Shown here piece after piece: positions 1 through 64,000 of a stretch of DNA of 64,000 nucleotides. Origin of the DNA: Cellulomonas sp. SG140 (lineage in GTDB: Bacteria; Actinomycetota; Actinomycetes; Actinomycetales; Cellulomonadaceae); NCBI RefSeq assembly GCF_025770785.1, contig NZ_JANZLA010000004.1, positions 1-64,000 on the forward strand, written 5' to 3'. The notes under the pieces were generated by a model that saw only the letters and a program-made list of their open reading frames with translations, had not been told where the DNA came from and searched no databases. Numbering within the stretch: position 1 is the stretch's first letter; every line of letters begins with the position of its first letter. The position numbers and the translations under genes were made by a program.

Positions 1-1
1 A

Positions 2-808
2 GCCGCGACCGGCCCCGCCAGCGGTGGCGGCACCGCGCCGCTGCCTCCCGCCGTGCCGCCCGCGGTCGCACCCGCCGCGGTGCCGCCCGCCGTGCTGCGG
101 GAGCCGGAGAGCCAGGACGACGACCCTTTCGACTTCGGACGTGTCCGCGAGGAGCCGGTCGGACGGCGCCGGTTCGACCCGACCGTGATCGTGCTCGCCG
201 TCGTCGTCCTCCTGGTGGTCATCGGCGTCGCCTTCGCGGCGAAGTCCCTGCTCAGCGGCCCGTCGGCGCACGGCGGCAGCGGTACGGCGTCCCACTTGCA
301 CTCCGCGAGCGCGAGCGCGAGCAGCTCCAGGTCGGGCACCCCGTCCGCCTCCTCCGGCGCCTCGACCCCTCCCACCGGCGGGGCCCCGGTGATCGCCTCG
401 GGCGCCTCCGTCGACGCGAACGGCACCGAGGGTGACCACCCCGAGACGGTCACCAAGGCGTTCGACGGCGACCCCTCGACCTTCTGGGTCTCGCGCACCT
501 ACAAGTCGGCGAACTTCGGCGGCCTCAAGCAGGGCATCGGCTACGTGATCACGCTGAAGCAGTCGACCACCGTCTCCTCCGTGACGCTGCACACCAACGG
601 CACCGGCGGCACGGTGGAGATCCGCGCGACCGATGCCTCGAACCCGGGAGGTGGCACGGTGCTCGCCTCCGGCCCGCTCTCGGGCAACGCCGCCTTCACG
701 CTGAAGCCGCCGACGGCGACCAGCACCCTGAGCCTGTGGTTCACGGAGCTGCCGAGCATGCCGGACGGCTCGTTCCGCGTCGAGCTGACCGAGGTCCAGC
801 TCGGCTGA
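2..808 (+). CDS. C-terminal part of a membrane protein with extracellular discoidin-like domain (pseudokinase/MviN-associated type), truncated by window start
   Basis: The reading frame is open to the left edge, so only the C-terminal part is present (about 268 residues). It shows a Pro/Ala-rich cytoplasmic stretch, a basic segment (VGRRRFD), one strong transmembrane helix rich in Val/Leu/Ile encoded near 185-255, a Ser/Gly/Thr-rich linker, and a beta-rich domain with AFDGDPSTFW, typical of F5/8-type or discoidin-like folds. In actinobacteria the gene just before trxB is usually murJ/mviN or a kinase-like protein that works with it in peptidoglycan precursor export; this tail fits the extracellular end of such a pseudokinase. 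The kinase part is outside the window, so the identity is inferred from position and architecture. Confidence 0.6.
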   Translation, partial: AATGPASGGGTAPLPPAVPPAVAPAAVPPAVLREPESQDDDPFDFGRVREEPVGRRRFDPTVIVLAVVVLLVVIGVAFAAKSLLSGPSAHGGSGTASHLHSASASASSSRSGTPSASSGASTPPTGGAPVIASGASVDANGTEGDHPETVTKAFDGDPSTFWVSRTYKSANFGGLKQGIGYVITLKQSTTVSSVTLHTNGTGGTVEIRATDASNPGGGTVLASGPLSGNAAFTLKPPTATSTLSLWFTELPSMPDGSFRVELTEVQLG

Positions 809-823
809 GCGGACGCTCGGGAC

Positions 824-850
824 GGGAACAGATGCGCCCTACGATCGGTT
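824..850 (+). promoter_or_regulatory. Candidate sigmaR/sigmaH-type promoter of trxBA
   Basis: GGGAAC (824-829) is followed after exactly 18 bases by GTT (848-850). This matches the known sigmaR/SigH consensus of actinobacteria (GGAAY, about 18 bp, GTT), and trxBA is a classical target of that thiol-stress regulon. The predicted start lies about 70 bases before the trxB GTG at 928. Confidence 0.65.
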
Positions 851-927
851 GACGCGTGCGCACGGGCCGGCGGGAGACACCCCCGACGGCCGGCGCCACA
901 GAACTCCGACAGTCGAGGGATGCACCC

Positions 928-1944
928 GTGAGCGACACCACCGATATCCGTGACGTCGTCGTCGTCGGATCCGGACCCGCCGGCTACACCGCGGCGATCT
1001 ACGCCGCTCGCGCCGGCCTGGCCCCCGTCGTCATCGCCGGGTCGGTGACCGCCGGCGGCGCGCTGATGAACACCACCGAGGTGGAGAACTTCCCCGGCTT
1101 CCCCGAGGGCATCCAGGGCCCCGAGCTGATGGAGGCCATGCAGAAGCAGGCCGAGAAGTTCGGTGCGGAGGTCGTCTGGGACGACGCCACCTCGCTGGAC
1201 CTGGCCGGACCGGTGAAGACGATCGTCACCGGCGGCGGCGACACGTACCGCGCGCGCGCCGTCATCCTGTCGACCGGCTCTGCCTACCGCGAGCTGGGCC
1301 TGCCGGACGAGAAGCGGCTGTCCGGCCGCGGCGTCAGCTGGTGCGCCACCTGCGACGGGTTCTTCTTCCGTGACCAGGACATCGTCGTGGTCGGCGGCGG
1401 CGACTCGGCCGTCGAGGAGGCGACGTTCCTCACCCGGTTCGGCCGGACCGTGACGATGGTGCACCGCCGTGACCAGCTGCGGGCCTCGAAGATCATGGCG
1501 GACCGCGCCCAGAACGACCCGAAGATCCGCTTCGCGTGGAACTCGGAGGTCGTCGGCATCGAGGGCGCCGACAAGGTGATCGGCGTGGTGCTGCGCGACA
1601 CGCTCACCGGTGAGACGCGGCAGCTGCCGGCCGGCGGGCTGTTCGTCGCCATCGGCCACGTGCCCCGCACCGAGCTGCTGGTCGGCCAGGTGGACCTGGA
1701 CGAGAACGGCTACATCAAGGTCGCGGGCCGCACCACGGCCACCAACCTGACCGGTGTGTTCGCCTGCGGCGACGTCGTGGACCACACCTATCGGCAGGCC
1801 ATCACCGCCGCCGGCTCGGGCTGCTCGGCCGCGCTCGACGCGCAGCACTACCTGGCTGGTCTGGTCGAGGAGCCGCAGGTGGTCGACCCGGTGCCCGCCG
1901 GCGAGGCGCTGGTCACCGTGCCGGGCGGCGAGGCGACCGCGTGA
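928..1944 (+). CDS. trxB: Thioredoxin-disulfide reductase
   Basis: Cytoplasmic flavoenzyme that uses NADPH to reduce thioredoxin. The 338-residue protein has the FAD-binding GSGPAGY (14-20), the redox-active CATC (139-142), the NADPH motif GGGDSA (156-161), and the C-terminal FAD-binding GVFACGDV. The start is the GTG at 928, with a GAGGGA ribosome site just upstream; an earlier in-frame start at 856 would add 24 unconserved residues and sit close to the promoter. The stop overlaps the trxA start by four bases (GTGA), so the two are translationally coupled. A sigmaR-type promoter is seen at 824-850. Length and motifs are normal for the family. Confidence 0.96.
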
Positions 1945-2273
1945 GCGGCGCCCAGCCCGTCACCGACGCGACCTTCGACGAGCAGGTTCTGGCCTCGCCC
2001 CTGCCCGTCGTGGTCGACTTCACGGCGGAGTGGTGCGGACCGTGCCGTCTGGTCGGACCCGTGCTCGACGAGCTCGCCGAGACCTACGCCGGCACGGTGC
2101 GGTTCGTCACGGTCGACGCGGACAGCAACCCCGGCCTCGTCGCGCGGTACGGGATCGTCTCCCTGCCCACGCTGCAGTTCGTCTCCGGCGGTGAGCTGGT
2201 CGACGTGCTGTACGGCGCCCGGCCCAAGGCCGTCCTGAACGAGCAGGTGCGCAAGCTGCTGGCTGCAGTCTGA
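1941..2273 (+). CDS. trxA: Thioredoxin
   Basis: Small cytoplasmic dithiol protein, 110 residues, with the catalytic WCGPC at 31-35 and the cis-Pro loop (SLPTLQF) that close the thioredoxin fold. It receives electrons from TrxB and passes them to ribonucleotide reductase, peroxiredoxins and other disulfides. Its GTG start lies inside the trxB stop codon, so expression should follow the trxBA promoter. A 123-base gap without a clear terminator separates it from the aminotransferase gene. Confidence 0.96.
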
Positions 2274-2396
2274 CCCGTCGCGGCACCGCCGCGCCTCACC
2301 GGCTCGCCGCTCGAGCCCACCGGTCACCACCCCCGGACGAGCCGTCCACCGATCCCTGCCGCCGTCCCGCACAGGTGACGTGCGACACTGACGCGC

Positions 2397-3746
2397 ATGA
2401 CTCCTTCGCCTGTGCCCGACCGCGAGACGCCGGGCCGTCCCCCGTCGTCCGCTGCCGCCGGCACCGGCACCCGCCTGGACCAGTGGCTCGGCTCCTACGC
2501 CGACCGCACGCACGGCATGCGGGCCTCCGAGATCCGAGCCCTGTTCGCCGTCGCGAACCGGCCTGAGGTCGTCTCGCTCGCCGGTGGCATGCCGTTCCTC
2601 GACGGCCTCCCGCTGGACGTGCTCTCCGACATGACGGCCCGGGTGGTGGCCACCCGCGGGCTGACGGCGCTGCAGTACGGCTCCGGCCAGGGCGACGAGA
2701 CGCTGCGGGAGCAGATCCTCGAGGTGATGCGCCTCGAGGGCATCGACGCGCACCCGGACGACGTGGTGGTCACCACCGGCTCGCAGCAGGCGTTGGACCT
2801 GGTCACGCGCATCTTCATCAACCCGGGCGACGTCGTCGTCGCGGAGGCGCCGTCGTACGTCGGTGCGCTCGGCGTGTTCCGCGCCTACCAGGCCGACGTG
2901 GTGCACACGCCGATCGACGAGCACGGGCTGATGCCGGCCGCGCTCGAGGAGACGCTGGTCCGCCTCGAGGCCGCGGGCCGCCGCGTCAAGTTCCTCTACA
3001 CGGTCCCCAACTTCCACAACCCCGCCGGTGTGTCGCTGTCCGCCGAGCGGCGGCCCCAAGTACTGGAGATCGCCCGTCGGCACGGTGTGCTGGTGCTCGA
3101 GGACAACCCCTACGGGCTGCTCGGCTTCGACAGCGAGCCGCTGACGGCGATGCGTGGCCTGGACGACGAGGGCGTGCTGTACCTCGGGTCCTTCTCCAAG
3201 ACGTTCGCCCCCGGCTACCGGGTCGGCTGGGTGGTGGCCCCGCACGCGGTGCGCGAGAAGCTGGTGCTCGCCAGCGAGTCGGCCATCCTGTGCCCGTCGA
3301 ACGCCTCCCAGCTGGCGATCTCCGCCTACCTGTCCACCTGCGACTGGCGCGGGCAGATCAAGAAGTACCGCGAGATGTACCGCGAGCGTCGCGACGCGAT
3401 GGTCGGGGCGCTCGCCGAGCACCTGCCGGACTGCAGCTGGACCGTGCCGGACGGTGGTTTCTACACCTGGGTGAAGCTGCCCGACGGCCTCGACGCCAAG
3501 GAGATGCTGCCCCGCGCCGTCACCGCGCGGGTGGCCTACGTGCCCGGCACCGCCTTCTACTACGACGGCCAGGGCGCCGACCACATGCGACTGTCGTTCT
3601 GCTACCCGACGCCCGAGCGCATCCGCGAGGGTGTCCGCCGCCTGGCGACCGTCGTGTCCGGCGAGTCGGAGCTGGTCGAGCTGTTCGGCACCGCCGCCGG
3701 CGTGTCCGACGACGTGGTGCAGTCGCCGGGTCCGGACGTCGCCTGA
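2397..3746 (+). CDS. PLP-dependent aminotransferase (class I/II, 2-aminoadipate/LysN-like)
   Basis: A 449-residue fold-type I aminotransferase. The pyridoxal phosphate lysine lies in SFSKTF (K268), with the substrate/cofactor motifs NFHNPAG (205-211) and EDNPYG (235-240) in the usual order. There is no GntR-type HTH domain, so it is a stand-alone enzyme like LysN or KAT-type transaminases rather than a MocR regulator. About 30 disordered Pro/Ser-rich residues precede the fold. The ATG at 2397 lacks a strong ribosome site. The same enzyme is common between trxA and the par locus in Micrococcales. The amino-acid substrate cannot be read from sequence. Confidence 0.88.
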   Translation: MTPSPVPDRETPGRPPSSAAAGTGTRLDQWLGSYADRTHGMRASEIRALFAVANRPEVVSLAGGMPFLDGLPLDVLSDMTARVVATRGLTALQYGSGQGDETLREQILEVMRLEGIDAHPDDVVVTTGSQQALDLVTRIFINPGDVVVAEAPSYVGALGVFRAYQADVVHTPIDEHGLMPAALEETLVRLEAAGRRVKFLYTVPNFHNPAGVSLSAERRPQVLEIARRHGVLVLEDNPYGLLGFDSEPLTAMRGLDDEGVLYLGSFSKTFAPGYRVGWVVAPHAVREKLVLASESAILCPSNASQLAISAYLSTCDWRGQIKKYREMYRERRDAMVGALAEHLPDCSWTVPDGGFYTWVKLPDGLDAKEMLPRAVTARVAYVPGTAFYYDGQGADHMRLSFCYPTPERIREGVRRLATVVSGESELVELFGTAAGVSDDVVQSPGPDVA

Positions 3747-3879
3747 GGGCGGCTCCCGGGCCCACCGCACGGGTGCGGACGCCGGCGACCGGCCCCGCCC
3801 TCGCCACATCGGTCCTCCCTGCACCACCGCTTGTTCCCCGTCCGCCCCTCGACGGACCGTTCGACTGGAGCGCAGCAGC

Positions 3880-4887
3880 GTGAACCCCACCCCGTCCTCC
3901 CCTCGGATCGTCGTGCTCGCCGGGGGCCTCTCCCACGAGCGGGACGTCTCCCTCCGTTCCGGACGTCGCGTCGCGGAGGCGCTGCGCTCGACGGGTGCGG
4001 ACGTCACGGTGCACGACGTCGACGCCGACCTGGTCCCTGTGCTCTCCGACCTCGCCCCCGACCTGGTGTGGCCGCTGCTGCACGGAGCCAGCGGTGAGGA
4101 CGGCTCCGTGCGCGACGTTCTCGCCCTGCTCGGCCTCCGGGTGCTCGGCACCGGCCCGCGCGCCAGCCGGGTCGCCTGGAGCAAGCCGATCGCCAAGACC
4201 GTGGCCTCGCGCGCCGGCATCGCCACACCGGAGTTCGTCACCCTGCCCCAGTCGCTCTTCCGCGAGCTGGGCGCCGCCAGGATCCTCGACGCGGTGGTGC
4301 GCCGCCTCGGCCTGCCCCTGGTGGTCAAGCCGTCCCGCGGGGGTTCGGCACTCGGCATGACCCTCGTGACCTCGGCGGACCAGCTGCCACGCGCGATGGT
4401 CGAGTGCTTCTCCTACTCGGACACCGCCCTGATCGAGCGCGCCGTGATCGGTACCGAGCTGGCCGTCAGCGTCCTCGACACCGGGGACGGCCCGTTCGCA
4501 CTGCCGGCGGTCGAGATCGTCACCGACGGTCCGTACGACTACGACGCCCGCTACAACCCGGGCCGCACCGAGTACTTCGCCCCCGCCCGGTTGTCCGACG
4601 AGCTCGCCGAGCGGGTCGGCGCCGTGGCCGTCGCCGCGCACCAGGCGCTCGGCCTCGCCCGCATCTCCCGCACCGACCTCATCGTCGACGCGGACGGGAC
4701 GCCCTGGTTCCTCGAGGTGAACGTGGCGCCCGGGATGACCGAGACGTCGCTGCTCCCGCAGGCGGCCGAGGCGGCCGGATTCGGGCTCGGGCCGCTGTAC
4801 CGGTCGCTCGTCGACGCCGCGATCGCCGCCTACGACAGCGGAGCGGCCACCGACCACCTGGACACCCGGGTCACCACCGACGCCTGA
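3880..4887 (+). CDS. D-alanine--D-alanine ligase family protein (ATP-grasp)
   Basis: A 335-residue ATP-grasp ligase starting at GTG 3880, preceded by GGAG at 3867-3870. The N-terminal domain has GGLSHERDVSLRSG, equivalent to the glycine-rich N-terminal motif of Ddl, and the central domain has VVKPSRGGSALGM and the metal/ATP-binding FLEVNVAPGMTETSL near the C-terminus. Ddl joins two D-alanines for peptidoglycan precursors. A second, canonical ddl is usual elsewhere in actinobacterial genomes, so this may be a paralogue with a different acceptor; the family is clear, the exact substrate is not. It does not overlap its neighbours. Confidence 0.82.
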   Translation: MNPTPSSPRIVVLAGGLSHERDVSLRSGRRVAEALRSTGADVTVHDVDADLVPVLSDLAPDLVWPLLHGASGEDGSVRDVLALLGLRVLGTGPRASRVAWSKPIAKTVASRAGIATPEFVTLPQSLFRELGAARILDAVVRRLGLPLVVKPSRGGSALGMTLVTSADQLPRAMVECFSYSDTALIERAVIGTELAVSVLDTGDGPFALPAVEIVTDGPYDYDARYNPGRTEYFAPARLSDELAERVGAVAVAAHQALGLARISRTDLIVDADGTPWFLEVNVAPGMTETSLLPQAAEAAGFGLGPLYRSLVDAAIAAYDSGAATDHLDTRVTTDA

Positions 4888-5197
4888 TCGCGACCGGGCT
4901 CGCCCGCGCGCACCGGGTGCGAGCACCGGCACGAGCGTGCCATCGCCACGGCGCCGCGCCGCACACGTCCCGCGGCTCCGACAGCGCCGAGGCGACTCGG
5001 TCGGCTCTCCCGTGTCCCGCGACCCCCCGCTCGGGGCCGGTTCCGCGCTCAACCATCTATTCGAGTAGCGGCTGATATCGCACGCCAGTTCGACGCCGCG
5101 TGCTCCAGCCCGGCTCGGACGGCTCGGCGCCAGGCCGAGCCGCGGCACAGCGCCGCCGCGGCGTGGGGCCGAAACGGCGCCTGAGCGAGCCCGCGCC
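4888..5197. other. Convergent intergenic region between ddl-like gene and parB
   Basis: About 310 bases without a gene. The clearest structure is a perfect 9-bp stem at 5120-5128/5134-5142 with a five-base loop, which could end transcription of the converging genes, although no T-run follows on either strand. An AT-richer patch lies around 5054-5085. Confidence 0.4.
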
Positions 5198-6481
5198 TCA
5201 CCCGTGGAACAAGCCGGGGTCCTCGGGGGCGAGCGTGTTGAGGATGCGGTTCAGGTCCTGGACCGAGGCGAACTCGACCGTCAGCCGCCCACGGCTCTTG
5301 CCGAGGGCGACCTTGACGCGGGTCTCGAACCGGTCGGAGAGCCGGGTCGCCAACGCGTCCAGCGCCTCGTTCCGCACCCCGGCACGCGGCGCCGTCCGGC
5401 GCTTGGCCACGAGTCCGTCCCCGCCGAGCGCCACGATCTCCTCGACCGCGCGGACCGACAGCCCCTCGGCGACGATCCGCTGCGCCAGACGCTCGATCGC
5501 TCCGCCGTCTGCCAGTCCGAGGAGTGCTCGTGCGTGACCGGCCGACAGCACCCCCGCCGCGACCCGGCGCTGGACGAGCGGCGGCAGCTTGAGCAGTCGC
5601 AGCGTGTTGGAGATCTGCGGCCGCGACCGGTGCAGGCGGGACGCCAGCTCGTCGTGGGTGCACCCGAAGTCGTCGAGCAGCTGCTGGTAGGCCGCCGCCT
5701 CCTCGAGCGGGTTCAGCTGCGATCGGTGCAGGTTCTCCAGGAGGGCGTCCCGGAGCAGGTCCTCGTCGCCCGTCTCCCGGATGATGGCCGGGATCGCCTC
5801 GAGACCGGCGGCACCGGCCGCGCGCCAGCGCCGCTCGCCCATGATCAGCTCGTAGCAGTCGCCGGCTCGCCGCACGACGACGGGCTGCAGCACACCGATC
5901 TCACGGATGGAGCCGACCAGCTCGTCGAGAGCGTCCTCGTCGAACACCGTCCGCGGCTGCCGCGGGTTGGGCCGGATCTCGTCGAGCGGCAGCTCTGCGA
6001 ACACGGCGCCCGGCACAGGGACCAGCTCGGTTCCTTCGGCCGCCCTGTCGGAGGCGGGCTCGCCGGATGCACGAGGCGCGGGTACGGCGGAGAGCTCGCC
6101 GTGCAGCCCGTCGAAGACGGCGGCCGCCGTGGACGGGCCCTCGGGCTCGATCACCGGACCCCGTGAGTCCTGGTCGTCGCCCTCAGGGTTCGACTCCAGG
6201 CTGTCCCCGCTGCTCGCGGGTGTGACCTCCGCGACCTCGTCGGCCTCGGTCGCGCTCACAGCCGGCTCGGGCGCCGTCCCGAGGGCGTCGCCCTCCATGG
6301 CCACGTCGTCCGGGTCGATCGTCGCCACGAGGGTGTCGCTGGGGCCGTCGGCGGCAGCCTGCGGGCGCGCATCCGGGAAGAAGACGTCGACCGGTCGCTC
6401 CCGGGTGGAGCGGGCGCCGTCCAGGCTCGTCGGGATCAGGGCACCGAGTCCTCGTCCCAGACCGCGTCGCTTCTCGCTCAC
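5198..6481 (-). CDS. parB: Chromosome-partitioning protein ParB
   Basis: 427-residue CTP-dependent DNA clamp that loads at parS and spreads to organise the origin. It starts with the conserved [14 protein letters not shown] (ParA-contact region), then has a disordered acidic linker (about 20-160), the ParB/Spo0J core with the CTP-binding GERRWR (215-220), an HTH (about 270-310), and a C-terminal dimer domain ending at LFHG. The linker is longer than usual. The ATG at 6481 overlaps the parA stop by four bases, so parA and parB are coupled. Six perfect parS sites lie within 5 kb upstream. Confidence 0.95.
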
Positions 6482-8208
6482 CGTTCCTCCTCCTGACCGG
6501 CCGCCATGGCCGGCATCCCCGTGCTGGAACCGTTCGTCGGAGCCGCCCCGCGCTCCGCCACCTCGCGGGCCGCTTCGAGATACGCGAGCGCGCCGGACGA
6601 CCCGGCGTCATAGGTCATCACCGTCTGGCCATAGCTGGGTGCCTCGGAGATGCGGACAGACCGGGGCACGGTGGTGCGCAGCGTCCGGTCCGGGAAGTGC
6701 TGACGCACCTCGGCGGCCACCTGCTGCGCCAGGTTGGTCCGGGCGTCGTACATGGTGAGCAGGATCGTGGAGACGTGCAGCGTCGGGTTCAGGTGCGCCT
6801 GGATCAGCTGGATGGTCTTGAGCAGCTGGCTCAGCCCCTCGAGTGCGTAGTACTCGCACTGGATCGGGATGAGCACCTCCCTCGCGACGACGAAGGCGTT
6901 CACCGTCAGCAGCCCCAGGCTGGGCGGACAGTCCACCAGGACGTAGTCCACGTCCGACAGCCCACTGGCCTGCCGCCAACCCAGGTAGCGGTCGAGGGCG
7001 GTGCGCAGGCGCGTCTCTCGCGCGACCATCGAGACCAGCTCGATCTCCGCTCCCGAGAGGTCGATGGTCGCCGGCAGGCACCAGAGCCCGGGGATCTCCG
7101 GGCTCTCCTGAACGGCCTTCTCCATCGGGAGGTCCTCGATCAGCACCTCGTAGATCGACGGCGTGCCTGCGCGGTGCTCGACGCCCAGCGCCGTCGACGC
7201 GTTGCCCTGCGGGTCGTTGTCGAGCACCAGCACCGTCAGTCCGGACTGCGCCAGGGCGGCGGCCAGGTTCACCGCCGTGGTGGTCTTGCCGACGCCACCC
7301 TTCTGGTTGGCGACGGTGATCACCCGGGTCGCAGCCGGCCGCGGGAATCGCCGCCCACGCAGCTCGATCCGGCGTCGTGCGTCCTCGTGGAGCTCCGCCA
7401 TGAGTGGGGTGTCGGCCGAGACGGACGGCAGGCTCTTCACGAGAGCTGCGCGCCGCTGCTCGTCCGACTCAGGCGCCGGTGCATCGACGTGTCGGTTCGA
7501 CGCGGGTTCATCGGACCGCTGCGGCGACGTCGGCATGCGCTCGGACCAGACGGTGGCGCACCCGGACGACGTCGCCCGACCGTCCGGCACGGGAGCGCTC
7601 GTCGATTTCGGCAGGTCGGTACCCGGCGCGGCCGTCGCCGTGTCGACTGTCGCTGGCGTCTCCATGCCGGTGCTGAGCCCTCTCGTCGTGCTGCTGTCGC
7701 CCACTCGCTGCGGCGGTTGCCCCGCGCGGTCTCCGCCCTCTGTGTGCCGCCGCGTTTCACGTGAAACCTCGTCCAGACCATCGGGTCCGTCGGTCAGGAC
7801 ATCAGGTGGTGTCTCGACATCGACCGGGACTGTCGTCGGTACGACGCTGATGGTTTCACGTGAAACAGGACCGGCCGCCAACGACACACTCGACTCGCCC
7901 GCCGCCGCGAAGCCCTGGGCGGCCTGCGTGTCGGTCGCCGATCCGCGCGCGTCCGGGGCTGGTGTCGGCTCGGCGTCCGGGGCGGCCGACCTGTGGTCCA
8001 CTGACGCGTCCTGGTTCATGTCGGCACTGCCGCCGGGGTCTGTCTCCACCCCTCGCCGGCCTGGCGCTGGCTCGGAACGATCACCGTCGCGGCGGTCACC
8101 CTGCGGACTGTTCGTGGCACCCGGTGAGAGCCACGCCAAAGCATCGGGCGACGTGCTTATCGGCTGGGCCGGCACCGGATCCGTCCGCTTGCGCTTCCTA
8201 CCGAACAC
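6478..8208 (-). CDS. parA: Chromosome-partitioning ATPase ParA with long N-terminal extension
   Basis: Deviant Walker-A ATPase that moves ParB-bound origins. The core begins near residue 295 (TRVITVANQ) with Walker A GGVGKTT (304-310) and the partner motif [12 protein letters not shown]. In front lies a Pro/Ser/Thr/Asp-rich, apparently disordered extension of about 290 residues starting with MFGRKRKR. Two perfect parS sites fall inside it and read V-S-R-E-T. The GTG start at 8208 overlaps the rsmG stop, which suggests coupling; an alternative start is the ATG at 7401 (residue 270), which would give a usual-length ParA and leave 800 bases of non-coding centromeric DNA. Third-position GC in the extension looks lower than in the core. 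Confidence 0.88.
7754..7767. promoter_or_regulatory. parS site 1
   Basis: Perfect 14-bp core GTTTCACGTGAAAC, inside the ParA extension. Confidence 0.95.
7853..7866. promoter_or_regulatory. parS site 2
   Basis: Perfect core, 99 bp from site 1 and also inside the ParA extension. Confidence 0.95.
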
Positions 8209-8872
8209 GCCGCGCCCCCACTGCTCGTACTGCTCTCACGATGGTGGTCGGCTCAACGCCGTCCAGCAGCGACGAGGCGACGATCACCGGGTCCTCCCAG
8301 CCGAATCGCGCGGCGCTCTCCCTGGCGGACGCGATCTCGTCACCAGCGCGGCTTCCCTTGAGCGCCAGCAGCAGACCGCCTGGCACCACGAGCGGCGCTG
8401 CCCACCCGTAGAGCTTCTCGAGCGGTGCGACGGCCCGCGCTGTGAGCGCGTCTGCTCGCAGCCGGTCCGCGACCTCCTCGGCCCGTCCGCGCATGATCTC
8501 CACGTTCGAGAGACCCAGCTCCGTGACCACGTGTTCCAGCCAGGCGACTCTTCGGGCCATCGGCTCGAGCAGGGTGACGTGGACGGCTGGTGCCATCGCA
8601 GCGATGACCACACCCGGGAGACCAGCGCCGCTTCCCAGATCGATGAGCGTGGCCACGCCACCGAGCTGGTCGACCACCGCCCCTGAGTTCAGCAGGTGCC
8701 GCTCCCACAGCCGTGCCGTCTCGCGCGGACCGATCAACCCACGGACGGGCCCCTCGTCGACCAGGAGCCGGCGAAAGCGCTGGACGGACGGCCACGCGGA
8801 ACCGAACACATCGGGAAGGCGTGCGTCCCCGTCCAGCGGGTCGGTGACTGCCAGGTCCTGATCCGCGCCCAC
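8198..8872 (-). CDS. rsmG: 16S rRNA (guanine-N7) methyltransferase RsmG
   Basis: SAM-dependent methyltransferase that modifies G527 of 16S rRNA; loss gives low-level streptomycin resistance in several bacteria. The chosen start is GTG 8872 (224 residues), with AGGTGGAG about nine bases upstream. It matches the family length, whereas the open frame reaching 9112 would add 80 unconserved residues and cover parS site 3. Key features are RLWERHLLNS and the SAM-binding LIDLGSGAGLPGV, followed by LLEPMARRVAWLE. The stop overlaps parA by 11 bases, the common rsmG-parA-parB order. Confidence 0.92.
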   Translation of the reverse strand: MGADQDLAVTDPLDGDARLPDVFGSAWPSVQRFRRLLVDEGPVRGLIGPRETARLWERHLLNSGAVVDQLGGVATLIDLGSGAGLPGVVIAAMAPAVHVTLLEPMARRVAWLEHVVTELGLSNVEIMRGRAEEVADRLRADALTARAVAPLEKLYGWAAPLVVPGGLLLALKGSRAGDEIASARESAARFGWEDPVIVASSLLDGVEPTTIVRAVRAVGARRVR

Positions 8873-9051
8873 CCGCACCCCGCTCCACCTGTCGCCGCTC
8901 AGGTCCGGCTTCCACGGTCGGCGACCGGACCGGCCCACGGTACCCGGTCGGCACCCCGGTGGATGCCTCACACCTGGGAGACGGCCCGGGGTCCACCACT
9001 CGCTCGAGATTGCCGCACGAGCTCGGATGGGCCCGCGGCGCTGCCGACGCT

Positions 9052-9065
9052 GTTTCACGTGAAAC
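9052..9065. promoter_or_regulatory. parS site 3
   Basis: Perfect core GTTTCACGTGAAAC preceded by T, in the rsmG upstream region. Confidence 0.95.
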
Positions 9066-9360
9066 CGCGGGGTCGCCGCCGTGCGGTGTGTGGCGCCGCG
9101 GCCTGCGCTCACCGGCTGATGGCCCCCTCCCCATGATGCTCAGGTCGAGCCTCGCCCCCGAGTGCCCCGGCTGCCCTCGTCTCATGCATGCCTTTCCCCC
9201 TCTCACGCGACGCATCCCGTGGTGCGGCATAGGCGCCAGCTGCACCGAGTCGGGCAGAGCTCCGCCGGTCACTCGGCCCCGAGAGAGCGCGCCTCGGCGA
9301 CGCCGCTTGAGACGGCGTACGACCGGCGACACTGGCAGCCGCCGCCGACCTGAACCTGCT

Positions 9361-9374
9361 GTTTCACGTGAAAC
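9361..9374. promoter_or_regulatory. parS site 4 (full 16-bp consensus)
   Basis: The only copy with both flanking bases of the classical 16-mer, TGTTTCACGTGAAACA (9360-9375). Confidence 0.96.
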
Positions 9375-10142
9375 ATCCCGTCCGGATCGAGAGGTAGGAC
9401 GCTGAAGCCCGCGTCCACTGAACACTGAGCGGACCGGGACCGACTCCGCCGATGCAGCCGAGCGGTGGGCGGACCCCGATCGCGGCGCTCCGATCCCCGG
9501 GAGATGCCGCGGCGTCCCTCCCGACGAGAGGCGCGGTGGCCGCAGCCAGCAAGCCGCCTGCACGTCACGCCGTCGCCGCCGGGCCGCGGCGTCGGGGCAG
9601 CCCTTCACTGCGACGTCGACGGCACTGCTGTGCCCAGCGCTCCAACCAGCGCACAGCCCTCGGCGGCGCCCGCTCACCACCCCGTGCACGATGTGCGCTC
9701 CAGACCAAGGGCCAGCCGCGCCGCACGCCGGCGCCCTGCGCTACGCGCTGCCCTCGCCCAGAGCGCACGGCGTGAGGTCGCGCAGGCCCCGCCCGAACAA
9801 CGCCCGTCAGCGCGCCGACCACCACTAACCCGCCGGCCGTGCGACGTCCCGCCGAACTGCGGAATCCACGCCGGCCTACCAAGAAGGCGCGACATCCGGA
9901 CCGGTGTCGCCGACAACCGGACCGCGGCACGCCAACGCCGAACGGCAGCACTCCACGTGATAGCGGACGGCTCGGCGTCGCAGCACCACCGACGGGCGCA
10001 ACCAGGCGTCCGAGCCACTATCGCGCAGGTGAAGTGAGGTCCTCGAGGAGAGGTGCACCCGGCGGCGTGAGCTGAGAGGCGGCAGCATCCGCAAACTCTG
10101 CTGTGCCGTACACCACGCAGGAACGGCGCCTCGACCTCCGCC

Positions 10143-10156
10143 GTTTCACGTGAAAC
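10143..10156. promoter_or_regulatory. parS site 5
   Basis: Perfect core with C before and A after, in the rsmG-jag spacer. Confidence 0.95.
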
Positions 10157-10263
10157 ACGGCATCGCGACCGACCCGGAAGTCCGCGCCAAACCCTCAGAG
10201 ATGCAGGGCGCGACACAGTCGGCCCCGGCCGCCCTCGTCGTCCCAACCCAGCGCGCCCAAACG

Positions 10264-10299
10264 CAGAGGCTCCGGTTTCACGTGAAACCGGAGCCTCTG
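10264..10299. terminator. Perfect 36-bp palindrome containing parS, likely jag terminator
   Basis: Left arm 10264-10281 and right arm 10282-10299 are exact reverse complements (18+18 bp); the inner 14 bp are parS site 6 and the outer 11 bp on each side extend the symmetry. It lies 33 bases past the jag stop on the transcribed strand and is followed there by a short GTTTGGG stretch, so as RNA it would form a strong hairpin. It may serve both as terminator and as ParB site. Confidence 0.6.
10275..10288. promoter_or_regulatory. parS site 6
   Basis: Perfect core forming the centre of the 36-bp palindrome at 10264-10299. Confidence 0.95.
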
Positions 10300-10331
10300 T
10301 CTCCCGCCACCGACCGGCGGCCGAGACCGCG

Positions 10332-10850
10332 CTACGCGGGCCGCACCACCACGAACCGATTGGGCTCCTCGCCGTCGGAGTCGCTCATGAGCCCTGCGGC
10401 CGCCACGGCGTCGTGCACCACCTTCCGCTCGAAGGGATTCATGGGCTCCAGCGCCACCGGCGCCCCGCTCGCGTGAACCCGGCCGATGGCCTCCTCGGCG
10501 ATGGCGACGAGCTCAGCGCGTCGACCGGCCCGGTATCCCGCGATGTCCAGCATCAGCCGGCTGCGATCGCCGGTCTTCGTCTGGACGGCCAGCCGCGTGA
10601 GCTCCTGCAGCGCCTCGAGCACCTCTCCGTCCCGACCGACGAGCCGCCCGAGCGACCGGTCGGCACTGTCCTCGGCAACGATCTCGACTGCGGCTCGTCC
10701 GTGCTCCACGTCGATGTCGATGTCCCCACCGAGATCCGCGATGTCGAGCAGCTCCTCGAGGTAGTCGGCTGCGATCTCACCCTCTTCCTCGAGGCGCTTG
10801 ATCTGGTCGGCCCCGCCGGACACGTCGGGTGTGGTCGTCACGTCGTTCAT
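10332..10850 (-). CDS. jag: Jag/KhpB-like RNA-binding protein (KH plus R3H)
   Basis: 172-residue cytoplasmic RNA-binding protein. The KH-like segment includes SLGRLVGRDGEVLEALQELTRLAV, and the R3H end has LEPMNPFERKVVHDAV. The start is ATG 10850, with AGGAG a few bases upstream; the longer open frame to 11141 reads through the tail of yidC in another frame. The N-terminal Jag domain of Firmicutes is absent, as usual in actinobacteria. The gene follows yidC, the membrane insertase, and ends before a strong palindrome. Known roles of relatives are in small-RNA or mRNA binding and cell-wall growth control. Confidence 0.92.
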   Translation of the reverse strand: MNDVTTTPDVSGGADQIKRLEEEGEIAADYLEELLDIADLGGDIDIDVEHGRAAVEIVAEDSADRSLGRLVGRDGEVLEALQELTRLAVQTKTGDRSRLMLDIAGYRAGRRAELVAIAEEAIGRVHASGAPVALEPMNPFERKVVHDAVAAAGLMSDSDGEEPNRFVVVRPA

Positions 10851-10875
10851 GGTCTCCTGTGCTCCAGCCACGTCG

Positions 10876-12120
10876 TCACATCTCCGGACGGGACGTCGTC
10901 GACCCGCCGTCAGACTTCTTCTTCCGCACCGGCTTGGCCGCCGTGCCGCTCTCCGGCGCTGCGTCCGTGTCGCCCGCACCCGGAGCGGTCCGAGCGCTCG
11001 AGCTGCGCTTCTGCGGCTGCACCGCGCCATCGCCGGCATGCTTGGACGCCACCTTCGGCGCGCGCGCGACCTCGGCGGCCGAGTCCTCGGTGGACGGTGC
11101 GGCGCCGGACGCAGACGTGGTGGAAGCAGCCTGGGCCTCACCCGTCCCCGGACGAGACTTCGCCCGGTCCTTGCGCTTCGGCTGCTGACGCTGACCGCTC
11201 ACCCGCGGCTTCTCGTCCATCTCGAGCAACGGCGCCGTGTCCGCGGCGCCACCACCATGGTGGGCGGCTCGACGCGCCTGACGCTCCTTCAGCTGCGCCT
11301 CGGCCTGCGAGCCCGGGGCTGGCATCCGCCGGATCGTGTAGAACTGCTGGCCCATCGACCACAGGTTGGTGGTGGTCCAGTAGATCAGCACACCGATGGG
11401 GAAGTTCACGCCGGAGAACGCGAAGATCAGCGGCATCAGGTAGAGCAGCATCTTCTGCTGCTGAGCCATGGGCCCCTCGAGCGCGGCCTTCGGCATGTTC
11501 TTCATCGTCAGCTGACGCTGCGTGGTGAACGTGGTCAGTGACATCGCGACGATCAGGATGATCGTCACCACCTGCACGTGCGTGTTCCCAGCGGCGCGCA
11601 TGAACGTGCCGGACAGCGGCGCACCGAAGAGCGTCGCCGACTCGGCCTGCCGCGCGAGCTCCTGCGTCAGCGGGCCGATGTGCGTCTTGCCACCCGCGTA
11701 CTTGCCCTGCGACAGCAGCGTGAGGGAGTTCAGCACCCGGAACAGGGCGAAGAAGATCGGCGACTGGGCCAGGATCGGCAGGCACGACGAGAACGGGTTC
11801 GTGTTGTGCTTGCGGTACAGCTCCATCGTCTCGCGGCTCATCGCCTCGCGGGACGCCGGGTCCGTCTTGCCCTTGTACTTCTTCTGGATCGCCTGCATCT
11901 CCGGCTGGATCAGCTGCATCCCGCGGGACGCCTTGATCTGCCGCACGAACAGCGGGATCAGCGCGACGCGGATGACGATCACCAGGCCGACGATGGACAG
12001 CGTCCAGGCGGCGCCGCCGGCCTCCTGCAGACCGAGGGCGGTGAACAGCTTGTGGAACTGCACCATGATCCACGCGACCGCGACCATGATCGGCCACAGC
12101 AGACCGTCGAACCAGCTCAT
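10876..12120 (-). CDS. yidC: Membrane protein insertase YidC
   Basis: 414-residue Oxa1/YidC insertase for integration and folding of inner-membrane proteins. It starts with MSWFDGLLWPIM and has hydrophobic helices at about 7-30, 40-60, 125-145 and 185-275, including IRVALIPLFVRQIKASRGMQ, where the conserved hydrophilic-groove Arg sits. There is no large periplasmic P1 domain, as in Gram-positives. The C-terminal 140 residues are Ala/Lys/Ser-rich and basic, a likely ribosome-contact tail (VRKKKSDGG). It follows yidD by 20 bases and precedes jag by 25. Confidence 0.95.
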   Translation of the reverse strand: MSWFDGLLWPIMVAVAWIMVQFHKLFTALGLQEAGGAAWTLSIVGLVIVIRVALIPLFVRQIKASRGMQLIQPEMQAIQKKYKGKTDPASREAMSRETMELYRKHNTNPFSSCLPILAQSPIFFALFRVLNSLTLLSQGKYAGGKTHIGPLTQELARQAESATLFGAPLSGTFMRAAGNTHVQVVTIILIVAMSLTTFTTQRQLTMKNMPKAALEGPMAQQQKMLLYLMPLIFAFSGVNFPIGVLIYWTTTNLWSMGQQFYTIRRMPAPGSQAEAQLKERQARRAAHHGGGAADTAPLLEMDEKPRVSGQRQQPKRKDRAKSRPGTGEAQAASTTSASGAAPSTEDSAAEVARAPKVASKHAGDGAVQPQKRSSSARTAPGAGDTDAAPESGTAAKPVRKKKSDGGSTTSRPEM

Positions 12121-12140
12121 GCGGTGGGTCTCCTCGAGAC

Positions 12141-12464
12141 TCAGCGGGTGGCCGGGGCCACGTGATGGTGCCGGTGCACGGCACCGGGGGGAGGAACGTC
12201 GTCAACCCCGCCCGGGTTCCAGGGGTTGCACCGCAGCAGCCGGCGCGCGGCCAGCCAGCTGCCCCGCAGCGCCCCGTGACGCGTCACGGCGATGACGGCG
12301 TACTGGGAGCAGGACGGGTAGAACCGGCACGTCGGGGGACGCATCGGCGAGACGTAGAGCTGATACAGCCGCAGCGCACCGAGCAGCACAGCCCGGGGGA
12401 TGCCCACGACCAGCCGGGCCACCCGCGCAGGCGACCAGGGGACGCGCGAACCTGTGGTGGTCAT
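12141..12464 (-). CDS. yidD: Membrane protein insertion efficiency factor YidD
   Basis: 107-residue member of the YidD (DUF37) family, a small membrane-associated protein that assists YidC. The signature [14 protein letters not shown] carries the conserved cysteines, followed by CNPWNPGG. The ATG at 12464 overlaps the rnpA stop by four bases. A hydrophobic/amphipathic N-terminal helix (residues about 12-35) precedes the Cys motif. The order rpmH-rnpA-yidD-yidC-jag is the standard bacterial arrangement. Confidence 0.94.
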
Positions 12465-12826
12465 GCCGCGGCTGCCCGACCAGCGCGGCGCACGGCCGTT
12501 CGGATCGCGCCGTCGAGGTCTGCCCCCAGCTGGGCGTACGGCAGCTGAGCCGACGGTGGTAGTGCCCGGACCACGACGCACGACCGTTGCGGCAGGACCT
12601 CGAGTCGAGCCCGCACCAGCTCACGCAGCCGCCGCTTGACCCGGTTGCGCGTCACCGCGTTGCCCACCGCCTTGGACACGACGAGACCGACCACCGGGCT
12701 CGCAGGCCCGAGGTCGGTCTCGAACGTCAGGTGGACCACCAACGACTCGCGCCCGCCACGCGCACCCCTTCGCACCGCCCGCTCGAAGTCCGCGGAACGG
12801 CGCATCCGGTGCGCTGCTGGCAGCAC
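12461..12826 (-). CDS. rnpA: Ribonuclease P protein component
   Basis: 121-residue basic protein that helps the RNase P RNA bind tRNA precursors. It starts [20 protein letters not shown] from GTG 12826, as in relatives, and has the RNR motif region [14 protein letters not shown]. The open frame continues upstream to 13126, but that part overlaps rpmH in another frame and is not conserved. It lies 11 bases after the rpmH stop, so the two share a transcript. Confidence 0.94.
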
Positions 12827-12837
12827 CGGCGCAGCTG

Positions 12838-12975
12838 TCAGGCGGACAGCTCCGCGCGGCCCTTGCGGCGCCGTGCGGAGAGGATGGCGCGCCCGGCGCG
12901 GGTACGCATCCGCAGGCGGAAGCCGTGGGTCTTCGCACGACGCCGGTTGTTCGGCTGGAAGGTGCGCTTGGTCAC
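12838..12975 (-). CDS. rpmH: 50S ribosomal protein L34
   Basis: 45-residue, very basic ribosomal protein. It begins [20 protein letters not shown] and continues with the conserved [18 protein letters not shown], ending LSA. The start is GTG 12975, with GGAG eight bases upstream. It is the first gene of the leftward rnpA-yidDC group and is divergent from dnaA, a hallmark of origin regions. Confidence 0.97.
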
Positions 12976-13124
12976 GTCGGTCTCCAAAGGGCATTCGGCG
13001 CGCGTGCCACGCGCACCAGGTGGTGGTGCAGGTCCGGTGCCGGGCTGGACGGCTCCCTGGTGTCGCGCCACTGGTGCGCGATGGCGTCTGGGCGCGCCAG
13101 CAGGAGCCTTCAGAAGGCTGGACC

Positions 13125-13154
13125 ACGGTACGCCGGAGCCCGGAGAAGGGTCAA
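13125..13154 (-). promoter_or_regulatory. Candidate promoter of rpmH-rnpA group
   Basis: On the minus strand, TTGACC (13154-13149) and TACCGT (13130-13125) are separated by 18 bases, about 150 bases before the rpmH start. The match is good for a housekeeping sigma factor; it is read by eye only. Confidence 0.5.
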
Positions 13155-13348
13155 ATGGGCCGGGGTGCCCGGAGGCTCGGGCCTGGTCGTGTCCAGTCGA
13201 CACACCGACGACTCACCGACCTCACCCTTTCAGACACTCCCGCGACACCGGCGAACGGTTTAGCATCTGTCGTCGTCGCGCGGTCGAACGAGCCGCCGTC
13301 ATCGCCCCACGCACCCCTCGCGGCACCCCTCTGCGCTTCGCACACAGG

Positions 13349-13357
13349 TGTGGACAA
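13349..13357 (-). promoter_or_regulatory. DnaA box upstream of dnaA
   Basis: The minus strand reads TTGTCCACA, a consensus high-GC DnaA box, 65 bases before the dnaA start. It fits autoregulation of dnaA. The 446-base rpmH-dnaA interval also holds a TAGCAT -10-like element at 13261-13266 on the plus strand. Confidence 0.6.
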
Positions 13358-13421
13358 CCGTGTGGACGGTGGCGCGCGTGCCAGACTCGGCGACCTTGGC
13401 GATCGAGTACGAGGGCGGGAC

Positions 13422-14918
13422 GTGACACAGGACGACGAGCTGGCCGCAGTGTGGGGTCACGTGGTCGCGAACCTCGAGCAGAGCCCCGACATCACGCCCC
13501 GTCAGCTCGCGTTCGTCCGCCTCGCCCGTCCGCTCGCCCTGGTCGACGGCACCCTCCTCCTCGCTGTCGGCAACGAGCTGACCAAGGAGTATCTCGAGAC
13601 CCGGGTGCGGTCCGAGGTGACCGACGCCCTCCGCGAGTCCCTCCAGCGCGAGGCACGGTTCGCCATCACGGTCGACCCGTCCGTGGAGCAGAGCGCCTCG
13701 GGCTCCGGCGACGGGCTCACCTCCGTCGGTGCGGTGACGGGGGTGGGCACCACCACCTCCCTCACGCCGGATGCGCTCGGTCCCGACGGCGCCGCGCGGC
13801 CACCGCTGACCGTCGTACCGCCGACCCCGACGCCCTCGTCGGACGACCTGCCCTCGGCGGCGCACCGCCGACCGCCGGTAGAGCACGCGCGGCTGAACCC
13901 GAAGTACCTGTTCGAGACCTTCGTCATCGGGTCGTCCAACCGGTTCGCGCACGCCGCCGCCGTCGCAGTCGCCGAGGCGCCGGCCAAGGCCTACAACCCG
14001 CTGTTCATCTACGGCGGCTCGGGCCTGGGCAAGACGCACCTGCTGCACGCCATCGGTCACTACGCGCAGAACCTCTACCCGGCGATCCGGGTGCGCTACG
14101 TGAACTCGGAGGAGTTCACCAACGACTTCATCAACTCGATCTCCGAGGGCAAGGCGGGCGCCTTCCAGCGCCGCTACCGGGAAGTCGACGTGCTCCTCGT
14201 CGACGACATCCAGTTCCTGCAGGGCAAGGAACAGACGATGGAGGAGTTCTTCCACACGTTCAACACCCTGCACAACGCGAACAAGCAGGTGGTGCTGACC
14301 TCCGACCTGCCGCCGAAGCAGCTCAACGGCTTCGAGGACCGCATGCGGTCCCGCTTCGAGTGGGGCCTGATCACCGACGTCCAGCCCCCGGACCTCGAGA
14401 CGCGCATCGCGATCCTCCGCAAGAAGGCCGGGTCGGAGCGCCTCCTCGCGCCCGACGACGTGCTCGAGTACATCGCCTCGAAGATCTCCAGCAACATCCG
14501 TGAGCTCGAGGGCGCACTCATCCGCGTCACGGCGTTCGCCAACCTGAACCGTCAGCCCGTCGACCTCACCGTCGCGGAGATCGTCCTCAAGGACCTGATC
14601 ACGGACGACGACTCCGCGGAGATCACCGCCACCGCGGTGATCGGCCAGACGGCCGCCTACTTCGGGCTGACCATCGAGGACATCTGCGGCTCCAGCCGCT
14701 CCCGTGTGCTCGTCACCGCGCGGCAGATCGCGATGTACCTCTGCCGCGAGCTGACCGACCTCTCCCTGCCGAAGATCGGCCAGGCGTTCGGCGGCCGCGA
14801 CCACACGACAGTCATGCACGCCAACCGCAAGATCCGCGAGCTGATGGCTGAGCGCCGGTCGATCTACAACCAGGTGACCGAGCTCACCAACCGCATCAAG
14901 CAGCAGAACCGGGGCTGA
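13422..14918 (+). CDS. dnaA: Chromosomal replication initiator DnaA
   Basis: 498-residue AAA+ initiator that binds DnaA boxes and opens oriC. Domain I is at about 1-80, followed by a variable Pro/Ser linker (80-155). The AAA+ core begins [19 protein letters not shown] and has Walker [10 protein letters not shown] (198-206) and Walker [10 protein letters not shown] (257-265). Domain IV ends with the DNA-binding signature [15 protein letters not shown]. The GTG at 13422 is chosen because GAGG lies seven bases upstream and the sequence begins like relatives ([10 protein letters not shown]); the open frame extends to 12636 without conservation. A DnaA box precedes it. Confidence 0.97.
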
Positions 14919-15675
14919 CGGGACGATCGTCCCCTCCGTTGTCCACAGGGTTGAGCCCAGGCTGGGGATAACCCTCGAGGGCCGCAGGGAAGCCTCGCCC
15001 CCCGCCGAGCGTGATCACGCCGACCGGACCCCAACACTGCGCTGACCTGCGAAGACGTTCCCTCCTTCCCACACTGCGCGACTTTCGTACAGGCTCCCCG
15101 GGTGCGAGCAGTCGCCCGACGGGGCGCGCCGCGGACCCGGCCCGACAACCTTCATCCACTCCCTGAAACTTGCATGGGACGAATCGTCAACACCTGTGTA
15201 CACAGCTGTGGATGACGGTGGATGAGCTGCCGAATCATGTGGACCGAATCAGACACGGCTGTGCGTCGACGTGGACGACGAATCACACGTCCACCGGCGT
15301 CCCCGCCGCGCACCGGTCACCCACAGGTGGCGTCCACACGCCGACGTGGCATCCGACCTGCGACGGAACCACTTCGTCCACATCGCCCACAGGTGCGATG
15401 ACGATGACGACACTTCTTGTCATCCAGATCCGGTGCACACCAACGTCTGACACGCACCGCACCGACACCTGCCGACCCGCCCTTGAACGGCCCCCGCCGG
15501 CCGAGCCGCCCACACCCCCGGCGTCCCTCCGTCGGGACCGGGGCGCCTCCTGTCGGGCCGACGGCCGTCGCGTAGTGTTCCGCTCAACCCGTGCCCCACC
15601 CCGACCGATGCACCGGCATGGTCGCGGGCCCACCGCGCACAGGGTGGTACGAGGTCCGACGACGAGGAGTGGCGC
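14919..15675. other. oriC: Origin of replication (oriC) between dnaA and dnaN
   Basis: 757 bases without a gene. A consensus box TTGTCCACA is at 14939-14947, and an inverted near-consensus box (TTATCCCCA on the minus strand) at 14963-14971. Further one- or two-mismatch boxes are TCATCCACA (minus, 15208-15216), TCACCCACA (15317-15325), TCGTCCACA (15374-15382) and TCGCCCACA (15383-15391). The stretch from about 15160 to 15430 is less GC-rich than the surroundings and may hold the unwinding element. A TAGTGT -10-like element at 15573-15578 may belong to dnaN. This is the usual oriC position in actinobacteria. Confidence 0.88.
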
Positions 15676-16806
15676 ATGAGGTTCCGGGTCGACCGTGACG
15701 TCCTGGCGGACGCGGTGACGTGGACCGCGCGGAGCCTGCCGACCCGCCCTCCGGTCCCGGTCCTCGCCGGGGTTCGCATCGAGGCGGACACCACCGGCAC
15801 GCTGCAGCTGTCGAGCTTCGACTACGAGGTGTCGGCGCGCTCCCAGATCCCCGCCGACGTCACCGAGCCGGGCACGGTGCTGGTCTCCGGCCGGCTGCTC
15901 GCCGAGATCTCCCGCGCGCTGCCGGCCAAGCCGGTCGACGTCGTGCTCGATGGCACGAAGGTGCAGGTCACGTGCGGTGCGAGCCGCTTCACCCTGCTCA
16001 CGATGCCGGTCGAGGACTACCCGACGCTGCCCGCGATGCCCCCCGTCGCCGGTGTCGTCGACGGCGAGGAGCTGACCCACGCCGTCGCCCAGGTGTCCGT
16101 CGCGGCGAGCCGTGACGACACGTTGCCGCTGCTCACGGGCGTGCGCATGGAGATCGACGGGGAGAAGGTCACGCTGCTCGCGACCGACCGCTACCGCCTC
16201 GCGCTGCGCGAGCTGTCGTGGAAGCCGGCGTCGCCGGGGTACTCGAGCGTCGCCCTGGTCCGGGCCCGCACCCTGTCCGACGCCGCGAAGTCCCTCGGTG
16301 GGTCCGGATCCGTCACCGTTGCGCTCTCGACAGGCGGTGGCGTCGACCTGATCGGCTTCGAGGCGGGTGGCCGGCACAGCACCTCCCTGCTGGTGGACGG
16401 CGACTACCCCGCCGTCCGCCGACTGTTCCCGGACGAGACGCCGATCCACGCCGTCATCGACAAGCCGGCGCTGACCGAGGCCGCGAAGCGCGTCGCGCTG
16501 GTCGCCGAGCGCAACACCCCGATCCGGCTGAGCTTCACCGACGGTCAGGTGGTGCTCGAGGCAGGTCAGGGCGACGACGCGCAGGCGTCCGAGGCGCTCG
16601 AGGCGGTGCTGGTGGGCGAGCCGATCTCGGTGGCGTTCAACCCGCAGTTCCTGCTCGACGGCCTGGGCGCGCTGGACTCCCCGTTCGTCCGGCTGTCGTT
16701 CACGCACCCGAACAAGCCGGTCGAGTTCACCGGGCAGGCGGAGCTGAACGGCGAGGACTCCCAGGCCTACCGCTACCTGCTGGTCCCGATCCGCTTCGCC
16801 GGCTGA
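15676..16806 (+). CDS. dnaN: DNA polymerase III sliding clamp, beta subunit
   Basis: 376-residue ring-forming processivity factor. It begins MRFRVDRDVLADAVTWTARSLPTRPPVPVL and has the three repeated beta-clamp domains of about 120 residues each, ending with the conserved LLVPIRFAG. The ATG at 15676 is preceded by GAGGAG. It follows oriC directly. Length and ends are normal. Confidence 0.97.
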   Translation: MRFRVDRDVLADAVTWTARSLPTRPPVPVLAGVRIEADTTGTLQLSSFDYEVSARSQIPADVTEPGTVLVSGRLLAEISRALPAKPVDVVLDGTKVQVTCGASRFTLLTMPVEDYPTLPAMPPVAGVVDGEELTHAVAQVSVAASRDDTLPLLTGVRMEIDGEKVTLLATDRYRLALRELSWKPASPGYSSVALVRARTLSDAAKSLGGSGSVTVALSTGGGVDLIGFEAGGRHSTSLLVDGDYPAVRRLFPDETPIHAVIDKPALTEAAKRVALVAERNTPIRLSFTDGQVVLEAGQGDDAQASEALEAVLVGEPISVAFNPQFLLDGLGALDSPFVRLSFTHPNKPVEFTGQAELNGEDSQAYRYLLVPIRFAG

Positions 16807-16849
16807 CCGGCGTCTGCACCTGCACCGCGCGTAGGGCACAGTGGGGCCC

Positions 16850-17779
16850 ATGCATATCGGGTTGGTGGGTCTGGGCAAGATGGGTGCCAACATGCGCGAG
16901 CGCCTGCGGCGCGGCGGCGTGGAGGTCACGGGGTACGACCGCAACCAGGACGTCAGCGACGTCCCGTCGCTGGAGGCGCTGGTCCAGGCGCTGCCGGCCG
17001 GCGAGCGGCTCGTCTGGGTGATGGTGCCGAGCGGGCCGATCACCGACGCGGTGGTGCACCAGCTCGCCGACCTGCTGACCGAGGGCGACGCCGTCATCGA
17101 CGGCGGCAACTCGTACTACCAGGACGACAAGCCGCACGCCGACCTGCTCGCCGAACGCGGCATCGGGTTCCTCGACGCCGGCGTCTCCGGTGGTGTGTGG
17201 GGACTCGAGAACGGCTACGGCCTGATGGTTGGTGGCGACCCCGAGCTCGTCGCCCGCGCGATGCCCGTGTTCGACGCCCTGCGACCCGAGGGCCCGCGCG
17301 CCGAGAGCTTCGTGCACGCCGGTGCGGTGGGCGCGGGGCACTTCTCGAAGATGGTGCACAACGGCGTCGAGTACGGCCTGATGCAGGCGTACGCCGAGGG
17401 GTACGAGCTGCTCGCGGCGAAGGACCTGGTCACGGACGTGCACGGCACCGTCAAGGCCTGGACCCGCGGCACCGTCGTGCGGTCCTGGCTGCTCGACCTG
17501 CTGGTGCAGGCACTGGAGCAGGACCCGGGGCTCGCGCAGATCGACGACTGGGTCGAGGACTCCGGTGAGGGCCGGTGGACCGTCGACGAGGCGATCGAGC
17601 TCGCTGTGCCGGCCCCCGTGATCGCCGCGTCGCTGTTCGCACGGTTCGCCTCGCGGCAGGAGGAGTCGCCGGCGCTCAAGGCCGTCGCCGCCCTGCGCCA
17701 GCAGTTCGGCGGCCACGCCGTCCGCGCCGCCGGTGCCGACACCGTCACGCCGACGGCACCGCCCTCGTCCGAGGCCTGA
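16850..17779 (+). CDS. gnd: 6-phosphogluconate dehydrogenase, decarboxylating (short, probably NAD-dependent type)
   Basis: 309-residue oxidoreductase converting 6-phosphogluconate to ribulose 5-phosphate and CO2. The nucleotide-binding MHIGLVGLGKMGANM is at the extreme N-terminus, followed by VIDGGNSYYQDD and the substrate/catalytic segment FLDAGVSGGVWGLENGYGLMVGG, with the lysine in HFSKMVHNGVEYG. It is much shorter than the 470-residue NADP enzymes and matches the GndA/YqeC-type short form. ATG 16850 is preferred over the GTG at 16841. It lies between dnaN and recF, as in most actinobacteria; recF starts on the next base after its stop. Confidence 0.93.
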   Translation: MHIGLVGLGKMGANMRERLRRGGVEVTGYDRNQDVSDVPSLEALVQALPAGERLVWVMVPSGPITDAVVHQLADLLTEGDAVIDGGNSYYQDDKPHADLLAERGIGFLDAGVSGGVWGLENGYGLMVGGDPELVARAMPVFDALRPEGPRAESFVHAGAVGAGHFSKMVHNGVEYGLMQAYAEGYELLAAKDLVTDVHGTVKAWTRGTVVRSWLLDLLVQALEQDPGLAQIDDWVEDSGEGRWTVDEAIELAVPAPVIAASLFARFASRQEESPALKAVAALRQQFGGHAVRAAGADTVTPTAPPSSEA

Positions 17780-19018
17780 GTGTTCGTCTCGCACCTGTCG
17801 CTGACCGACTTCCGCTCCTACGCCACCGTCGAGCTGCCGCTCGAGCCCGGTGTGACGGCGCTGGTCGGGCCCAACGGTCAGGGCAAGACGAACCTGGTCG
17901 AGGCGATCGGCTACGTCGCGACGCTGTCCAGCCACCGGGTGCCGACGGATGCCGCACTCGTCCGGTCCGGCGCACAGCGCGCCGTGGTGCGGACGCGCGT
18001 GGTACGCGACGGCCGGGCCACCACCGTCGAGCTCGAGATCACTCCCGGTCGCGCGAACCGCGCACGGGTCAACGGCGGCTCGCCGGTCCGGGCACGGGAC
18101 GTGCTCGGCATCCTGCGCACCGTTCAGTTCGCCCCGGAGGACCTGTCGCTGGTCAAGGGCGACCCCGACGGTCGCCGCCGGTTCCTCGACGAGCTGCTGG
18201 TCCAGCTGAGCCCCCGGATGGCGGCGGTGGTCGCGGAGTACGAGCGGGTGCTGCGGCAACGGTCCGCGCTGCTGAAGTCCGCCGGTGCCGCGCTGCGCTC
18301 GTCCCGCGGGGCCGACCTGCGGACGCTGGACGTGTGGGACGGGAAGCTCGCCGAGACGGGCGCACGGATCACGGTGGCGCGCCGGCGGCTGGTGGCCGCC
18401 CTCGCCGGCCCGGTCGCGGCGGCGTACGAGCAGGTCAGCGCGGGACAGGGTGCCGCGCGGATCGTCTACCGCTCGTCGCTGCAGAGCCTCGCGTCGTCCG
18501 GCGCCCCGGACCGGTCCTCGGCGGAGACCGCAGACCCGAGCGGAGCCGACGGGCAGCAGTCCGGCCAGCCGGCGCAGGCGCACCTCGTCGAGGCGCAGCT
18601 GCTCGAGGCGATGGGCCGGCTGCGCAGCAAGGAGATCGAGCGCGGCGTCAGCCTGGTCGGACCGCACCGCGACGAGCTGGTGCTGACCCTCGGCGAGCTG
18701 CCGGCCAAGGGCTACGCGAGCCACGGCGAGTCGTGGTCGTTCGCGCTCGCCCTGCGGCTGGGGTCGGCCTCGTTGCTGCGCACGGGCATCCACGACGACG
18801 AGGGCTGGTCGGCGGACTGGGGTCCGGACGGCGACCCGGTGCTGGTGCTGGACGACGTGTTCGCCGAGCTCGACGCGCGCCGCCGTGACCGTCTCGCGCA
18901 GCTCGTCGCCCCCGCCGGTCAGGTGCTGATCACCGCCGCGGTCCCCGGCGACGTGCCCGAGGCGCTGTCCGGGGGGCGGGTCGACGTGATGGGTGGCGAG
19001 GTCGCCCGTGTCCTCTGA
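17780..19018 (+). CDS. recF: DNA replication and repair protein RecF
   Basis: 412-residue SMC-like ATPase that loads RecA at single-strand gaps. It begins with [18 protein letters not shown] and carries Walker [16 protein letters not shown] near residue 35. Its C-terminal part has the Walker [18 protein letters not shown], where D and E are catalytic. The GTG start is the first base after the gnd stop, so translation is coupled. A low-complexity insert ([20 protein letters not shown]) near 235-260 is lineage specific. Confidence 0.95.
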
Positions 19019-19655
19019 CACGTCTGACCGGGACGGTCCGTCCCCACGGCGCCGGACGGTGGCACCGTCCCAGGCGACCGGCCGACGCCGACCGGCCGCC
19101 GGCGAGCCGCGGCCTACGGCATCCGCACCGTCCGACACGGCACTCGACGCACCCGCGACCTGGACGCCGACCCCTCCGGCCGAGGTCGCCCGTCGCGCGC
19201 TGGCCCGGGCCGTCCAGGCCGCTCGCTCCCGCGGTGTCCGCCCAGGTCAGCGGTCTCGTGCCCCGTTGATCGCACCGCCCACCGCCGCCGGCCCGGACGG
19301 CCGTGACCCCCAGCCGCTCGGCCGCATCGTCGGCCGGCTGGTCAACGAGCACGGCTGGCAGGGCGGGCTGGTCGCCGGTCAGCTGCAGAACCGGTGGGCC
19401 GAGCTGGTCGGGCCGATGGTCGCCGAGAACCTGCGGTTCGTGTCGTTCGAGGCCGGGCTGCTCGTCGCGCAGGCGTCGTCGACGTCCTGGCGCACCCAGC
19501 TGGTGGGCATGGAGCAGGAGCTGCTCCGGGCCTTCGCCGCACGGCTCGGCGAGGACGTCGTGCTCGAGGTCCGGGTGCTCGGTCCCAGCACGCCGACGTT
19601 CAACCGGGGCCCGCGCACGGTGCGGGGCCGGGGCGCACGCGACACCTGGGGCTGA
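19008..19655 (+). CDS. DUF721/DciA-like protein
   Basis: 215-residue protein whose C-terminal 110 residues form a DciA/DUF721 domain ([38 protein letters not shown]...). Some DciA proteins interact with the replicative helicase DnaB and help load it; the mycobacterial homologue is also between recF and gyrB. The N-terminal 95 residues are Pro/Ala/Arg-rich and disordered. GTG 19008 has GAGG six bases upstream and overlaps the recF stop by 11 bases; GTG 18993 is possible. The helicase-loading role here is inferred from family and location. Confidence 0.85.
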
Positions 19656-19885
19656 CCCGCGGTCGCCCGCCGACCCGCCCACAGGACCCGCGCCGGGCCC
19701 ACGTGGCACCCGTCCGCGCCGGCGACCGGGCTCGAAGGCGTCCAGAGGGTAGACTGAGAGGGTCTTTCTGGCGCGTTCCGTGCCGGTCCTGAGACGAGAA
19801 CTCCAACACCGTGGACTGATCCGCCCTGTCCGTCGTCGGGCGGCGCGCTCCGCGGCGTGTGAAACCTTGAGGAGACGCGCCGCCC

Positions 19886-21943
19886 GTGGCTGACGAGACC
19901 ACCCCGCAGGATCAGGACGGCACGACGAACGACCCAGCCCCCCGGCACCCGGAAGGGAACGGGGGGTACGACGCCAGCGCGATCACCGTCCTCGAGGGTC
20001 TCGAGGCGGTCCGCAAGCGTCCCGGCATGTACATCGGCTCCACCGGCGAGCGCGGGCTGCACCACCTGGTGTACGAGGTGGTCGACAACTCCGTCGACGA
20101 GGCGCTGGCCGGCTACGCCACCGACATCCAGGTGACGGTCCTGCCGGACGGCGGTGTCCGGGTGGCCGACGACGGCCGCGGCATCCCCGTCGGCATCGTT
20201 GAGTCCGAGGGCAAGCCGGCCGTGGAGGTCGTGCTGACGGTGCTGCACGCCGGCGGCAAGTTCGGCGGTGGCGGTTACGCGGTCTCCGGCGGTCTGCACG
20301 GCGTCGGCGTCTCCGTCGTCAACGCGCTGTCGACCCGGGTCGAGGTGGAGGTCCGGACCCAGGGGTACGTGTGGCGGCAGTCGTACCTGCGCGGCGTCCC
20401 CACCGCGCCACTGTCCCGCGACGAGGAGACGGACCGCACCGGGACCACCGTCACGTTCTGGGCGGACGACGAGATCTTCGAGACGACGGACTACGACTTC
20501 GAGACGCTGCGCAGCCGCTTCCAGCAGATGGCGTTCCTCAACAGGGGGCTGCGCATCTCGCTGACGGACGAGCGCGCCCACCACCGCGACACCGAGGACG
20601 AGGTCGCCGAGCCGACCCCGGGCGAGGACGCCGACCACCTGCACACCGTCTCGTACCGGTACGAGGGCGGCCTGATCGACTACGTCAAGCACCTCAACGC
20701 CGCGAAGAAGTACGAGGTGGTGCACCCCGAGGTGATCGACTTCGAGGCGGAGGACACCGAGCGGCGCATCTCGGTGGAGATCGCCATGCAGTGGACCGGT
20801 GCCTACTCCGAGTCGGTGCACACCTACGCGAACACCATCTCCACCACCGAGGGCGGCACGCACGAGGAGGGGTTCCGTGCGGCGATGACCTCCCTGATCA
20901 ACCGGTACGCGCGGGACAAGGGTCTGCTGAAGGAGAAGGACGACAACCTCACGGGCGACGACATCCGTGAGGGTCTGACGGCCGTCGTCTCCGTCAAGCT
21001 CGGCGAGCCGCAGTTCGAGGGCCAGACGAAGACGAAGCTCGGCAACACCGAGGCGAAGACCTTCGTGCAGCGCGTGGTGAACGAGCGCCTCGGCGACTGG
21101 CTGGACTCCCACCCGAACGACGCGCGGGACATCATCCGCAAGTCGATCCAGGCCTCAGCCGCCCGCATGGCTGCCCGCAAGGCGCGCGAGGCGACCCGCC
21201 GCAAGGGCCTGCTCGAGTCGAACTCGATGCCGGGCAAGCTCAAGGACTGCCAGAGCAACAACCCCGCCGAGTGCGAGGTGTTCATCGTCGAGGGCGACTC
21301 CGCCGGCGGTTCGGCGGTCCGCGGCCGCAACCCGCGGACGCAGGCGATCCTCCCGATCCGCGGCAAGATCCTCAACGTCGAGCGGGCACGGCTGGACCGG
21401 GCGCTCGGCAACCAGGAGGTTCAGTCGCTGATCACGGCGTTCGGCACCGGAATCGGCGAGGACTTCGACCTGTCGAAGCTCCGGTACCACAAGATCGTGC
21501 TGATGGCGGATGCCGACGTGGACGGCCAGCACATCCGCACCCTGCTGCTGACGCTGCTGTTCCGGTACATGCCCGAGCTGATCAAGCAGGGCCACGTGTA
21601 CATGGCGCAGCCGCCCCTGTACCGGATCAAGTGGACCAACGCCGAGCACGACTACGTCTACTCCGACCGGGAGCGGGACGTGATGCTCGCCGACGGTCAG
21701 GCGAGCGGCAAGCGCCTGCCCAAGGAGAACGCGATCCAGCGCTACAAGGGTCTGGGCGAGATGGACTACTCGGAGCTGTGGGAGACCACGATGTCGCCCG
21801 AGCACCGGACGTTGCTGCAGGTCACGCTCGACGAGGCGGCTGCGGCCGACGAGATCTTCACCGTGCTGATGGGCGAGGACGTCGAGTCCCGGCGCTCGTT
21901 CATCCAGCGCAACGCCAAGGACGTGCGGTTCCTCGACATCTAG
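19886..21943 (+). CDS. gyrB: DNA gyrase subunit B
   Basis: 685-residue ATPase and TOPRIM subunit of gyrase. The GHKL ATP-binding site has [23 protein letters not shown] and [13 protein letters not shown]; the TOPRIM domain has EGDSAGG and DADVDGQHI. It ends [17 protein letters not shown] as usual. The GTG at 19886 follows TTGAGGAG by about 12 bases. A TAGACT -10-like element at 19750-19755 lies about 130 bases upstream in a 230-base intergenic region; no clear -35 is visible. Confidence 0.97.
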
Positions 21944-21954
21944 GCGGCCAGACG

Positions 21955-21976
21955 GTCGGGGGCGAGCGCCCCCGAC
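21955..21976. other. Stem-loop between gyrB and gyrA
   Basis: Perfect 9-bp GC stem (21955-21963/21968-21976) with a GAGC tetraloop, 11 bases after the gyrB stop and without a T-run. It could modulate read-through or mRNA stability between the subunits. Confidence 0.4.
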
Positions 21977-22013
21977 GTGCACCGCGGCAGCCGCACGACG
22001 GACGAAGGGCATC

Positions 22014-24652
<2,639 letters not shown>

Positions 24653-24656
<4 letters not shown>

Positions 24657-25822
24657 CCGACGCCCCACCGCCTTCGATCCCACCGCGCAAGCGACCGTCC
24701 CCTGCAGGTCAGGGCGACGTCCGGACTGTCGGCGGGGTCCCAGGCCAGGGCGGACCGGCCGACGACACCATGCGCGTCGAGACCGGCCCGCGGGCGTCGG
24801 CCGTCGTGCCCGGCACGACCGACGGTGGCCTGCCGGCGAGCGTGCCTCCGACCCGGACGCCGCGGCCCGTGACGCGGCCGGTCAGCGGCGAGACCGCCCG
24901 CCCGGCCGGCAAGCGCGGGTCCCGCACCAACCCGCGCACCACGCGGGTCACCGGGCCGATCGGCCAGGACCCGGCGTCCGTCGCGTCGGTGAGGGACGGC
25001 GACGGTGCGGCGAGCGCTCCGGTCTCCCGAGCGGACGCACCCGAGCGGCGACAGGCCGCGACGGACGCCAGCACCGCTGACGGAGCAGGGGCACGGTCCC
25101 CGCAGGACGGCGGCCCCGTGAGGGCCACCGCCGGCGCTTCCGCGGTCGGCGCCGCCGCCGCGTCTGCCGCCGGTCCGAAGGCGGGCGCCACAGCTCCCGA
25201 GGCCGGTGCCGCGACGGGTCCGCGCGACGAGGAACCCTCGCCGTCGCCGCTGCTGGAGGCGGTCGACCGTTCGACCGTCTGGCTGAAGAAGACGGCGGGT
25301 GCCGCTGGCGCGGGCCTGAGCGCCGCGTACGCTTCGTTGACACGCCCTCGGCCCCAGGAAGAGCCCATGACCGCCAACCCGACCGCTCCCGCCGCGTCCG
25401 CGCGGCCGGCACCGGTGCCCCCGCCGCACCCGGCGACGGGCCGCGCGCCCGCACCGGGCGCACCTCGGCGGGTCCGGCTGGCGATCTCCCGGCTGGACCC
25501 GTGGTCGGTGATGAAGCTGTCGCTGCTGCTGTCCTTCGCGCTCGGCATCATCCTGGTGGTCGCGACCGCGGTGGTGTGGCTGACGCTCGACGGCCTGCAC
25601 GTGTTCGCCAGCATCAACGACCTGGTCAAGCAGGTGGTCGGCCCGGAGAGCGCCGTCAACGTGACCGACGTGATCAGCTTCCGCAAGGTGATCTCCGGCG
25701 CGACTCTCGTCGCGGTGATCGACGTGTTCCTGCTGACGGCGATGTCCACGATCGGCGCGTTCCTGTACAACATCGTGGCGGCGCTGGTGGGCGGCGTGCA
25801 CGTCACGATGACGGACGAGTAG
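24653..25822 (+). CDS. DUF3566 transmembrane protein
   Basis: 389-residue protein of unknown function found directly after gyrA in most actinobacteria (M. tuberculosis Rv0007 is the positional homologue). The first 270 residues are Pro/Ala/Thr/Gly-rich and disordered. The conserved DUF3566 part begins [21 protein letters not shown] and has two membrane helices, roughly residues 285-308 and 345-375, ending with [17 protein letters not shown]. It is translationally coupled to gyrA (ATGA overlap). A link to gyrase or to the envelope is only suggested by synteny. Confidence 0.9.
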
Positions 25823-25840
25823 CCGCAGCATCCTTGCGTT

Positions 25841-25870
25841 TTGGGCCGGGAAGCGTCGCTGGGGTAGTCT
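25841..25870 (+). promoter_or_regulatory. Candidate promoter of tRNA-Ile
   Basis: TTGGGC (25841-25846), 18-base spacer, TAGTCT (25865-25870), 40 bases before the mature 5' end of tRNA-Ile. The -35 is imperfect. Confidence 0.45.
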
Positions 25871-25910
25871 CGACCGGCGCGCGCAGCCCGGCTCCCGGTC
25901 ACCGCGCCCG

Positions 25911-25984
25911 GGGCCTATAGCTCAGACGGTTAGAGCGCTTCCCTGATAAGGAAGAGGTCACAGGTTCAAGTCCTGTTAGGCCCA
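25911..25984 (+). tRNA. tRNA-Ile (anticodon GAT)
   Basis: 74 bases with a full cloverleaf: acceptor GGGCCTA paired with TAGGCCC, discriminator A, anticodon loop CTGATAA, T-arm GGTTCAAGTCC. CCA is not encoded (CCCA is followed by CTCG). It is in the usual position after gyrA. Confidence 0.98.
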
Positions 25985-25999
25985 CTCGAGGAGGTACCG

Positions 26000-26119
26000 A
26001 TGAAGAAGCTGCTGGTCCTCGCCGCCGCTGCCGCCGTCGGCTACGTCGTCTACCAGAGGTACGTGCAGGACCGCGACGAGCGGGACCTGTGGGCCGAGGT
26101 CACCGACACCTTCGAGTGA
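26000..26119 (+). CDS. DLW-39 family microprotein
   Basis: Exactly 39 residues: Met-Lys-Lys, an Ala/Val/Leu hydrophobic helix to about residue 18, then QRYVQDRDERDLWAEVTDTFE, with the Asp-Leu-Trp triplet at 29-31 that names this actinobacterial family. It has a strong GAGGAGG ribosome site (25988-25994) and sits between tRNA-Ile and tRNA-Ala, as in relatives. The N-terminal helix suggests membrane association; function unknown. Its co-transcription with the tRNAs is likely because the gaps are 15 and 36 bases. Confidence 0.9.
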   Translation: MKKLLVLAAAAAVGYVVYQRYVQDRDERDLWAEVTDTFE

Positions 26120-26155
26120 CCCGCCGCTCCGGACCGTGACCGGTCCGGTTCCCCG

Positions 26156-26228
26156 GGGGCCATGGCGCAATTGGTAGCGCACCTGCTTTGCAAGCAGGGG
26201 GTTACGGGTTCGAGTCCCGTTGGCTCCA
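26156..26228 (+). tRNA. tRNA-Ala (anticodon TGC)
   Basis: 73 bases: acceptor GGGGCCA pairs with TGGCTCC (one G-T), discriminator A, anticodon loop CTTTGCAAG, T-arm GGGTTCGAGTCCCG. CCA is not fully encoded. The accessory sugar-transport block begins 32 bases downstream. Confidence 0.98.
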
Positions 26229-26260
26229 CCCTCGGCTCCGCCCGCCTGTGACGTGCCCGT

Positions 26261-27826
26261 TCACGCGGGCTGCGGGCGGTCCCCGCTCTCTCCGGCGATG
26301 GCGTGGATCAGGTCCTCCTCCGTCAGGCGGTCCCCGCCCAGCACGTCGGTCACCTTGCCCTCGCGAAGCACGACGATGCGGTCCGACCCGTCGATCAGCT
26401 CCTCGGTCTCCGACGAGATGAGCAGCACCGCGAGACCGTCCGCCGCCAGCGCGTCGATGGCCACCCGTACCTCGATCTTGGCGCCGACGTCGATGCCGCG
26501 CGTCGGTTCGTCGAGGATCAGCACCTTCGGGTCGAGGCACAGCAGGCGCGCCAGCAGCACCTTCTGCTGGTTGCCGCCGGACAGGGTGCCGACCTTCTGG
26601 TCCGGGCCGGACGCCTGGATCTTCAGCTGCTTCATGAAGCCGTCAACGATGGCGTCGATCCGGCCGTTCGAGATCAGGCCGGCTCGGGACAGCCGCGGCA
26701 GGGCGCCGAGGATGATGTTGTCGCGGATCGAGAGGTTGGGCAGGATCCCCTCGAGCTTGCGGTCCTCCGGCAGCAGCGCGACGCCGGCCGCGATGGACGC
26801 CCCCGGTGAGCCGGCGCGGACGGGCTCACCGTCGACCGTGACCGTGCCCGAGTCGATCCGCTGTGCACCGAGCACGGCCATGCCGGTCTCGCTGCGGCCG
26901 GCACCCAGCAGACCCCCGAGGCCGACGATCTCGCCGGGACGCACCGTGAACGAGACGCCGTCCAGCACGCCGCGCCGCGTCAACCCGTCGACCGTGAGCA
27001 CCGGCTCCGTCAGCACCTCGTCGTCGAGCCCGTCGTTCGGCTCCACCTCGGAACGGCGGCGCGTCTCGGCGAGCAGCTCACGGCCGAGCATCGCCGCGAC
27101 CAGCTGGAGCCGGGGCAGCTCCCCGAGCGGTCCGGTGTGCACCAGCCGCCCGTCCCGCAGGACGGTGACGGTGTCGCAGATGCGGTACAGCTCGTCGAGC
27201 CGGTGGCTGACGTAGAGCACGGCCACACCCTCGGACGCCAGGCGGTCGATCGCGGCGAACAGCGTCTCGACCTCACGGGCCTCGAGCGACGACGTCGGCT
27301 CGTCCATGATCACCACGTCCGCACGCGCCGCGACGGCACGCGCGACGGCGACCATCTGCTGGGTGCCGAGACCGAGCGAGCCGAGGGGCGCCTCGACGTC
27401 GACATCGACCCCGTAGCGCTCCAGCACCTCGCGTGCCTGGCCGTTCATGGCGCGGAAGTCGATCAGGCCGAGGCGGGTTCGAGGCTCGCGGCCCAGGAAC
27501 AGGTTGCGCGCGGCGGTGAGCGTGGGGACCAGGTTCACCTCCTGGTAGATCGTGCTGATGCCCGCCGCCTGCGCCGCGCCCGGGCTGCGGAACGTCGCCG
27601 GCCGGCCGCGGTGGAGCACCTGGCCCGCGTCCGGCGGGTAGACACCGGTGAGCACCTTGATCAGCGTGGACTTGCCGGCGCCGTTCTCCCCCACCAGCGC
27701 ATGGACCTCCCCGCGGCGCAGCACCAGGTCGACGTCCTGCAGCGCCGTGACGCCGGGGAACGACTTGGTGACGGCACGCGCCTCCAGGACGGCGGACGAG
27801 GACGGTCCGGGGGCAGAGGCGGGCAC
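26261..27826 (-). CDS. Sugar ABC transporter ATP-binding protein (RbsA/YtfR-like), orphan
   Basis: 521-residue ATPase with two fused nucleotide-binding domains, as in ribose/galactofuranose importers (CUT2). The first has Walker A GENGAGKST and LGLGTQQM in place of the LSGGQ signature, then Walker B VVIMDEPTSSLE; the second has a degenerate Walker A (GLLGAGRSE) and LSGGNQQKVLLARLL, typical of this class. GTG 27826 has AGGAGG eight bases upstream. It has no permease or binding protein beside it; it closely resembles the ATPase at 31461, so it may be a duplicate serving that or another transporter. A DeoR gene is 95 bases upstream on the same strand. Confidence 0.9.
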   Translation of the reverse strand: MPASAPGPSSSAVLEARAVTKSFPGVTALQDVDLVLRRGEVHALVGENGAGKSTLIKVLTGVYPPDAGQVLHRGRPATFRSPGAAQAAGISTIYQEVNLVPTLTAARNLFLGREPRTRLGLIDFRAMNGQAREVLERYGVDVDVEAPLGSLGLGTQQMVAVARAVAARADVVIMDEPTSSLEAREVETLFAAIDRLASEGVAVLYVSHRLDELYRICDTVTVLRDGRLVHTGPLGELPRLQLVAAMLGRELLAETRRRSEVEPNDGLDDEVLTEPVLTVDGLTRRGVLDGVSFTVRPGEIVGLGGLLGAGRSETGMAVLGAQRIDSGTVTVDGEPVRAGSPGASIAAGVALLPEDRKLEGILPNLSIRDNIILGALPRLSRAGLISNGRIDAIVDGFMKQLKIQASGPDQKVGTLSGGNQQKVLLARLLCLDPKVLILDEPTRGIDVGAKIEVRVAIDALAADGLAVLLISSETEELIDGSDRIVVLREGKVTDVLGGDRLTEEDLIHAIAGESGDRPQPA

Positions 27827-27921
27827 GGTGGGCGCCTCCTTCCCCTCGTCGGGCGTGCTGGCGCCCCACACTAGGCGACCCCCGCGCGGATGGCGTTCCC
27901 CGGTGGTGGACCTGAGGGTGG

Positions 27922-28704
27922 TCACCCGTCGTCCCGGGTGCCGGCGACGTGCACCTGGACGCCCACCGCACGCAGGGCGGCGAGCGTGCCGGCGTCGGCA
28001 CCGTCGTCCGTGACGACGTGTGCGATGCGGTCGACCGGCACGCTCTGGAACGGCGCGTCGGTGCCGAGCTTCGTGTGGTCGGCGAGCACCACCACCTCCT
28101 GCGCCGCGTCGGCGACGGCCCGGTCGACACCGGCCTCCGCGAGGTCGGAGGTGGACAGCCCCCAGCCGGCGGTCAGCCCGTCGCCGGAGAGGAACGCGCG
28201 GCGCACGCGCAGGTCGGCGAACGACTGCTCGGCACCGCTGCCGACCAGGCCGTACGTCGCGCCGCGCAGCGAGCCACCCGTCATCACCACCGACACCCCG
28301 CGGGCCTGGCCGAGGACCTCGCCGACCAGCAACGAGTTGGTCACCACCGTGAGGTCCGAGGCCTCGACCAGGGTCGCGGCCAGCTGCTGGGCGGTGGTCC
28401 CCGCGCCGATCGCCACGGCGTCTCCGTCCTGCACCAAGGTGGCCGCGAGCCGCGCGATCGCCACCTGCTCCGGCCGGGCGGCCGGGTCGGACCCCTCGGT
28501 CGACCGGTTCCCCGCCGCGGGGTCCTGCAGCGCCGCCGCGCCGCCGCGGTGCCGGGCGATCAGCCCCTGCTGCTCGAGCGCGCGCAGGTCCCGACGGATC
28601 GTGACCTCGGAGGCGTCGACCGCCTGGGCCAGCTCGCGCAGGTCGGCCGTGCCGTGACGGCGCACGTGCTCGAGGATCCGGCGCCGCCGCTCCGTCGCGA
28701 ACAC
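27922..28704 (-). CDS. DeoR/GlpR-family transcriptional regulator
   Basis: 260 residues. An N-terminal winged HTH (MFATERRRRILEHVRRHG ... DASEVTIRRDLRALEQQGL) is followed by the DeoRC sugar-phosphate sensor with IGAGTT, LTVVTNSLLV and LADHTKLG. Such proteins repress sugar genes and release DNA on binding a phosphorylated sugar. It precedes the orphan ABC ATPase on the same strand and probably shares its transcript. Its C-terminal end resembles the neighbouring 361-residue DeoR, which suggests local duplication. Confidence 0.9.
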   Translation of the reverse strand: MFATERRRRILEHVRRHGTADLRELAQAVDASEVTIRRDLRALEQQGLIARHRGGAAALQDPAAGNRSTEGSDPAARPEQVAIARLAATLVQDGDAVAIGAGTTAQQLAATLVEASDLTVVTNSLLVGEVLGQARGVSVVMTGGSLRGATYGLVGSGAEQSFADLRVRRAFLSGDGLTAGWGLSTSDLAEAGVDRAVADAAQEVVVLADHTKLGTDAPFQSVPVDRIAHVVTDDGADAGTLAALRAVGVQVHVAGTRDDG

Positions 28705-28850
28705 GGGCTCACGGTACTGGACGGGATCGGTGCGCCAGTCGGATTGCCGCCGGAACGGTCGCGCACCGATCCCGTCCGGTCGGAAGCGGTCAGGCGGCGT
28801 GCCGGCTCGGAGGGCTCACTGCGTCGTCGGCCGCGCCCGTCGTGCCGGGG

Positions 28851-29936
28851 TCAGGCGGTGGCGCCCGCCAGGTCGGACGGGGCGACGTGCACGTGCACGC
28901 CGCGGGACGAGAGCGACTCGAGCACCGAGGTGTCGCCGGAGGTGTCCGTGACCAGGTGGTCGATCCTGGTCACCGGAGCCACGGGGTACGTGCTCTCCAC
29001 GCCGAGCTTCGTGTGGTCCGCCAGCACCACCAGCTCCTTGGCGCTGCCGACGATCGCCCGCTCCACCTCGGACACCGCGAGGTGCGTGCTGGACAGCCCG
29101 CGTTCCGTGGTCAGTCCACCGCCCGAGACGAAGGCCCGGGTGACACGCTGACCTGCGATCCAGTGCTCCGCGGCGCTGCCGACCAGCGCAAGCGTCGAGT
29201 TGTCCAGCGAGCCGCGGGTCATCACCAGCTCGACGTTGGGCGTCCGCGCGAGCGCGCGCGCGACGAGCATCGAGTTGGTCAGCACCGTCAGCGGTGAGCG
29301 GGGCGCCAGCCTCCTGGCCAGCTCGTACACCGTGGTGCCGGCTCCCAGCATGATGGCCGTCGCGTCGCCGACCAGGGTCGCGGCGAGCGCGGCGATGGCC
29401 GACTTCGCGGTCGTCTCGGGGTCGGGCGGCGCCGTCGGCCAGGGCTCGATGATCAGGGCGTCCGGCAGCTGCGCGCCGCCGTGGGCACGCTCGATCAGCC
29501 CCTGCCGCTCGAGCGTGACGAGGTCGCGGCGGACGGTGACCTCGGACGCGTTGACGGCCGCGGCGAGGTCGCGCAGCGAGACGACACGGTTGGCCCGCAC
29601 GTACTCGCAGATCAGACGGCGGCGTTCGGCGCCGAACATCGTCGTGCGAGCGGGGCCGGCCGCCTCGCCGAGCACGAGCGTCTCGCCCCGCTCCCCGTCC
29701 TGCTGCGGCGCGCCGCCCGGCTCGCGGTTCTGCCGCAGCGTCCCGCCGAGCTCCCCGTCCGGCAGCAGCGCCCCGCCGTGACTGCGGTCGAGCAGCCCTC
29801 GGCTCTCGAGGGTGGTGACGTCGCGCCGCACCGTGACCTCGGACGCGTTGACCGCCATGGCGAGGTCACGGATCGACACCGCACCCTGGGCCCGGACGAG
29901 CTCGAGGATCAGCTGGCGACGCTCGGCGCCGAACAT
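28851..29936 (-). CDS. DeoR-family regulator with tandemly duplicated HTH domain
   Basis: 361 residues. Residues 1-60 and 100-159 are two copies of the DeoR winged HTH; both begin MFGAERR and share about 44 of 60 residues, including NASEVTVRRD. A Gly/Glu/Gln-rich linker (61-99) joins them. The C-terminal DeoRC domain has LGAGTT, LTVLTNSMLV and LADHTKLG. The full-length start at 29936 has a strong GGAGG site; the second copy starts at an in-frame ATG (29639) that would give a usual 262-residue DeoR but lacks a clear ribosome site. It is divergent from the sugar importer at 30277 and is its likely regulator. Confidence 0.92.
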   Translation of the reverse strand: MFGAERRQLILELVRAQGAVSIRDLAMAVNASEVTVRRDVTTLESRGLLDRSHGGALLPDGELGGTLRQNREPGGAPQQDGERGETLVLGEAAGPARTTMFGAERRRLICEYVRANRVVSLRDLAAAVNASEVTVRRDLVTLERQGLIERAHGGAQLPDALIIEPWPTAPPDPETTAKSAIAALAATLVGDATAIMLGAGTTVYELARRLAPRSPLTVLTNSMLVARALARTPNVELVMTRGSLDNSTLALVGSAAEHWIAGQRVTRAFVSGGGLTTERGLSSTHLAVSEVERAIVGSAKELVVLADHTKLGVESTYPVAPVTRIDHLVTDTSGDTSVLESLSSRGVHVHVAPSDLAGATA

Positions 29937-30100
29937 GTCCCTCCTTGCCCCTCCACCGTCAGGCCGGGACGAGCGGCCTGGTCAGCCCAAGGGTAGCGTT
30001 CGCGGGTGCTCCGGCGCTTCCGAGCTCGATCGCTCATGGCCAGGGACTTGGCCAGTGCGAACGAGCCAGGTCACGATTTGATCACGTGATGGACGAGTGG

Positions 30101-30130
30101 TTGACGGTCCGATCAGAACTTCGTCAATAT
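30101..30130 (+). promoter_or_regulatory. Candidate promoter and operator region of sugar importer
   Basis: TTGACG (30101-30106), 18-base spacer, CAATAT (30125-30130). Nearby are the palindromic ATCACGTGAT (30080-30089) and repeated GATCA/GATCAC words, plausible DeoR-type operator elements between the divergent regulator and importer. Confidence 0.45.
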
Positions 30131-30276
30131 CGATCACACACACGTTCCGCCGGCGTCGTCGCAAGGGTGCGACACCGCGGGACGCCGCGGGTTCGCACCG
30201 GACGTCGAAGGGGACGCCGTCCGGCCCGGCCCGCCCGCAGGTGCTCGTTCCACCTCGTCCAAGGAGCCACACACCC

Positions 30277-31359
30277 ATGTCGATGAAGACCTCGCGGCGC
30301 ACGACCGTCACCGCCCTCGCGCTGGCGGTCGGCCTCGCCGCCGCCGGATGCTCGTCGTCGTCCGCCGGATCCACCTCCGGCGGGACCGCCGCCGCTGCTG
30401 CCAACCCGACCGTGGCGTCATCCGGCGCGGCGTCCGCGTCCGGTGACGGCTGCACGGCGAGCGCGCTCGGCTACCCGAAGATCAGCCTCAAGGGCGCCAA
30501 GGTCGGCTTCTCCCAGTCGGAGCCGGAGACCGCCGCGTTCCGCATCGCCGAGACCAAGTCGATGGTCGACGAGGCTGCCGCGCAGGGCGCCACGCTGATC
30601 AAGACGAACGCGAACAGCGAGATCGCCAAGCAGGTCACGGACATCCAGGGGATGATCAACCAGGGCGTGCAGCTGCTGATCGTGGCGCCGCTGAACTCGG
30701 ACGGCCTGCAGCCGGCCTTCGACGCGGCCCGTGCCAAGAAGATCCCCGTGGTCACCGTCGACCGCCTGGTGAACTCCAAGGCCTGTACCGACTACCTGAC
30801 CTTCATCGGCTCCGACTTCGTGTCCCAGGGCAAGCGCGCCGCCGACGCGATGATCAAGCAGACCGGTGGCACCGGCAAGGTCGCCATCCTGCTCGGCTCG
30901 TCGGGCAACGGCGTCACCACCGACCGGACCAGCGGCTTCGTCGACGAGATCAAGACGGCGCCCGGCATCCAGGTGGTCGCGCAGCAGACCGCCAACTTCG
31001 CGCGGACCGACGGTCAGACGGTGATGGCCTCGCTGCTGCAGGCCCACCCGGACATCACCGCCGTGTACGCCGAGAACGACGAGATGGGCATCGGCGCGGA
31101 GACCGCGATCGCCGCTGCCGGCAAGACGCCCGGCAAGGACATCAAGATCGTGTCGGTCGACGGCACGCACGACGCCGTGCAGCTGCTGGTGGACGGCAAG
31201 TACAACGGCGTGATCGAGTCCAACCCGCGGTTCGGCCCGCTCGCCTTCAAGGCGCTCGCCGACTTCGAGAACGACACCCCGGTGCCCGCGAAGATCATCA
31301 TCTCGGACAACGAGTACACGCCGGACAACGCCTCGGCGAACCTCTCCAAGTCGTTCTGA
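30277..31359 (+). CDS. Sugar ABC transporter substrate-binding lipoprotein (YtfQ-like)
   Basis: 360 residues. A lipoprotein signal (SMKTSRRTTVTALALAVGLAAAGC, lipobox AAGC with Cys25) is followed by a Ser/Gly linker and a type I periplasmic-binding fold: KVGFSQSEPETAAFRIAET, LLIVAPLNSDGLQPAF, AVYAENDEMGIGAETAI and VSVDGTHDAVQLLVDGKYNG. These resemble the galactofuranose-binding YtfQ more than RbsB. ATG 30277 follows AAGGAG by ten bases. It is the first gene of SBP-ATPase-permease-permease, the ytfQRT-yjfF order. The sugar is inferred, possibly a furanose. Confidence 0.88.
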   Translation: MSMKTSRRTTVTALALAVGLAAAGCSSSSAGSTSGGTAAAAANPTVASSGAASASGDGCTASALGYPKISLKGAKVGFSQSEPETAAFRIAETKSMVDEAAAQGATLIKTNANSEIAKQVTDIQGMINQGVQLLIVAPLNSDGLQPAFDAARAKKIPVVTVDRLVNSKACTDYLTFIGSDFVSQGKRAADAMIKQTGGTGKVAILLGSSGNGVTTDRTSGFVDEIKTAPGIQVVAQQTANFARTDGQTVMASLLQAHPDITAVYAENDEMGIGAETAIAAAGKTPGKDIKIVSVDGTHDAVQLLVDGKYNGVIESNPRFGPLAFKALADFENDTPVPAKIIISDNEYTPDNASANLSKSF

Positions 31360-31372
31360 CCCGAGCGACCCA

Positions 31373-31425
31373 CCTGCACCCGCCGCCCGCCCGGCGCCGT
31401 CGGCCCGGACGGCGGCGGGTGCAGG
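31373..31425. other. Long stem-loop between binding-protein and ATPase genes
   Basis: Perfect 15-bp inverted repeat (31373-31387/31411-31425) enclosing a 23-base loop that can form a second small stem. It starts 14 bases after the binding-protein stop and has no T-run. Such hairpins commonly protect the abundant upstream binding-protein mRNA and reduce downstream expression. Confidence 0.6.
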
Positions 31426-31460
31426 ATGTCCAGACCCAGCACAACCAGGGAGAGCACTCG

Positions 31461-33017
31461 ATGGCGGAGCTCACCACGGCCGGGGCGCCCCCCGTGCTGG
31501 AGGCCCGGGGCGTGAGCAAGTCGTTCCCGGGCGTCAAGGCACTCAGCGACGTCAGCCTCACGGTGCGCGCCGGCGAGGTGCACGCGCTGGTCGGCGAGAA
31601 CGGTGCCGGCAAGTCGACGCTGATCAAGATCCTCACCGGCGTGTACCAGTGCGACAGCGGGGAGCTGCGGCACCGCGGCGAGCCGGTGACGTTCGCGGAC
31701 CCGCGGGCGGCGCAGGCGGCCGGCATCAGCACCATCTACCAGGAGCTGGACCTGGTGCCGATGCAGAGCGCGGCGCGCAACCTGTATCTCGGCCGCGAGC
31801 CGCGCACCCGGTTGCGGCTGGTCGACTTCGCGCGGATGCGGCGCGAGGCGAACGCCCTGCTCGACGACTACCAGATCCGCGCCGACGTCGACGTGCCGCT
31901 GAACACCCTGGGCCTGGGCACGCAGCAGATGATCTCGGTGGCCCGGGCGGTCGCGCTGCGCGCGAACGTCGTGATCATGGACGAGCCCACCTCCTCGTTG
32001 GAGTCCCGCGAGGTGGAGACGCTGTTCGGGATCATCCGGCGGCTGCGGTCGGAGGGCGTGGCGATCGTCTACGTCAGCCACCGGCTGGACGAGCTGTACC
32101 GGATCTGCGACACGGTGTCCGTGCTGCGGGACGGCCGGCTGGTGCACACCGGTCCGATGGCGGAGCTGCCGCGGGTGCAGCTGGTCGCGACGATGCTCGG
32201 CCGGGAGCTGCAGACGGCGCTGCACCGCTCGGCGCCGGGGGGCGGCGACCGCATCGTCGCCGGCCCGCCCGTGCTGGAGCTGCGCGGGCTGACCCGTCGC
32301 AACCGTCTGCACGACGTCTCGTTCGAGGTGCACCGCGGCGAGGTCGTCGGGCTCGGCGGCCTGCTCGGCGCCGGCCGCAGCGAGACCGGCATGGCCGTGC
32401 TCGGTGCGCAGGAGCTCGACTCCGGCGCCGTGCTCGTGGAGGGCAAGCCGATCCGTACCGGGTCGCCGGGAGCGGCGATCGAGGCCGGCGTCGCGCTGCT
32501 GCCGGAGGACCGCAAGCTCGAGGGGATCCTGCCGAACCTGTCCATCCGCGACAACATCGCCATCGCGGCACTGCCCCGGATGTCCCGCCTCGGCCTGGTG
32601 TCCGACAAGCGGATCGACCAGCTCGTCGGGCACTTCATGGCCCGGCTGCACATCCGGGCGACCGGGCCCGGCCAGAAGGTCAGCACGTTGTCCGGCGGCA
32701 ACCAGCAGAAGGTGATGCTGGCGCGGTGGCTGTGCCTGAGCCCGCGCGTGCTGGTGCTCGACGAGCCGACGCGCGGCATCGACGTCGGGGCGAAGTTCGA
32801 GGTGCGTCAGACGATCGACGAGCTCGCCGCAGAAGGTCTCGCGGTGCTGCTGATCTCGTCCGAGACCGAGGAGCTGGTCGACGAGAGCGACCGGATCGTG
32901 GTGCTCAAGGACGGGGCCGTCGTCGCGGTGCTCGACGGCGACGACATCAGCGAGCACGACCTGGTGCAGGCGATCGCCGCAGTCCCGTCCCCTGAGGAGG
33001 ACCCCACCCGTGACTAG
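31461..33017 (+). CDS. Sugar ABC transporter ATP-binding protein (YtfR/RbsA-like)
   Basis: 518-residue duplicated ABC ATPase. Domain 1 has GENGAGKST and VVIMDEPTSSLE; domain 2 has the degenerate GLLGAGRSE and LSGGNQQKVMLARWL with VLVLDEPTRGIDVG. It powers import by the adjacent permeases. ATG 31461 is chosen for AGGGAG at 31447-31452 and because the conserved sequence starts just after. It overlaps the first permease gene by eight bases. The orphan ATPase at 26261 is a close paralogue along its whole length. Confidence 0.92.
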   Translation: MAELTTAGAPPVLEARGVSKSFPGVKALSDVSLTVRAGEVHALVGENGAGKSTLIKILTGVYQCDSGELRHRGEPVTFADPRAAQAAGISTIYQELDLVPMQSAARNLYLGREPRTRLRLVDFARMRREANALLDDYQIRADVDVPLNTLGLGTQQMISVARAVALRANVVIMDEPTSSLESREVETLFGIIRRLRSEGVAIVYVSHRLDELYRICDTVSVLRDGRLVHTGPMAELPRVQLVATMLGRELQTALHRSAPGGGDRIVAGPPVLELRGLTRRNRLHDVSFEVHRGEVVGLGGLLGAGRSETGMAVLGAQELDSGAVLVEGKPIRTGSPGAAIEAGVALLPEDRKLEGILPNLSIRDNIAIAALPRMSRLGLVSDKRIDQLVGHFMARLHIRATGPGQKVSTLSGGNQQKVMLARWLCLSPRVLVLDEPTRGIDVGAKFEVRQTIDELAAEGLAVLLISSETEELVDESDRIVVLKDGAVVAVLDGDDISEHDLVQAIAAVPSPEEDPTRD

Positions 33018-33987
33018 CCTGTCCACCGCGGTCGCCGGGACGGCGGCGAAGGCCGACCGCGCCACCGTGCTGCGCTGGACCAGGGACAACGGCGTGTACG
33101 TCGCCCTGGTGCTGATCGTCGTCTACAACGTGCTGTTCACCCCACGCTTCATCACCTGGGACAACCTCGACGTGCAGCTGGTGCTGTGCACCCGGATCGT
33201 CGTGGTGGCCCTCGGCATGGCGATGGTGATCGGGACGGCAGGCATCGACCTGTCCGTCGGCGCCGTGATGGCCCTGTCCGGCGCGCTGCTGGTGCAGTTC
33301 AGCGGCGTGCCGGGGGTCGGGGCGATCGCCCTGGCGCTGGTGATCGGCGGCCTGGTCGGGGTGCTGAACGGGTTCCTGGTCGGCGTCGTCGGGATCCAGC
33401 CGATCGTGGCGACCCTGGCGTTCCTGTTCGCCGGCCGGAGCATCGCGCAGCTGCTGCTGGCCGGCAAGAACCCGAGCATCCACGACAAGGTGATCCTGGG
33501 CATCTCCTCCGGCCACGTGCTCGGGGTGAACGGCCTGATCATCGCGGCGCTGGTCGCCGTCGGGCTCGTCGCGTTCACCGTCCGGCGGACCAGCTTCGGC
33601 CGGCAGCTGCTGGCCGTCGGGGACAACGCTCGGGCGTCGTACCTGTCGGGGGTTCCCGTGCGACGCACGCTGATCGGCGTCTACGTGCTCAGCGGGGTGC
33701 TGGCGGCGTGGGCCGGCGTGATGGACACCGCGTCGATCACCTCGGCGAACGCCCTGTCCAGCGGGCTGAACTACGAGCTGTTCGCCATCACCGCGGTCGT
33801 GGTGGGCGGGACGCCGCTCACCGGCGGACGGGTCAGGGTGGTCGGCACGGTGGCCGCCGCGATCCTCATGCAGCTGCTGCGCAGCACGCTGATCTTCCAC
33901 TCGGCGACGGACGCGGTGTCCCAGATGGTCACCGCCGTCGTCATCGTCGGCGCCGTCTACATCCAGCGAGTGAGGGCACGCGCATGA
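33010..33987 (+). CDS. Sugar ABC transporter permease (YtfT/RbsC-like)
   Basis: 325-residue integral membrane protein with 8-10 hydrophobic helices and the BPD_transp_2 hallmarks GTAGIDLSVGAVMALSG and FAITAVVVGGTPLTGG. GTG 33010 is preceded by GAGGAGG in the end of the ATPase gene. It forms the membrane channel with the next permease as a heterodimer, as in YtfT-YjfF. The stop overlaps the next start by four bases. Confidence 0.9.
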   Translation: MTSLSTAVAGTAAKADRATVLRWTRDNGVYVALVLIVVYNVLFTPRFITWDNLDVQLVLCTRIVVVALGMAMVIGTAGIDLSVGAVMALSGALLVQFSGVPGVGAIALALVIGGLVGVLNGFLVGVVGIQPIVATLAFLFAGRSIAQLLLAGKNPSIHDKVILGISSGHVLGVNGLIIAALVAVGLVAFTVRRTSFGRQLLAVGDNARASYLSGVPVRRTLIGVYVLSGVLAAWAGVMDTASITSANALSSGLNYELFAITAVVVGGTPLTGGRVRVVGTVAAAILMQLLRSTLIFHSATDAVSQMVTAVVIVGAVYIQRVRARA

Positions 33988-35030
33988 GCACCACCGCACC
34001 GACGGGCGTCCCCGACGGCCCCGCCACCGCCGGCACCGGCCTGGCGGCGCGCCCGGTGGAACCCGTCGCCGCCACCGGGTCCCGCGTCGCGGCGGCGCTG
34101 CAGCGCAACGGGGTGGCGGCCTTCGCCGCGCTGGCGCTGCTGGTGCTGGTCGGCTCGGTGATCTGGCCGAGCTTCCACACCCTGGACAACCTGCGGAACA
34201 CGGTCCTGGGCAACTCGTACATCGGGATCGTCGCCATCGGCATGACACTCGTGATCATCACCGGCGGGATCGACCTGTCGGTCGGCTCCGTCTTCGCCCT
34301 CGGCGGCGTGGTCGGCGTGTACGTCAGCAACCAGGCGGGACCGGCCGCCGCCGTGCTGGCGACGGTGGTGGCGTGCGGGCTGATCGGCCTGATCAACGGC
34401 ATGCTGATCGGCTACGCCCGGATGGCGCCCTTCATCGTCACGCTCGCGACGCTGTTCGGGGTCCGCGGGCTGGTGTACCAGCTGACCGGGGCCGGTGCCC
34501 GGACGTACTCGGTGCCGAGCGACTCCTTCTTCGCGCACCTGGGCACCGGGGTGTTCCTGACGATCGGCTACCCGGTGCTGATCGCGATCGCGCTGTACGT
34601 GGTGTTCCACGTGGTGCTCGAGCGGACACCGTTCGGCCTGACCACCCTGGCCATCGGCGGTGGTGAGGACGCCGCCGTGCTGATGGGGCTGAAGGTGCGC
34701 CGCACCAAGGTCAGCCTCTACGTCGTCTCCGCGGCGCTCGCGGGCGTGGCCGGGATGCTGCAGGCCGCCCAGCTGGTGTCCGCCAGCCCGATCATCGCCA
34801 CCGGGTACGAGCTGCAGGCGATCGCCGCGGTGGTGATCGGCGGGACGCTGCTGACCGGAGGTGCCGGCTCGCTGATCGGTACGGCCGCCGGCGTGCTGCT
34901 GCTGGGCACGATCAACGCGTTCATCCGCGAGCTGCAGCTCGACTCGACTTGGAACAACGTGGTCAGCGGGGCGTTCCTGGTCACGGTCGTGGTGGTGCAG
35001 CGGCTGCTGAACTACCGCCGGGCCGACTGA
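33984..35030 (+). CDS. Sugar ABC transporter permease (YjfF-like)
   Basis: 348 residues. A cytoplasmic Pro/Ala/Thr N-terminus of about 40 residues is followed by 8-10 membrane helices. Motifs are ITGGIDLSVGSVFALGG, RMAPFIVTLATLFGVRGLVYQLTG and IAAVVIGGTLLTGGAGSLIGT. ATG 33984 lies inside the previous stop (ATGA). It is the last gene of the importer and converges with the gene ending at 35047, with only 16 bases between. Confidence 0.9.
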   Translation: MSTTAPTGVPDGPATAGTGLAARPVEPVAATGSRVAAALQRNGVAAFAALALLVLVGSVIWPSFHTLDNLRNTVLGNSYIGIVAIGMTLVIITGGIDLSVGSVFALGGVVGVYVSNQAGPAAAVLATVVACGLIGLINGMLIGYARMAPFIVTLATLFGVRGLVYQLTGAGARTYSVPSDSFFAHLGTGVFLTIGYPVLIAIALYVVFHVVLERTPFGLTTLAIGGGEDAAVLMGLKVRRTKVSLYVVSAALAGVAGMLQAAQLVSASPIIATGYELQAIAAVVIGGTLLTGGAGSLIGTAAGVLLLGTINAFIRELQLDSTWNNVVSGAFLVTVVVVQRLLNYRRAD

Positions 35031-35046
35031 GCCCGCGGTCCGGCGA

Positions 35047-35622
35047 TCAGCCGCGGCGGTACGCCGCCCCGCGCGCGGTGATGTCCGCGAGCACCTCTGC
35101 CGGGTACACGTCCTCGGGCTCGATGGTGACCGGACCCTCCTCCAGCGTGGCCCAGTGCCACGTCGGCTGGACGGTCGGCTGGCCGCCCTCCAGCCCGAGG
35201 CGCAGGTCGAGCAGCACCGCGTAGCGGTACCCGAACCGCCGCTGGATCGCCGTCGCGCGGCCGAAGTCGCCGGCGGTCGACCCGCGGGTGGCGTGGTCGG
35301 CGGTGAGCTCGAGGATCAGCAGGTTCTCCTCCGGGCCGAGGTGGCCGCGGCGGTGCACGATCAGGTCGGGGATGCGCCGACCCTCGGAGTCCGCGTCCTC
35401 GAGCCGGACCGCCTTCTCCAGGGCCATCGCCGACCGGTCGTACTCCGCGTCGATGTCCCAGGCGTTCTCGATCATCGGCCGCAGGTACCAGCCGAGGTGG
35501 AAGGCGATGGTGCGTTCCGAGGCGCTGCTGGTGCCGCTCGACGGGGTGAACAGCGTCCACTCGTTGGCGATCGTGTTGGTCAGCGCGATGCGCACGCGTG
35601 CCTGAAGGTCTCCCAGCTGCAT
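35047..35622 (-). CDS. Hypothetical protein, PD-(D/E)xK-like fold with altered catalytic residue
   Basis: 191 residues, no signal or membrane helix. RRIPDLIVHRRG followed by NLLILELTADH resembles the PD...(D/E)xK core of small nuclease-like proteins found as lone hypothetical genes, but the expected Lys after Glu-Leu is Thr, so catalysis is doubtful. The C-terminus has YRYAVLLDLRLG and WHWATLEEG. ATG 35622 is preferred over a start at 35715, since the extra 31 residues are Arg/Cys-rich and unconserved-looking. It sits at the right end of the accessory block. Function unknown. Confidence 0.6.
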   Translation of the reverse strand: MQLGDLQARVRIALTNTIANEWTLFTPSSGTSSASERTIAFHLGWYLRPMIENAWDIDAEYDRSAMALEKAVRLEDADSEGRRIPDLIVHRRGHLGPEENLLILELTADHATRGSTAGDFGRATAIQRRFGYRYAVLLDLRLGLEGGQPTVQPTWHWATLEEGPVTIEPEDVYPAEVLADITARGAAYRRG

Positions 35623-35719
35623 GGCCAGACGGTACCGCGCGGACGTCCGGCATCTGGTGGGTTGTCCACGCAGATGTCCGCAGATGGCAAAAGGACGGTC
35701 AGGAGATGCCCACATCTGC

Positions 35720-35765
35720 GACGAACGGCGGGGCCCCGGACACCCGGGACCCCGCCGTTTCGTCG
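35720..35765. terminator. Bidirectional intrinsic terminator-like hairpin
   Basis: Nearly perfect stem of about 19 bp (35720-35739 with 35744-35765, one mismatch and one bulged A) around an ACAC loop, followed by TTTCGTC on the plus strand. It lies 21 bases beyond the stop of the leftward gene at 35787. Confidence 0.7.
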
Positions 35766-35786
35766 TGCTGCCTTCGGGGCGAGCGA

Positions 35787-36611
35787 TCAGATGTCGCCCG
35801 AGGGGTTGTCCTTCTCCACCGCGTCCTCGGTCGCGTCGGCGACGTCCTCCGCCTTGCTGGCCGTGCGGCGGGTGACCTTCTTGGCCGCCTCCTCGGCGGA
35901 GGCGCGGGCCTCGTCGAGCTTCTCTGCCGCCTTGCGCGTCGCCTCGCGGCTCTTCGCCACCGCCGAGCCGGCCGCCTCACCCACGGCGTCGGCGGCGTCC
36001 CCCACGGCATCGGTCACGGAGGCGCGCACGTCGTGCGTGTGGGTGTGCAGCGCGTCCGCCCCGGTGCCCCCGGTCGGGTCGGTGGGCTCCCACGGCTCGG
36101 CCCAGGGGTCTACGGTCGACCGGGACCGGAACCAGGCCGCACCGGCCGCACCGGCACCGACGAGCAGGCCGACCACCATGAACGTGCTCAGACCCTTGTG
36201 CGACTTCTTCGGCGGTGTCACGTGGACCTGCTTCTTCAGCTCGGCCGCGTTCGCCTTGGCGACCTCCGCCGCGGTGTCGGCAGCCTTGACCGCCGCCGCA
36301 CCCGCCTTCTCCGCCGCCTCGTTCAGGGCGGTGACCAGGCGCGGGATCAGCTCGTCCACCAGCTTGTCGTGCGCGGTGTCGATCGCCGGCGCCGCCTTCT
36401 CGGCAGCCTTCTCCACGCGCGGTGCCGCGGCCTTGACGCTCTCGTTGTAGGCGTTCTCGAGGCGCGGCATCAGCCAGTCGATGAAGGCCTCCACCCGAGG
36501 CGTCGTCCACTCCTTGGCGTGCACGGCGGCGCCCGTCAGCGTGGCGCCGAGGTCGGCTGCCTGCTCCTTCAGCTTGTCGGGGTCAACGTCGAGCTTGCTG
36601 TGCTTCGTCAT
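35787..36611 (-). CDS. Ala/Lys-rich single-pass membrane protein in the cwsA position
   Basis: 274 residues. Residues 1-135 are an amphipathic, Ala/Glu/Lys-rich helical region likely to form coiled coils (AEKAGAAAVKAADTAAEVAKA). One membrane helix follows (GLSTFMVVGLLVGAGAAGAAW, about 140-160), then an acidic stretch and a second Ala/Glu/Lys helical tail. ATG 36611 has GGGAG nearby. In mycobacteria the leftward gene before ppiA is cwsA (CrgA/Wag31 partner); position and single helix fit, but sequence similarity to CwsA cannot be claimed from reading alone. It is divergent from ppiA. Confidence 0.65.
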   Translation of the reverse strand: MTKHSKLDVDPDKLKEQAADLGATLTGAAVHAKEWTTPRVEAFIDWLMPRLENAYNESVKAAAPRVEKAAEKAAPAIDTAHDKLVDELIPRLVTALNEAAEKAGAAAVKAADTAAEVAKANAAELKKQVHVTPPKKSHKGLSTFMVVGLLVGAGAAGAAWFRSRSTVDPWAEPWEPTDPTGGTGADALHTHTHDVRASVTDAVGDAADAVGEAAGSAVAKSREATRKAAEKLDEARASAEEAAKKVTRRTASKAEDVADATEDAVEKDNPSGDI

Positions 36612-36711
36612 CTGCCACTCCCGGACGTCGTTGCTGGTCTCGAGGCTGTGACCTCCCACTCTGCCACCGCGGGCCCCGCTGCGCAGGAGGGCTCCGTGCG
36701 AGACTGGGGCC

Positions 36712-37248
36712 ATGTTTGCGACCCTGCACACCACCGCCGGCGACATCCGTGTCGAGCTGTTCCCCAACCACGCACCGCGCACCGTGGCGAACTTCACCGG
36801 GCTGTCCACCGGCTCCCAGGAGTGGACGGACCCGAGCGGCGTCACGCGCACCGATCCCCTGTACAAGGGCGTGATCTTCCACCGCGTCATCCCGGGCTTC
36901 ATGATCCAGGGCGGTGACCCGCAGGGCACCGGCCGCGGCGGCCCGGGCTACAACTTCGACGACGAGATCCACCCCGAGCTGACCTTCTCCGAGCCGTACG
37001 TGCTGGCGATGGCCAACGCGGGCAAGCGCCTCGACCCGGTCACCGGGAAGATGGGTGGCACCAACGGCTCGCAGTTCTTCATCTCTGTCGCGCCGACGCC
37101 CTGGCTGAACGGCAAGCACACCATCTTCGGCAAGGTGGCCGACGACGCGAGCAAGGCCGTGGTCGACGCCATCGCCACCACCCCGACCCGACCGGGCGAC
37201 CGTCCCGTGCAGGACGTGGTGATCGACTCCATCACCGTCGAGGACTGA
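36712..37248 (+). CDS. ppiA: Peptidyl-prolyl cis-trans isomerase, cyclophilin type
   Basis: 178-residue cytoplasmic cyclophilin. It begins MFATLHTTAGDIRVELFPNHAPRTVANF and contains the catalytic VIFHRVIPGFMIQGGDP, NGSQFFISVAPTPWLNGKHTIFGKV. It has no signal peptide. The gene is the equivalent of mycobacterial ppiA, followed immediately by the rhomboid gene whose best translation start lies two bases after its stop. Confidence 0.96.
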   Translation: MFATLHTTAGDIRVELFPNHAPRTVANFTGLSTGSQEWTDPSGVTRTDPLYKGVIFHRVIPGFMIQGGDPQGTGRGGPGYNFDDEIHPELTFSEPYVLAMANAGKRLDPVTGKMGGTNGSQFFISVAPTPWLNGKHTIFGKVADDASKAVVDAIATTPTRPGDRPVQDVVIDSITVED

Positions 37249-37295
37249 CCATCACCACTCCCGACCCGACAGGCGCCGGAACCGCGGCGCCCCCG

Positions 37296-38114
37296 GTGTG
37301 CCCGCGGCACCCCGACCGGATCAGCTACGTGCGCTGCCAGCGCTGCGGGCGCCCCGTGTGCCCGCAGTGCCAGCGACCGGCGGCGGTCGGGGTGCACTGC
37401 GTGGACTGCGTCGCGGAAGCGAACCGCGCGGTGCCGGCCCGCCGGACGGTGCTCGGGGGTCGGGTGCGGGACGGGCGACCGCTGGTCACGTTCACGCTGA
37501 TCGGGCTGAACGCGCTCAGCTACCTGCTGCAGCTGACGACGCCCGGCTGGACGGGGCGGTGGTGGTTCGCGCCGGTGCTCGGTGCGTCGCAGCCCTACCG
37601 GTTCCTGACCGCGGCGTTCCTGCACTCGCCGACGAGCTTCCTGCACATCGTGTTCAACATGGTGGCCCTGTGGACGGTCGGACCGCTGCTCGAGCAGCTG
37701 CTCGGCCGCGCCCGGTACCTGACGTTGTACCTGATGGCGGCGGTTGGCGGGTCCGTCGGCGCGGTGCTGCTGGCGCCGGTGACGCACAGCTGGAACGTGG
37801 CCATGGTCGGCGCGTCAGGAGCGGTGTTCGGGCTGTTCGGCGCGATCCTCGTGGTGCTGCGGCGGGTGGGCGCGGACGCCCGCGGGATCCTCGGCGTCAT
37901 CGTGGTCAACCTGGTGATCAGCTTCATCCCCGGGCTCGGGATCGCCTGGCAGGCGCACGTCGGCGGCCTCGTCGTCGGGCTGGTCCTGGCCTTCGCCTAC
38001 GCGCACGCCCCCGCACCGCGTCGGCGGCTCGTCGCCGTGGTGGCCCCGGTCGTGGTCGGTGTCCTGCTGGTCGCGTCGACCGTCCTCACCTACCGGGCGG
38101 TCGGTCTGCTCTGA
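37296..38114 (+). CDS. Rhomboid-family intramembrane serine protease with N-terminal Cys-rich domain
   Basis: 272 residues from GTG 37296. The N-terminal 40 residues hold Cys/His pairs (C2, H5, C14, C17, C22, C25, C35, C38) like a B-box-type zinc finger. Six or seven membrane helices follow, with catalytic Ser in GASGAVFGLFG (S174) and His in WQAHVGGLVVG (H221), and the helix-2 HIVFNM. GTG 37296 has no ribosome site; an ATC codon at 37251 is six bases after GAGGA, in frame, and would add ITTPDPTGAGTAAPP, close to the common MTTP-type beginning of relatives, so the true start may be that rare codon. Confidence 0.88.
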   Translation: MCPRHPDRISYVRCQRCGRPVCPQCQRPAAVGVHCVDCVAEANRAVPARRTVLGGRVRDGRPLVTFTLIGLNALSYLLQLTTPGWTGRWWFAPVLGASQPYRFLTAAFLHSPTSFLHIVFNMVALWTVGPLLEQLLGRARYLTLYLMAAVGGSVGAVLLAPVTHSWNVAMVGASGAVFGLFGAILVVLRRVGADARGILGVIVVNLVISFIPGLGIAWQAHVGGLVVGLVLAFAYAHAPAPRRRLVAVVAPVVVGVLLVASTVLTYRAVGLL

Positions 38115-38155
38115 GCCGTCCACAGGCTGTGACCTGCGGAATGACATCGGTGTAG

Positions 38156-38189
38156 TTTTCCACAGGGTTGTTCACCACTGGGGACAACC
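38156..38189. repeat. Inverted DnaA-box-like pair between rhomboid gene and crgA
   Basis: TTTTCCACAGGGTTG (38156-38170), a seven-base spacer, and CTGGGGACAACC (38178-38189). The same arrangement with an eight-base spacer occurs in oriC at 14939-14973. It lies in the convergent space between two genes. Confidence 0.6.
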
Positions 38190-38221
38190 GACCCGACGGA
38201 CCGCCGCACTCAGCGGGTCGC

Positions 38222-38479
38222 TCAGCGCCAGCGGGTGGTCATCCCGAAGCCGACCAGGATCAGCCCGAAGCCGCACGCGAGGTTCCACTGGCCGATCGCG
38301 GGGATCGGGTACGTGTGGCCGCTCTGCGCGGTCAGGTACGTCACCACGATCCAGGCCAGCCCGACCACCATCAGCCCGAGCATCACCGGCACGAACCACG
38401 GCGGGTTCGGCTTGCGCGGGACAGCCTTCCCGGGGGGCGGCGTGTACGCGACCTTCTTCCGCGACCTCGACTCAGGCAC
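38222..38479 (-). CDS. crgA: Cell division protein CrgA
   Basis: 85-residue membrane protein of the actinobacterial divisome that interacts with FtsZ-ring and septal peptidoglycan proteins. It starts PESRSRKKVAYTPPP and has two membrane helices (about 31-50 and 64-81), joined by TAQSGHTYPIPAIGQWN, ending MTTRWR. GTG 38479 has AAGGAG nine bases upstream. It is the only leftward gene in this group and converges with the rhomboid gene. Confidence 0.95.
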   Translation of the reverse strand: MPESRSRKKVAYTPPPGKAVPRKPNPPWFVPVMLGLMVVGLAWIVVTYLTAQSGHTYPIPAIGQWNLACGFGLILVGFGMTTRWR

Positions 38480-38675
38480 GTCCGGGTGCTCCTTCAGGCG
38501 ATGGGTGCCCGCCGCGCCCGTGGCCGTCGCAGGCCGGTGGCCGAGGCGGAACCGGGGGCCGTCGCCCGTGCTGCCGTGCTCGAGGAGAGCCGCACAGACC
38601 GGGCGCAACGTGACCTAGCCTAGACGGTGCACGCCGCCGGACCGCGTGCACCCGGCCCGTCACCAGGAGCGTTGC

Positions 38676-39476
38676 GTGAGCGACCGCCCGCACCGCCTGC
38701 GCCTGCCGCGCGGCAGCGTGTCCGTCGGCGTGGTGCTGATGCTCTCTGCGGTGCTGTTCTCCATGTCGGCACGCAGCGCGGCGGGGTCGATCTCACGGCA
38801 CCCCACGGACCTGCGGGGTCTGACGCAGGCGGAGTCGGACAAGGTCGCGCGGCTGTCGGCGCAGGTGGACGAGCTGCGCTCCGAGGTGGACGTGCTGACG
38901 GCGCAGAGCGCCCTGCCCGGGGTGTCGGCGGACGCCGTGGGGACGGGCTACCTGGTGGCCGGCGGTGGTGTGCCGGTCAGCGGCACCGGGCTGACGGTCC
39001 AGCTGAACGACGCCCCGGCGGACTCCCCCCGGCGCGGCAACGTCAGCCCCGACGTGCTGGTGGTGCACCAGCAGGACCTGCAGGCCGTGATGAACGCGCT
39101 GTGGGCGGGTGGCGCCGAGGCGATGGAGCTGCAGGACCAGCGGGTCGTGTCGACCAGCGCCTTCCGCTGCGTCGGCAACGTGCTGCGGCTGCACGGTCGC
39201 GTCTACTCACCGCCGTACACCGTCCGGGCGATCGGCGACCCGCACAAGCTCCAGGCGGCGCTCGACCAGGCGCCGGCCGTACGCGCCTACGTCCGCGACT
39301 CCATCCAGGTGGGCCTCGGGTGGCAGGTCAACGAGTCGTCCTGGCTGCAGCTGCCCGCCTACTCCGCCACGGACCTGACGTACGCCTCGGTGCCGGCCGG
39401 GGTGCAGGTGCTGCCCGGCCTGCCGGAGCCGTCCGCGACGAGCGGGACGGCCAGCCGCCGTGGGGCTGCCGGATGA
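38676..39476 (+). CDS. DUF881 family protein
   Basis: 266 residues from GTG 38676 (AGGAG eight bases upstream). One N-terminal membrane helix (about 15-40), a short coiled coil (VARLSAQVDELRSEVDVLTAQ), then the DUF881 domain with GLTVQLNDAP, VLVVHQQDLQAVMNALWAGGAEAMELQDQRVVSTSAFRC split by short variable stretches, ending PGLPEPS. DUF881 proteins are linked by position to division genes in Firmicutes and actinobacteria. It is followed 16 bases later by srtE. Confidence 0.9.
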   Translation: MSDRPHRLRLPRGSVSVGVVLMLSAVLFSMSARSAAGSISRHPTDLRGLTQAESDKVARLSAQVDELRSEVDVLTAQSALPGVSADAVGTGYLVAGGGVPVSGTGLTVQLNDAPADSPRRGNVSPDVLVVHQQDLQAVMNALWAGGAEAMELQDQRVVSTSAFRCVGNVLRLHGRVYSPPYTVRAIGDPHKLQAALDQAPAVRAYVRDSIQVGLGWQVNESSWLQLPAYSATDLTYASVPAGVQVLPGLPEPSATSGTASRRGAAG

Positions 39477-39492
39477 CGGCCGGGGCGAGCGC

Positions 39493-40284
39493 ATGACCAC
39501 CGACGTCGTCCCCCGGCGCACAGCCCGTCGAGCCGCCCGTCGGCACGGGCTGGTGTGGGGCGCCGTCGGCGTGCTCGGCGAGGTGCTGCTGACGGTCGGC
39601 GTGCTGCTGCTCGGGTTCCTCGCGTGGCAGCTGTGGTGGACCGACGTGCAGGGGAACGCGGGACAGGCGCGTGTGGTGCAGTCGCTGGCGTGGGCCACGC
39701 CCGTGCCGACCAGCGCTCCCAGCGCAGCGGCGGGTGCGACGGCGGTCGTGGGGCCGAAGGTGGCGACGCCGCGGCACGACGACCCGCCCGTGCTGGCCGA
39801 ACCGGGGCACGCGACGACGTTCGCCACGCTGCAGGTGCCCCGGTGGGCCGGTGAGCCGGAACGCCCGATCAGCGAGGGCACCGACCGCGCCACCGTGCTC
39901 GACGTGCTCGGCATCGGGCACTACCAGGGGACCGCGATGCCGGGTGCCGTCGGGAACTTCGCCGTCGCCGGCCACCGCACCACGTTCGGCAAGCCGTTCA
40001 ACCGGATCGCCGAGCTGCAGGTGGGCGACGCGCTCGTCGTGCGCACCAAGGACGCCTGGTACGTGTACAAGGTCGCGTCCACGGAGATCGTGTACCCGCA
40101 CCAGACCGAGGTCATCGCGCCGGTGCCGGACAAGCCGGGTGCGACCCCGACGGCCCGGTCGATCACCATGACCACCTGCACGCCGATGTACTCCGCCGCC
40201 CAGCGCTACGTGGTGCACGGCGTGCTGGACTACTGGGCGCCGGCCTCCGACGGGGTGCCGGCCGAGCTGCTCGGGAGCGCATGA
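39493..40284 (+). CDS. srtE: Class E sortase
   Basis: 263-residue membrane-anchored cysteine transpeptidase that attaches LAXTG-type proteins to peptidoglycan in high-GC Gram-positives. It has one N-terminal membrane helix (about 28-48), then the catalytic His in AVAGHRTTFG (H161), Cys in MTTCTPMYS (C229) and Arg in QRYVVHG (R238). ATG 39493 is taken after GGGGCGAG; a GTG at 39460 is less likely. The stop overlaps the next small gene. Position before pabA is conserved. Confidence 0.93.
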   Translation: MTTDVVPRRTARRAARRHGLVWGAVGVLGEVLLTVGVLLLGFLAWQLWWTDVQGNAGQARVVQSLAWATPVPTSAPSAAAGATAVVGPKVATPRHDDPPVLAEPGHATTFATLQVPRWAGEPERPISEGTDRATVLDVLGIGHYQGTAMPGAVGNFAVAGHRTTFGKPFNRIAELQVGDALVVRTKDAWYVYKVASTEIVYPHQTEVIAPVPDKPGATPTARSITMTTCTPMYSAAQRYVVHGVLDYWAPASDGVPAELLGSA

Positions 40285-40442
40285 TGTACGCGTGGCTGTG
40301 GCGCCACCTGCCGGGGCCGGTGTGGGTGCGCGTGCTGATCAGCGTGGTGCTGGCCGCTGCGGTGCTGGCGGTGTGCTTCGAGTGGGTGTACCCGGCGATC
40401 GCCCCGCACATGCCCTTCAACCAGACGACCGTGGGTGAGTGA
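40281..40442 (+). CDS. Small single-pass membrane protein between srtE and pabA
   Basis: 53 residues: MMYAWLWRHLPGPVWVRVL, then a hydrophobic helix (about 18-36) and WVYPAIAPHMPFNQTTVGE. The ATG overlaps the srtE stop by four bases, and its stop shares one base with the pabA ATG, so all three genes are translationally coupled. Small proteins with a PGP..WV start and a ..MPF end occur at this site in many actinobacteria. Function unknown; a role with sortase or the division cluster is inferred from coupling only. Confidence 0.82.
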   Translation: MMYAWLWRHLPGPVWVRVLISVVLAAAVLAVCFEWVYPAIAPHMPFNQTTVGE

Positions 40443-41065
40443 TGACGAAGATCTTGGTGGTCGACAACTACGACTCGTTCGTCTACACGATCGTCGGGTA
40501 CCTCAACCAGCTCGGTGCCGACACGGTGGTGGTGCGCAACGACACCGTCCCGCCGGTGTCCGACCGCGCCGCGTTCGACGGGGTGCTGGTGTCACCGGGA
40601 CCGGGGACGCCGTCGGCCGCCGGCTCGTCGATGCAGGTGATCCGGGACTGTGCCGAGACGGGGACGCCGATGCTCGGCGTCTGCCTGGGGCACCAGGCGC
40701 TCGGCGAGGTGTACGGCGGGGTGGTGACGCACGCACCGGAGCTGATGCACGGCAAGACGAGCGAGGTTCAGCACGACGGCCGCGGCGTGCTGGCCGGGCT
40801 GCCGTCACCGTTCACCGCCACGCGGTACCACTCGCTGGCCGTGGTGGACGGGACGTTCTCCGACGAGCTCGAGGTCACCGCCACGGCGAACGGCATCATC
40901 ATGGGGCTGCAGCACCGGACGCTGCCGCTGCACGGCGTGCAGTTCCACCCCGAGTCGGTGCTGACGCAGGGGGGTCACCGGCTGCTGGCGAACTGGCTGG
41001 CGATGTGCGGGGACGAGGGTGCCGTGGGGCGGTCCGAGGGGCTGCACCCGCTGGTGCGCGCCTGA
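40442..41065 (+). CDS. pabA: Para-aminobenzoate/anthranilate synthase glutamine amidotransferase subunit
   Basis: 207-residue class I glutamine amidotransferase. It begins TKILVVDNYDSFVYTIVGYL and has SPGPGTP, the nucleophile in MLGVCLGHQALGE (C81) and the His/Glu pair in HGVQFHPESV. It supplies ammonia to the PabB/TrpE partner for folate or tryptophan. It is isolated from trp genes and follows srtE, the usual place of pabA in actinobacteria. A GTG three bases earlier could also start translation. Confidence 0.9.
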   Translation: MTKILVVDNYDSFVYTIVGYLNQLGADTVVVRNDTVPPVSDRAAFDGVLVSPGPGTPSAAGSSMQVIRDCAETGTPMLGVCLGHQALGEVYGGVVTHAPELMHGKTSEVQHDGRGVLAGLPSPFTATRYHSLAVVDGTFSDELEVTATANGIIMGLQHRTLPLHGVQFHPESVLTQGGHRLLANWLAMCGDEGAVGRSEGLHPLVRA

Positions 41066-41100
41066 CCATGTGCTGCTGATCGGCCGGCTCGGCTGGTCCG

Positions 41101-41147
41101 ACGACGAGAACGGCCGCCCACCGGGTTCGGTGAGCGGCCGTCGTCGT
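41101..41147. terminator. Bidirectional hairpin between pabA and pknB
   Basis: Inner 13-bp stem (41111-41123/41128-41140, one C-A mismatch) with a GGTT loop, continued by ACGACGA/TCGTCGT outer arms after a short bulge. It lies between two converging genes, 12 bases before the pknB stop. Confidence 0.65.
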
Positions 41148-41158
41148 GAGCTGATCGG

Positions 41159-43171
<2,013 letters not shown>

Positions 43172-43182
43172 GTAGGTGCCCT

Positions 43183-44616
43183 TCAGCGTCGTCCGTCGGC
43201 GGTGGTCTGCCACCGGCCGTCCTGCCCGATCATCCCATCCACGACGCCGGCCGGACCGGTGCCTTCCGGCGTGGCTGCGAGCACCACGCCCGGTGCCGTC
43301 GTGCCCGGCACCGCGTCCGCCCTGGTCAGGCTGCTGGCCAGGGCCGCCCCCAGCAGCGCCACCACGATCAGCACCGCGATCACCACGATCCAGCGCCACC
43401 GGGCCGGTCCGCGCGTGGTCACCTCGGTCACCCAGCCCGGGGCGGACGGTGCCGCCGGTCCCGAGCGGGTGGAGCGGGTGCCGGTGGGGGCGGGAGCCGT
43501 GCGGCGGGCGGTGTGCCGGCCGGCCGTGGTCTCCGTCGGCCGCACCCGGTGGCGGGGCGGGAAGGACGGGGGGACGGCGTCGGCGGAACGAGCGGCGGAG
43601 GTCGCGGTGCGAGCGTCCGACGTGCCGGTGGTCGACGTGCCCGCGCCGCCGCCGGCCGTTGCGCCCGCCGCGGCGCCGACCGCCGTGCCCGTCGCTGTGC
43701 CCGTCGCCGTACCTGCCGCCCTGCCCGTCGCCGTGCCCGTCGGCACCCGGACCGGCGGCTCCGGTGCGGTGACCACCATCGGGACGCCGGACACCGGCGT
43801 GTGCGGCAGCAGCCGGTCGAGGGTGACGGCGAGCTCCTCGCCGGACTGCGGCCGCTTGGCCGGGTCCTTCGACAGCAGCCGGATCACGAGGTCCGCGAGG
43901 TTGCGGTCGACCGACGACGGCAGCGGCGGCACCGGGTCGTTGACGTGCGCGACCGCGATGTCCACCGCGGTCGGCCCGGTGAACGGCCGCTTGCCCGCCA
44001 GCGCCTCGTAGGCCACCACGCCCAGGGAGTACAGGTCCGACAGGCGCGTGGCGGGCCGGCCGACGGCCTGCTCCGGGGACAGGTACTGCGCGGTGCCCAT
44101 CACCATGCCGGTGGCGGTCATGGTCGGCTGGTCCTGCGCCAACGAGACGCCGAAGTCGGTGATCTTCACGCGGTTGCCGCGGCCGATCAGGATGTTGCCC
44201 GGCTTGACGTCCCGGTGCACCACCCCGGCCTCGTGCGCGGCGTGCAGCGCGCGGGCCGTCTGGGCGAGGATCGGCAGCAGGCGACGCGGCTCGAGCACCG
44301 GCTCGCGTTCCAGCAGGTCGGAGAGGGGTTCGCCGACGACCAGCTCCTGGACCAGGTACGCCGAACCGTCCTGCTCGCCGTAGTCGTACAGCGCGGCGAT
44401 GTTGCCGTGGGACAGGGCCGCGGAGTTGCGGGCCTCCGTCCGGAACCGCTCGAGGAAGCCGCGGTCGCCCGCGAACTCCTCGCGCAGCACCTTGACCGCG
44501 ACCGGCCGACCGAGGGCCTCGTCCTGCGCCTCCCACACCTCACCCATGCCGCCCACCGCGATGCGGCGGGCCAGCCGGTACCGACCGCCGAGCGCGACCC
44601 CGGGTGCCGTCCTCAC
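43183..44616 (-). CDS. pknA: Serine/threonine protein kinase PknA
   Basis: 477 residues. Kinase core with GGMGEVWEA, Lys42, HRDVKPGN (134-141), DFG (154-156) and GTAQYLSPEQ. The C-terminal part has a low-complexity Gly/Thr/Ala run (encoded around 43650-43740), a basic stretch, and one membrane helix (WRWIVVIAVLIVVALLGAAL) near residue 430 with a short outside tail; no PASTA domains. The GTG at 44616 overlaps the pbpA stop. Known targets of PknA include division and wall proteins; FhaA and PstP partners are encoded upstream. Confidence 0.93.
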   Translation of the reverse strand: MRTAPGVALGGRYRLARRIAVGGMGEVWEAQDEALGRPVAVKVLREEFAGDRGFLERFRTEARNSAALSHGNIAALYDYGEQDGSAYLVQELVVGEPLSDLLEREPVLEPRRLLPILAQTARALHAAHEAGVVHRDVKPGNILIGRGNRVKITDFGVSLAQDQPTMTATGMVMGTAQYLSPEQAVGRPATRLSDLYSLGVVAYEALAGKRPFTGPTAVDIAVAHVNDPVPPLPSSVDRNLADLVIRLLSKDPAKRPQSGEELAVTLDRLLPHTPVSGVPMVVTAPEPPVRVPTGTATGRAAGTATGTATGTAVGAAAGATAGGGAGTSTTGTSDARTATSAARSADAVPPSFPPRHRVRPTETTAGRHTARRTAPAPTGTRSTRSGPAAPSAPGWVTEVTTRGPARWRWIVVIAVLIVVALLGAALASSLTRADAVPGTTAPGVVLAATPEGTGPAGVVDGMIGQDGRWQTTADGRR

Positions 44617-46064
44617 TTCCCGGTCACCGCCTTGATCACGGCCTTGGCGATCGGCGCCGCGACGGCACCGCCGGTGGCGTCGTTGCCGAGGCTGCCGCCG
44701 TGCTCGACGAACACCGCCACGGCCACCTTCGGCGCGTCGGCCGGGGCGAACGCGGCGAACCACGCGTGCGGCGCCTGACCGGCGGCCGTCTCCGCCGTGC
44801 CCGTCTTGCCCGCCACCTGCATGCCCGGGATCTGCGCCGCGGTGCCGGTGCCGTTGTTGACGACGCCGAGCATCATGTCGCGCAGCGTGGCGGCGTCGGC
44901 GGACGACATGGCCTGGGAGTAGGTGCTGGGCTGCGCCTGGCTGACCACCGTCAGGTCGGCGGCGCGCACCGTCTGGACCAGGTAGGGGCGCATCAGCACG
45001 CCACCGTTGGCGATCGCGGCCGCCACCATCGCCATCTGCAGGGGCGTCGCCTGCACGTCGCGCTGGCCGATGGCCGACTGCGCCGTCTCGGGTGCGTCCA
45101 GCCCGGTCGGCACCACCGACTGCACGACCGGCATCGGGACGGTCAGCGACGGGTCGTCGAAGCCGAACTTGTCCGCCTGCGCCTTGATCGCCGCGGCGCC
45201 GAGGTCGAGCCCGACCTGCGCGAACGCGGTGTTGCAGGAGACCCGCAGGGCGTCCGCGAGGCTGACCGTCGCACCGCCGCAGCTCTCGCCACCGAAGTTG
45301 CTCAGGGTGGCAGTGGTGTTCGGCAGCGTCAGCTGGAGGGGTGCGGGCACCTGCGTCTGCGCGGTGTACTTCCCGCTCGCCAGCGCCGCCGCCGCGGTGA
45401 CCAGCTTGAACGTGGAGCCGGGGGCGAACCGGTCGCTGATCGCCTTGTTCAGCAGCGGGTTGCCGTCCGCCTTGTTCAGCTGCTGGAAGGCGGCGTTGGC
45501 GGCGGCGGTGTCGTGGACGGCCAGGGCGTTGGGGTCGAACCCGGGGGTGGACACCATCGCGAGGATCTTGCCGGTGGACGGCTCGATGGCCACGACGGCC
45601 CCTCGCTGGTTTCCGAGGGCGGTGCGTGCGGCCTGCTGAGCGGCCGGGAGGATCGTCGTCTCCACCGCTGCGCCCTCGGTCGCCTTGCCGGTCAGCAGGT
45701 CACGGATGCGCGTGAAGAACAGCTGGTCGCTGCGACCGGTCAGCTGGGAGTTCGCCGCCAGCTCGAGCTGCGAGCGGCCGTTGGCCACCGAGTAGTAGCC
45801 GGTGACCGCCGAGTACAGGTCGCCCGCGGCGTACTGCCGCTGGTAGCCGAAGGCGTCGTTCACCTTGGTGCTCGAGGCGATCGCCGTGCCGCCGGCGACG
45901 ATGGGCCCGCGCGGGTTGCCGAACTCGCGGTACAGGGTGCGGACGTTGCGCGGGTCGTTGTTCAGCTTGCTGGCCTGGACGAACTGCACCCAGGTGGCGC
46001 TGCCCATCAGGGCGACGAACATCACCAGCATCATGGTCGCGAGGCGGCGCAGCGGGGTGTTCAC
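44613..46064 (-). CDS. pbpA: Penicillin-binding protein PbpA (transpeptidase)
   Basis: 483-residue class B-type transpeptidase that cross-links peptidoglycan. One N-terminal membrane helix (about 8-27), then the transpeptidase domain with STFK (217-220), SCN (276-278) and KTGT (420-423). GTG 46064 overlaps the rodA stop by four bases. It is paired with RodA as a polymerase/cross-linker unit and is next to PknA/PknB, which control it in relatives. Length matches mycobacterial PbpA. Confidence 0.94.
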   Translation of the reverse strand: MNTPLRRLATMMLVMFVALMGSATWVQFVQASKLNNDPRNVRTLYREFGNPRGPIVAGGTAIASSTKVNDAFGYQRQYAAGDLYSAVTGYYSVANGRSQLELAANSQLTGRSDQLFFTRIRDLLTGKATEGAAVETTILPAAQQAARTALGNQRGAVVAIEPSTGKILAMVSTPGFDPNALAVHDTAAANAAFQQLNKADGNPLLNKAISDRFAPGSTFKLVTAAAALASGKYTAQTQVPAPLQLTLPNTTATLSNFGGESCGGATVSLADALRVSCNTAFAQVGLDLGAAAIKAQADKFGFDDPSLTVPMPVVQSVVPTGLDAPETAQSAIGQRDVQATPLQMAMVAAAIANGGVLMRPYLVQTVRAADLTVVSQAQPSTYSQAMSSADAATLRDMMLGVVNNGTGTAAQIPGMQVAGKTGTAETAAGQAPHAWFAAFAPADAPKVAVAVFVEHGGSLGNDATGGAVAAPIAKAVIKAVTGK

Positions 46065-47542
46065 GGCAGTCCCCCGATCCGCTCCGTCGGGTTCTCGTCC
46101 GGCTCGGCGCCGCGCGGTGCGGGACGCCGGACCACGGGGCCGCCGACGGCCGGGTTGCCGACCGCGGGCGTGCCGCCGGAGGGTGTGGCGACCGCCCGCA
46201 TGGCGGGGGCCGGCCGCCGGGCGTCGTCGGACACCCGCAGCAGCAGCGCGACGATCACCCAGTTGGCCAGCAGCGACGAGCCGCCGTACGCCAGGAACGG
46301 GGTGGTCAGGCCGGTCAGCGGGATCAGCCGCGTCACGCCGCCGACGACGACGAACACCTGGAACGCCATGACGAACGCCAGGCCGCCGGCCAGCAGCTTG
46401 CCGAACCCGTCCCGCACGCCGATCGCCGTGCGCAGCCCGCGCTCGGTCAGCACCGCGTAGAGGACGAGGATCGCCAGCAGGCCGGTCAGCCCCAGCTCCT
46501 CGCCGAGCGACGGGACGATGAAGTCGGACTCGGCGAACGGCACCAGGTCGGGCCGGCCCTGGCCCCAGCCGGTGCCGAACAGCCCGCCGCTGGCCATGCC
46601 GAACAGGCCGCGCACCAGCTGGCCGGAGCCGCCGAAGGGCCGGTTGAACTCGGCGTTCGACAGGGCGTTCGACCAGGCCGAGAAGCGGACGGCGACGTGC
46701 GGGATCGTCGCGACCGCCGCGGCGGCGCCGCCCGCGAACAGCACCAGGCCGATCGCCACCCAGGAGATCCGCTCGGTGGCCAGGTAGAGCACCGCGACGA
46801 ACAGCCCGAAGAACAGCAGGGACGTGCCGAGGTCGCTCTGCAGCACCAGGATCGCGAGCGAGACGCCCCAGACGACGAGGATCGGGCCCAGGTCCCGGAC
46901 GCGCGGCAGCTGCAGCCCGAGCACCTTGGGCCCGGCGAGCGTGAGCGTGTCCCGGTTCGTGACGAGGTAGCCGGCGAAGAAGATCGCCAGCGCGATCTTG
47001 GCCAGCTCCGCCGGCTGCAGGCCGACGCCGCCCACCCGGACCCAGATCCGGGCACCGTTCACGTCCTTGCCGATCACCGGCAGCATCGGGGAGGCCATCA
47101 GCACCAGCGCGGCGACGCCCGCGGTGTACGTGTACCGGCGCAGGGTGCGGTGGTCGCGCAGCCAGATCAGCACGACCGCGGCCAGCACCACGGAGATCGC
47201 CGTCCACACCAGCTGCTTGCCGGCGAAGTCGGTGGGGTGGCCCTTGGACTCGGCGGCGAGGTCCAGCCGGTAGATCATCGCCAGGCCGATGCCGTTCAGC
47301 GCGACGACGATGGGCAGGATCACCGGGTCGGCGTAGGGCGCCCGCCACCGCAGCACCAGGTGCATGCCGACGGCCATCACCGCCATGCCGACGCCGTACC
47401 AGAGCACGTTCGACGGGACCTTGTCCTTCACCCCGAGGCCGACCAGGGCGTACGCGGCCACCCCGAGCACCAGGGCGAGCACGAGCAGGCCGAGCTCGAC
47501 GCCACGGCCGGAGCGGACCCGCAGGGGCTGGACGGTCGCCAT
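46061..47542 (-). CDS. rodA: FtsW/RodA/SpoVE-family peptidoglycan polymerase
   Basis: 493-residue SEDS glycosyltransferase with about 12 membrane helices. The central loop has NGARIWVRVGGVGLQPAELAKI and the C-terminal part has the family signature SLGEELGLTG and GVTRLIPLTGLTTPFLAYGGSSLLANW. Its partner is PbpA. The ATG at 47542 shares one base with the pstP stop; a GTG three bases earlier is possible. A Pro/Arg-rich tail of about 45 residues follows the last helix. Confidence 0.94.
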   Translation of the reverse strand: MATVQPLRVRSGRGVELGLLVLALVLGVAAYALVGLGVKDKVPSNVLWYGVGMAVMAVGMHLVLRWRAPYADPVILPIVVALNGIGLAMIYRLDLAAESKGHPTDFAGKQLVWTAISVVLAAVVLIWLRDHRTLRRYTYTAGVAALVLMASPMLPVIGKDVNGARIWVRVGGVGLQPAELAKIALAIFFAGYLVTNRDTLTLAGPKVLGLQLPRVRDLGPILVVWGVSLAILVLQSDLGTSLLFFGLFVAVLYLATERISWVAIGLVLFAGGAAAAVATIPHVAVRFSAWSNALSNAEFNRPFGGSGQLVRGLFGMASGGLFGTGWGQGRPDLVPFAESDFIVPSLGEELGLTGLLAILVLYAVLTERGLRTAIGVRDGFGKLLAGGLAFVMAFQVFVVVGGVTRLIPLTGLTTPFLAYGGSSLLANWVIVALLLRVSDDARRPAPAMRAVATPSGGTPAVGNPAVGGPVVRRPAPRGAEPDENPTERIGGLP

Positions 47543-48945
47543 CACGGGCCGACGACGGTGGGGACCGGGGCCGGGAGCGGTGAGGCGGTGAACGTGGCGT
47601 CCGGGCTCGTCGCGCTCGGGCTCGGCGTGGCCGATGCCGTCGGCGTCGGGCTGACGGACGGCTCGGGGGTCGGCACCGCCTGCGCCAGGGCCGACACCTG
47701 GTCACGCGCCGAGGCGAGAGAGGTCGCCCGGATGGTGGCCCGCACCCGCTGCTGCAGGTAGTCCGGCAGCGTGCTGACCTGCACGTCGCTGTGCTCCACC
47801 ACCGACGAGAGCTGCAGCGGTCCGACGGACGACGGCACGCCGCGGAACACCCCGACCCGGCCGCCGTCGTCGCCGACGAAGTACTGCGTCTGGCTCCACG
47901 CGTAGCCGGCACCGAGCAGCACCAGCACCAGGCCGAGCGCCGCGGACCACACCACCAGCAGGCTCCGGCGCGTCGGGCCCGACTCCGCGGCGCGCTCGTC
48001 GGCCGCCTCCTCGTCGTCCACCGCGGCCGCGTGGTTGTCGTCGTCCTCCGCCTCGTGCGCCGCACCACCCAGCCCGACGGCGCGGGCGGCCCGCTTGGTC
48101 AGGTTCGCCGCACGTGCCGCGGGACCGTCGGCCGCGGAGGTGGGCCGGTTGCGCGAGCTCGCGGCGGCGCCGACCACCGTGGTCGCGGTGCCCGGGGCGG
48201 TGCCGTCCCGCAGGTCGTCCAGCTCGACCACGTCCGCGACGATCACCGTGATGTTGTCCCCGCCTCCGGCGCGCAGCGCCAGCTGCACCAGGCGGTCGGC
48301 ACAGGCGTCCACGTCCGGGATCTCGCGCAGCGTCTCGGCGAGCGTGTCCGCGCTGACGAACCCGGACAGCCCGTCGGAGCACAGCAGCCAGCGGTCGCCG
48401 CGGCGCGCCTCGCGCACCGACAGGTCCGGGGTGACGTCGGTGTCGAAGTCGCCGAGCACCCGCATCACCACCGACCGCTGCGGGTGGTGCACGGCCTCCT
48501 CAGGCGTGATCTTGCCGGTGTCCACCAGGTGCTGGACGAATGTGTGGTCGGTGGTGACCTGCGTCAGCTCGCCGTCGCGCAGCAGGTAGCCGCGGGAGTC
48601 TCCGATGTGGGCCATCGCCAGCTTGTTGCCGGTGCGCAGGATCGCCGTCACGGTCGTGCCCATGCCCGTCAGGTCCGGCTCGGCCTCGGAGCGGGCGATG
48701 ATCTCCTCGCGCGCGGACTCCATCGCCTGCTCCAGCTCGGCGAGCGCGTCGTCCGGGCCGTGCGCCTCGTCGTCCAGCGGCGCGAACGCCGCCACCGCGA
48801 CCGACGACGCGACGTCGCCGCCGGCGTGCCCACCCATGCCGTCCGCGACCATCAGCAGGTGCGGACCGGCGTAGGCCGAGTCCTGGTTGTTGGCGCGGAC
48901 CAGCCCCACGTCGGACCGGGCCGCGTACCGCAGGCCGATGCTCAC
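47542..48945 (-). CDS. pstP: PP2C-family serine/threonine phosphatase PstP
   Basis: 467-residue Mn/Mg-dependent phosphatase that reverses PknA/PknB signalling. It starts SIGLRYAARSDVGLVRANNQDS with metal motifs VADGMGGHAGG, GDSRGYL and LLCSDGLSG. A disordered Ala/Asp-rich linker, one membrane helix (LLVVWSAALGLVLVLLGAGYAW) and an outside Pro/Ser/Thr tail follow. GTG 48945 has GAGG upstream and starts at the conserved sequence; the open frame goes on to 49212 in the fhaB region. It is five bases from fhaB. Confidence 0.95.
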   Translation of the reverse strand: MSIGLRYAARSDVGLVRANNQDSAYAGPHLLMVADGMGGHAGGDVASSVAVAAFAPLDDEAHGPDDALAELEQAMESAREEIIARSEAEPDLTGMGTTVTAILRTGNKLAMAHIGDSRGYLLRDGELTQVTTDHTFVQHLVDTGKITPEEAVHHPQRSVVMRVLGDFDTDVTPDLSVREARRGDRWLLCSDGLSGFVSADTLAETLREIPDVDACADRLVQLALRAGGGDNITVIVADVVELDDLRDGTAPGTATTVVGAAASSRNRPTSAADGPAARAANLTKRAARAVGLGGAAHEAEDDDNHAAAVDDEEAADERAAESGPTRRSLLVVWSAALGLVLVLLGAGYAWSQTQYFVGDDGGRVGVFRGVPSSVGPLQLSSVVEHSDVQVSTLPDYLQQRVRATIRATSLASARDQVSALAQAVPTPEPSVSPTPTASATPSPSATSPDATFTASPLPAPVPTVVGP

Positions 48946-48949
48946 CCGG

Positions 48950-49495
48950 TTACCTCTGCAGCTCGAGGACGCTGCGGCCCACCCGCACCGGCGTGCCGGT
49001 GGGGACGGGGGTGGGTGACTCGACGCGACGCTCACCGACGAACGTGCCGTTGGTGGAGCCGAGGTCCTCGACGAACCACTGGTCGCCCTGCTGGAACAGG
49101 CGGGCGTGGCGGGAGGACGAGTAGTCGTCGTCCAGCACCAGGGTGCAGCTGGGCGAGCGGCCGACGAGCACGGACGACGAGCCCAGCGGGAGGATGGTGC
49201 CGCGCAGCGCACCCTCGGTGACCACCAGGCGGGTGGGGCCGCCGGTGGAGCGCGAGCGACGCGGCTGCCGGGCCGGTGCGGCGGCTTCCGGTGCCGCGGG
49301 GCCGGGCGGTTCCGGGATGGTGGACGCGGGTACCGGCTGGGCGTTCCGGCTGCGGGCAGCCTGCGCGGCGCGTCGGCGGTCGACGATCCGGGTGCCGTAC
49401 AGGTCCCGGCGGAGCACCGAGATGGCGGACAGCACCAGGACCCACAGCAGCGCCAGGTATCCCCAGCGCAGCAGAGTGACCGTGACCTCGCTCAT
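48950..49495 (-). CDS. fhaB: FHA-domain membrane protein FhaB/FipA-like
   Basis: 181 residues. One N-terminal membrane helix (about 9-26: LRWGYLALLWVLVLSAISVL), a Pro/Ala linker, and a C-terminal forkhead-associated domain (VGRSPSCTLVLDDDYSSSRHARLF ... DLGSTNGTFVGE split by short stretches) that binds phosphothreonine made by PknA/PknB. In mycobacteria this protein works with FtsZ and FtsQ under oxidative stress. It precedes pstP by five bases. Confidence 0.93.
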   Translation of the reverse strand: MSEVTVTLLRWGYLALLWVLVLSAISVLRRDLYGTRIVDRRRAAQAARSRNAQPVPASTIPEPPGPAAPEAAAPARQPRRSRSTGGPTRLVVTEGALRGTILPLGSSSVLVGRSPSCTLVLDDDYSSSRHARLFQQGDQWFVEDLGSTNGTFVGERRVESPTPVPTGTPVRVGRSVLELQR

Positions 49496-49504
49496 GCGCC
49501 GGGG

Positions 49505-50212
49505 TCACCCGTCCGCTTCCGGCTCGCCACCGGTCCAGAACAGGATCCGGGTGCGGCCGATGGTGAGCGTGTTGCCGTCGAGCAGGGTGGCGGCGGGGAC
49601 CTGGTGGCCCTCGACGAACAGTCCGTTGGTGGAGCCGAGGTCCGTGGCGATCACACCGTCCGGCGTGACGCGGATCTCCAGGTGCCGACGGGAGACGCCG
49701 GGGTCGTCGACGATGATGTCCGCCTCCGAGCCGCGGCCGATCACCGTCACCGGGCCGGTCAGCAGGTACCGCTGACCGTCGATGTCCAGCAGCGGGTGCC
49801 GCGGGCTCGGCGCGGCCGTGGTGGCCGGGGCGACCGCACCGCGCACCGTCGAGCTCTTCACCGTGAACCGGCCCGTCTCCAGGTCCGGGTCCTCGGCGAA
49901 GGACACGGTCACCGGCCCGACGAAGGCGTACCGCTGGCTGGCGGCGTGGTCCGTGACGTTCGCCGCGAACTCGTCGGCCAGCGTCTCGGCGCCCCACGCC
50001 TCGACCTGGTCGTAGTCCGACGTGGACAGCTCGATGACGAAGTCGTTGGGCACGACGGTCCGGTCCCGGTCCACCACCGCCGCCCGGTCGTCCACCTCGC
50101 GGCGCAGCGCGCTGACCAGCTCGACCGGCTTGACCTCGCTGCGGGCGAACCGGGTGAAGGCGTTGTTGACCGCGCGCTCCACCCCGTTCTCGAACTTGTC
50201 GAGGATGCCCAT
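49505..50212 (-). CDS. fhaA: FHA-domain protein FhaA (DUF3662)
   Basis: 235 residues. An N-terminal DUF3662 domain (GILDKFENGVERAVNNAFTR ... PVELVSALRREVDDRA) and a C-terminal FHA domain with IGRGSEADIIVDDPGVSRRHLEI and DLGSTNGLF. In mycobacteria FhaA binds the phosphorylated pseudokinase domain of MviN; the partner-like protein is at the left edge of this window. ATG 50212 has GGAGGTGG upstream; the frame open to 50317 lacks conservation. It is the first gene of the kinase cluster. Confidence 0.94.
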   Translation of the reverse strand: MGILDKFENGVERAVNNAFTRFARSEVKPVELVSALRREVDDRAAVVDRDRTVVPNDFVIELSTSDYDQVEAWGAETLADEFAANVTDHAASQRYAFVGPVTVSFAEDPDLETGRFTVKSSTVRGAVAPATTAAPSPRHPLLDIDGQRYLLTGPVTVIGRGSEADIIVDDPGVSRRHLEIRVTPDGVIATDLGSTNGLFVEGHQVPAATLLDGNTLTIGRTRILFWTGGEPEADG

Positions 50213-50511
50213 CACGCCACCTCCTTCACCGGTCGTCGCCGGCGGAGGGGCCAGGCGAGGGGGTGTGCGCGAGCGTGGGTGCGCGACGACCCGGCTCGAT
50301 CGTATCCGCGTGGGCACCGGGCCGCGGCGTCGGTGCTGCTCGGCGCGCTGGTGTGGGCCGTTGGTGCCGGGTCCGCGGGGACGGCTCCGGGCGCCGGACG
50401 GGGCAGTGTGGAGCGCTCGGCGGCGCCCGCGGCGGGGAGTCGCGGGTCTCGTCCGGGGCTCATGACGGTGGCGTCGGAGGGCTCCGGCACCGTGCTAATG
50501 TTCTCCGGCGC

Positions 50512-50594
50512 GCGCGAGTGGCGGAACGGCAGACGCGCTGGCTTCAGGTGCCAGTGTCCGAAAGGGCGTGCGGGTTCAAATCCCGCCTCGCGCA
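50512..50594 (+). tRNA. tRNA-Leu (anticodon CAG)
   Basis: 83 bases with a long variable arm (TGTCCGAAAGGGCGT), acceptor GCGCGAG/CTCGCGC with discriminator A, anticodon loop TTCAGGT and T-arm GGGTTCAAATCCC. A TAATGT -10-like element at 50496-50501 is just upstream. The patchy, lower-GC accessory region starts after it. Confidence 0.97.
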
Positions 50595-50601
50595 CAGGGG
50601 A

Positions 50602-50634
50602 AGAGCCGGAGACCCGATGGTCTCCGGCTCTTTC
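50602..50634 (+). terminator. tRNA-Leu terminator
   Basis: Perfect 12-bp stem (50602-50613/50620-50631) with a CCGATG loop followed by TTCGTC, seven bases after the tRNA. Confidence 0.8.
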
Positions 50635-50706
50635 GTCGTCTCGGGGGGTCGCTCACGATGAGGGCCAGCGGCGTGACGCCGGCCCGAGGGGCAGCCGACG
50701 CTCGGC

Positions 50707-50843
50707 TCACGTGACGGCGTGGTTCTCGAGGTAGCGCGCGCGTGGGACGACACTGCCCGACGCGTCGGCCGCTGGGCCCGAGGGTGCCCAGGCACGACGC
50801 GCGGGGGCGTCTGCGGCCGGTCGCGGCCCGAGGGGTGCACCTG
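50707..50843 (-). pseudogene. Relic of a histidine-phosphatase gene (internal deletion)
   Basis: Read on the minus strand, the end (50801-50707) aligns with the last 32 codons of the intact gene at 52596-53303, including CGCGTCGTGCC and codons for YLENHA, and ends in TGA. Directly before it (50843-50802) lies GGTGCACCCCTCGGG and following bases like the leader just upstream of that intact gene. The whole middle (about 600 bases) is missing. So this appears to be a duplicated and internally deleted copy. The alignment is by eye. Confidence 0.6.
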
Positions 50844-51014
50844 GAGCGTGATGGCCCGGGCCCCTCCGTGGCTTCGAGACGTAGGGCTGTTCGGGTGAAC
50901 CTGCACCGGTTCTCGTCCTCCTGGGCTCTGCCGGTGCGTAGCGTCCGCCGGGACGACCGCTTGGCGGTCGCCGCTGATGTTGGGGCAGGCATTCCAGCAG
51001 GGGGAGATGTGTCG

Positions 51015-51131
51015 ATGCTGCTGTGTGCGTGTCCCTTCTGTAATGCCTCCAACGGCGCTAGGGATTTCCCTGTGAATCCCGCCCCTGGATACCGTGGGCC
51101 CTGGCCGCCCGACTGGTGGCTCGACTGGTGA
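51015..51131 (+). CDS. Cys/Trp-rich microprotein (38 aa)
   Basis: A 38-residue frame: MLLCACPFCNASNGARDF, then a Pro/Gly-rich part and PPDWWLDW at the end. Three cysteines (C4, C6, C9) could bind metal. GGGGAG at 51001-51006 is eight bases before ATG 51015. The stop shares one base with the ATG of the DUF4265 gene, so they are coupled. It may be a free small protein or the kept tail of a lost larger protein such as a polymorphic toxin; no function is assigned. Confidence 0.5.
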   Translation: MLLCACPFCNASNGARDFPVNPAPGYRGPWPPDWWLDW

Positions 51132-51592
51132 TGACGAGCAGGAACGAAGCCATCCACAGTGAGCCAGTATGGCGAGAGCGCTCGGACTTCATCATCGCGG
51201 TGGCCGTCGACTCTGCAAACTCGAAGGTCAACTCCGAGCAGTTGTGGGCTCGGAGACTAGATGACCTCTGCTTCGAGCTATGTTGCATACCATTCTTCGC
51301 TTACGACATCGCGCTGGGAGACATCGTAGAAACGGATGAGCGATTCACGATAACCAGGGTGTCCGTGCCGTCAGGCCGGTACGTATTCCGCGCCTACTTC
51401 GGCGAATCATACTATCCGCGCGACATTATGGCTCAGGAGCTGGAGTCACGCGGGGCGCTCATTGAGTGGTCGTCGACGAACCTCCTCGCCATCGACGCGA
51501 AGGACCACAGCCACGCCGCAGAACTGGCCGCATACCTGCAGGAGCACGAGGATCTTGGACACCTGATGTACGAGACAGGGCGCAGCTCCTGA
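51131..51592 (+). CDS. DUF4265 domain-containing protein
   Basis: 153 residues, cytoplasmic, no signal or membrane helix. WRERSDFIIAVAVD, EQLWARRLDDLCFELCCIPFFAYDIALGDIVE (in shorter conserved pieces) and the C-terminal EDLGHLMYETGR fit the DUF4265 family, whose function is not known. Codon use is AT-richer than that of the neighbours (many GAA, CGA, TTG, AAT codons), a sign of recent transfer. It follows the 38-residue gene by overlap and lies in the tRNA-Leu-adjacent patch, where small toxin/immunity or defence-type genes often settle; that role is only a hypothesis. Confidence 0.75.
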   Translation: MTSRNEAIHSEPVWRERSDFIIAVAVDSANSKVNSEQLWARRLDDLCFELCCIPFFAYDIALGDIVETDERFTITRVSVPSGRYVFRAYFGESYYPRDIMAQELESRGALIEWSSTNLLAIDAKDHSHAAELAAYLQEHEDLGHLMYETGRSS

Positions 51593-51953
51593 CTTGGATG
51601 GGACATGAAGCCGCAACCCTGCGGTCCTCCACCGCCCAAGTTCAGACGGCCGAGCGAGGCCCCGTCGCCAGCCGCTGGCGAATCCGCGGCGAAGGACTGG
51701 ACTCGCGCACACAGTCGGCCTCTGCGTCGCGTTTCGGCGCAACAGCAGTAGTCGAGAACTGACGCGCCGTCCGCGCACAGCGATCATTTTCGACAATTGT
51801 CGTCATATCAACCTAGGTTGACAGAGCCACCTCCCTCGGACGTTCACGACCAGGGTTCCCTGATCTTCCGCCGTATGCGTGGCGCGCGACGGTCTCGTCG
51901 GCCGTGGTGGCTCTCGCCTGGGTCGCGTGCTGGTCGGCGTCTAGCCTCCCGCC
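51593..51953. promoter_or_regulatory. Intergenic region with two perfect operator-like palindromes
   Basis: 361 bases without a recognised gene. CGACAATTGTCG (51791-51802) and TCAACCTAGGTTGA (51808-51821) are perfect palindromes five bases apart in an AT-richer patch, 130-160 bases before the TMEM175-like gene. They look like binding sites for a dimeric regulator (MarR/PadR-like), none of which is adjacent. Confidence 0.5.
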
Positions 51954-52577
51954 ATGCGCAGCGACCGCGGCCTCGACCGGTTCATCACGTTCCTCGACGC
52001 GGTCGTGGCGATCGCGCTGACCCTGCTCGTCCTGCCGCTCACCGATCTGATCGACGGGACGCGTCCGCCGGCGCGCGTCAGCGACGTCTTCACGCAGAAC
52101 GCTCCGCGCTTCGGCGCCTTCCTGCTCAGCTTCGTGGTGATCGCACGGCTGTGGTTTGCGCACCACCGGATGAGCGAGCGGGTCGGCTCCTACGACCGGG
52201 CCTTCGTCATGGTGAACCTCGGCTGGGTGCTCACCGTCGTCTTCCTGCCGTTCGCCACGGAGCTGACCTCCGCCTATCCGAGCCACGACCGCATCGTGCT
52301 CGCCGTCTACCTGGGCACCCTCGCCACGGGCTCCCTGTTCCTCTTCGCCGCCGCTGCCCTGGTGTGGCGCCGGCCCGCACTCCGGCGGGAAGGGATCTCC
52401 GCGACAGACGTGGTGCCGTGGGCGGCCCTCTCGGCGAGCGTGGTGCTCCTCGTGGCGTTCGCCGTCGGGGTGCTGCTGCCGGCGGTCAACTACTACGCGC
52501 TGCTCCTGCTGTTCGCGTCCGGACCGGTCGAGCGGCTGGTCCGCCGCATCGCGCGACGAGCCGGCACGCCAGGCTGA
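51954..52577 (+). CDS. TMEM175/DUF1211-family membrane protein, putative potassium channel
   Basis: 207 residues, six predicted membrane helices. The N-terminal RFITFLDAVVAIALTLLVLPL matches the R-x3-F-S/L-D helix-1 signature of TMEM175 channels, which are potassium channels in bacteria and lysosomes. Bacterial members have one such six-helix unit and assemble as tetramers. The usual FSD is FLD here. ATG 51954 lacks a strong ribosome site. It converges with the histidine phosphatase gene. Confidence 0.82.
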   Translation: MRSDRGLDRFITFLDAVVAIALTLLVLPLTDLIDGTRPPARVSDVFTQNAPRFGAFLLSFVVIARLWFAHHRMSERVGSYDRAFVMVNLGWVLTVVFLPFATELTSAYPSHDRIVLAVYLGTLATGSLFLFAAAALVWRRPALRREGISATDVVPWAALSASVVLLVAFAVGVLLPAVNYYALLLLFASGPVERLVRRIARRAGTPG

Positions 52578-52595
52578 GCCGGAGCCGGGAACGGC

Positions 52596-53303
52596 TCACA
52601 GGGCGGCGTGGTTCTCCAGGTACAGGGCCGGTGGACGGACGTTCCCGGAGGTGTCCGTGCGGTAGGCCAACGGCTGCCCCGGCACGACGCGGAGGGTGTC
52701 GACCTCGTCGGGCCCGCAGCTCTCGATCACGCGGCGCAGCGCTCGGAGCGAGTCGGTGTGCGCGACGACCAGGACGGTCCGCCCGGCGGCGAGCGCCGTG
52801 CGCAGCGGGCTCTCCCAGAACGGTCGCAGCCGGTCCTCCACCTCGCGCAGCGACTCCCCCTCGCCGAAGGGCAGGCTCTGGACGAGGTCGGCCGTCGGCC
52901 GCCACGGCAGTGCTCGGATCCGCTCGGGGCTGGCCGCCGGTGGCTTGCCGCCGGGGGAGAACCGCCATTCGCTCATCGACTCGGCGCCGAACAGGTCGAT
53001 GGCGCGCGGCTTCGCCACGCCCGTCAGGCAGCCGAGGTCACGGGCCGCCAGGCGCCAGGACGTCACTCGCGGCAGCTCGGCCTGGCCCAGCCGTGCCAGC
53101 AGGGCGTCCGCCGTCTCGACGGCTCGGGCCTGCGGAGACGTCACGACGACGTCCGGGCGCACTCCCCTGCTCGCGAGCAGGTCGGCCACCGTCTGCGCCT
53201 CGGCGATCCCCGTCGGCGTCAGGCCGGGATCCAGCAGGCCCGCGTAGGACTGGCGGGCGTCCGCGTGGCTCTCTCCGTTGCGCAGCAGGATCAGCACCGT
53301 CAC
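52596..53303 (-). CDS. Histidine-phosphatase/phosphoglycerate-mutase-like protein with His-to-Asn change
   Basis: 235 residues of the histidine phosphatase fold. The N-terminal motif reads LLRNGES where LLRHGES is expected: the phospho-accepting His is replaced by Asn (codon AAC). Other elements remain: VVTSPQARAVETADALL, the acidic FGEGESLREVEDR, and the second His in VVAHTDSLRAL. The C-terminal tail LYLENHAAL resembles BPG-dependent phosphoglycerate mutases. It may be inactive or have a non-catalytic role. GTG 53303 has AGGGTG upstream. A relic copy is at 50707-50843. Confidence 0.82.
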   Translation of the reverse strand: MTVLILLRNGESHADARQSYAGLLDPGLTPTGIAEAQTVADLLASRGVRPDVVVTSPQARAVETADALLARLGQAELPRVTSWRLAARDLGCLTGVAKPRAIDLFGAESMSEWRFSPGGKPPAASPERIRALPWRPTADLVQSLPFGEGESLREVEDRLRPFWESPLRTALAAGRTVLVVAHTDSLRALRRVIESCGPDEVDTLRVVPGQPLAYRTDTSGNVRPPALYLENHAAL

Positions 53304-53470
53304 AGGAGCACCCTGCACCGGCGGCGCCTGCCGCCGGAAGTGGCCGGAGGGGTGCACCTGTTGGCTGTCTGCGTCGAGCACCTGTGAGCTCCCGCGGACG
53401 GGCGCCTGCGGCCGTTGCTAGAGTCCGCGACGGTTGATTGACTGGTCAGCGACTTCAGGGGGAGCTCGCT

Positions 53471-54103
53471 TTGCCAGCTGCTGCCAGGATGCGTGCGACG
53501 ACCCGGACGGCTGCGGTCGTCGTGGTGCTGGTGGGAGCCCTGGCGGGCTGCTCCGGGACCCCCAAGGCCCCGAGCTCCGGCGGCTCGCCCGCGTTCGGCG
53601 TCCAGCCGACGGGACGCAGCGTGACCATCATCAGCCTGGCGACCCCGCAGGGCACCACGCCCGTGACCGTCCTCGGGGTGACGGTGGACGTCCCCACGGG
53701 TGACACCAGCTCGACGAGCAGCCTCGACAACGGCATCAAGCAGCTGGTGGTGCACGACCCGACGCAGAAGCGCGCCGTCGCCACCGTGACGGTGACGCCG
53801 GGGCACGGGGCGAACGACACCGCGGTGGACGCGTCGTCGCAGACGGCCGAGGCGCAGATCGCCGCCACCCCCGGCTGGTCCGACGTCTCCCTCTCGCCGG
53901 CGACCTGGAAGGGCATGCCCTACGCCACGGCGATCCGCGCCACCCTCACCCAGGACGACGGCTCGAAGCGCGACACGATCCTGGTCACCGTGCGGGACGC
54001 CAAGGGCACCAAGACGGTCGGCGTCTCGGCGGAGGCCGCCCACGGGCAGCTCGACGGCTCCGCCGGGTTCGCCATCCTGCGCACGCTGCGCTTCGAGGGC
54101 TGA
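53471..54103 (+). CDS. Putative lipoprotein
   Basis: 210 residues from TTG 53471, which has AGGGGGAG six bases upstream; ATG 53489 is the alternative but is too far from that site. A lipoprotein signal (TRTAAVVVVLVGALAGC, lipobox LAGC) precedes a Ser/Gly/Pro linker and a beta-rich domain of about 160 residues with IKQLVVHDPTQKRAVATVTVTPG and GFAILRTLRFEG. No family was recognised. It lies three bases before the next gene, so they are probably co-expressed. Confidence 0.7.
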   Translation: MPAAARMRATTRTAAVVVVLVGALAGCSGTPKAPSSGGSPAFGVQPTGRSVTIISLATPQGTTPVTVLGVTVDVPTGDTSSTSSLDNGIKQLVVHDPTQKRAVATVTVTPGHGANDTAVDASSQTAEAQIAATPGWSDVSLSPATWKGMPYATAIRATLTQDDGSKRDTILVTVRDAKGTKTVGVSAEAAHGQLDGSAGFAILRTLRFEG

Positions 54104-54105
54104 CG

Positions 54106-54552
54106 GTGCCGCCCAGCCCGCTCGCCGGCCAGGCGGGCACCGCCCTGGTCCTGGTGGTCGTGGTGGTCCTCTGCGGTGTGCTGGTCGGCACGTTCGCCGT
54201 GTTCTACCGGCGGTACCGCGTGTTCACCCGCGGCCTGCGAGGCACGGCGATGGTGGTGGACGTGCGTCCGACGGGGGTCTGGCAGCAGCGGTCGGTCACC
54301 GAGGCTCCGACGGACACCGTCGTGGTGGCCACCGCGGCGATGCCGCGAGGTGTGCCGGTGAACCAGAAGGTGCCGCACGGCCAGTACCAGCCCGGTCAGG
54401 TGGTCGCGGTGGTGCAGGCACCCGGACGGCCGGACGTGGTGCTGCTGGACCGGCCGGACCTGGAGCGTCCGATGTGGGCGGTGTTCCTCCCCCTGGTGCT
54501 GCTGGTGGCGGCCCCGGTCATCACCCTCGTCGGGGTCAGCCACCGCGGCTGA
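54106..54552 (+). CDS. DUF3592-like two-helix membrane protein
   Basis: 148 residues with an N-terminal helix (about 10-33) and a C-terminal helix (about 122-143) flanking a small beta domain (GTAMVVDVRPTGVW ... YQPGQVVAVVQAPGRPDVVLLDRP). The layout resembles DUF3592 proteins of unknown function. GTG 54106 follows the lipoprotein stop after two bases, which suggests a shared transcript and a common envelope role. Confidence 0.6.
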   Translation: MPPSPLAGQAGTALVLVVVVVLCGVLVGTFAVFYRRYRVFTRGLRGTAMVVDVRPTGVWQQRSVTEAPTDTVVVATAAMPRGVPVNQKVPHGQYQPGQVVAVVQAPGRPDVVLLDRPDLERPMWAVFLPLVLLVAAPVITLVGVSHRG

Positions 54553-54610
54553 CCGAGCGGCCGATCTGCCACCATCGACGCGAACTCCGACGAGAGGTCA
54601 GTGATCATCG

Positions 54611-55609
54611 ATGCCGGCGTCGATACGAGGCAGCGTTCCCGAGCTCACCCGGACCACGGGAGACGACGACCGGCTCGAGGTGATCCGTGCGGCGAACGAC
54701 GAGCTGGAGCTCGCCTTCCTGCCGGGCGTCGGCGGCCGGCTGATCTCCCTGCGGTGCGGCGGAGCCGAGCTGCTGTGGCGCAACCCGGAGTACCTGGACG
54801 CCGACCTGGCGACGGTGCGGCCCCGGACCACCTGGGCGCCGCTGACTGACGCCATGGGGTCGTGGGCGAACGTCGGCGGCTCGAAGACCTGGCCCGCTCC
54901 GCAGGGCTGGGGCTCGCCGGACGAGTGGCCGGGTCCGCCGGACGGCGTGCTCGACTCCGGCCGGTGGACGGTCAGCGACGAGTGGTCGGAGGAGCTCGAC
55001 GGGCTCGTGGTGCGGCTGACCAGCCCGGACGACGCGCGCACCGGCTTGCGGGTCGAGCGCCGGCTGGTGGTCCCCCGCTCGGGCACCACCGTCCGGCAGC
55101 GCAACACGTTCACCAACGTGTCCGACCGACCCGTGCGGTGGTCCGTCTGGGAGGTGTGCCAGGTGGACACGGAGGCGTTCGCGCACCAGGCCGGGGGGTC
55201 GGTCGAGGTCGGCTCGGCCGGCGGCGCGGCGCCGATCTCCATGGTCGAGTCGGACGGCGCGATCGACGTCGGGCCCGTGGTGGACGGGTTCCGGGCCGTG
55301 CAGGTGAGCGACGTGGTGGCCAAGGTGGGGTTCACCGACGCCACAGGCTGCGTCCGCTACCGGCGCCCCGACGGCGCCGGGATCGACCTCGTGTTCCCCG
55401 TGGAACCGGCTGCGGTGTACCCGGACGGCGGCTGCCAGGTGGAGCTGTGGATGCAGTACCCCACCGCTGCACCGATCGGCTCGCTGGAGGGGCTGCACCC
55501 GTCGGCCCGGCTGGTGGAGCTGGAGATCCTGTCACCGCTCCACGAGCTCGCTCCCGGCGCGAGCGCGTCCTTCGACTTCTCGTGGACCGTCCACGGCCCG
55601 CGCGCCTGA
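54611..55609 (+). CDS. DUF4380/galactose-mutarotase-like protein
   Basis: 332 residues, all-beta. The N-terminal LAFLPGVGGRLISLRCGGAELLWRNPEY is like aldose-1-epimerases, and GGSKTWPAPQGWGSPDEWPGPP is typical of DUF4380 proteins. No signal peptide. Members are thought to bind or process sugars, but the usual mutarotase catalytic pair is not obvious. ATG 54611 follows GAGAGG at about 13 bases; an upstream GTG at 54602 is in another frame. It converges with the quinone oxidoreductase gene with seven bases between. Confidence 0.7.
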   Translation: MPASIRGSVPELTRTTGDDDRLEVIRAANDELELAFLPGVGGRLISLRCGGAELLWRNPEYLDADLATVRPRTTWAPLTDAMGSWANVGGSKTWPAPQGWGSPDEWPGPPDGVLDSGRWTVSDEWSEELDGLVVRLTSPDDARTGLRVERRLVVPRSGTTVRQRNTFTNVSDRPVRWSVWEVCQVDTEAFAHQAGGSVEVGSAGGAAPISMVESDGAIDVGPVVDGFRAVQVSDVVAKVGFTDATGCVRYRRPDGAGIDLVFPVEPAAVYPDGGCQVELWMQYPTAAPIGSLEGLHPSARLVELEILSPLHELAPGASASFDFSWTVHGPRA

Positions 55610-55616
55610 TGCCGGG

Positions 55617-56606
55617 TCATCCGGCGGACAGCAGCACCACTCCCTTGCCTCCCACGACGCCGGCCTCCATGTCGGCGTGCGCCCGGGCGATGTCGTCGAG
55701 CGCGTAGACCTTCCCGACGGGGACTCGGGCTCGGCCCGCCGCGACCGCATCGAGGAAGTCCTGCAGCACGGCCGGCGGCAGGTCGGCGGCGTCGCCGGAG
55801 TAGGCGGTGAGGCGGACGCCGTTCGGCAGCCAGTCCATCGGGTAGAACTCCGGGATCGTCCACCGGTCGGAGAGCATGCCGGTGAAGCACACCGTGCCCC
55901 CGGGCCGGACGGCGCGCAGGGTGTCGCGCAGCACGTCGGAACCGACCAGCTCGACGGCTCCGTCGACGCCGCCGGGAACCAGGTCCCGTACCTGCTCGGC
56001 GACGTGACCGTCGTCGACCAGCGCGTGGTGGGCACCGGCCTGCTCCAGCAGGGTGCGGCGCGCGGGTGAGCGCGTGGTGGACAGGACGGTGAGGCCCTGC
56101 AGCCGGCCGAGGACGGCCAGCGCGAGTCCGACGGACGACGTGCCGCCGCGGACCAGCAGGGTGTCCCCGGCGGACGGCCGGACGCCGACGGCCAGCGACC
56201 CGTACGCCGTCTGCAGCATCTCCGGGACGGCGCCGAGCACCTCCCACGGCAGGTCGCTGCGGAAGGGCACCACCTGGGAGACCGGGACGACGACCTGCTC
56301 GGCGTAGCCGCCGTCGAAGGTCCGGCCCATCCCGCCCATCATCGCCATCACCTGCGTGCCGACGGCCAGCTCACCGCCGGGGGCGTCCTCGACCACGCCG
56401 GCCGCCTCGAGTCCCGGGATGCGGGGGAACGACCCCGACCACGCCTGACCGCTGCGGAAGTGCAGCTCGGAGCGGTTGAGGCCGAAGGCGTGCACCCGGG
56501 TCAGCACCTGCCCCGGCTCCGCGCGCGGCAGAGGAACGTCGCGGACCTGGAGCACCTCGGGGCCGCCGGGCTGGTCGACGACGACGGCGCGCATCGTGCC
56601 GCTCAT
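55617..56606 (-). CDS. NADPH:quinone oxidoreductase-like zinc-independent MDR enzyme
   Basis: 329-residue medium-chain dehydrogenase. It begins TMRAVVVDQPGGPEVLQVRDVPLP and has the QOR motif FGLNRSELHFRSG and the nucleotide loop RGGTSSVGLALAV. The zinc ligands of alcohol dehydrogenases are missing, as in QOR enzymes that reduce quinones or enals. The ATG overlaps the stop of the marR gene by four bases; together they look like a self-regulated detoxification pair. Confidence 0.88.
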   Translation of the reverse strand: MSGTMRAVVVDQPGGPEVLQVRDVPLPRAEPGQVLTRVHAFGLNRSELHFRSGQAWSGSFPRIPGLEAAGVVEDAPGGELAVGTQVMAMMGGMGRTFDGGYAEQVVVPVSQVVPFRSDLPWEVLGAVPEMLQTAYGSLAVGVRPSAGDTLLVRGGTSSVGLALAVLGRLQGLTVLSTTRSPARRTLLEQAGAHHALVDDGHVAEQVRDLVPGGVDGAVELVGSDVLRDTLRAVRPGGTVCFTGMLSDRWTIPEFYPMDWLPNGVRLTAYSGDAADLPPAVLQDFLDAVAAGRARVPVGKVYALDDIARAHADMEAGVVGGKGVVLLSAG

Positions 56607-57037
56607 CGGGTCGCCGCCGGGACCCGCTCGAGCGTGGTGAGCAGGTGCTCGAGGATCGTCGTGACCGCGGCTGCGGCCGGCTCGTCGCCCAGGTGCTCCT
56701 GCAGCGCTCGGCCGACGACCGCCGTCCCCTCCTCGAGCGCCGCCTCACCCGTGGCCGTGAGGGTGATCAGCGAAGAGCGGCGGTCCTCGGGGTGGGCGGA
56801 GCGCGTGGCGAGGCCGTCGCGCTCCAGGCGGTCGACGAGCTTGCTCGCCGCCCCCACGGTGATGCCGAGCTCGGTGCGCAGCTCCTGGACCCGCGCGGTG
56901 CCCGGGTGCCGACGGAGCACCCGGAGCGCCGAGAGGGTCCCCAGCCGAACGGTGCCGGCGGCGGCGAGCCGGTCGTCGAGGTGGTTCCAGAGCGTGGTCT
57001 CGTAGCGGACCAGCACGTCGAAGAAGTCCATGCTCAC
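56603..57037 (-). CDS. MarR-family transcriptional regulator
   Basis: 144 residues with a winged HTH: VQELRTELGITVGAASKLVDRLERDGLATRSAHPEDRRSSLITLTATG holds the recognition helix and the DxR wing (given here in family form, under 20-residue units in the protein). It probably represses the operon and responds to an oxidant or aromatic ligand. GTG 57037 and ATG 57031 are both possible starts. The region before it has TGACGTGACA, a possible operator half. Confidence 0.88.
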   Translation of the reverse strand: MSMDFFDVLVRYETTLWNHLDDRLAAAGTVRLGTLSALRVLRRHPGTARVQELRTELGITVGAASKLVDRLERDGLATRSAHPEDRRSSLITLTATGEAALEEGTAVVGRALQEHLGDEPAAAAVTTILEHLLTTLERVPAATR

Positions 57038-57115
57038 CGCAACATGATGTCACGTCACTAGATTCCCGGTGATCAAGTGGCGAGCGCGGTTCGGGTCCGA
57101 GCTGGTCAGGAACGC

Positions 57116-57151
57116 GAAGGAGCCGAGGACCCGTAGGCCCTCGGCTCCTTC
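57116..57151. terminator. Hairpin downstream of secreted-protein gene
   Basis: Perfect 13-bp GC-rich stem (57116-57128/57139-57151) with a ten-base loop, 36 bases beyond the stop of the leftward gene at 57187. No T-run on that strand, so it is a GC-type terminator at best. Confidence 0.5.
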
Positions 57152-57186
57152 CTTGCGCGCGGACGGGTGCCGTCAGCGCGTCACGG

Positions 57187-57741
57187 TCACAGACCCAGCA
57201 GGTGGTTCAGCAGCGTGGCCAGGCCACCGGTGCCGGGACCGTCCAGCAGGTGCGTCACCGAGCACAGCAGGTTGCCGAGCAGGTTGCCCGGACCGGGCTG
57301 CGCGGTGATGTCCAGGTTCACCTGGTTCAGCGCCACGTTCAGGCCGAGCAGGTTCAGGTTCAGCGGGCCGAGCTGCAGGTTCAGCACGTTGCAGCCGCCG
57401 GCGGTCGACGCGCCCGTGACCGGCACGTTGGTGAGCGCCAGGTTGCTGACGGTCTGCGTGACGACTCCGGCCGCGTCGGTCAGCGTGCCGTTCAGCAGAC
57501 CGCTGACCACCAGCTGGCCGTTCTGGGTGGTGAAGCCCGTCGGCGTGAACGTCCCGGTGAACGTGCCGAGGCCGGGGATGGCCTGCGTGATGGGCGCCGT
57601 CGCCAACGCCTGGGTCGTCGACGTGGAGGACGCGGCCGTCACGGCGGTCGGTGCGGGAGCCGCCAACGCCGGGGCGGCGAACGCGAACGAGCCGAGCAGG
57701 GCAGCACCCGCGGCGGCGGGGGCAAGGAGACGGTGCTTCAT
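57187..57741 (-). CDS. Secreted hypothetical protein, Leu/Asn/Gly-rich
   Basis: 184 residues. A clear Sec signal peptide (KHRLLAPAAAGAALLGSFAFAAPALA, cleavage after ALA) precedes a Thr/Ala-rich spacer and a conserved-looking domain with ITQAIPGLGTFTGTFTPTGF, NLQLGPLNLNLLGLNVALNQ and LLGNLLCSVTHLL. Two cysteines (in GGCNVL and NLLCSV) may form a disulfide outside the cell. Similar secreted proteins of unknown function are frequent in actinobacteria. ATG 57741 has GGAGG seven bases upstream. Confidence 0.8.
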   Translation of the reverse strand: MKHRLLAPAAAGAALLGSFAFAAPALAAPAPTAVTAASSTSTTQALATAPITQAIPGLGTFTGTFTPTGFTTQNGQLVVSGLLNGTLTDAAGVVTQTVSNLALTNVPVTGASTAGGCNVLNLQLGPLNLNLLGLNVALNQVNLDITAQPGPGNLLGNLLCSVTHLLDGPGTGGLATLLNHLLGL

Positions 57742-57906
57742 GAGAGAACCTCCGGTGTGACCTGAGCCACATAGCCTTCAGGGACCTTTTCGACGGTAGG
57801 TGCGCCTGAGACGTGTGCAACCGGGCGGCGGCGCCGTCGTCCGGCGCCGAGGGGCGACCACCCAGGTCAGCGGCGCGCCACGCCCGGGAGAAATTCCTCG
57901 CGGGTC

Positions 57907-58932
57907 TCAGGTCCCGGCGGGGCCCTCGCCGGTGCTCTCCCGGGGCAGCAGGACATGCGGTGCCAGCGCCTCTTGCGCCGGCGAGTCCGGCTCGTCGATG
58001 CGGGCCGCGAGGCGGTCGACAGCCGCGCGCGCGATGAACGGGATGTCCAGCGACACGGTGCTCAGCGTGGGCCGCGAGTACCGGCCCTCCTCGATGTCGT
58101 CGATGCCGATGATCGCCACGTCGTCCGGCACCGAGAGTCCGGCGTCGAACACCGCCCGCATGGCACCCATCGCCATCAGGTCCGAGTAGCAGAAGATCGC
58201 GTCCGGCCGGTCGGGTGCGGCGAGCAGGGCCTGCGCCGCGGTGTAGCCGTCGGCCCGGCTGTACCGCGGGGCGGGCCGCAGGAGGTCCGGGTCCGGCGCG
58301 AGGCCCGCGTCGCGCAGGGCGTCCTGGTAGCCGGCGGTCCGCTTGCGGGGGGTGGCGTAGTCCTCCTGCGGCTGGGCACCGATCGCCGCGATGCGGCGCC
58401 GGCCGAGCGAGACGAGGTGCGCCGTGGCGTCGTAGGCCGCACGCTCGTTGTCGATGGCCACGTGGTCGTACCGGCCGTCGAAGTCGTGCTCGCCGAGCAG
58501 CACCAGCGGGATGGACCGCCCGGCGCGCATCTCCAGCAGCTCGGTGGCGGTGACGAGAGGGCTGAACAGGATGCCGTCGAACAGCATGGTCCGGTCGGCG
58601 CCGGTCAGCAGCCGGCGCTCACGCTCGTGGTCGTCACCGGTCTGGTCGATCATCACGCGGTAGCCGACGGCGGCCGCCGCGTTGATCACCTCGCGCGCGA
58701 GCTGGGAGAAGTACGGCACGTCGATCTCGGGTACGACGAGGGCCAGCACGCCCGTGCGGCCGGTGCGCAGCGTGCGCGCCACCGGGTTGGCGCGGTAGTC
58801 GAGCTCCTCCATCGCGGCGAGCACGCGCTGCCGCATCGCCTCGCTGACGTGCTCGTACCCGCTGACCACGTTGGACACCGTGCGCATCGAGACGTTCGCC
58901 GTGCGGGCGACGTCACGGAGGGTGGCGGCCAT
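57907..58932 (-). CDS. LacI-family transcriptional regulator
   Basis: 341 residues. HTH at the N-terminus (TLRDVARTANVSMRTVSNVV), hinge with ANPVARTLRTGRTG, and a sugar-binding core of the periplasmic-binding type (LALVVPEIDVPYFSQLAREV; PDAIFCYSDLMAMGAM; PDDVAIIGIDDIEEG). ATG 58932 has AGGGGAG five bases upstream. It is divergent from the sugar transporter; two operator-like palindromes lie 100-146 bases upstream over the transporter promoter. It most likely represses that operon until its sugar is present. Confidence 0.93.
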   Translation of the reverse strand: MAATLRDVARTANVSMRTVSNVVSGYEHVSEAMRQRVLAAMEELDYRANPVARTLRTGRTGVLALVVPEIDVPYFSQLAREVINAAAAVGYRVMIDQTGDDHERERRLLTGADRTMLFDGILFSPLVTATELLEMRAGRSIPLVLLGEHDFDGRYDHVAIDNERAAYDATAHLVSLGRRRIAAIGAQPQEDYATPRKRTAGYQDALRDAGLAPDPDLLRPAPRYSRADGYTAAQALLAAPDRPDAIFCYSDLMAMGAMRAVFDAGLSVPDDVAIIGIDDIEEGRYSRPTLSTVSLDIPFIARAAVDRLAARIDEPDSPAQEALAPHVLLPRESTGEGPAGT

Positions 58933-59031
58933 CGAACTCCCCTGCTCGTGCTCACGCACCTGGTCGGACGCGTCCCGTACACCCTGGCGGCAACCGCCGC
59001 GCAGCAGCGTGGGAATCGCGGGCCCAGCCTA

Positions 59032-59078
59032 CTTGCCAACGTGTGCAAAGGCGAGCTACGTTTGCGCACGTTGGCAAA
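59032..59078 (+). promoter_or_regulatory. Two LacI operators overlapping the transporter promoter
   Basis: CTTGCCAACGTGTGCAAA (59032-59049) and TTTGCGCACGTTGGCAAA (59061-59078) are each symmetric around ACGT and are inverted copies of each other, centres 29 bp apart. TTGCCA (59033-59038) and TACGTT (59057-59062), 18 bases apart, form a plausible promoter, so one operator covers the -35 and the other the -10 end and start site. Confidence 0.7.
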
Positions 59079-59121
59079 CGGCGCGACGATCGGCCGTCCC
59101 CATGTCCACAAGGGAGTGTTC

Positions 59122-60549
59122 ATGCACCAGGCACTGCCGCGGCGACCTCGTCAGCCGCACGACCTCGCGGGCCGGGCTCGCGGCCTCCGCCGCACCTTTC
59201 CCGCCGTCCTGACCGCCGCAGCGGCCGCCGTCGCGCTCGCCGCGTGCGGCCCCGCCGTCACCGCGGGCGGCGCCGGCGCCACCGGCACCGCGTCCGCGGC
59301 CAACCCGGACCAGCTCCAGGCGCCGAGCGACGCGAGCCCGTCCGGCTCGATCACCATCTGGGACCGCTCCGGCGACCTCTACAACGTGTTCGACGCGGCG
59401 ATCGCGGCGTTCAACAAGAAGTACCCGAACATCAAGGTCAACCACCAGGCCGTCGACATCAACGCCAAGCTGCAGAACACCCTGATCACCGGCAGCGACG
59501 TGCCGGACGGCGTGTTCCTCGACGACGCGCTCGTGGCGGGCTACTCGGACTACCTCTGGGACCTGAGCGGCGTACTGAAGCCGTACGTCAAGGACATCGC
59601 GAAGCAGAAGGTGGACGTCAGCACCGTCAAGGGCGGCATCTACGGCGTCCCGTTCGACCTGGACCCGGGCCTGCTGTTCTACAACGACACCGCCCTGCAG
59701 AAGGCCGGCGTCGACGCCACCAAGATCCAGACGTACGACGACCTGGTCGCCGCCGCCAAGCAGTACAAGGCCGCGGTGCCGGACGCCAAGCCGATCCACC
59801 TCGAGCAGACCGGCTTCCTGGGACAGCTGCAGCTGGAGATGTACGCCAGCCAGCAGGGCACCAGCCTCGCCGACGCCGACGGGAAGCTGCGCCTGGACTC
59901 CCCGGCGTACAAGCAGATCCTCGGGTGGCTGGACTCCGTGCAGAAGCAGGGGCTCGGCACCCGGGCGGAGTACCTGAGCCAGAGCGACGTCGGCGCCCTC
60001 GACTCGGCCAAGGAGGTGTTCTACCCCTGGTCCATCTGGTTCGACTTCGCCCCCGAGCAGCAGCTGAAGACCACCAAGGGTGACTGGCGGGCCATGCCGC
60101 TTCCCGCGTGGAGCGCCGGCGGTGCGCGGTCCGGGGCGATGGGCGGCTCGTCCTTCGTCCTGCCGAAGGCGGGGAAGAACTCCCAGCTGGCGTGGCTCTT
60201 CTACCAGTTCCTCATGTTCGACCCCGCCGGCTACACCGCCGTCTACGGGCCGAACAGCGTGTACCCCAACGGCCTCGACACGTCGATCCCGGCCTACAAG
60301 CCGGCCGCCGACCCGGCGAAGCCGCTGTTCAAGCCCTCCCCGGCGCTGGGCAACCAGGACCTGTGGAAGACGGCCATCGAGGCGGGCAACCAGATCCCCG
60401 GCGGCACGCCGATCCCCAAGTGGTGGGCCGGTGCCGTCGACTACCTGGGCAACGACGTGCAGAAGATGCTCGACGGGTCGATGACGCCCCAGCAGGTGAT
60501 CGACCAGTCGACGGCGGACATCCAGAAGAACCTGGTCGACCGGCAGTAG
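59122..60549 (+). CDS. Carbohydrate ABC transporter substrate-binding lipoprotein (CUT1 type)
   Basis: 475 residues. A lipoprotein signal with twin basic start (RRTFPAVLTAAAAAVALAAC) is followed by the type II sugar-binding fold: SITIWDRSGDLYNVFDAAIA, KGGIYGVPFDLDPGLLFYND and WWAGAVDYLGNDVQKML. It captures an oligosaccharide for the two permeases. ATG 59122 has AAGGGAG eight bases upstream. The preceding promoter is under LacI control. The GH2 enzyme downstream suggests a beta-linked galactoside, glucuronide or related sugar. Confidence 0.9.
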   Translation: MHQALPRRPRQPHDLAGRARGLRRTFPAVLTAAAAAVALAACGPAVTAGGAGATGTASAANPDQLQAPSDASPSGSITIWDRSGDLYNVFDAAIAAFNKKYPNIKVNHQAVDINAKLQNTLITGSDVPDGVFLDDALVAGYSDYLWDLSGVLKPYVKDIAKQKVDVSTVKGGIYGVPFDLDPGLLFYNDTALQKAGVDATKIQTYDDLVAAAKQYKAAVPDAKPIHLEQTGFLGQLQLEMYASQQGTSLADADGKLRLDSPAYKQILGWLDSVQKQGLGTRAEYLSQSDVGALDSAKEVFYPWSIWFDFAPEQQLKTTKGDWRAMPLPAWSAGGARSGAMGGSSFVLPKAGKNSQLAWLFYQFLMFDPAGYTAVYGPNSVYPNGLDTSIPAYKPAADPAKPLFKPSPALGNQDLWKTAIEAGNQIPGGTPIPKWWAGAVDYLGNDVQKMLDGSMTPQQVIDQSTADIQKNLVDRQ

Positions 60550-60566
60550 CCCGCCGGTGACGCCGA

Positions 60567-60642
60567 GCCGGCGGTCGGCAGCCCTCTGGCCGACCGCCGG
60601 CCCGGCACCCAGGACAGCGCCGGACAGCGCCCGACAGCGCCC
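60567..60642. repeat. Intergenic hairpin and triple 10-bp repeat
   Basis: A perfect 13-bp stem (60567-60579/60589-60601) with a nine-base loop lies just after the binding-protein stop, then three direct copies of GACAGCGC at exactly 10-bp spacing (60613, 60623, 60633). The hairpin position fits mRNA protection of the upstream gene. Confidence 0.6.
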
Positions 60643-60660
60643 GTCTGAGAGGACCCTCCG

Positions 60661-61587
60661 ATGACCCTCGGCTCCGTCGTCACCGACGTCCCGAGCCGTC
60701 CCGAGCCGCGGCGCGGATCGCACCGCTCCCCGCTGCGGCGCCGGCTGGCGCCCTACGTCTTCGTCCTGCCGTTCCTCGCCCTGTTCGTCGCGTTCAGCGT
60801 CTACCCGATGCTGTTCACGCTCCGGCTGAGCTTCACCAACTGGCACGGCGCCCGCGCCCCGCAGTGGGTCGGCTGGGGCAACTACACGTACCTGCTGACC
60901 AGCCCGTCGTTCTGGCAGTCGCTGGGCAACTCGGCGGTGCTGTGGCTGCTGATCGTGCCGGTGCAGCTGGTGGTCGGCCTGCTGGCCGCCGTGCTGCTGG
61001 ACAACGCCCGGACCCGGATGCGCGGGTTCTACCGGGTGGCGTTCCTGGTCCCGTTCGTCACGCCGCTCGTCGCCATCGCGCAGATCTGGGTGGTGGTGTT
61101 CGACAAGGACTACGGCGCCGTCAACGGCGTGCTCAAGCTGCTGGGCCTGCCGGCGGTCGGGTGGCTGGTGACCAGCGCGTGGGCCAAGCCGACGCTGGCG
61201 CTGCTGTTCCTGTGGAAGACCACCGGGTTCATCGTGATCATCCTGCTGTCCGGGCTGCAGTCCATCGACGGGTCGGTGTACGAGGCGGCGGCGCTGGACG
61301 GCGCGCACCGCGCCCGGCAGCTGTGGTCGATCACCGTGCCTCTGATGCGCCGGACGCTGATGTTCGCCCTGGTGATGCAGACGCTGGCCGTGTTCCAGAT
61401 GTTCGCCGAGCCCTACGTCGTCACCAAGGGCGGCCCGTACAGCTCGACGACGACGGCCGGGCTGCACCTGTACAACGCGATCACGCGGTCCGACCTGGGC
61501 ACCGGGGCGGCGAACTCGTTCCTGCTGGTCGTCGTGGTGATGGCCCTGTCCCTGATCTTCGTGCGCCTGCTCCGGTCGGAGGACTGA
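60661..61587 (+). CDS. Carbohydrate ABC transporter permease (MalF/UgpA-like)
   Basis: 308 residues with six membrane helices after a basic N-terminus (RRRLAPYVFVLPFLALFVAF). The EAA loop that contacts the ATPase reads VYEAAALDGAHRARQLWSITVPLM. ATG 60661 follows GAGAGG. No ATPase gene is in this locus, so an ATPase shared between several importers (MsiK type) is expected elsewhere in the genome. The next permease begins two bases after its stop. Confidence 0.92.
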   Translation: MTLGSVVTDVPSRPEPRRGSHRSPLRRRLAPYVFVLPFLALFVAFSVYPMLFTLRLSFTNWHGARAPQWVGWGNYTYLLTSPSFWQSLGNSAVLWLLIVPVQLVVGLLAAVLLDNARTRMRGFYRVAFLVPFVTPLVAIAQIWVVVFDKDYGAVNGVLKLLGLPAVGWLVTSAWAKPTLALLFLWKTTGFIVIILLSGLQSIDGSVYEAAALDGAHRARQLWSITVPLMRRTLMFALVMQTLAVFQMFAEPYVVTKGGPYSSTTTAGLHLYNAITRSDLGTGAANSFLLVVVVMALSLIFVRLLRSED

Positions 61588-61588
61588 C

Positions 61589-62503
61589 ATGACCACGCTG
61601 ACCGCACCGGCCCGGCCCGCGGCCGCTGTGCCCGGCACCACGCCCCGTCGTCCGCGGCACCGCGCCCTCGGGTCCGTCGGGTCGCACGCCTTCCTCGGCC
61701 TGCTGACCCTCGCCTTCCTCGCCCCGGTGGTGTGGGCCGTCGTCTCGGCGTTCAAGCCCGCCGGCCAGATCGTCAGCAGCCCGCTGGGCCTGGACCCGTC
61801 GCAGCTGACGACGCAGAACTTCACCGCGATGTTCACCGACGTGCCGATCGGACGCGGGTTCCTCAACACGCTGATCGTGCTGGCGGTGAAGGGCTCGATG
61901 ACCATGTTCTTCGCGCCGCTGGCCGCCTACGGGTTCGCCAAGTACCGGTTCCCGCTGCGGGACGCGCTGTTCGGCACGGTGCTGGTGACGCTGATGCTGC
62001 CGACGATCGTGCTGATCATCCCGTTGCTGCTGGAGATGAAGGAGCTCGGCTGGGTCAACACGTACCAGGCGCTGATCCTCCCGGGGGCGGTCGACGCGTT
62101 CGCCATCTTCTGGATGCGCCAGGTGATCGCGGCGGTGCCCGACGAGCTGATGGACGCGGCCCGTGTCGACGGCTGCGGGGAGTTCGGCATCTTCGCCCGG
62201 ATCCTCGTGCCGGTGATCCGGCCCAGCCTGGCCGGCCTGGCGGTGCTCACCGTGATGAACATCTACAACGACTTCGTCTGGCCCGTGGTGATCGCCAGCT
62301 CGCAGCGGATGGCGACCCTGCAGGTGGTGCTGTCCACCCTCGCCCAGAACATCAGCGGCAACCGGATCGGTGCGGACTACGCGACGGTCACCGGTGAGCT
62401 GCTGGCCGCCAGCTCGGTGGCCCTGGTCCCCCTGCTGCTGGTGTTCGTCGTGCTCCAGCGGCACTTCATCAACGGGATCATCGCCGGAAGCGTCAAGGGC
62501 TGA
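61589..62503 (+). CDS. Carbohydrate ABC transporter permease (MalG-like)
   Basis: 304 residues, six membrane helices after a 35-residue cytoplasmic start. The EAA loop is LMDAARVDGCGEFGIFARILVPVIRP, and the C-terminus ends QRHFINGIIAGSVKG, standard for MalG-type permeases. It pairs with the preceding MalF-like subunit. The ATG lies one base after the previous stop, so they are coupled. Confidence 0.92.
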   Translation: MTTLTAPARPAAAVPGTTPRRPRHRALGSVGSHAFLGLLTLAFLAPVVWAVVSAFKPAGQIVSSPLGLDPSQLTTQNFTAMFTDVPIGRGFLNTLIVLAVKGSMTMFFAPLAAYGFAKYRFPLRDALFGTVLVTLMLPTIVLIIPLLLEMKELGWVNTYQALILPGAVDAFAIFWMRQVIAAVPDELMDAARVDGCGEFGIFARILVPVIRPSLAGLAVLTVMNIYNDFVWPVVIASSQRMATLQVVLSTLAQNISGNRIGADYATVTGELLAASSVALVPLLLVFVVLQRHFINGIIAGSVKG

Positions 62504-62559
62504 CCGGTCTCCTGCTCCTTCCCCTCGTCCCACTGCCGACCGTGAGAGGTCCAGCCCCC

Positions 62560-64000
62560 ATGAGCCCTGCGACGCCGAGCGCGACCGACGTGGTCGCGGT
62601 CCCCGCCGAGACGACGGAGCCGAGTGCGCCGAACGCGCCGGTGACGTCCTCCACCACCCCGAGCGCCTCGACGGCCGCGCCCGCCGGCGTCGTCGTCCCC
62701 AAGCCGGAGTACCCCCGCCCCGACCGCGACCGGTCCGCTGCCTGGCTGACGCTGAACGGTCCCTGGGACTTCGAGTCGGAGTACGGGACGACGACGATCA
62801 CCGTGCCGTTCGCCTGGGAGACCGAGGCGTCCGGCGTGCAGCGCACCTGGTTGGAGCGCGGCACCTACCGCAGGTCAATCGCCGTGCCGGCCGAGTGGGA
62901 CGGGTCGCGCGTGCTGCTGTGCTTCGGCGCGGTGCACCACCAGGCGCGGGTGCTGGTGGACGACGTCGAGGTGGGCGTGCACGTCGGCGGGTACACGTCG
63001 TTCGAGCTGGACGTGACGACGGTCGCGGCACCCGGGACCTCGGTGGTGCTGACGGTGGAGGTCGAGGCACCGGCCGACAAGCGGTCGATCCCGCACGGCA
63101 AGCAGCGGTCGATCCCGCGCGACGACTACGACGGCGTCTCGTTCACGCCGACCTCCGGCATCTGGCAGAGCGTGTGGCTGGAGGCGCGCGGCCGCTCGTA
63201 CGTCGCCGAGTTCGCGCTGCGCGGCGACTCACTGACCGGCATCGAGGTGTCGGGGACCGTGGTGGGCGACGAGCCGACCACACCCGTGCGGGTGCGGGTG
63301 CTCGACGAGGCTTCGGGGACGACGGGAGCCGACGGCTCGTCGGGCGCGGCTGGCTCGGCCGGCGCCACGGCCCTGGTGCTCGAGCCCGACGCCACCGGCC
63401 GCTTCGCCGGCCGCCTCGAGCTGACCGACCCGCACCTGTGGTCGCCGGACGACCCGCACCTGTACCGCGTCGAGCTCACCACGGGCACCGGCGCAGGCGC
63501 AGCCGCCGACCGCGTCGTCGCCACCACCGGCCTTCGCCGCATCGCCGTCGAGGGCGACCACCTCACGCTCAACGGTGAGCGCCTGTACGTGCGCGGCGTG
63601 CTCGACCAGGGCTACTGGCCCCGCACGGGCCTGACGGCGCCCGACGACGACGCGCTGGTCCTCGACCTGGAGCTGGCGCGCCGGCACGGCTACAACCTGG
63701 TGCGCAAGCACATCAAGCTCGAGGAGCCGCGCTGGCTGCACCACGCCGACCGGCTGGGGATGCTCGTCTGGTCGGAGCCACCGGCGCCGAGCCGGTACTC
63801 GGTCGAGGCGGCGGCCGCGTTCGAGGCGCAGCTGCCGGACCTGGTGGAGCGGGACGGCAGCCACCCGTCGATCGTCGTCTGGGGCCTGTACAACGAGGAG
63901 TGGGGCCTGGACTGGGACATCCCCGGCAGCCCGGAGCGCGCCGAAGCGGCCGCCCACGCGTACGACGTGATGCGGCTGCTGGACGCCAGCCGGCCGATCG
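62560..64000 (+). CDS. Glycoside hydrolase family 2 enzyme, truncated by window end
   Basis: The first 480 residues are present; the frame is open at the right edge. A Thr/Ser/Ala/Pro-rich N-terminus of about 50 residues has no signal peptide, so the enzyme is likely cytoplasmic. Then come the GH2 sugar-binding domain (RSAAWLTLNGPWDFE; VHVGGYTSFELDVT), the immunoglobulin-like domain (GIWQSVWLE ... DPHLWSPDDPHLY) and the start of the TIM barrel, with the acid/base in WGLYNEEWG (E446). Beta-galactosidase, glucuronidase or a related activity is possible. ATG 62560 has GAGAGG upstream. It is the last gene of the LacI-controlled transporter operon in view. Confidence 0.88.
   Translation, partial: MSPATPSATDVVAVPAETTEPSAPNAPVTSSTTPSASTAAPAGVVVPKPEYPRPDRDRSAAWLTLNGPWDFESEYGTTTITVPFAWETEASGVQRTWLERGTYRRSIAVPAEWDGSRVLLCFGAVHHQARVLVDDVEVGVHVGGYTSFELDVTTVAAPGTSVVLTVEVEAPADKRSIPHGKQRSIPRDDYDGVSFTPTSGIWQSVWLEARGRSYVAEFALRGDSLTGIEVSGTVVGDEPTTPVRVRVLDEASGTTGADGSSGAAGSAGATALVLEPDATGRFAGRLELTDPHLWSPDDPHLYRVELTTGTGAGAAADRVVATTGLRRIAVEGDHLTLNGERLYVRGVLDQGYWPRTGLTAPDDDALVLDLELARRHGYNLVRKHIKLEEPRWLHHADRLGMLVWSEPPAPSRYSVEAAAAFEAQLPDLVERDGSHPSIVVWGLYNEEWGLDWDIPGSPERAEAAAHAYDVMRLLDASRPI

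Follow-up and report, generated by a model that had tools for sequence, protein, structure and literature searches.

The question raised by this locus is why a DeoR-family regulator should carry two DNA-binding heads on a single sensor, and whether such a protein is real, made at full length and put to use. The gene, here called DeoR1, lies in the window, that is, the whole stretch of 64,000 nucleotides of Cellulomonas sp. SG140 that we analyzed. Its features are as follows.

28851..29936, minus strand: DeoR1, two-headed DeoR-family regulator of 361 aa (open reading frame and Pfam)
29939..29945, minus strand: Shine-Dalgarno sequence serving the long form
29757..29936, minus strand: HTH1, residues 1-60 (PF08220)
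29640..29756, minus strand: linker, residues 61-99, variable (alignment; low confidence in the AlphaFold model)
29460..29639, minus strand: HTH2, residues 100-159, first residue Met100 (Pfam and DNA repeat)
28932..29414, minus strand: DeoRC sensor, residues 175-335 (PF00455, E 2e-42 over residues 175-332; Foldseek)
29202..29216, minus strand: altered sensor loop, residues 241-245, RGSLD in place of GGxLR

The original prediction gave the open reading frame, the strand and the coordinates 28851-29936 correctly, and its reading of a tandem helix-turn-helix (HTH) duplication ahead of one sensor was borne out. Pfam found HTH_DeoR (PF08220) in two stretches of DeoR1, with 105.5 bits against a cut-off of 21, and the C-terminal DeoRC (PF00455) as one domain, with 145.2 bits against a cut-off of 31.8. 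In contrast, a single HTH per chain is usual in the DeoR/GlpR family, although this is the common state of the family and not a curated membership criterion. Residues 1-60 and 100-159 were identical at 44 of 60 positions in an ungapped alignment, compared with at most 15 in 20,000 shuffles, and the E value from BLASTP was 4e-31. At the DNA level, a repeat of 181 nt with 78% identity joins 29459-29639 and 29756-29936. The linker had been described as rich in Gly, Gln and Glu; in the window it is Gly/Glu-rich (9 G, 5 E and 3 Q among 39 residues), whereas in a second genus it has only 19 residues. As to naming, the AgaR equivalog NF040755 scored 201.4, below its cut-off of 260, and the other named NCBIfam DeoR equivalogs were also below cut-off among the matches listed (25 of 26 families).

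An AlphaFold model built from five sequences (mean pLDDT 64.8, pTM 0.51) contained HTH-like helix patterns at residues 3-45 and 102-144 as well as the sensor, with pLDDT below 50 at residues 52-100, which include the linker. The best Foldseek match was E. coli DeoR (7l6l), followed by ribose-5-phosphate isomerases (RpiA) and eIF2B subunits. Three imperfect repeats, spaced at 30 nt and 69-77% identical, occur in the DNA that encodes the last part of head 1 together with linker sequence (29677-29788); in the second genus, where the linker is short, about 20 residues of this repeat stretch are missing.

A search of 221 family genomes with the whole DeoR1 protein, in which the best nine candidates at most were scored per listed genome, gave matches at E 1e-45 or better in 10 genomes. 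The architecture recurred among these relatives: five of the 10 are two-headed, namely the window's own genome (G000), G035 and G027 of the same genus, whose DeoR1 is about 97% identical, and G143 and G144 of the second genus, at 72% and 70% identity. The linker is 37 aa long in G035 and G027 and 19 aa in G143 and G144. The other five (G023, G129, G197, G198 and G199) have one HTH, the N-terminus of the G197 row being odd. We also scanned 396 genomes of the order, 396 of the phylum and seven of the second genus with a two-head profile (E 1e-14, best nine candidates at most per genome); this profile is built on the present lineage and could miss two-headed proteins of other DeoR subfamilies. 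Any match at all was found in 24/396 order and 19/396 phylum genomes, and only the window's protein spanned the whole profile (1-159), in samples that evidently do not include G035, G027, G143 and G144, which are not among the listed matches. No other protein spanning both heads was thus found with this lineage profile, in agreement with the view that one HTH is the norm for DeoR proteins. Some weaker matches extended beyond head 1 (profile 2-124, 1-127 and 2-107); L059 and L064, which belong to this group, were single-headed on reading, as were L060, L073, L075 and L079. Within the second genus, two of the seven genomes have a two-headed DeoR1 and five do not, so that the distribution is patchy, with three genomes known from the window's genus. 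Among the literature matches listed, no two-headed DeoR was recognized in the titles and the beginnings of the abstracts.

These occurrences bear on whether the duplication is an assembly or sequencing artefact, or a recent neutral duplication without function. The contamination estimate of the window's genome (6.25%) is the one point in favor of such an origin. Against it, four other genomes are two-headed, two of them from another genus, which rules out an assembly artefact; moreover, 40 of 180 nt distinguish the two head copies in the window, and comparison between genomes shows that nonsynonymous changes are suppressed. We give this explanation practically no weight. Compared with the window, HTH1 is kept at 60/60 residues in G035 and 59/60 in G027; nonsynonymous changes number 0 and 1, respectively, and synonymous ones 7 and 8. 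HTH2 has no nonsynonymous change in either genome against 4 and 7 synonymous ones. In the linker, the numbers are 7 and 11 nonsynonymous against 6 and 9 synonymous changes (dN/dS about 0.45). Head 1 is therefore translated and constrained, as follows from the few nonsynonymous relative to synonymous changes. Compared with G143 and G144, both heads are constrained to a lesser degree, with dN/dS of 0.14-0.34 at dS of 0.5-0.9. By these measures, both heads are under purifying selection, which is strong among the three Cellulomonas-type genomes. Judged from sequence, the two-headed DeoR1 is a genuine variant, maintained by selection, of a common family of regulators.

The long form is also the one that the translation signals serve. 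As the original prediction had it, the strong ribosome site belongs to Met1, which is preceded by GGAGGG with a duplex energy of -10.8 kcal/mol; the duplex at Met100 reaches only -1.7 kcal/mol. The same pattern holds in all five two-headed genomes, in which the Met1 duplex ranges from -10.1 to -11.0 kcal/mol and no Shine-Dalgarno sequence precedes Met100 (+1.2 to -3.2 kcal/mol). A suggestion that a 262-residue short form is made from ATG 29639 accordingly found no support: the frame is possible, but support for initiation at Met100 is absent. If the locus nevertheless yielded two products, a long two-headed and a short single-headed form, it would resemble E. coli CsqR, which the available part of its description presents as made in a long and a short form through alternative starts (PMC10991401), and such a short form is thinkable by this analogy though unsupported in these genomes. 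Met100 is indeed kept in 5/5 genomes, but conservation of this Met is expected anyway, since MFGAERR is conserved at the N-terminus of each head, and taken together with the lack of a Shine-Dalgarno sequence this makes the two-product explanation improbable. Met100 is presumed to be the old start codon.

How the second head arose was approached with trees. A sensor-domain tree of 25 rows unites the five two-headed proteins in one clade (100/99) and places the five proteins encoded by the adjoining regulator gene, here called DeoR2, in a separate one (100/99). As these sensor clades place them, DeoR1 is a paralogue of its neighbor DeoR2. The stem of the two-headed clade (0.52) is the longest branch within the ingroup, and G144 groups with the window's genus and not with G143 (88/77). 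The 60-residue head tree is less decisive. When left free, it placed seven single-headed rows next to HTH1 of G144 (83/76); holding HTH1 and HTH2 together was as likely, with a marginal gain in likelihood (lnL +0.59, p-AU 0.54). None of the tested alternatives was rejected in this tree, and the free tree did not show HTH1 and HTH2 as sisters, so that the order of duplication events is left unsettled by these 60 residues. Direct comparison outside G035 and G027 showed that the head nearest to the window's HTH1 is HTH1 of G143 (48/60), followed by the window's HTH2 and both G144 heads (44/60 each); the best single-headed row is G129 with 40/60, and DeoR2 reaches 31/60. Fusion of a foreign DeoR head is not favored, as the nearest heads of HTH1 are all in two-headed proteins. 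Most likely, an internal duplication copied the stretch from the start to codon 60 and would thereby have equipped one sensor with two winged-HTH heads. For Cellulomonas, synonymous differences did not show gene conversion between the two heads (about 17/50, as estimated from dS, versus 24/50 between genera; Fisher p 0.22).

The genes on either side of DeoR1 point to sugar import and are listed below.

27922..28704, minus strand: DeoR2, single-headed paralogue, the next gene in the same direction as DeoR1
26261..27925, minus strand: ATPase2, CUT2-type sugar ABC ATPase, with a 4-base overlap with the end of DeoR2
30277..31359, plus strand: sugar-binding protein (Peripla_BP_4, YtfQ-like), divergent from DeoR1
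31419..33017, plus strand: ATPase1, CUT2-type sugar ABC ATPase
33010..33987, plus strand: permease 1 (BPD_transp_2)
33984..35030, plus strand: permease 2 (BPD_transp_2)

The best NCBIfam names for the importer were those of the galactofuranose importer, and none of the neighboring genes reached the cut-offs (YtfQ 201.9 versus 510, YtfR 562.4 versus 850, YtfT 151.3 versus 535 and YjfF 204.1 versus 363). Three of the four solved binding proteins closest to the sugar-binding neighbor are named YtfQ. G035, G027 and G143 also have the DeoR1-DeoR2 pair next to the importer, and DeoR2 adjoins DeoR1 in 4/5 two-headed genomes. The fifth, G144, has these genes split over contigs: the contig with DeoR1 ends soon after the gene, and another begins inside DeoR2 and continues into importer genes, which suggests the order DeoR1-DeoR2-importer in one direction, with DeoR1 not divergent from the importer. 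A regulator beside a CUT2 importer was also found in 4/7 single-headed genomes (G023, G198, which is the same as L038, G199 and L039); in the other three (G129, L080 and L081), no importer homologue was found near the regulator within the 14-15 kb examined. CUT2-type ATPase genes flank the regulators on both sides (26261-27925 and 31419-33017), likewise in G143.

Between DeoR1 and the divergent importer, we found a candidate operator.

30069..30136, no strand assigned: candidate operator with four half-sites, TGATC or TGACC, at spacings of 21, 31 and 11 bases

All four half-sites are kept in G035 and G027, and the array is partly kept in G143. In 16 upstream or intergenic regions of two-headed genomes and single-headed relatives (those upstream of the L080 and L081 regulators are outside this count), 75 half-sites were present compared with a shuffled mean of 23.4 and a highest value of 35 in 200 shuffles, with the reservation that the motif was picked after looking at the regions and that three of the 16 are near-identical. 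Direct half-site pairs at 10-11 bp numbered 8 versus 0.1 in shuffled regions (highest 1). For half-sites, the excess was significant at p <0.05 in 12/16 regions and was not seen in the other four, i.e., upstream of the G129 and L039 regulators and between DeoR1 and DeoR2 in the window and in G143. The region upstream of DeoR1 in G144 lacks a conserved block, yet has 4 half-sites (p 0.015). The original prediction also held that two heads might bind neighboring operators, and half-sites with a suitable spacing for this are present at 30069-30136. We rejected the idea that the array is unique to two-headed genomes, since single-headed relatives have similar ones; for the same reason, the candidate sites do not require two heads, and the arrays probably predate the second head. 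As a separate observation, the gap between DeoR1 and DeoR2 has a 20-nt inverted repeat (28716-28780, 95% complementary, 25-nt gap), possibly forming an intercistronic hairpin, and GC-rich complementary stretches were seen by eye in the corresponding gap of G143.

Considering all of the above, we regard it as fairly probable that DeoR1 is a two-headed repressor of the CUT2 importer that binds the TGATC/TGACC array beside it through both heads, with a sensor switch that has been weakened or changed; both the binding and the ligand response are inferred. The motif SEVTVRRD, which we take to be the recognition helix, is identical in both heads of 4/5 two-headed genomes, head 1 of G144 having SEVTARRD. 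Because the recognition helices are nearly identical, both heads would read the same half-site on the array that separates DeoR1 from the importer. An oligomer would in that case carry double the usual number of heads, giving repression of higher avidity or bridging half-sites one or two helical turns apart. With a flexible linker of 19-39 aa, the heads should be able to span one or two turns between half-sites on one face of the DNA, so that the oligomer would hold the array more firmly than its single-headed counterpart.

A rather unlikely alternative is that only one head binds DNA and the other is a structural or dimerization module, or turns DeoR1 into a dominant modulator of DeoR2. The altered helix in head 1 of G144, the 16/60 residues at which the window's heads differ and the similar look of operators in single-headed relatives would all fit such a division of labor, whereas the helix unchanged in both heads of the other four genomes and the strong purifying selection on both heads in the three Cellulomonas-type genomes argue against it. 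Binding through both heads remains the reading we prefer.

The sensor has changed as well. In 66 columns of the sensor, at least 90% of 16 near-relative rows (5 DeoR2 and 11 single-headed) agree, and at eight of these columns the five two-headed proteins all differ. This column test gave 3/63 for DeoR2 and 0/54, 1/56, 3/56 and 0/56 for four other groups; more changes in the two-headed clade are likely anyway, because its stem is long. Two of the changes lie in the GGxLR loop, which reads [RS]GS[LV]D in two-headed proteins: position 241 is Gly in 16/16 near relatives and 4/4 outgroup rows and Arg or Ser in the five two-headed proteins, and position 245 is Arg in the same 16/16 and 4/4 rows and Asp in the five. 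In a collection of 32 distinct loop sequences (tblastn, 1e-10), the altered form was exclusive to the three two-headed ones; 26 of the remaining 29 have GGx[LVI]R, and L066, L069 and L070 differ or align poorly. The position of this loop in the pocket is taken from an alignment with CsqR, because it lies within the low-confidence stretch 241-261 of the AlphaFold model. In that alignment, D245 corresponds to CsqR Arg150, which the accessible text of a docking study names as a ligand contact and calls highly conserved (PMC10991401). T201, T202, S271, D307 and K310 of DeoR1 match CsqR Thr106, Thr107, Ser176, Asp212 and Lys215, respectively, and the LGAGTT and ADHTKLG motifs are retained. CsqR Glu193 aligns with V288, a column that is also V in the single-headed L038 and E in DeoR2.

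Loss of the Gly and the Arg would weaken or change the sugar-phosphate switch, i.e., when DeoR1 lets go, and DeoR2, with its intact loop and a nearly identical recognition helix (SEVTIRRD), could supply the ordinary response. We also considered, as a doubtful proposal, that DeoR1 might be a pre-paired clamp on DNA that is blind to its effector or re-tuned, with its heads paired intramolecularly; replacement of the presumed phosphate-contact Arg by Asp would then abolish sugar-phosphate release, and DeoR1 would act jointly with DeoR2 on the same half-sites, possibly in mixed oligomers. If so, head duplication and switch loss would have evolved together. E. coli DeoR responds to deoxyribose-5-phosphate, and in our alignment it lacks the loop Arg as well, so that loss of the Arg is no proof of lost sensing; it is possible that the ligand response of DeoR1 is changed rather than absent. 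In addition, the second head and the changed loop count as one observation and not five, because the five proteins form one clade.

With regard to known systems, DeoR1 resembles regulators of the DeoR/GlpR family (AgaR, GlpR and CsqR type) in having both domains in the same order and a gene beside a sugar importer, and differs from them in having two HTHs instead of one and the [RS]GS[LV]D loop instead of GGxLR. The SEVT[VI]RRD helix is common to DeoR1, DeoR2 and the single-headed relatives (Cellulomonas-type, Luteimicrobium, a Nocardioidaceae MAG and others), three of which, when aligned, are 50-54% identical to DeoR1; unlike DeoR1, DeoR2 and these relatives have one head and an intact GGxLR loop. 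In the AraC/XylS family, two HTH motifs together form the ordinary DNA-binding domain, whereas DeoR1 carries a second copy of an entire DeoR head, connected through a flexible linker. MarA and Rob are described, in the part of the source available, as members with both motifs in one polypeptide (PMC8279559). According to similarly partial sources, single-headed subunits of DeoR-type repressors act in tetramers or still larger assemblies (PMC10991401), and the SorC-family tetramers DeoR and CggR of B. subtilis place several heads per assembly on a multi-site operator (PMC11229326); the latter belong to another family and, unlike two-headed DeoR1, reach multiplicity by oligomerizing single-headed subunits. 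A duplicated head kept in two genera, a rewritten effector loop and a single-headed sister together make a natural experiment, which asks how many heads are needed per operator and whether extra DNA avidity accompanies giving up the sugar switch.

Further along the window, the cluster adjoins genes for tRNA-Ile and tRNA-Ala and a DUF3566 gene (24653-26230); G035 and G027 share the DUF3566 neighbor, but none turned up in the 14 kb of G143 that we covered. Downstream of the permeases, the open reading frame 35155-36450 had no Pfam match at 1e-5 and no NCBIfam match at 1e-10, and over roughly the first 180 residues it is 92-93% identical to its counterparts in G035 and G027.
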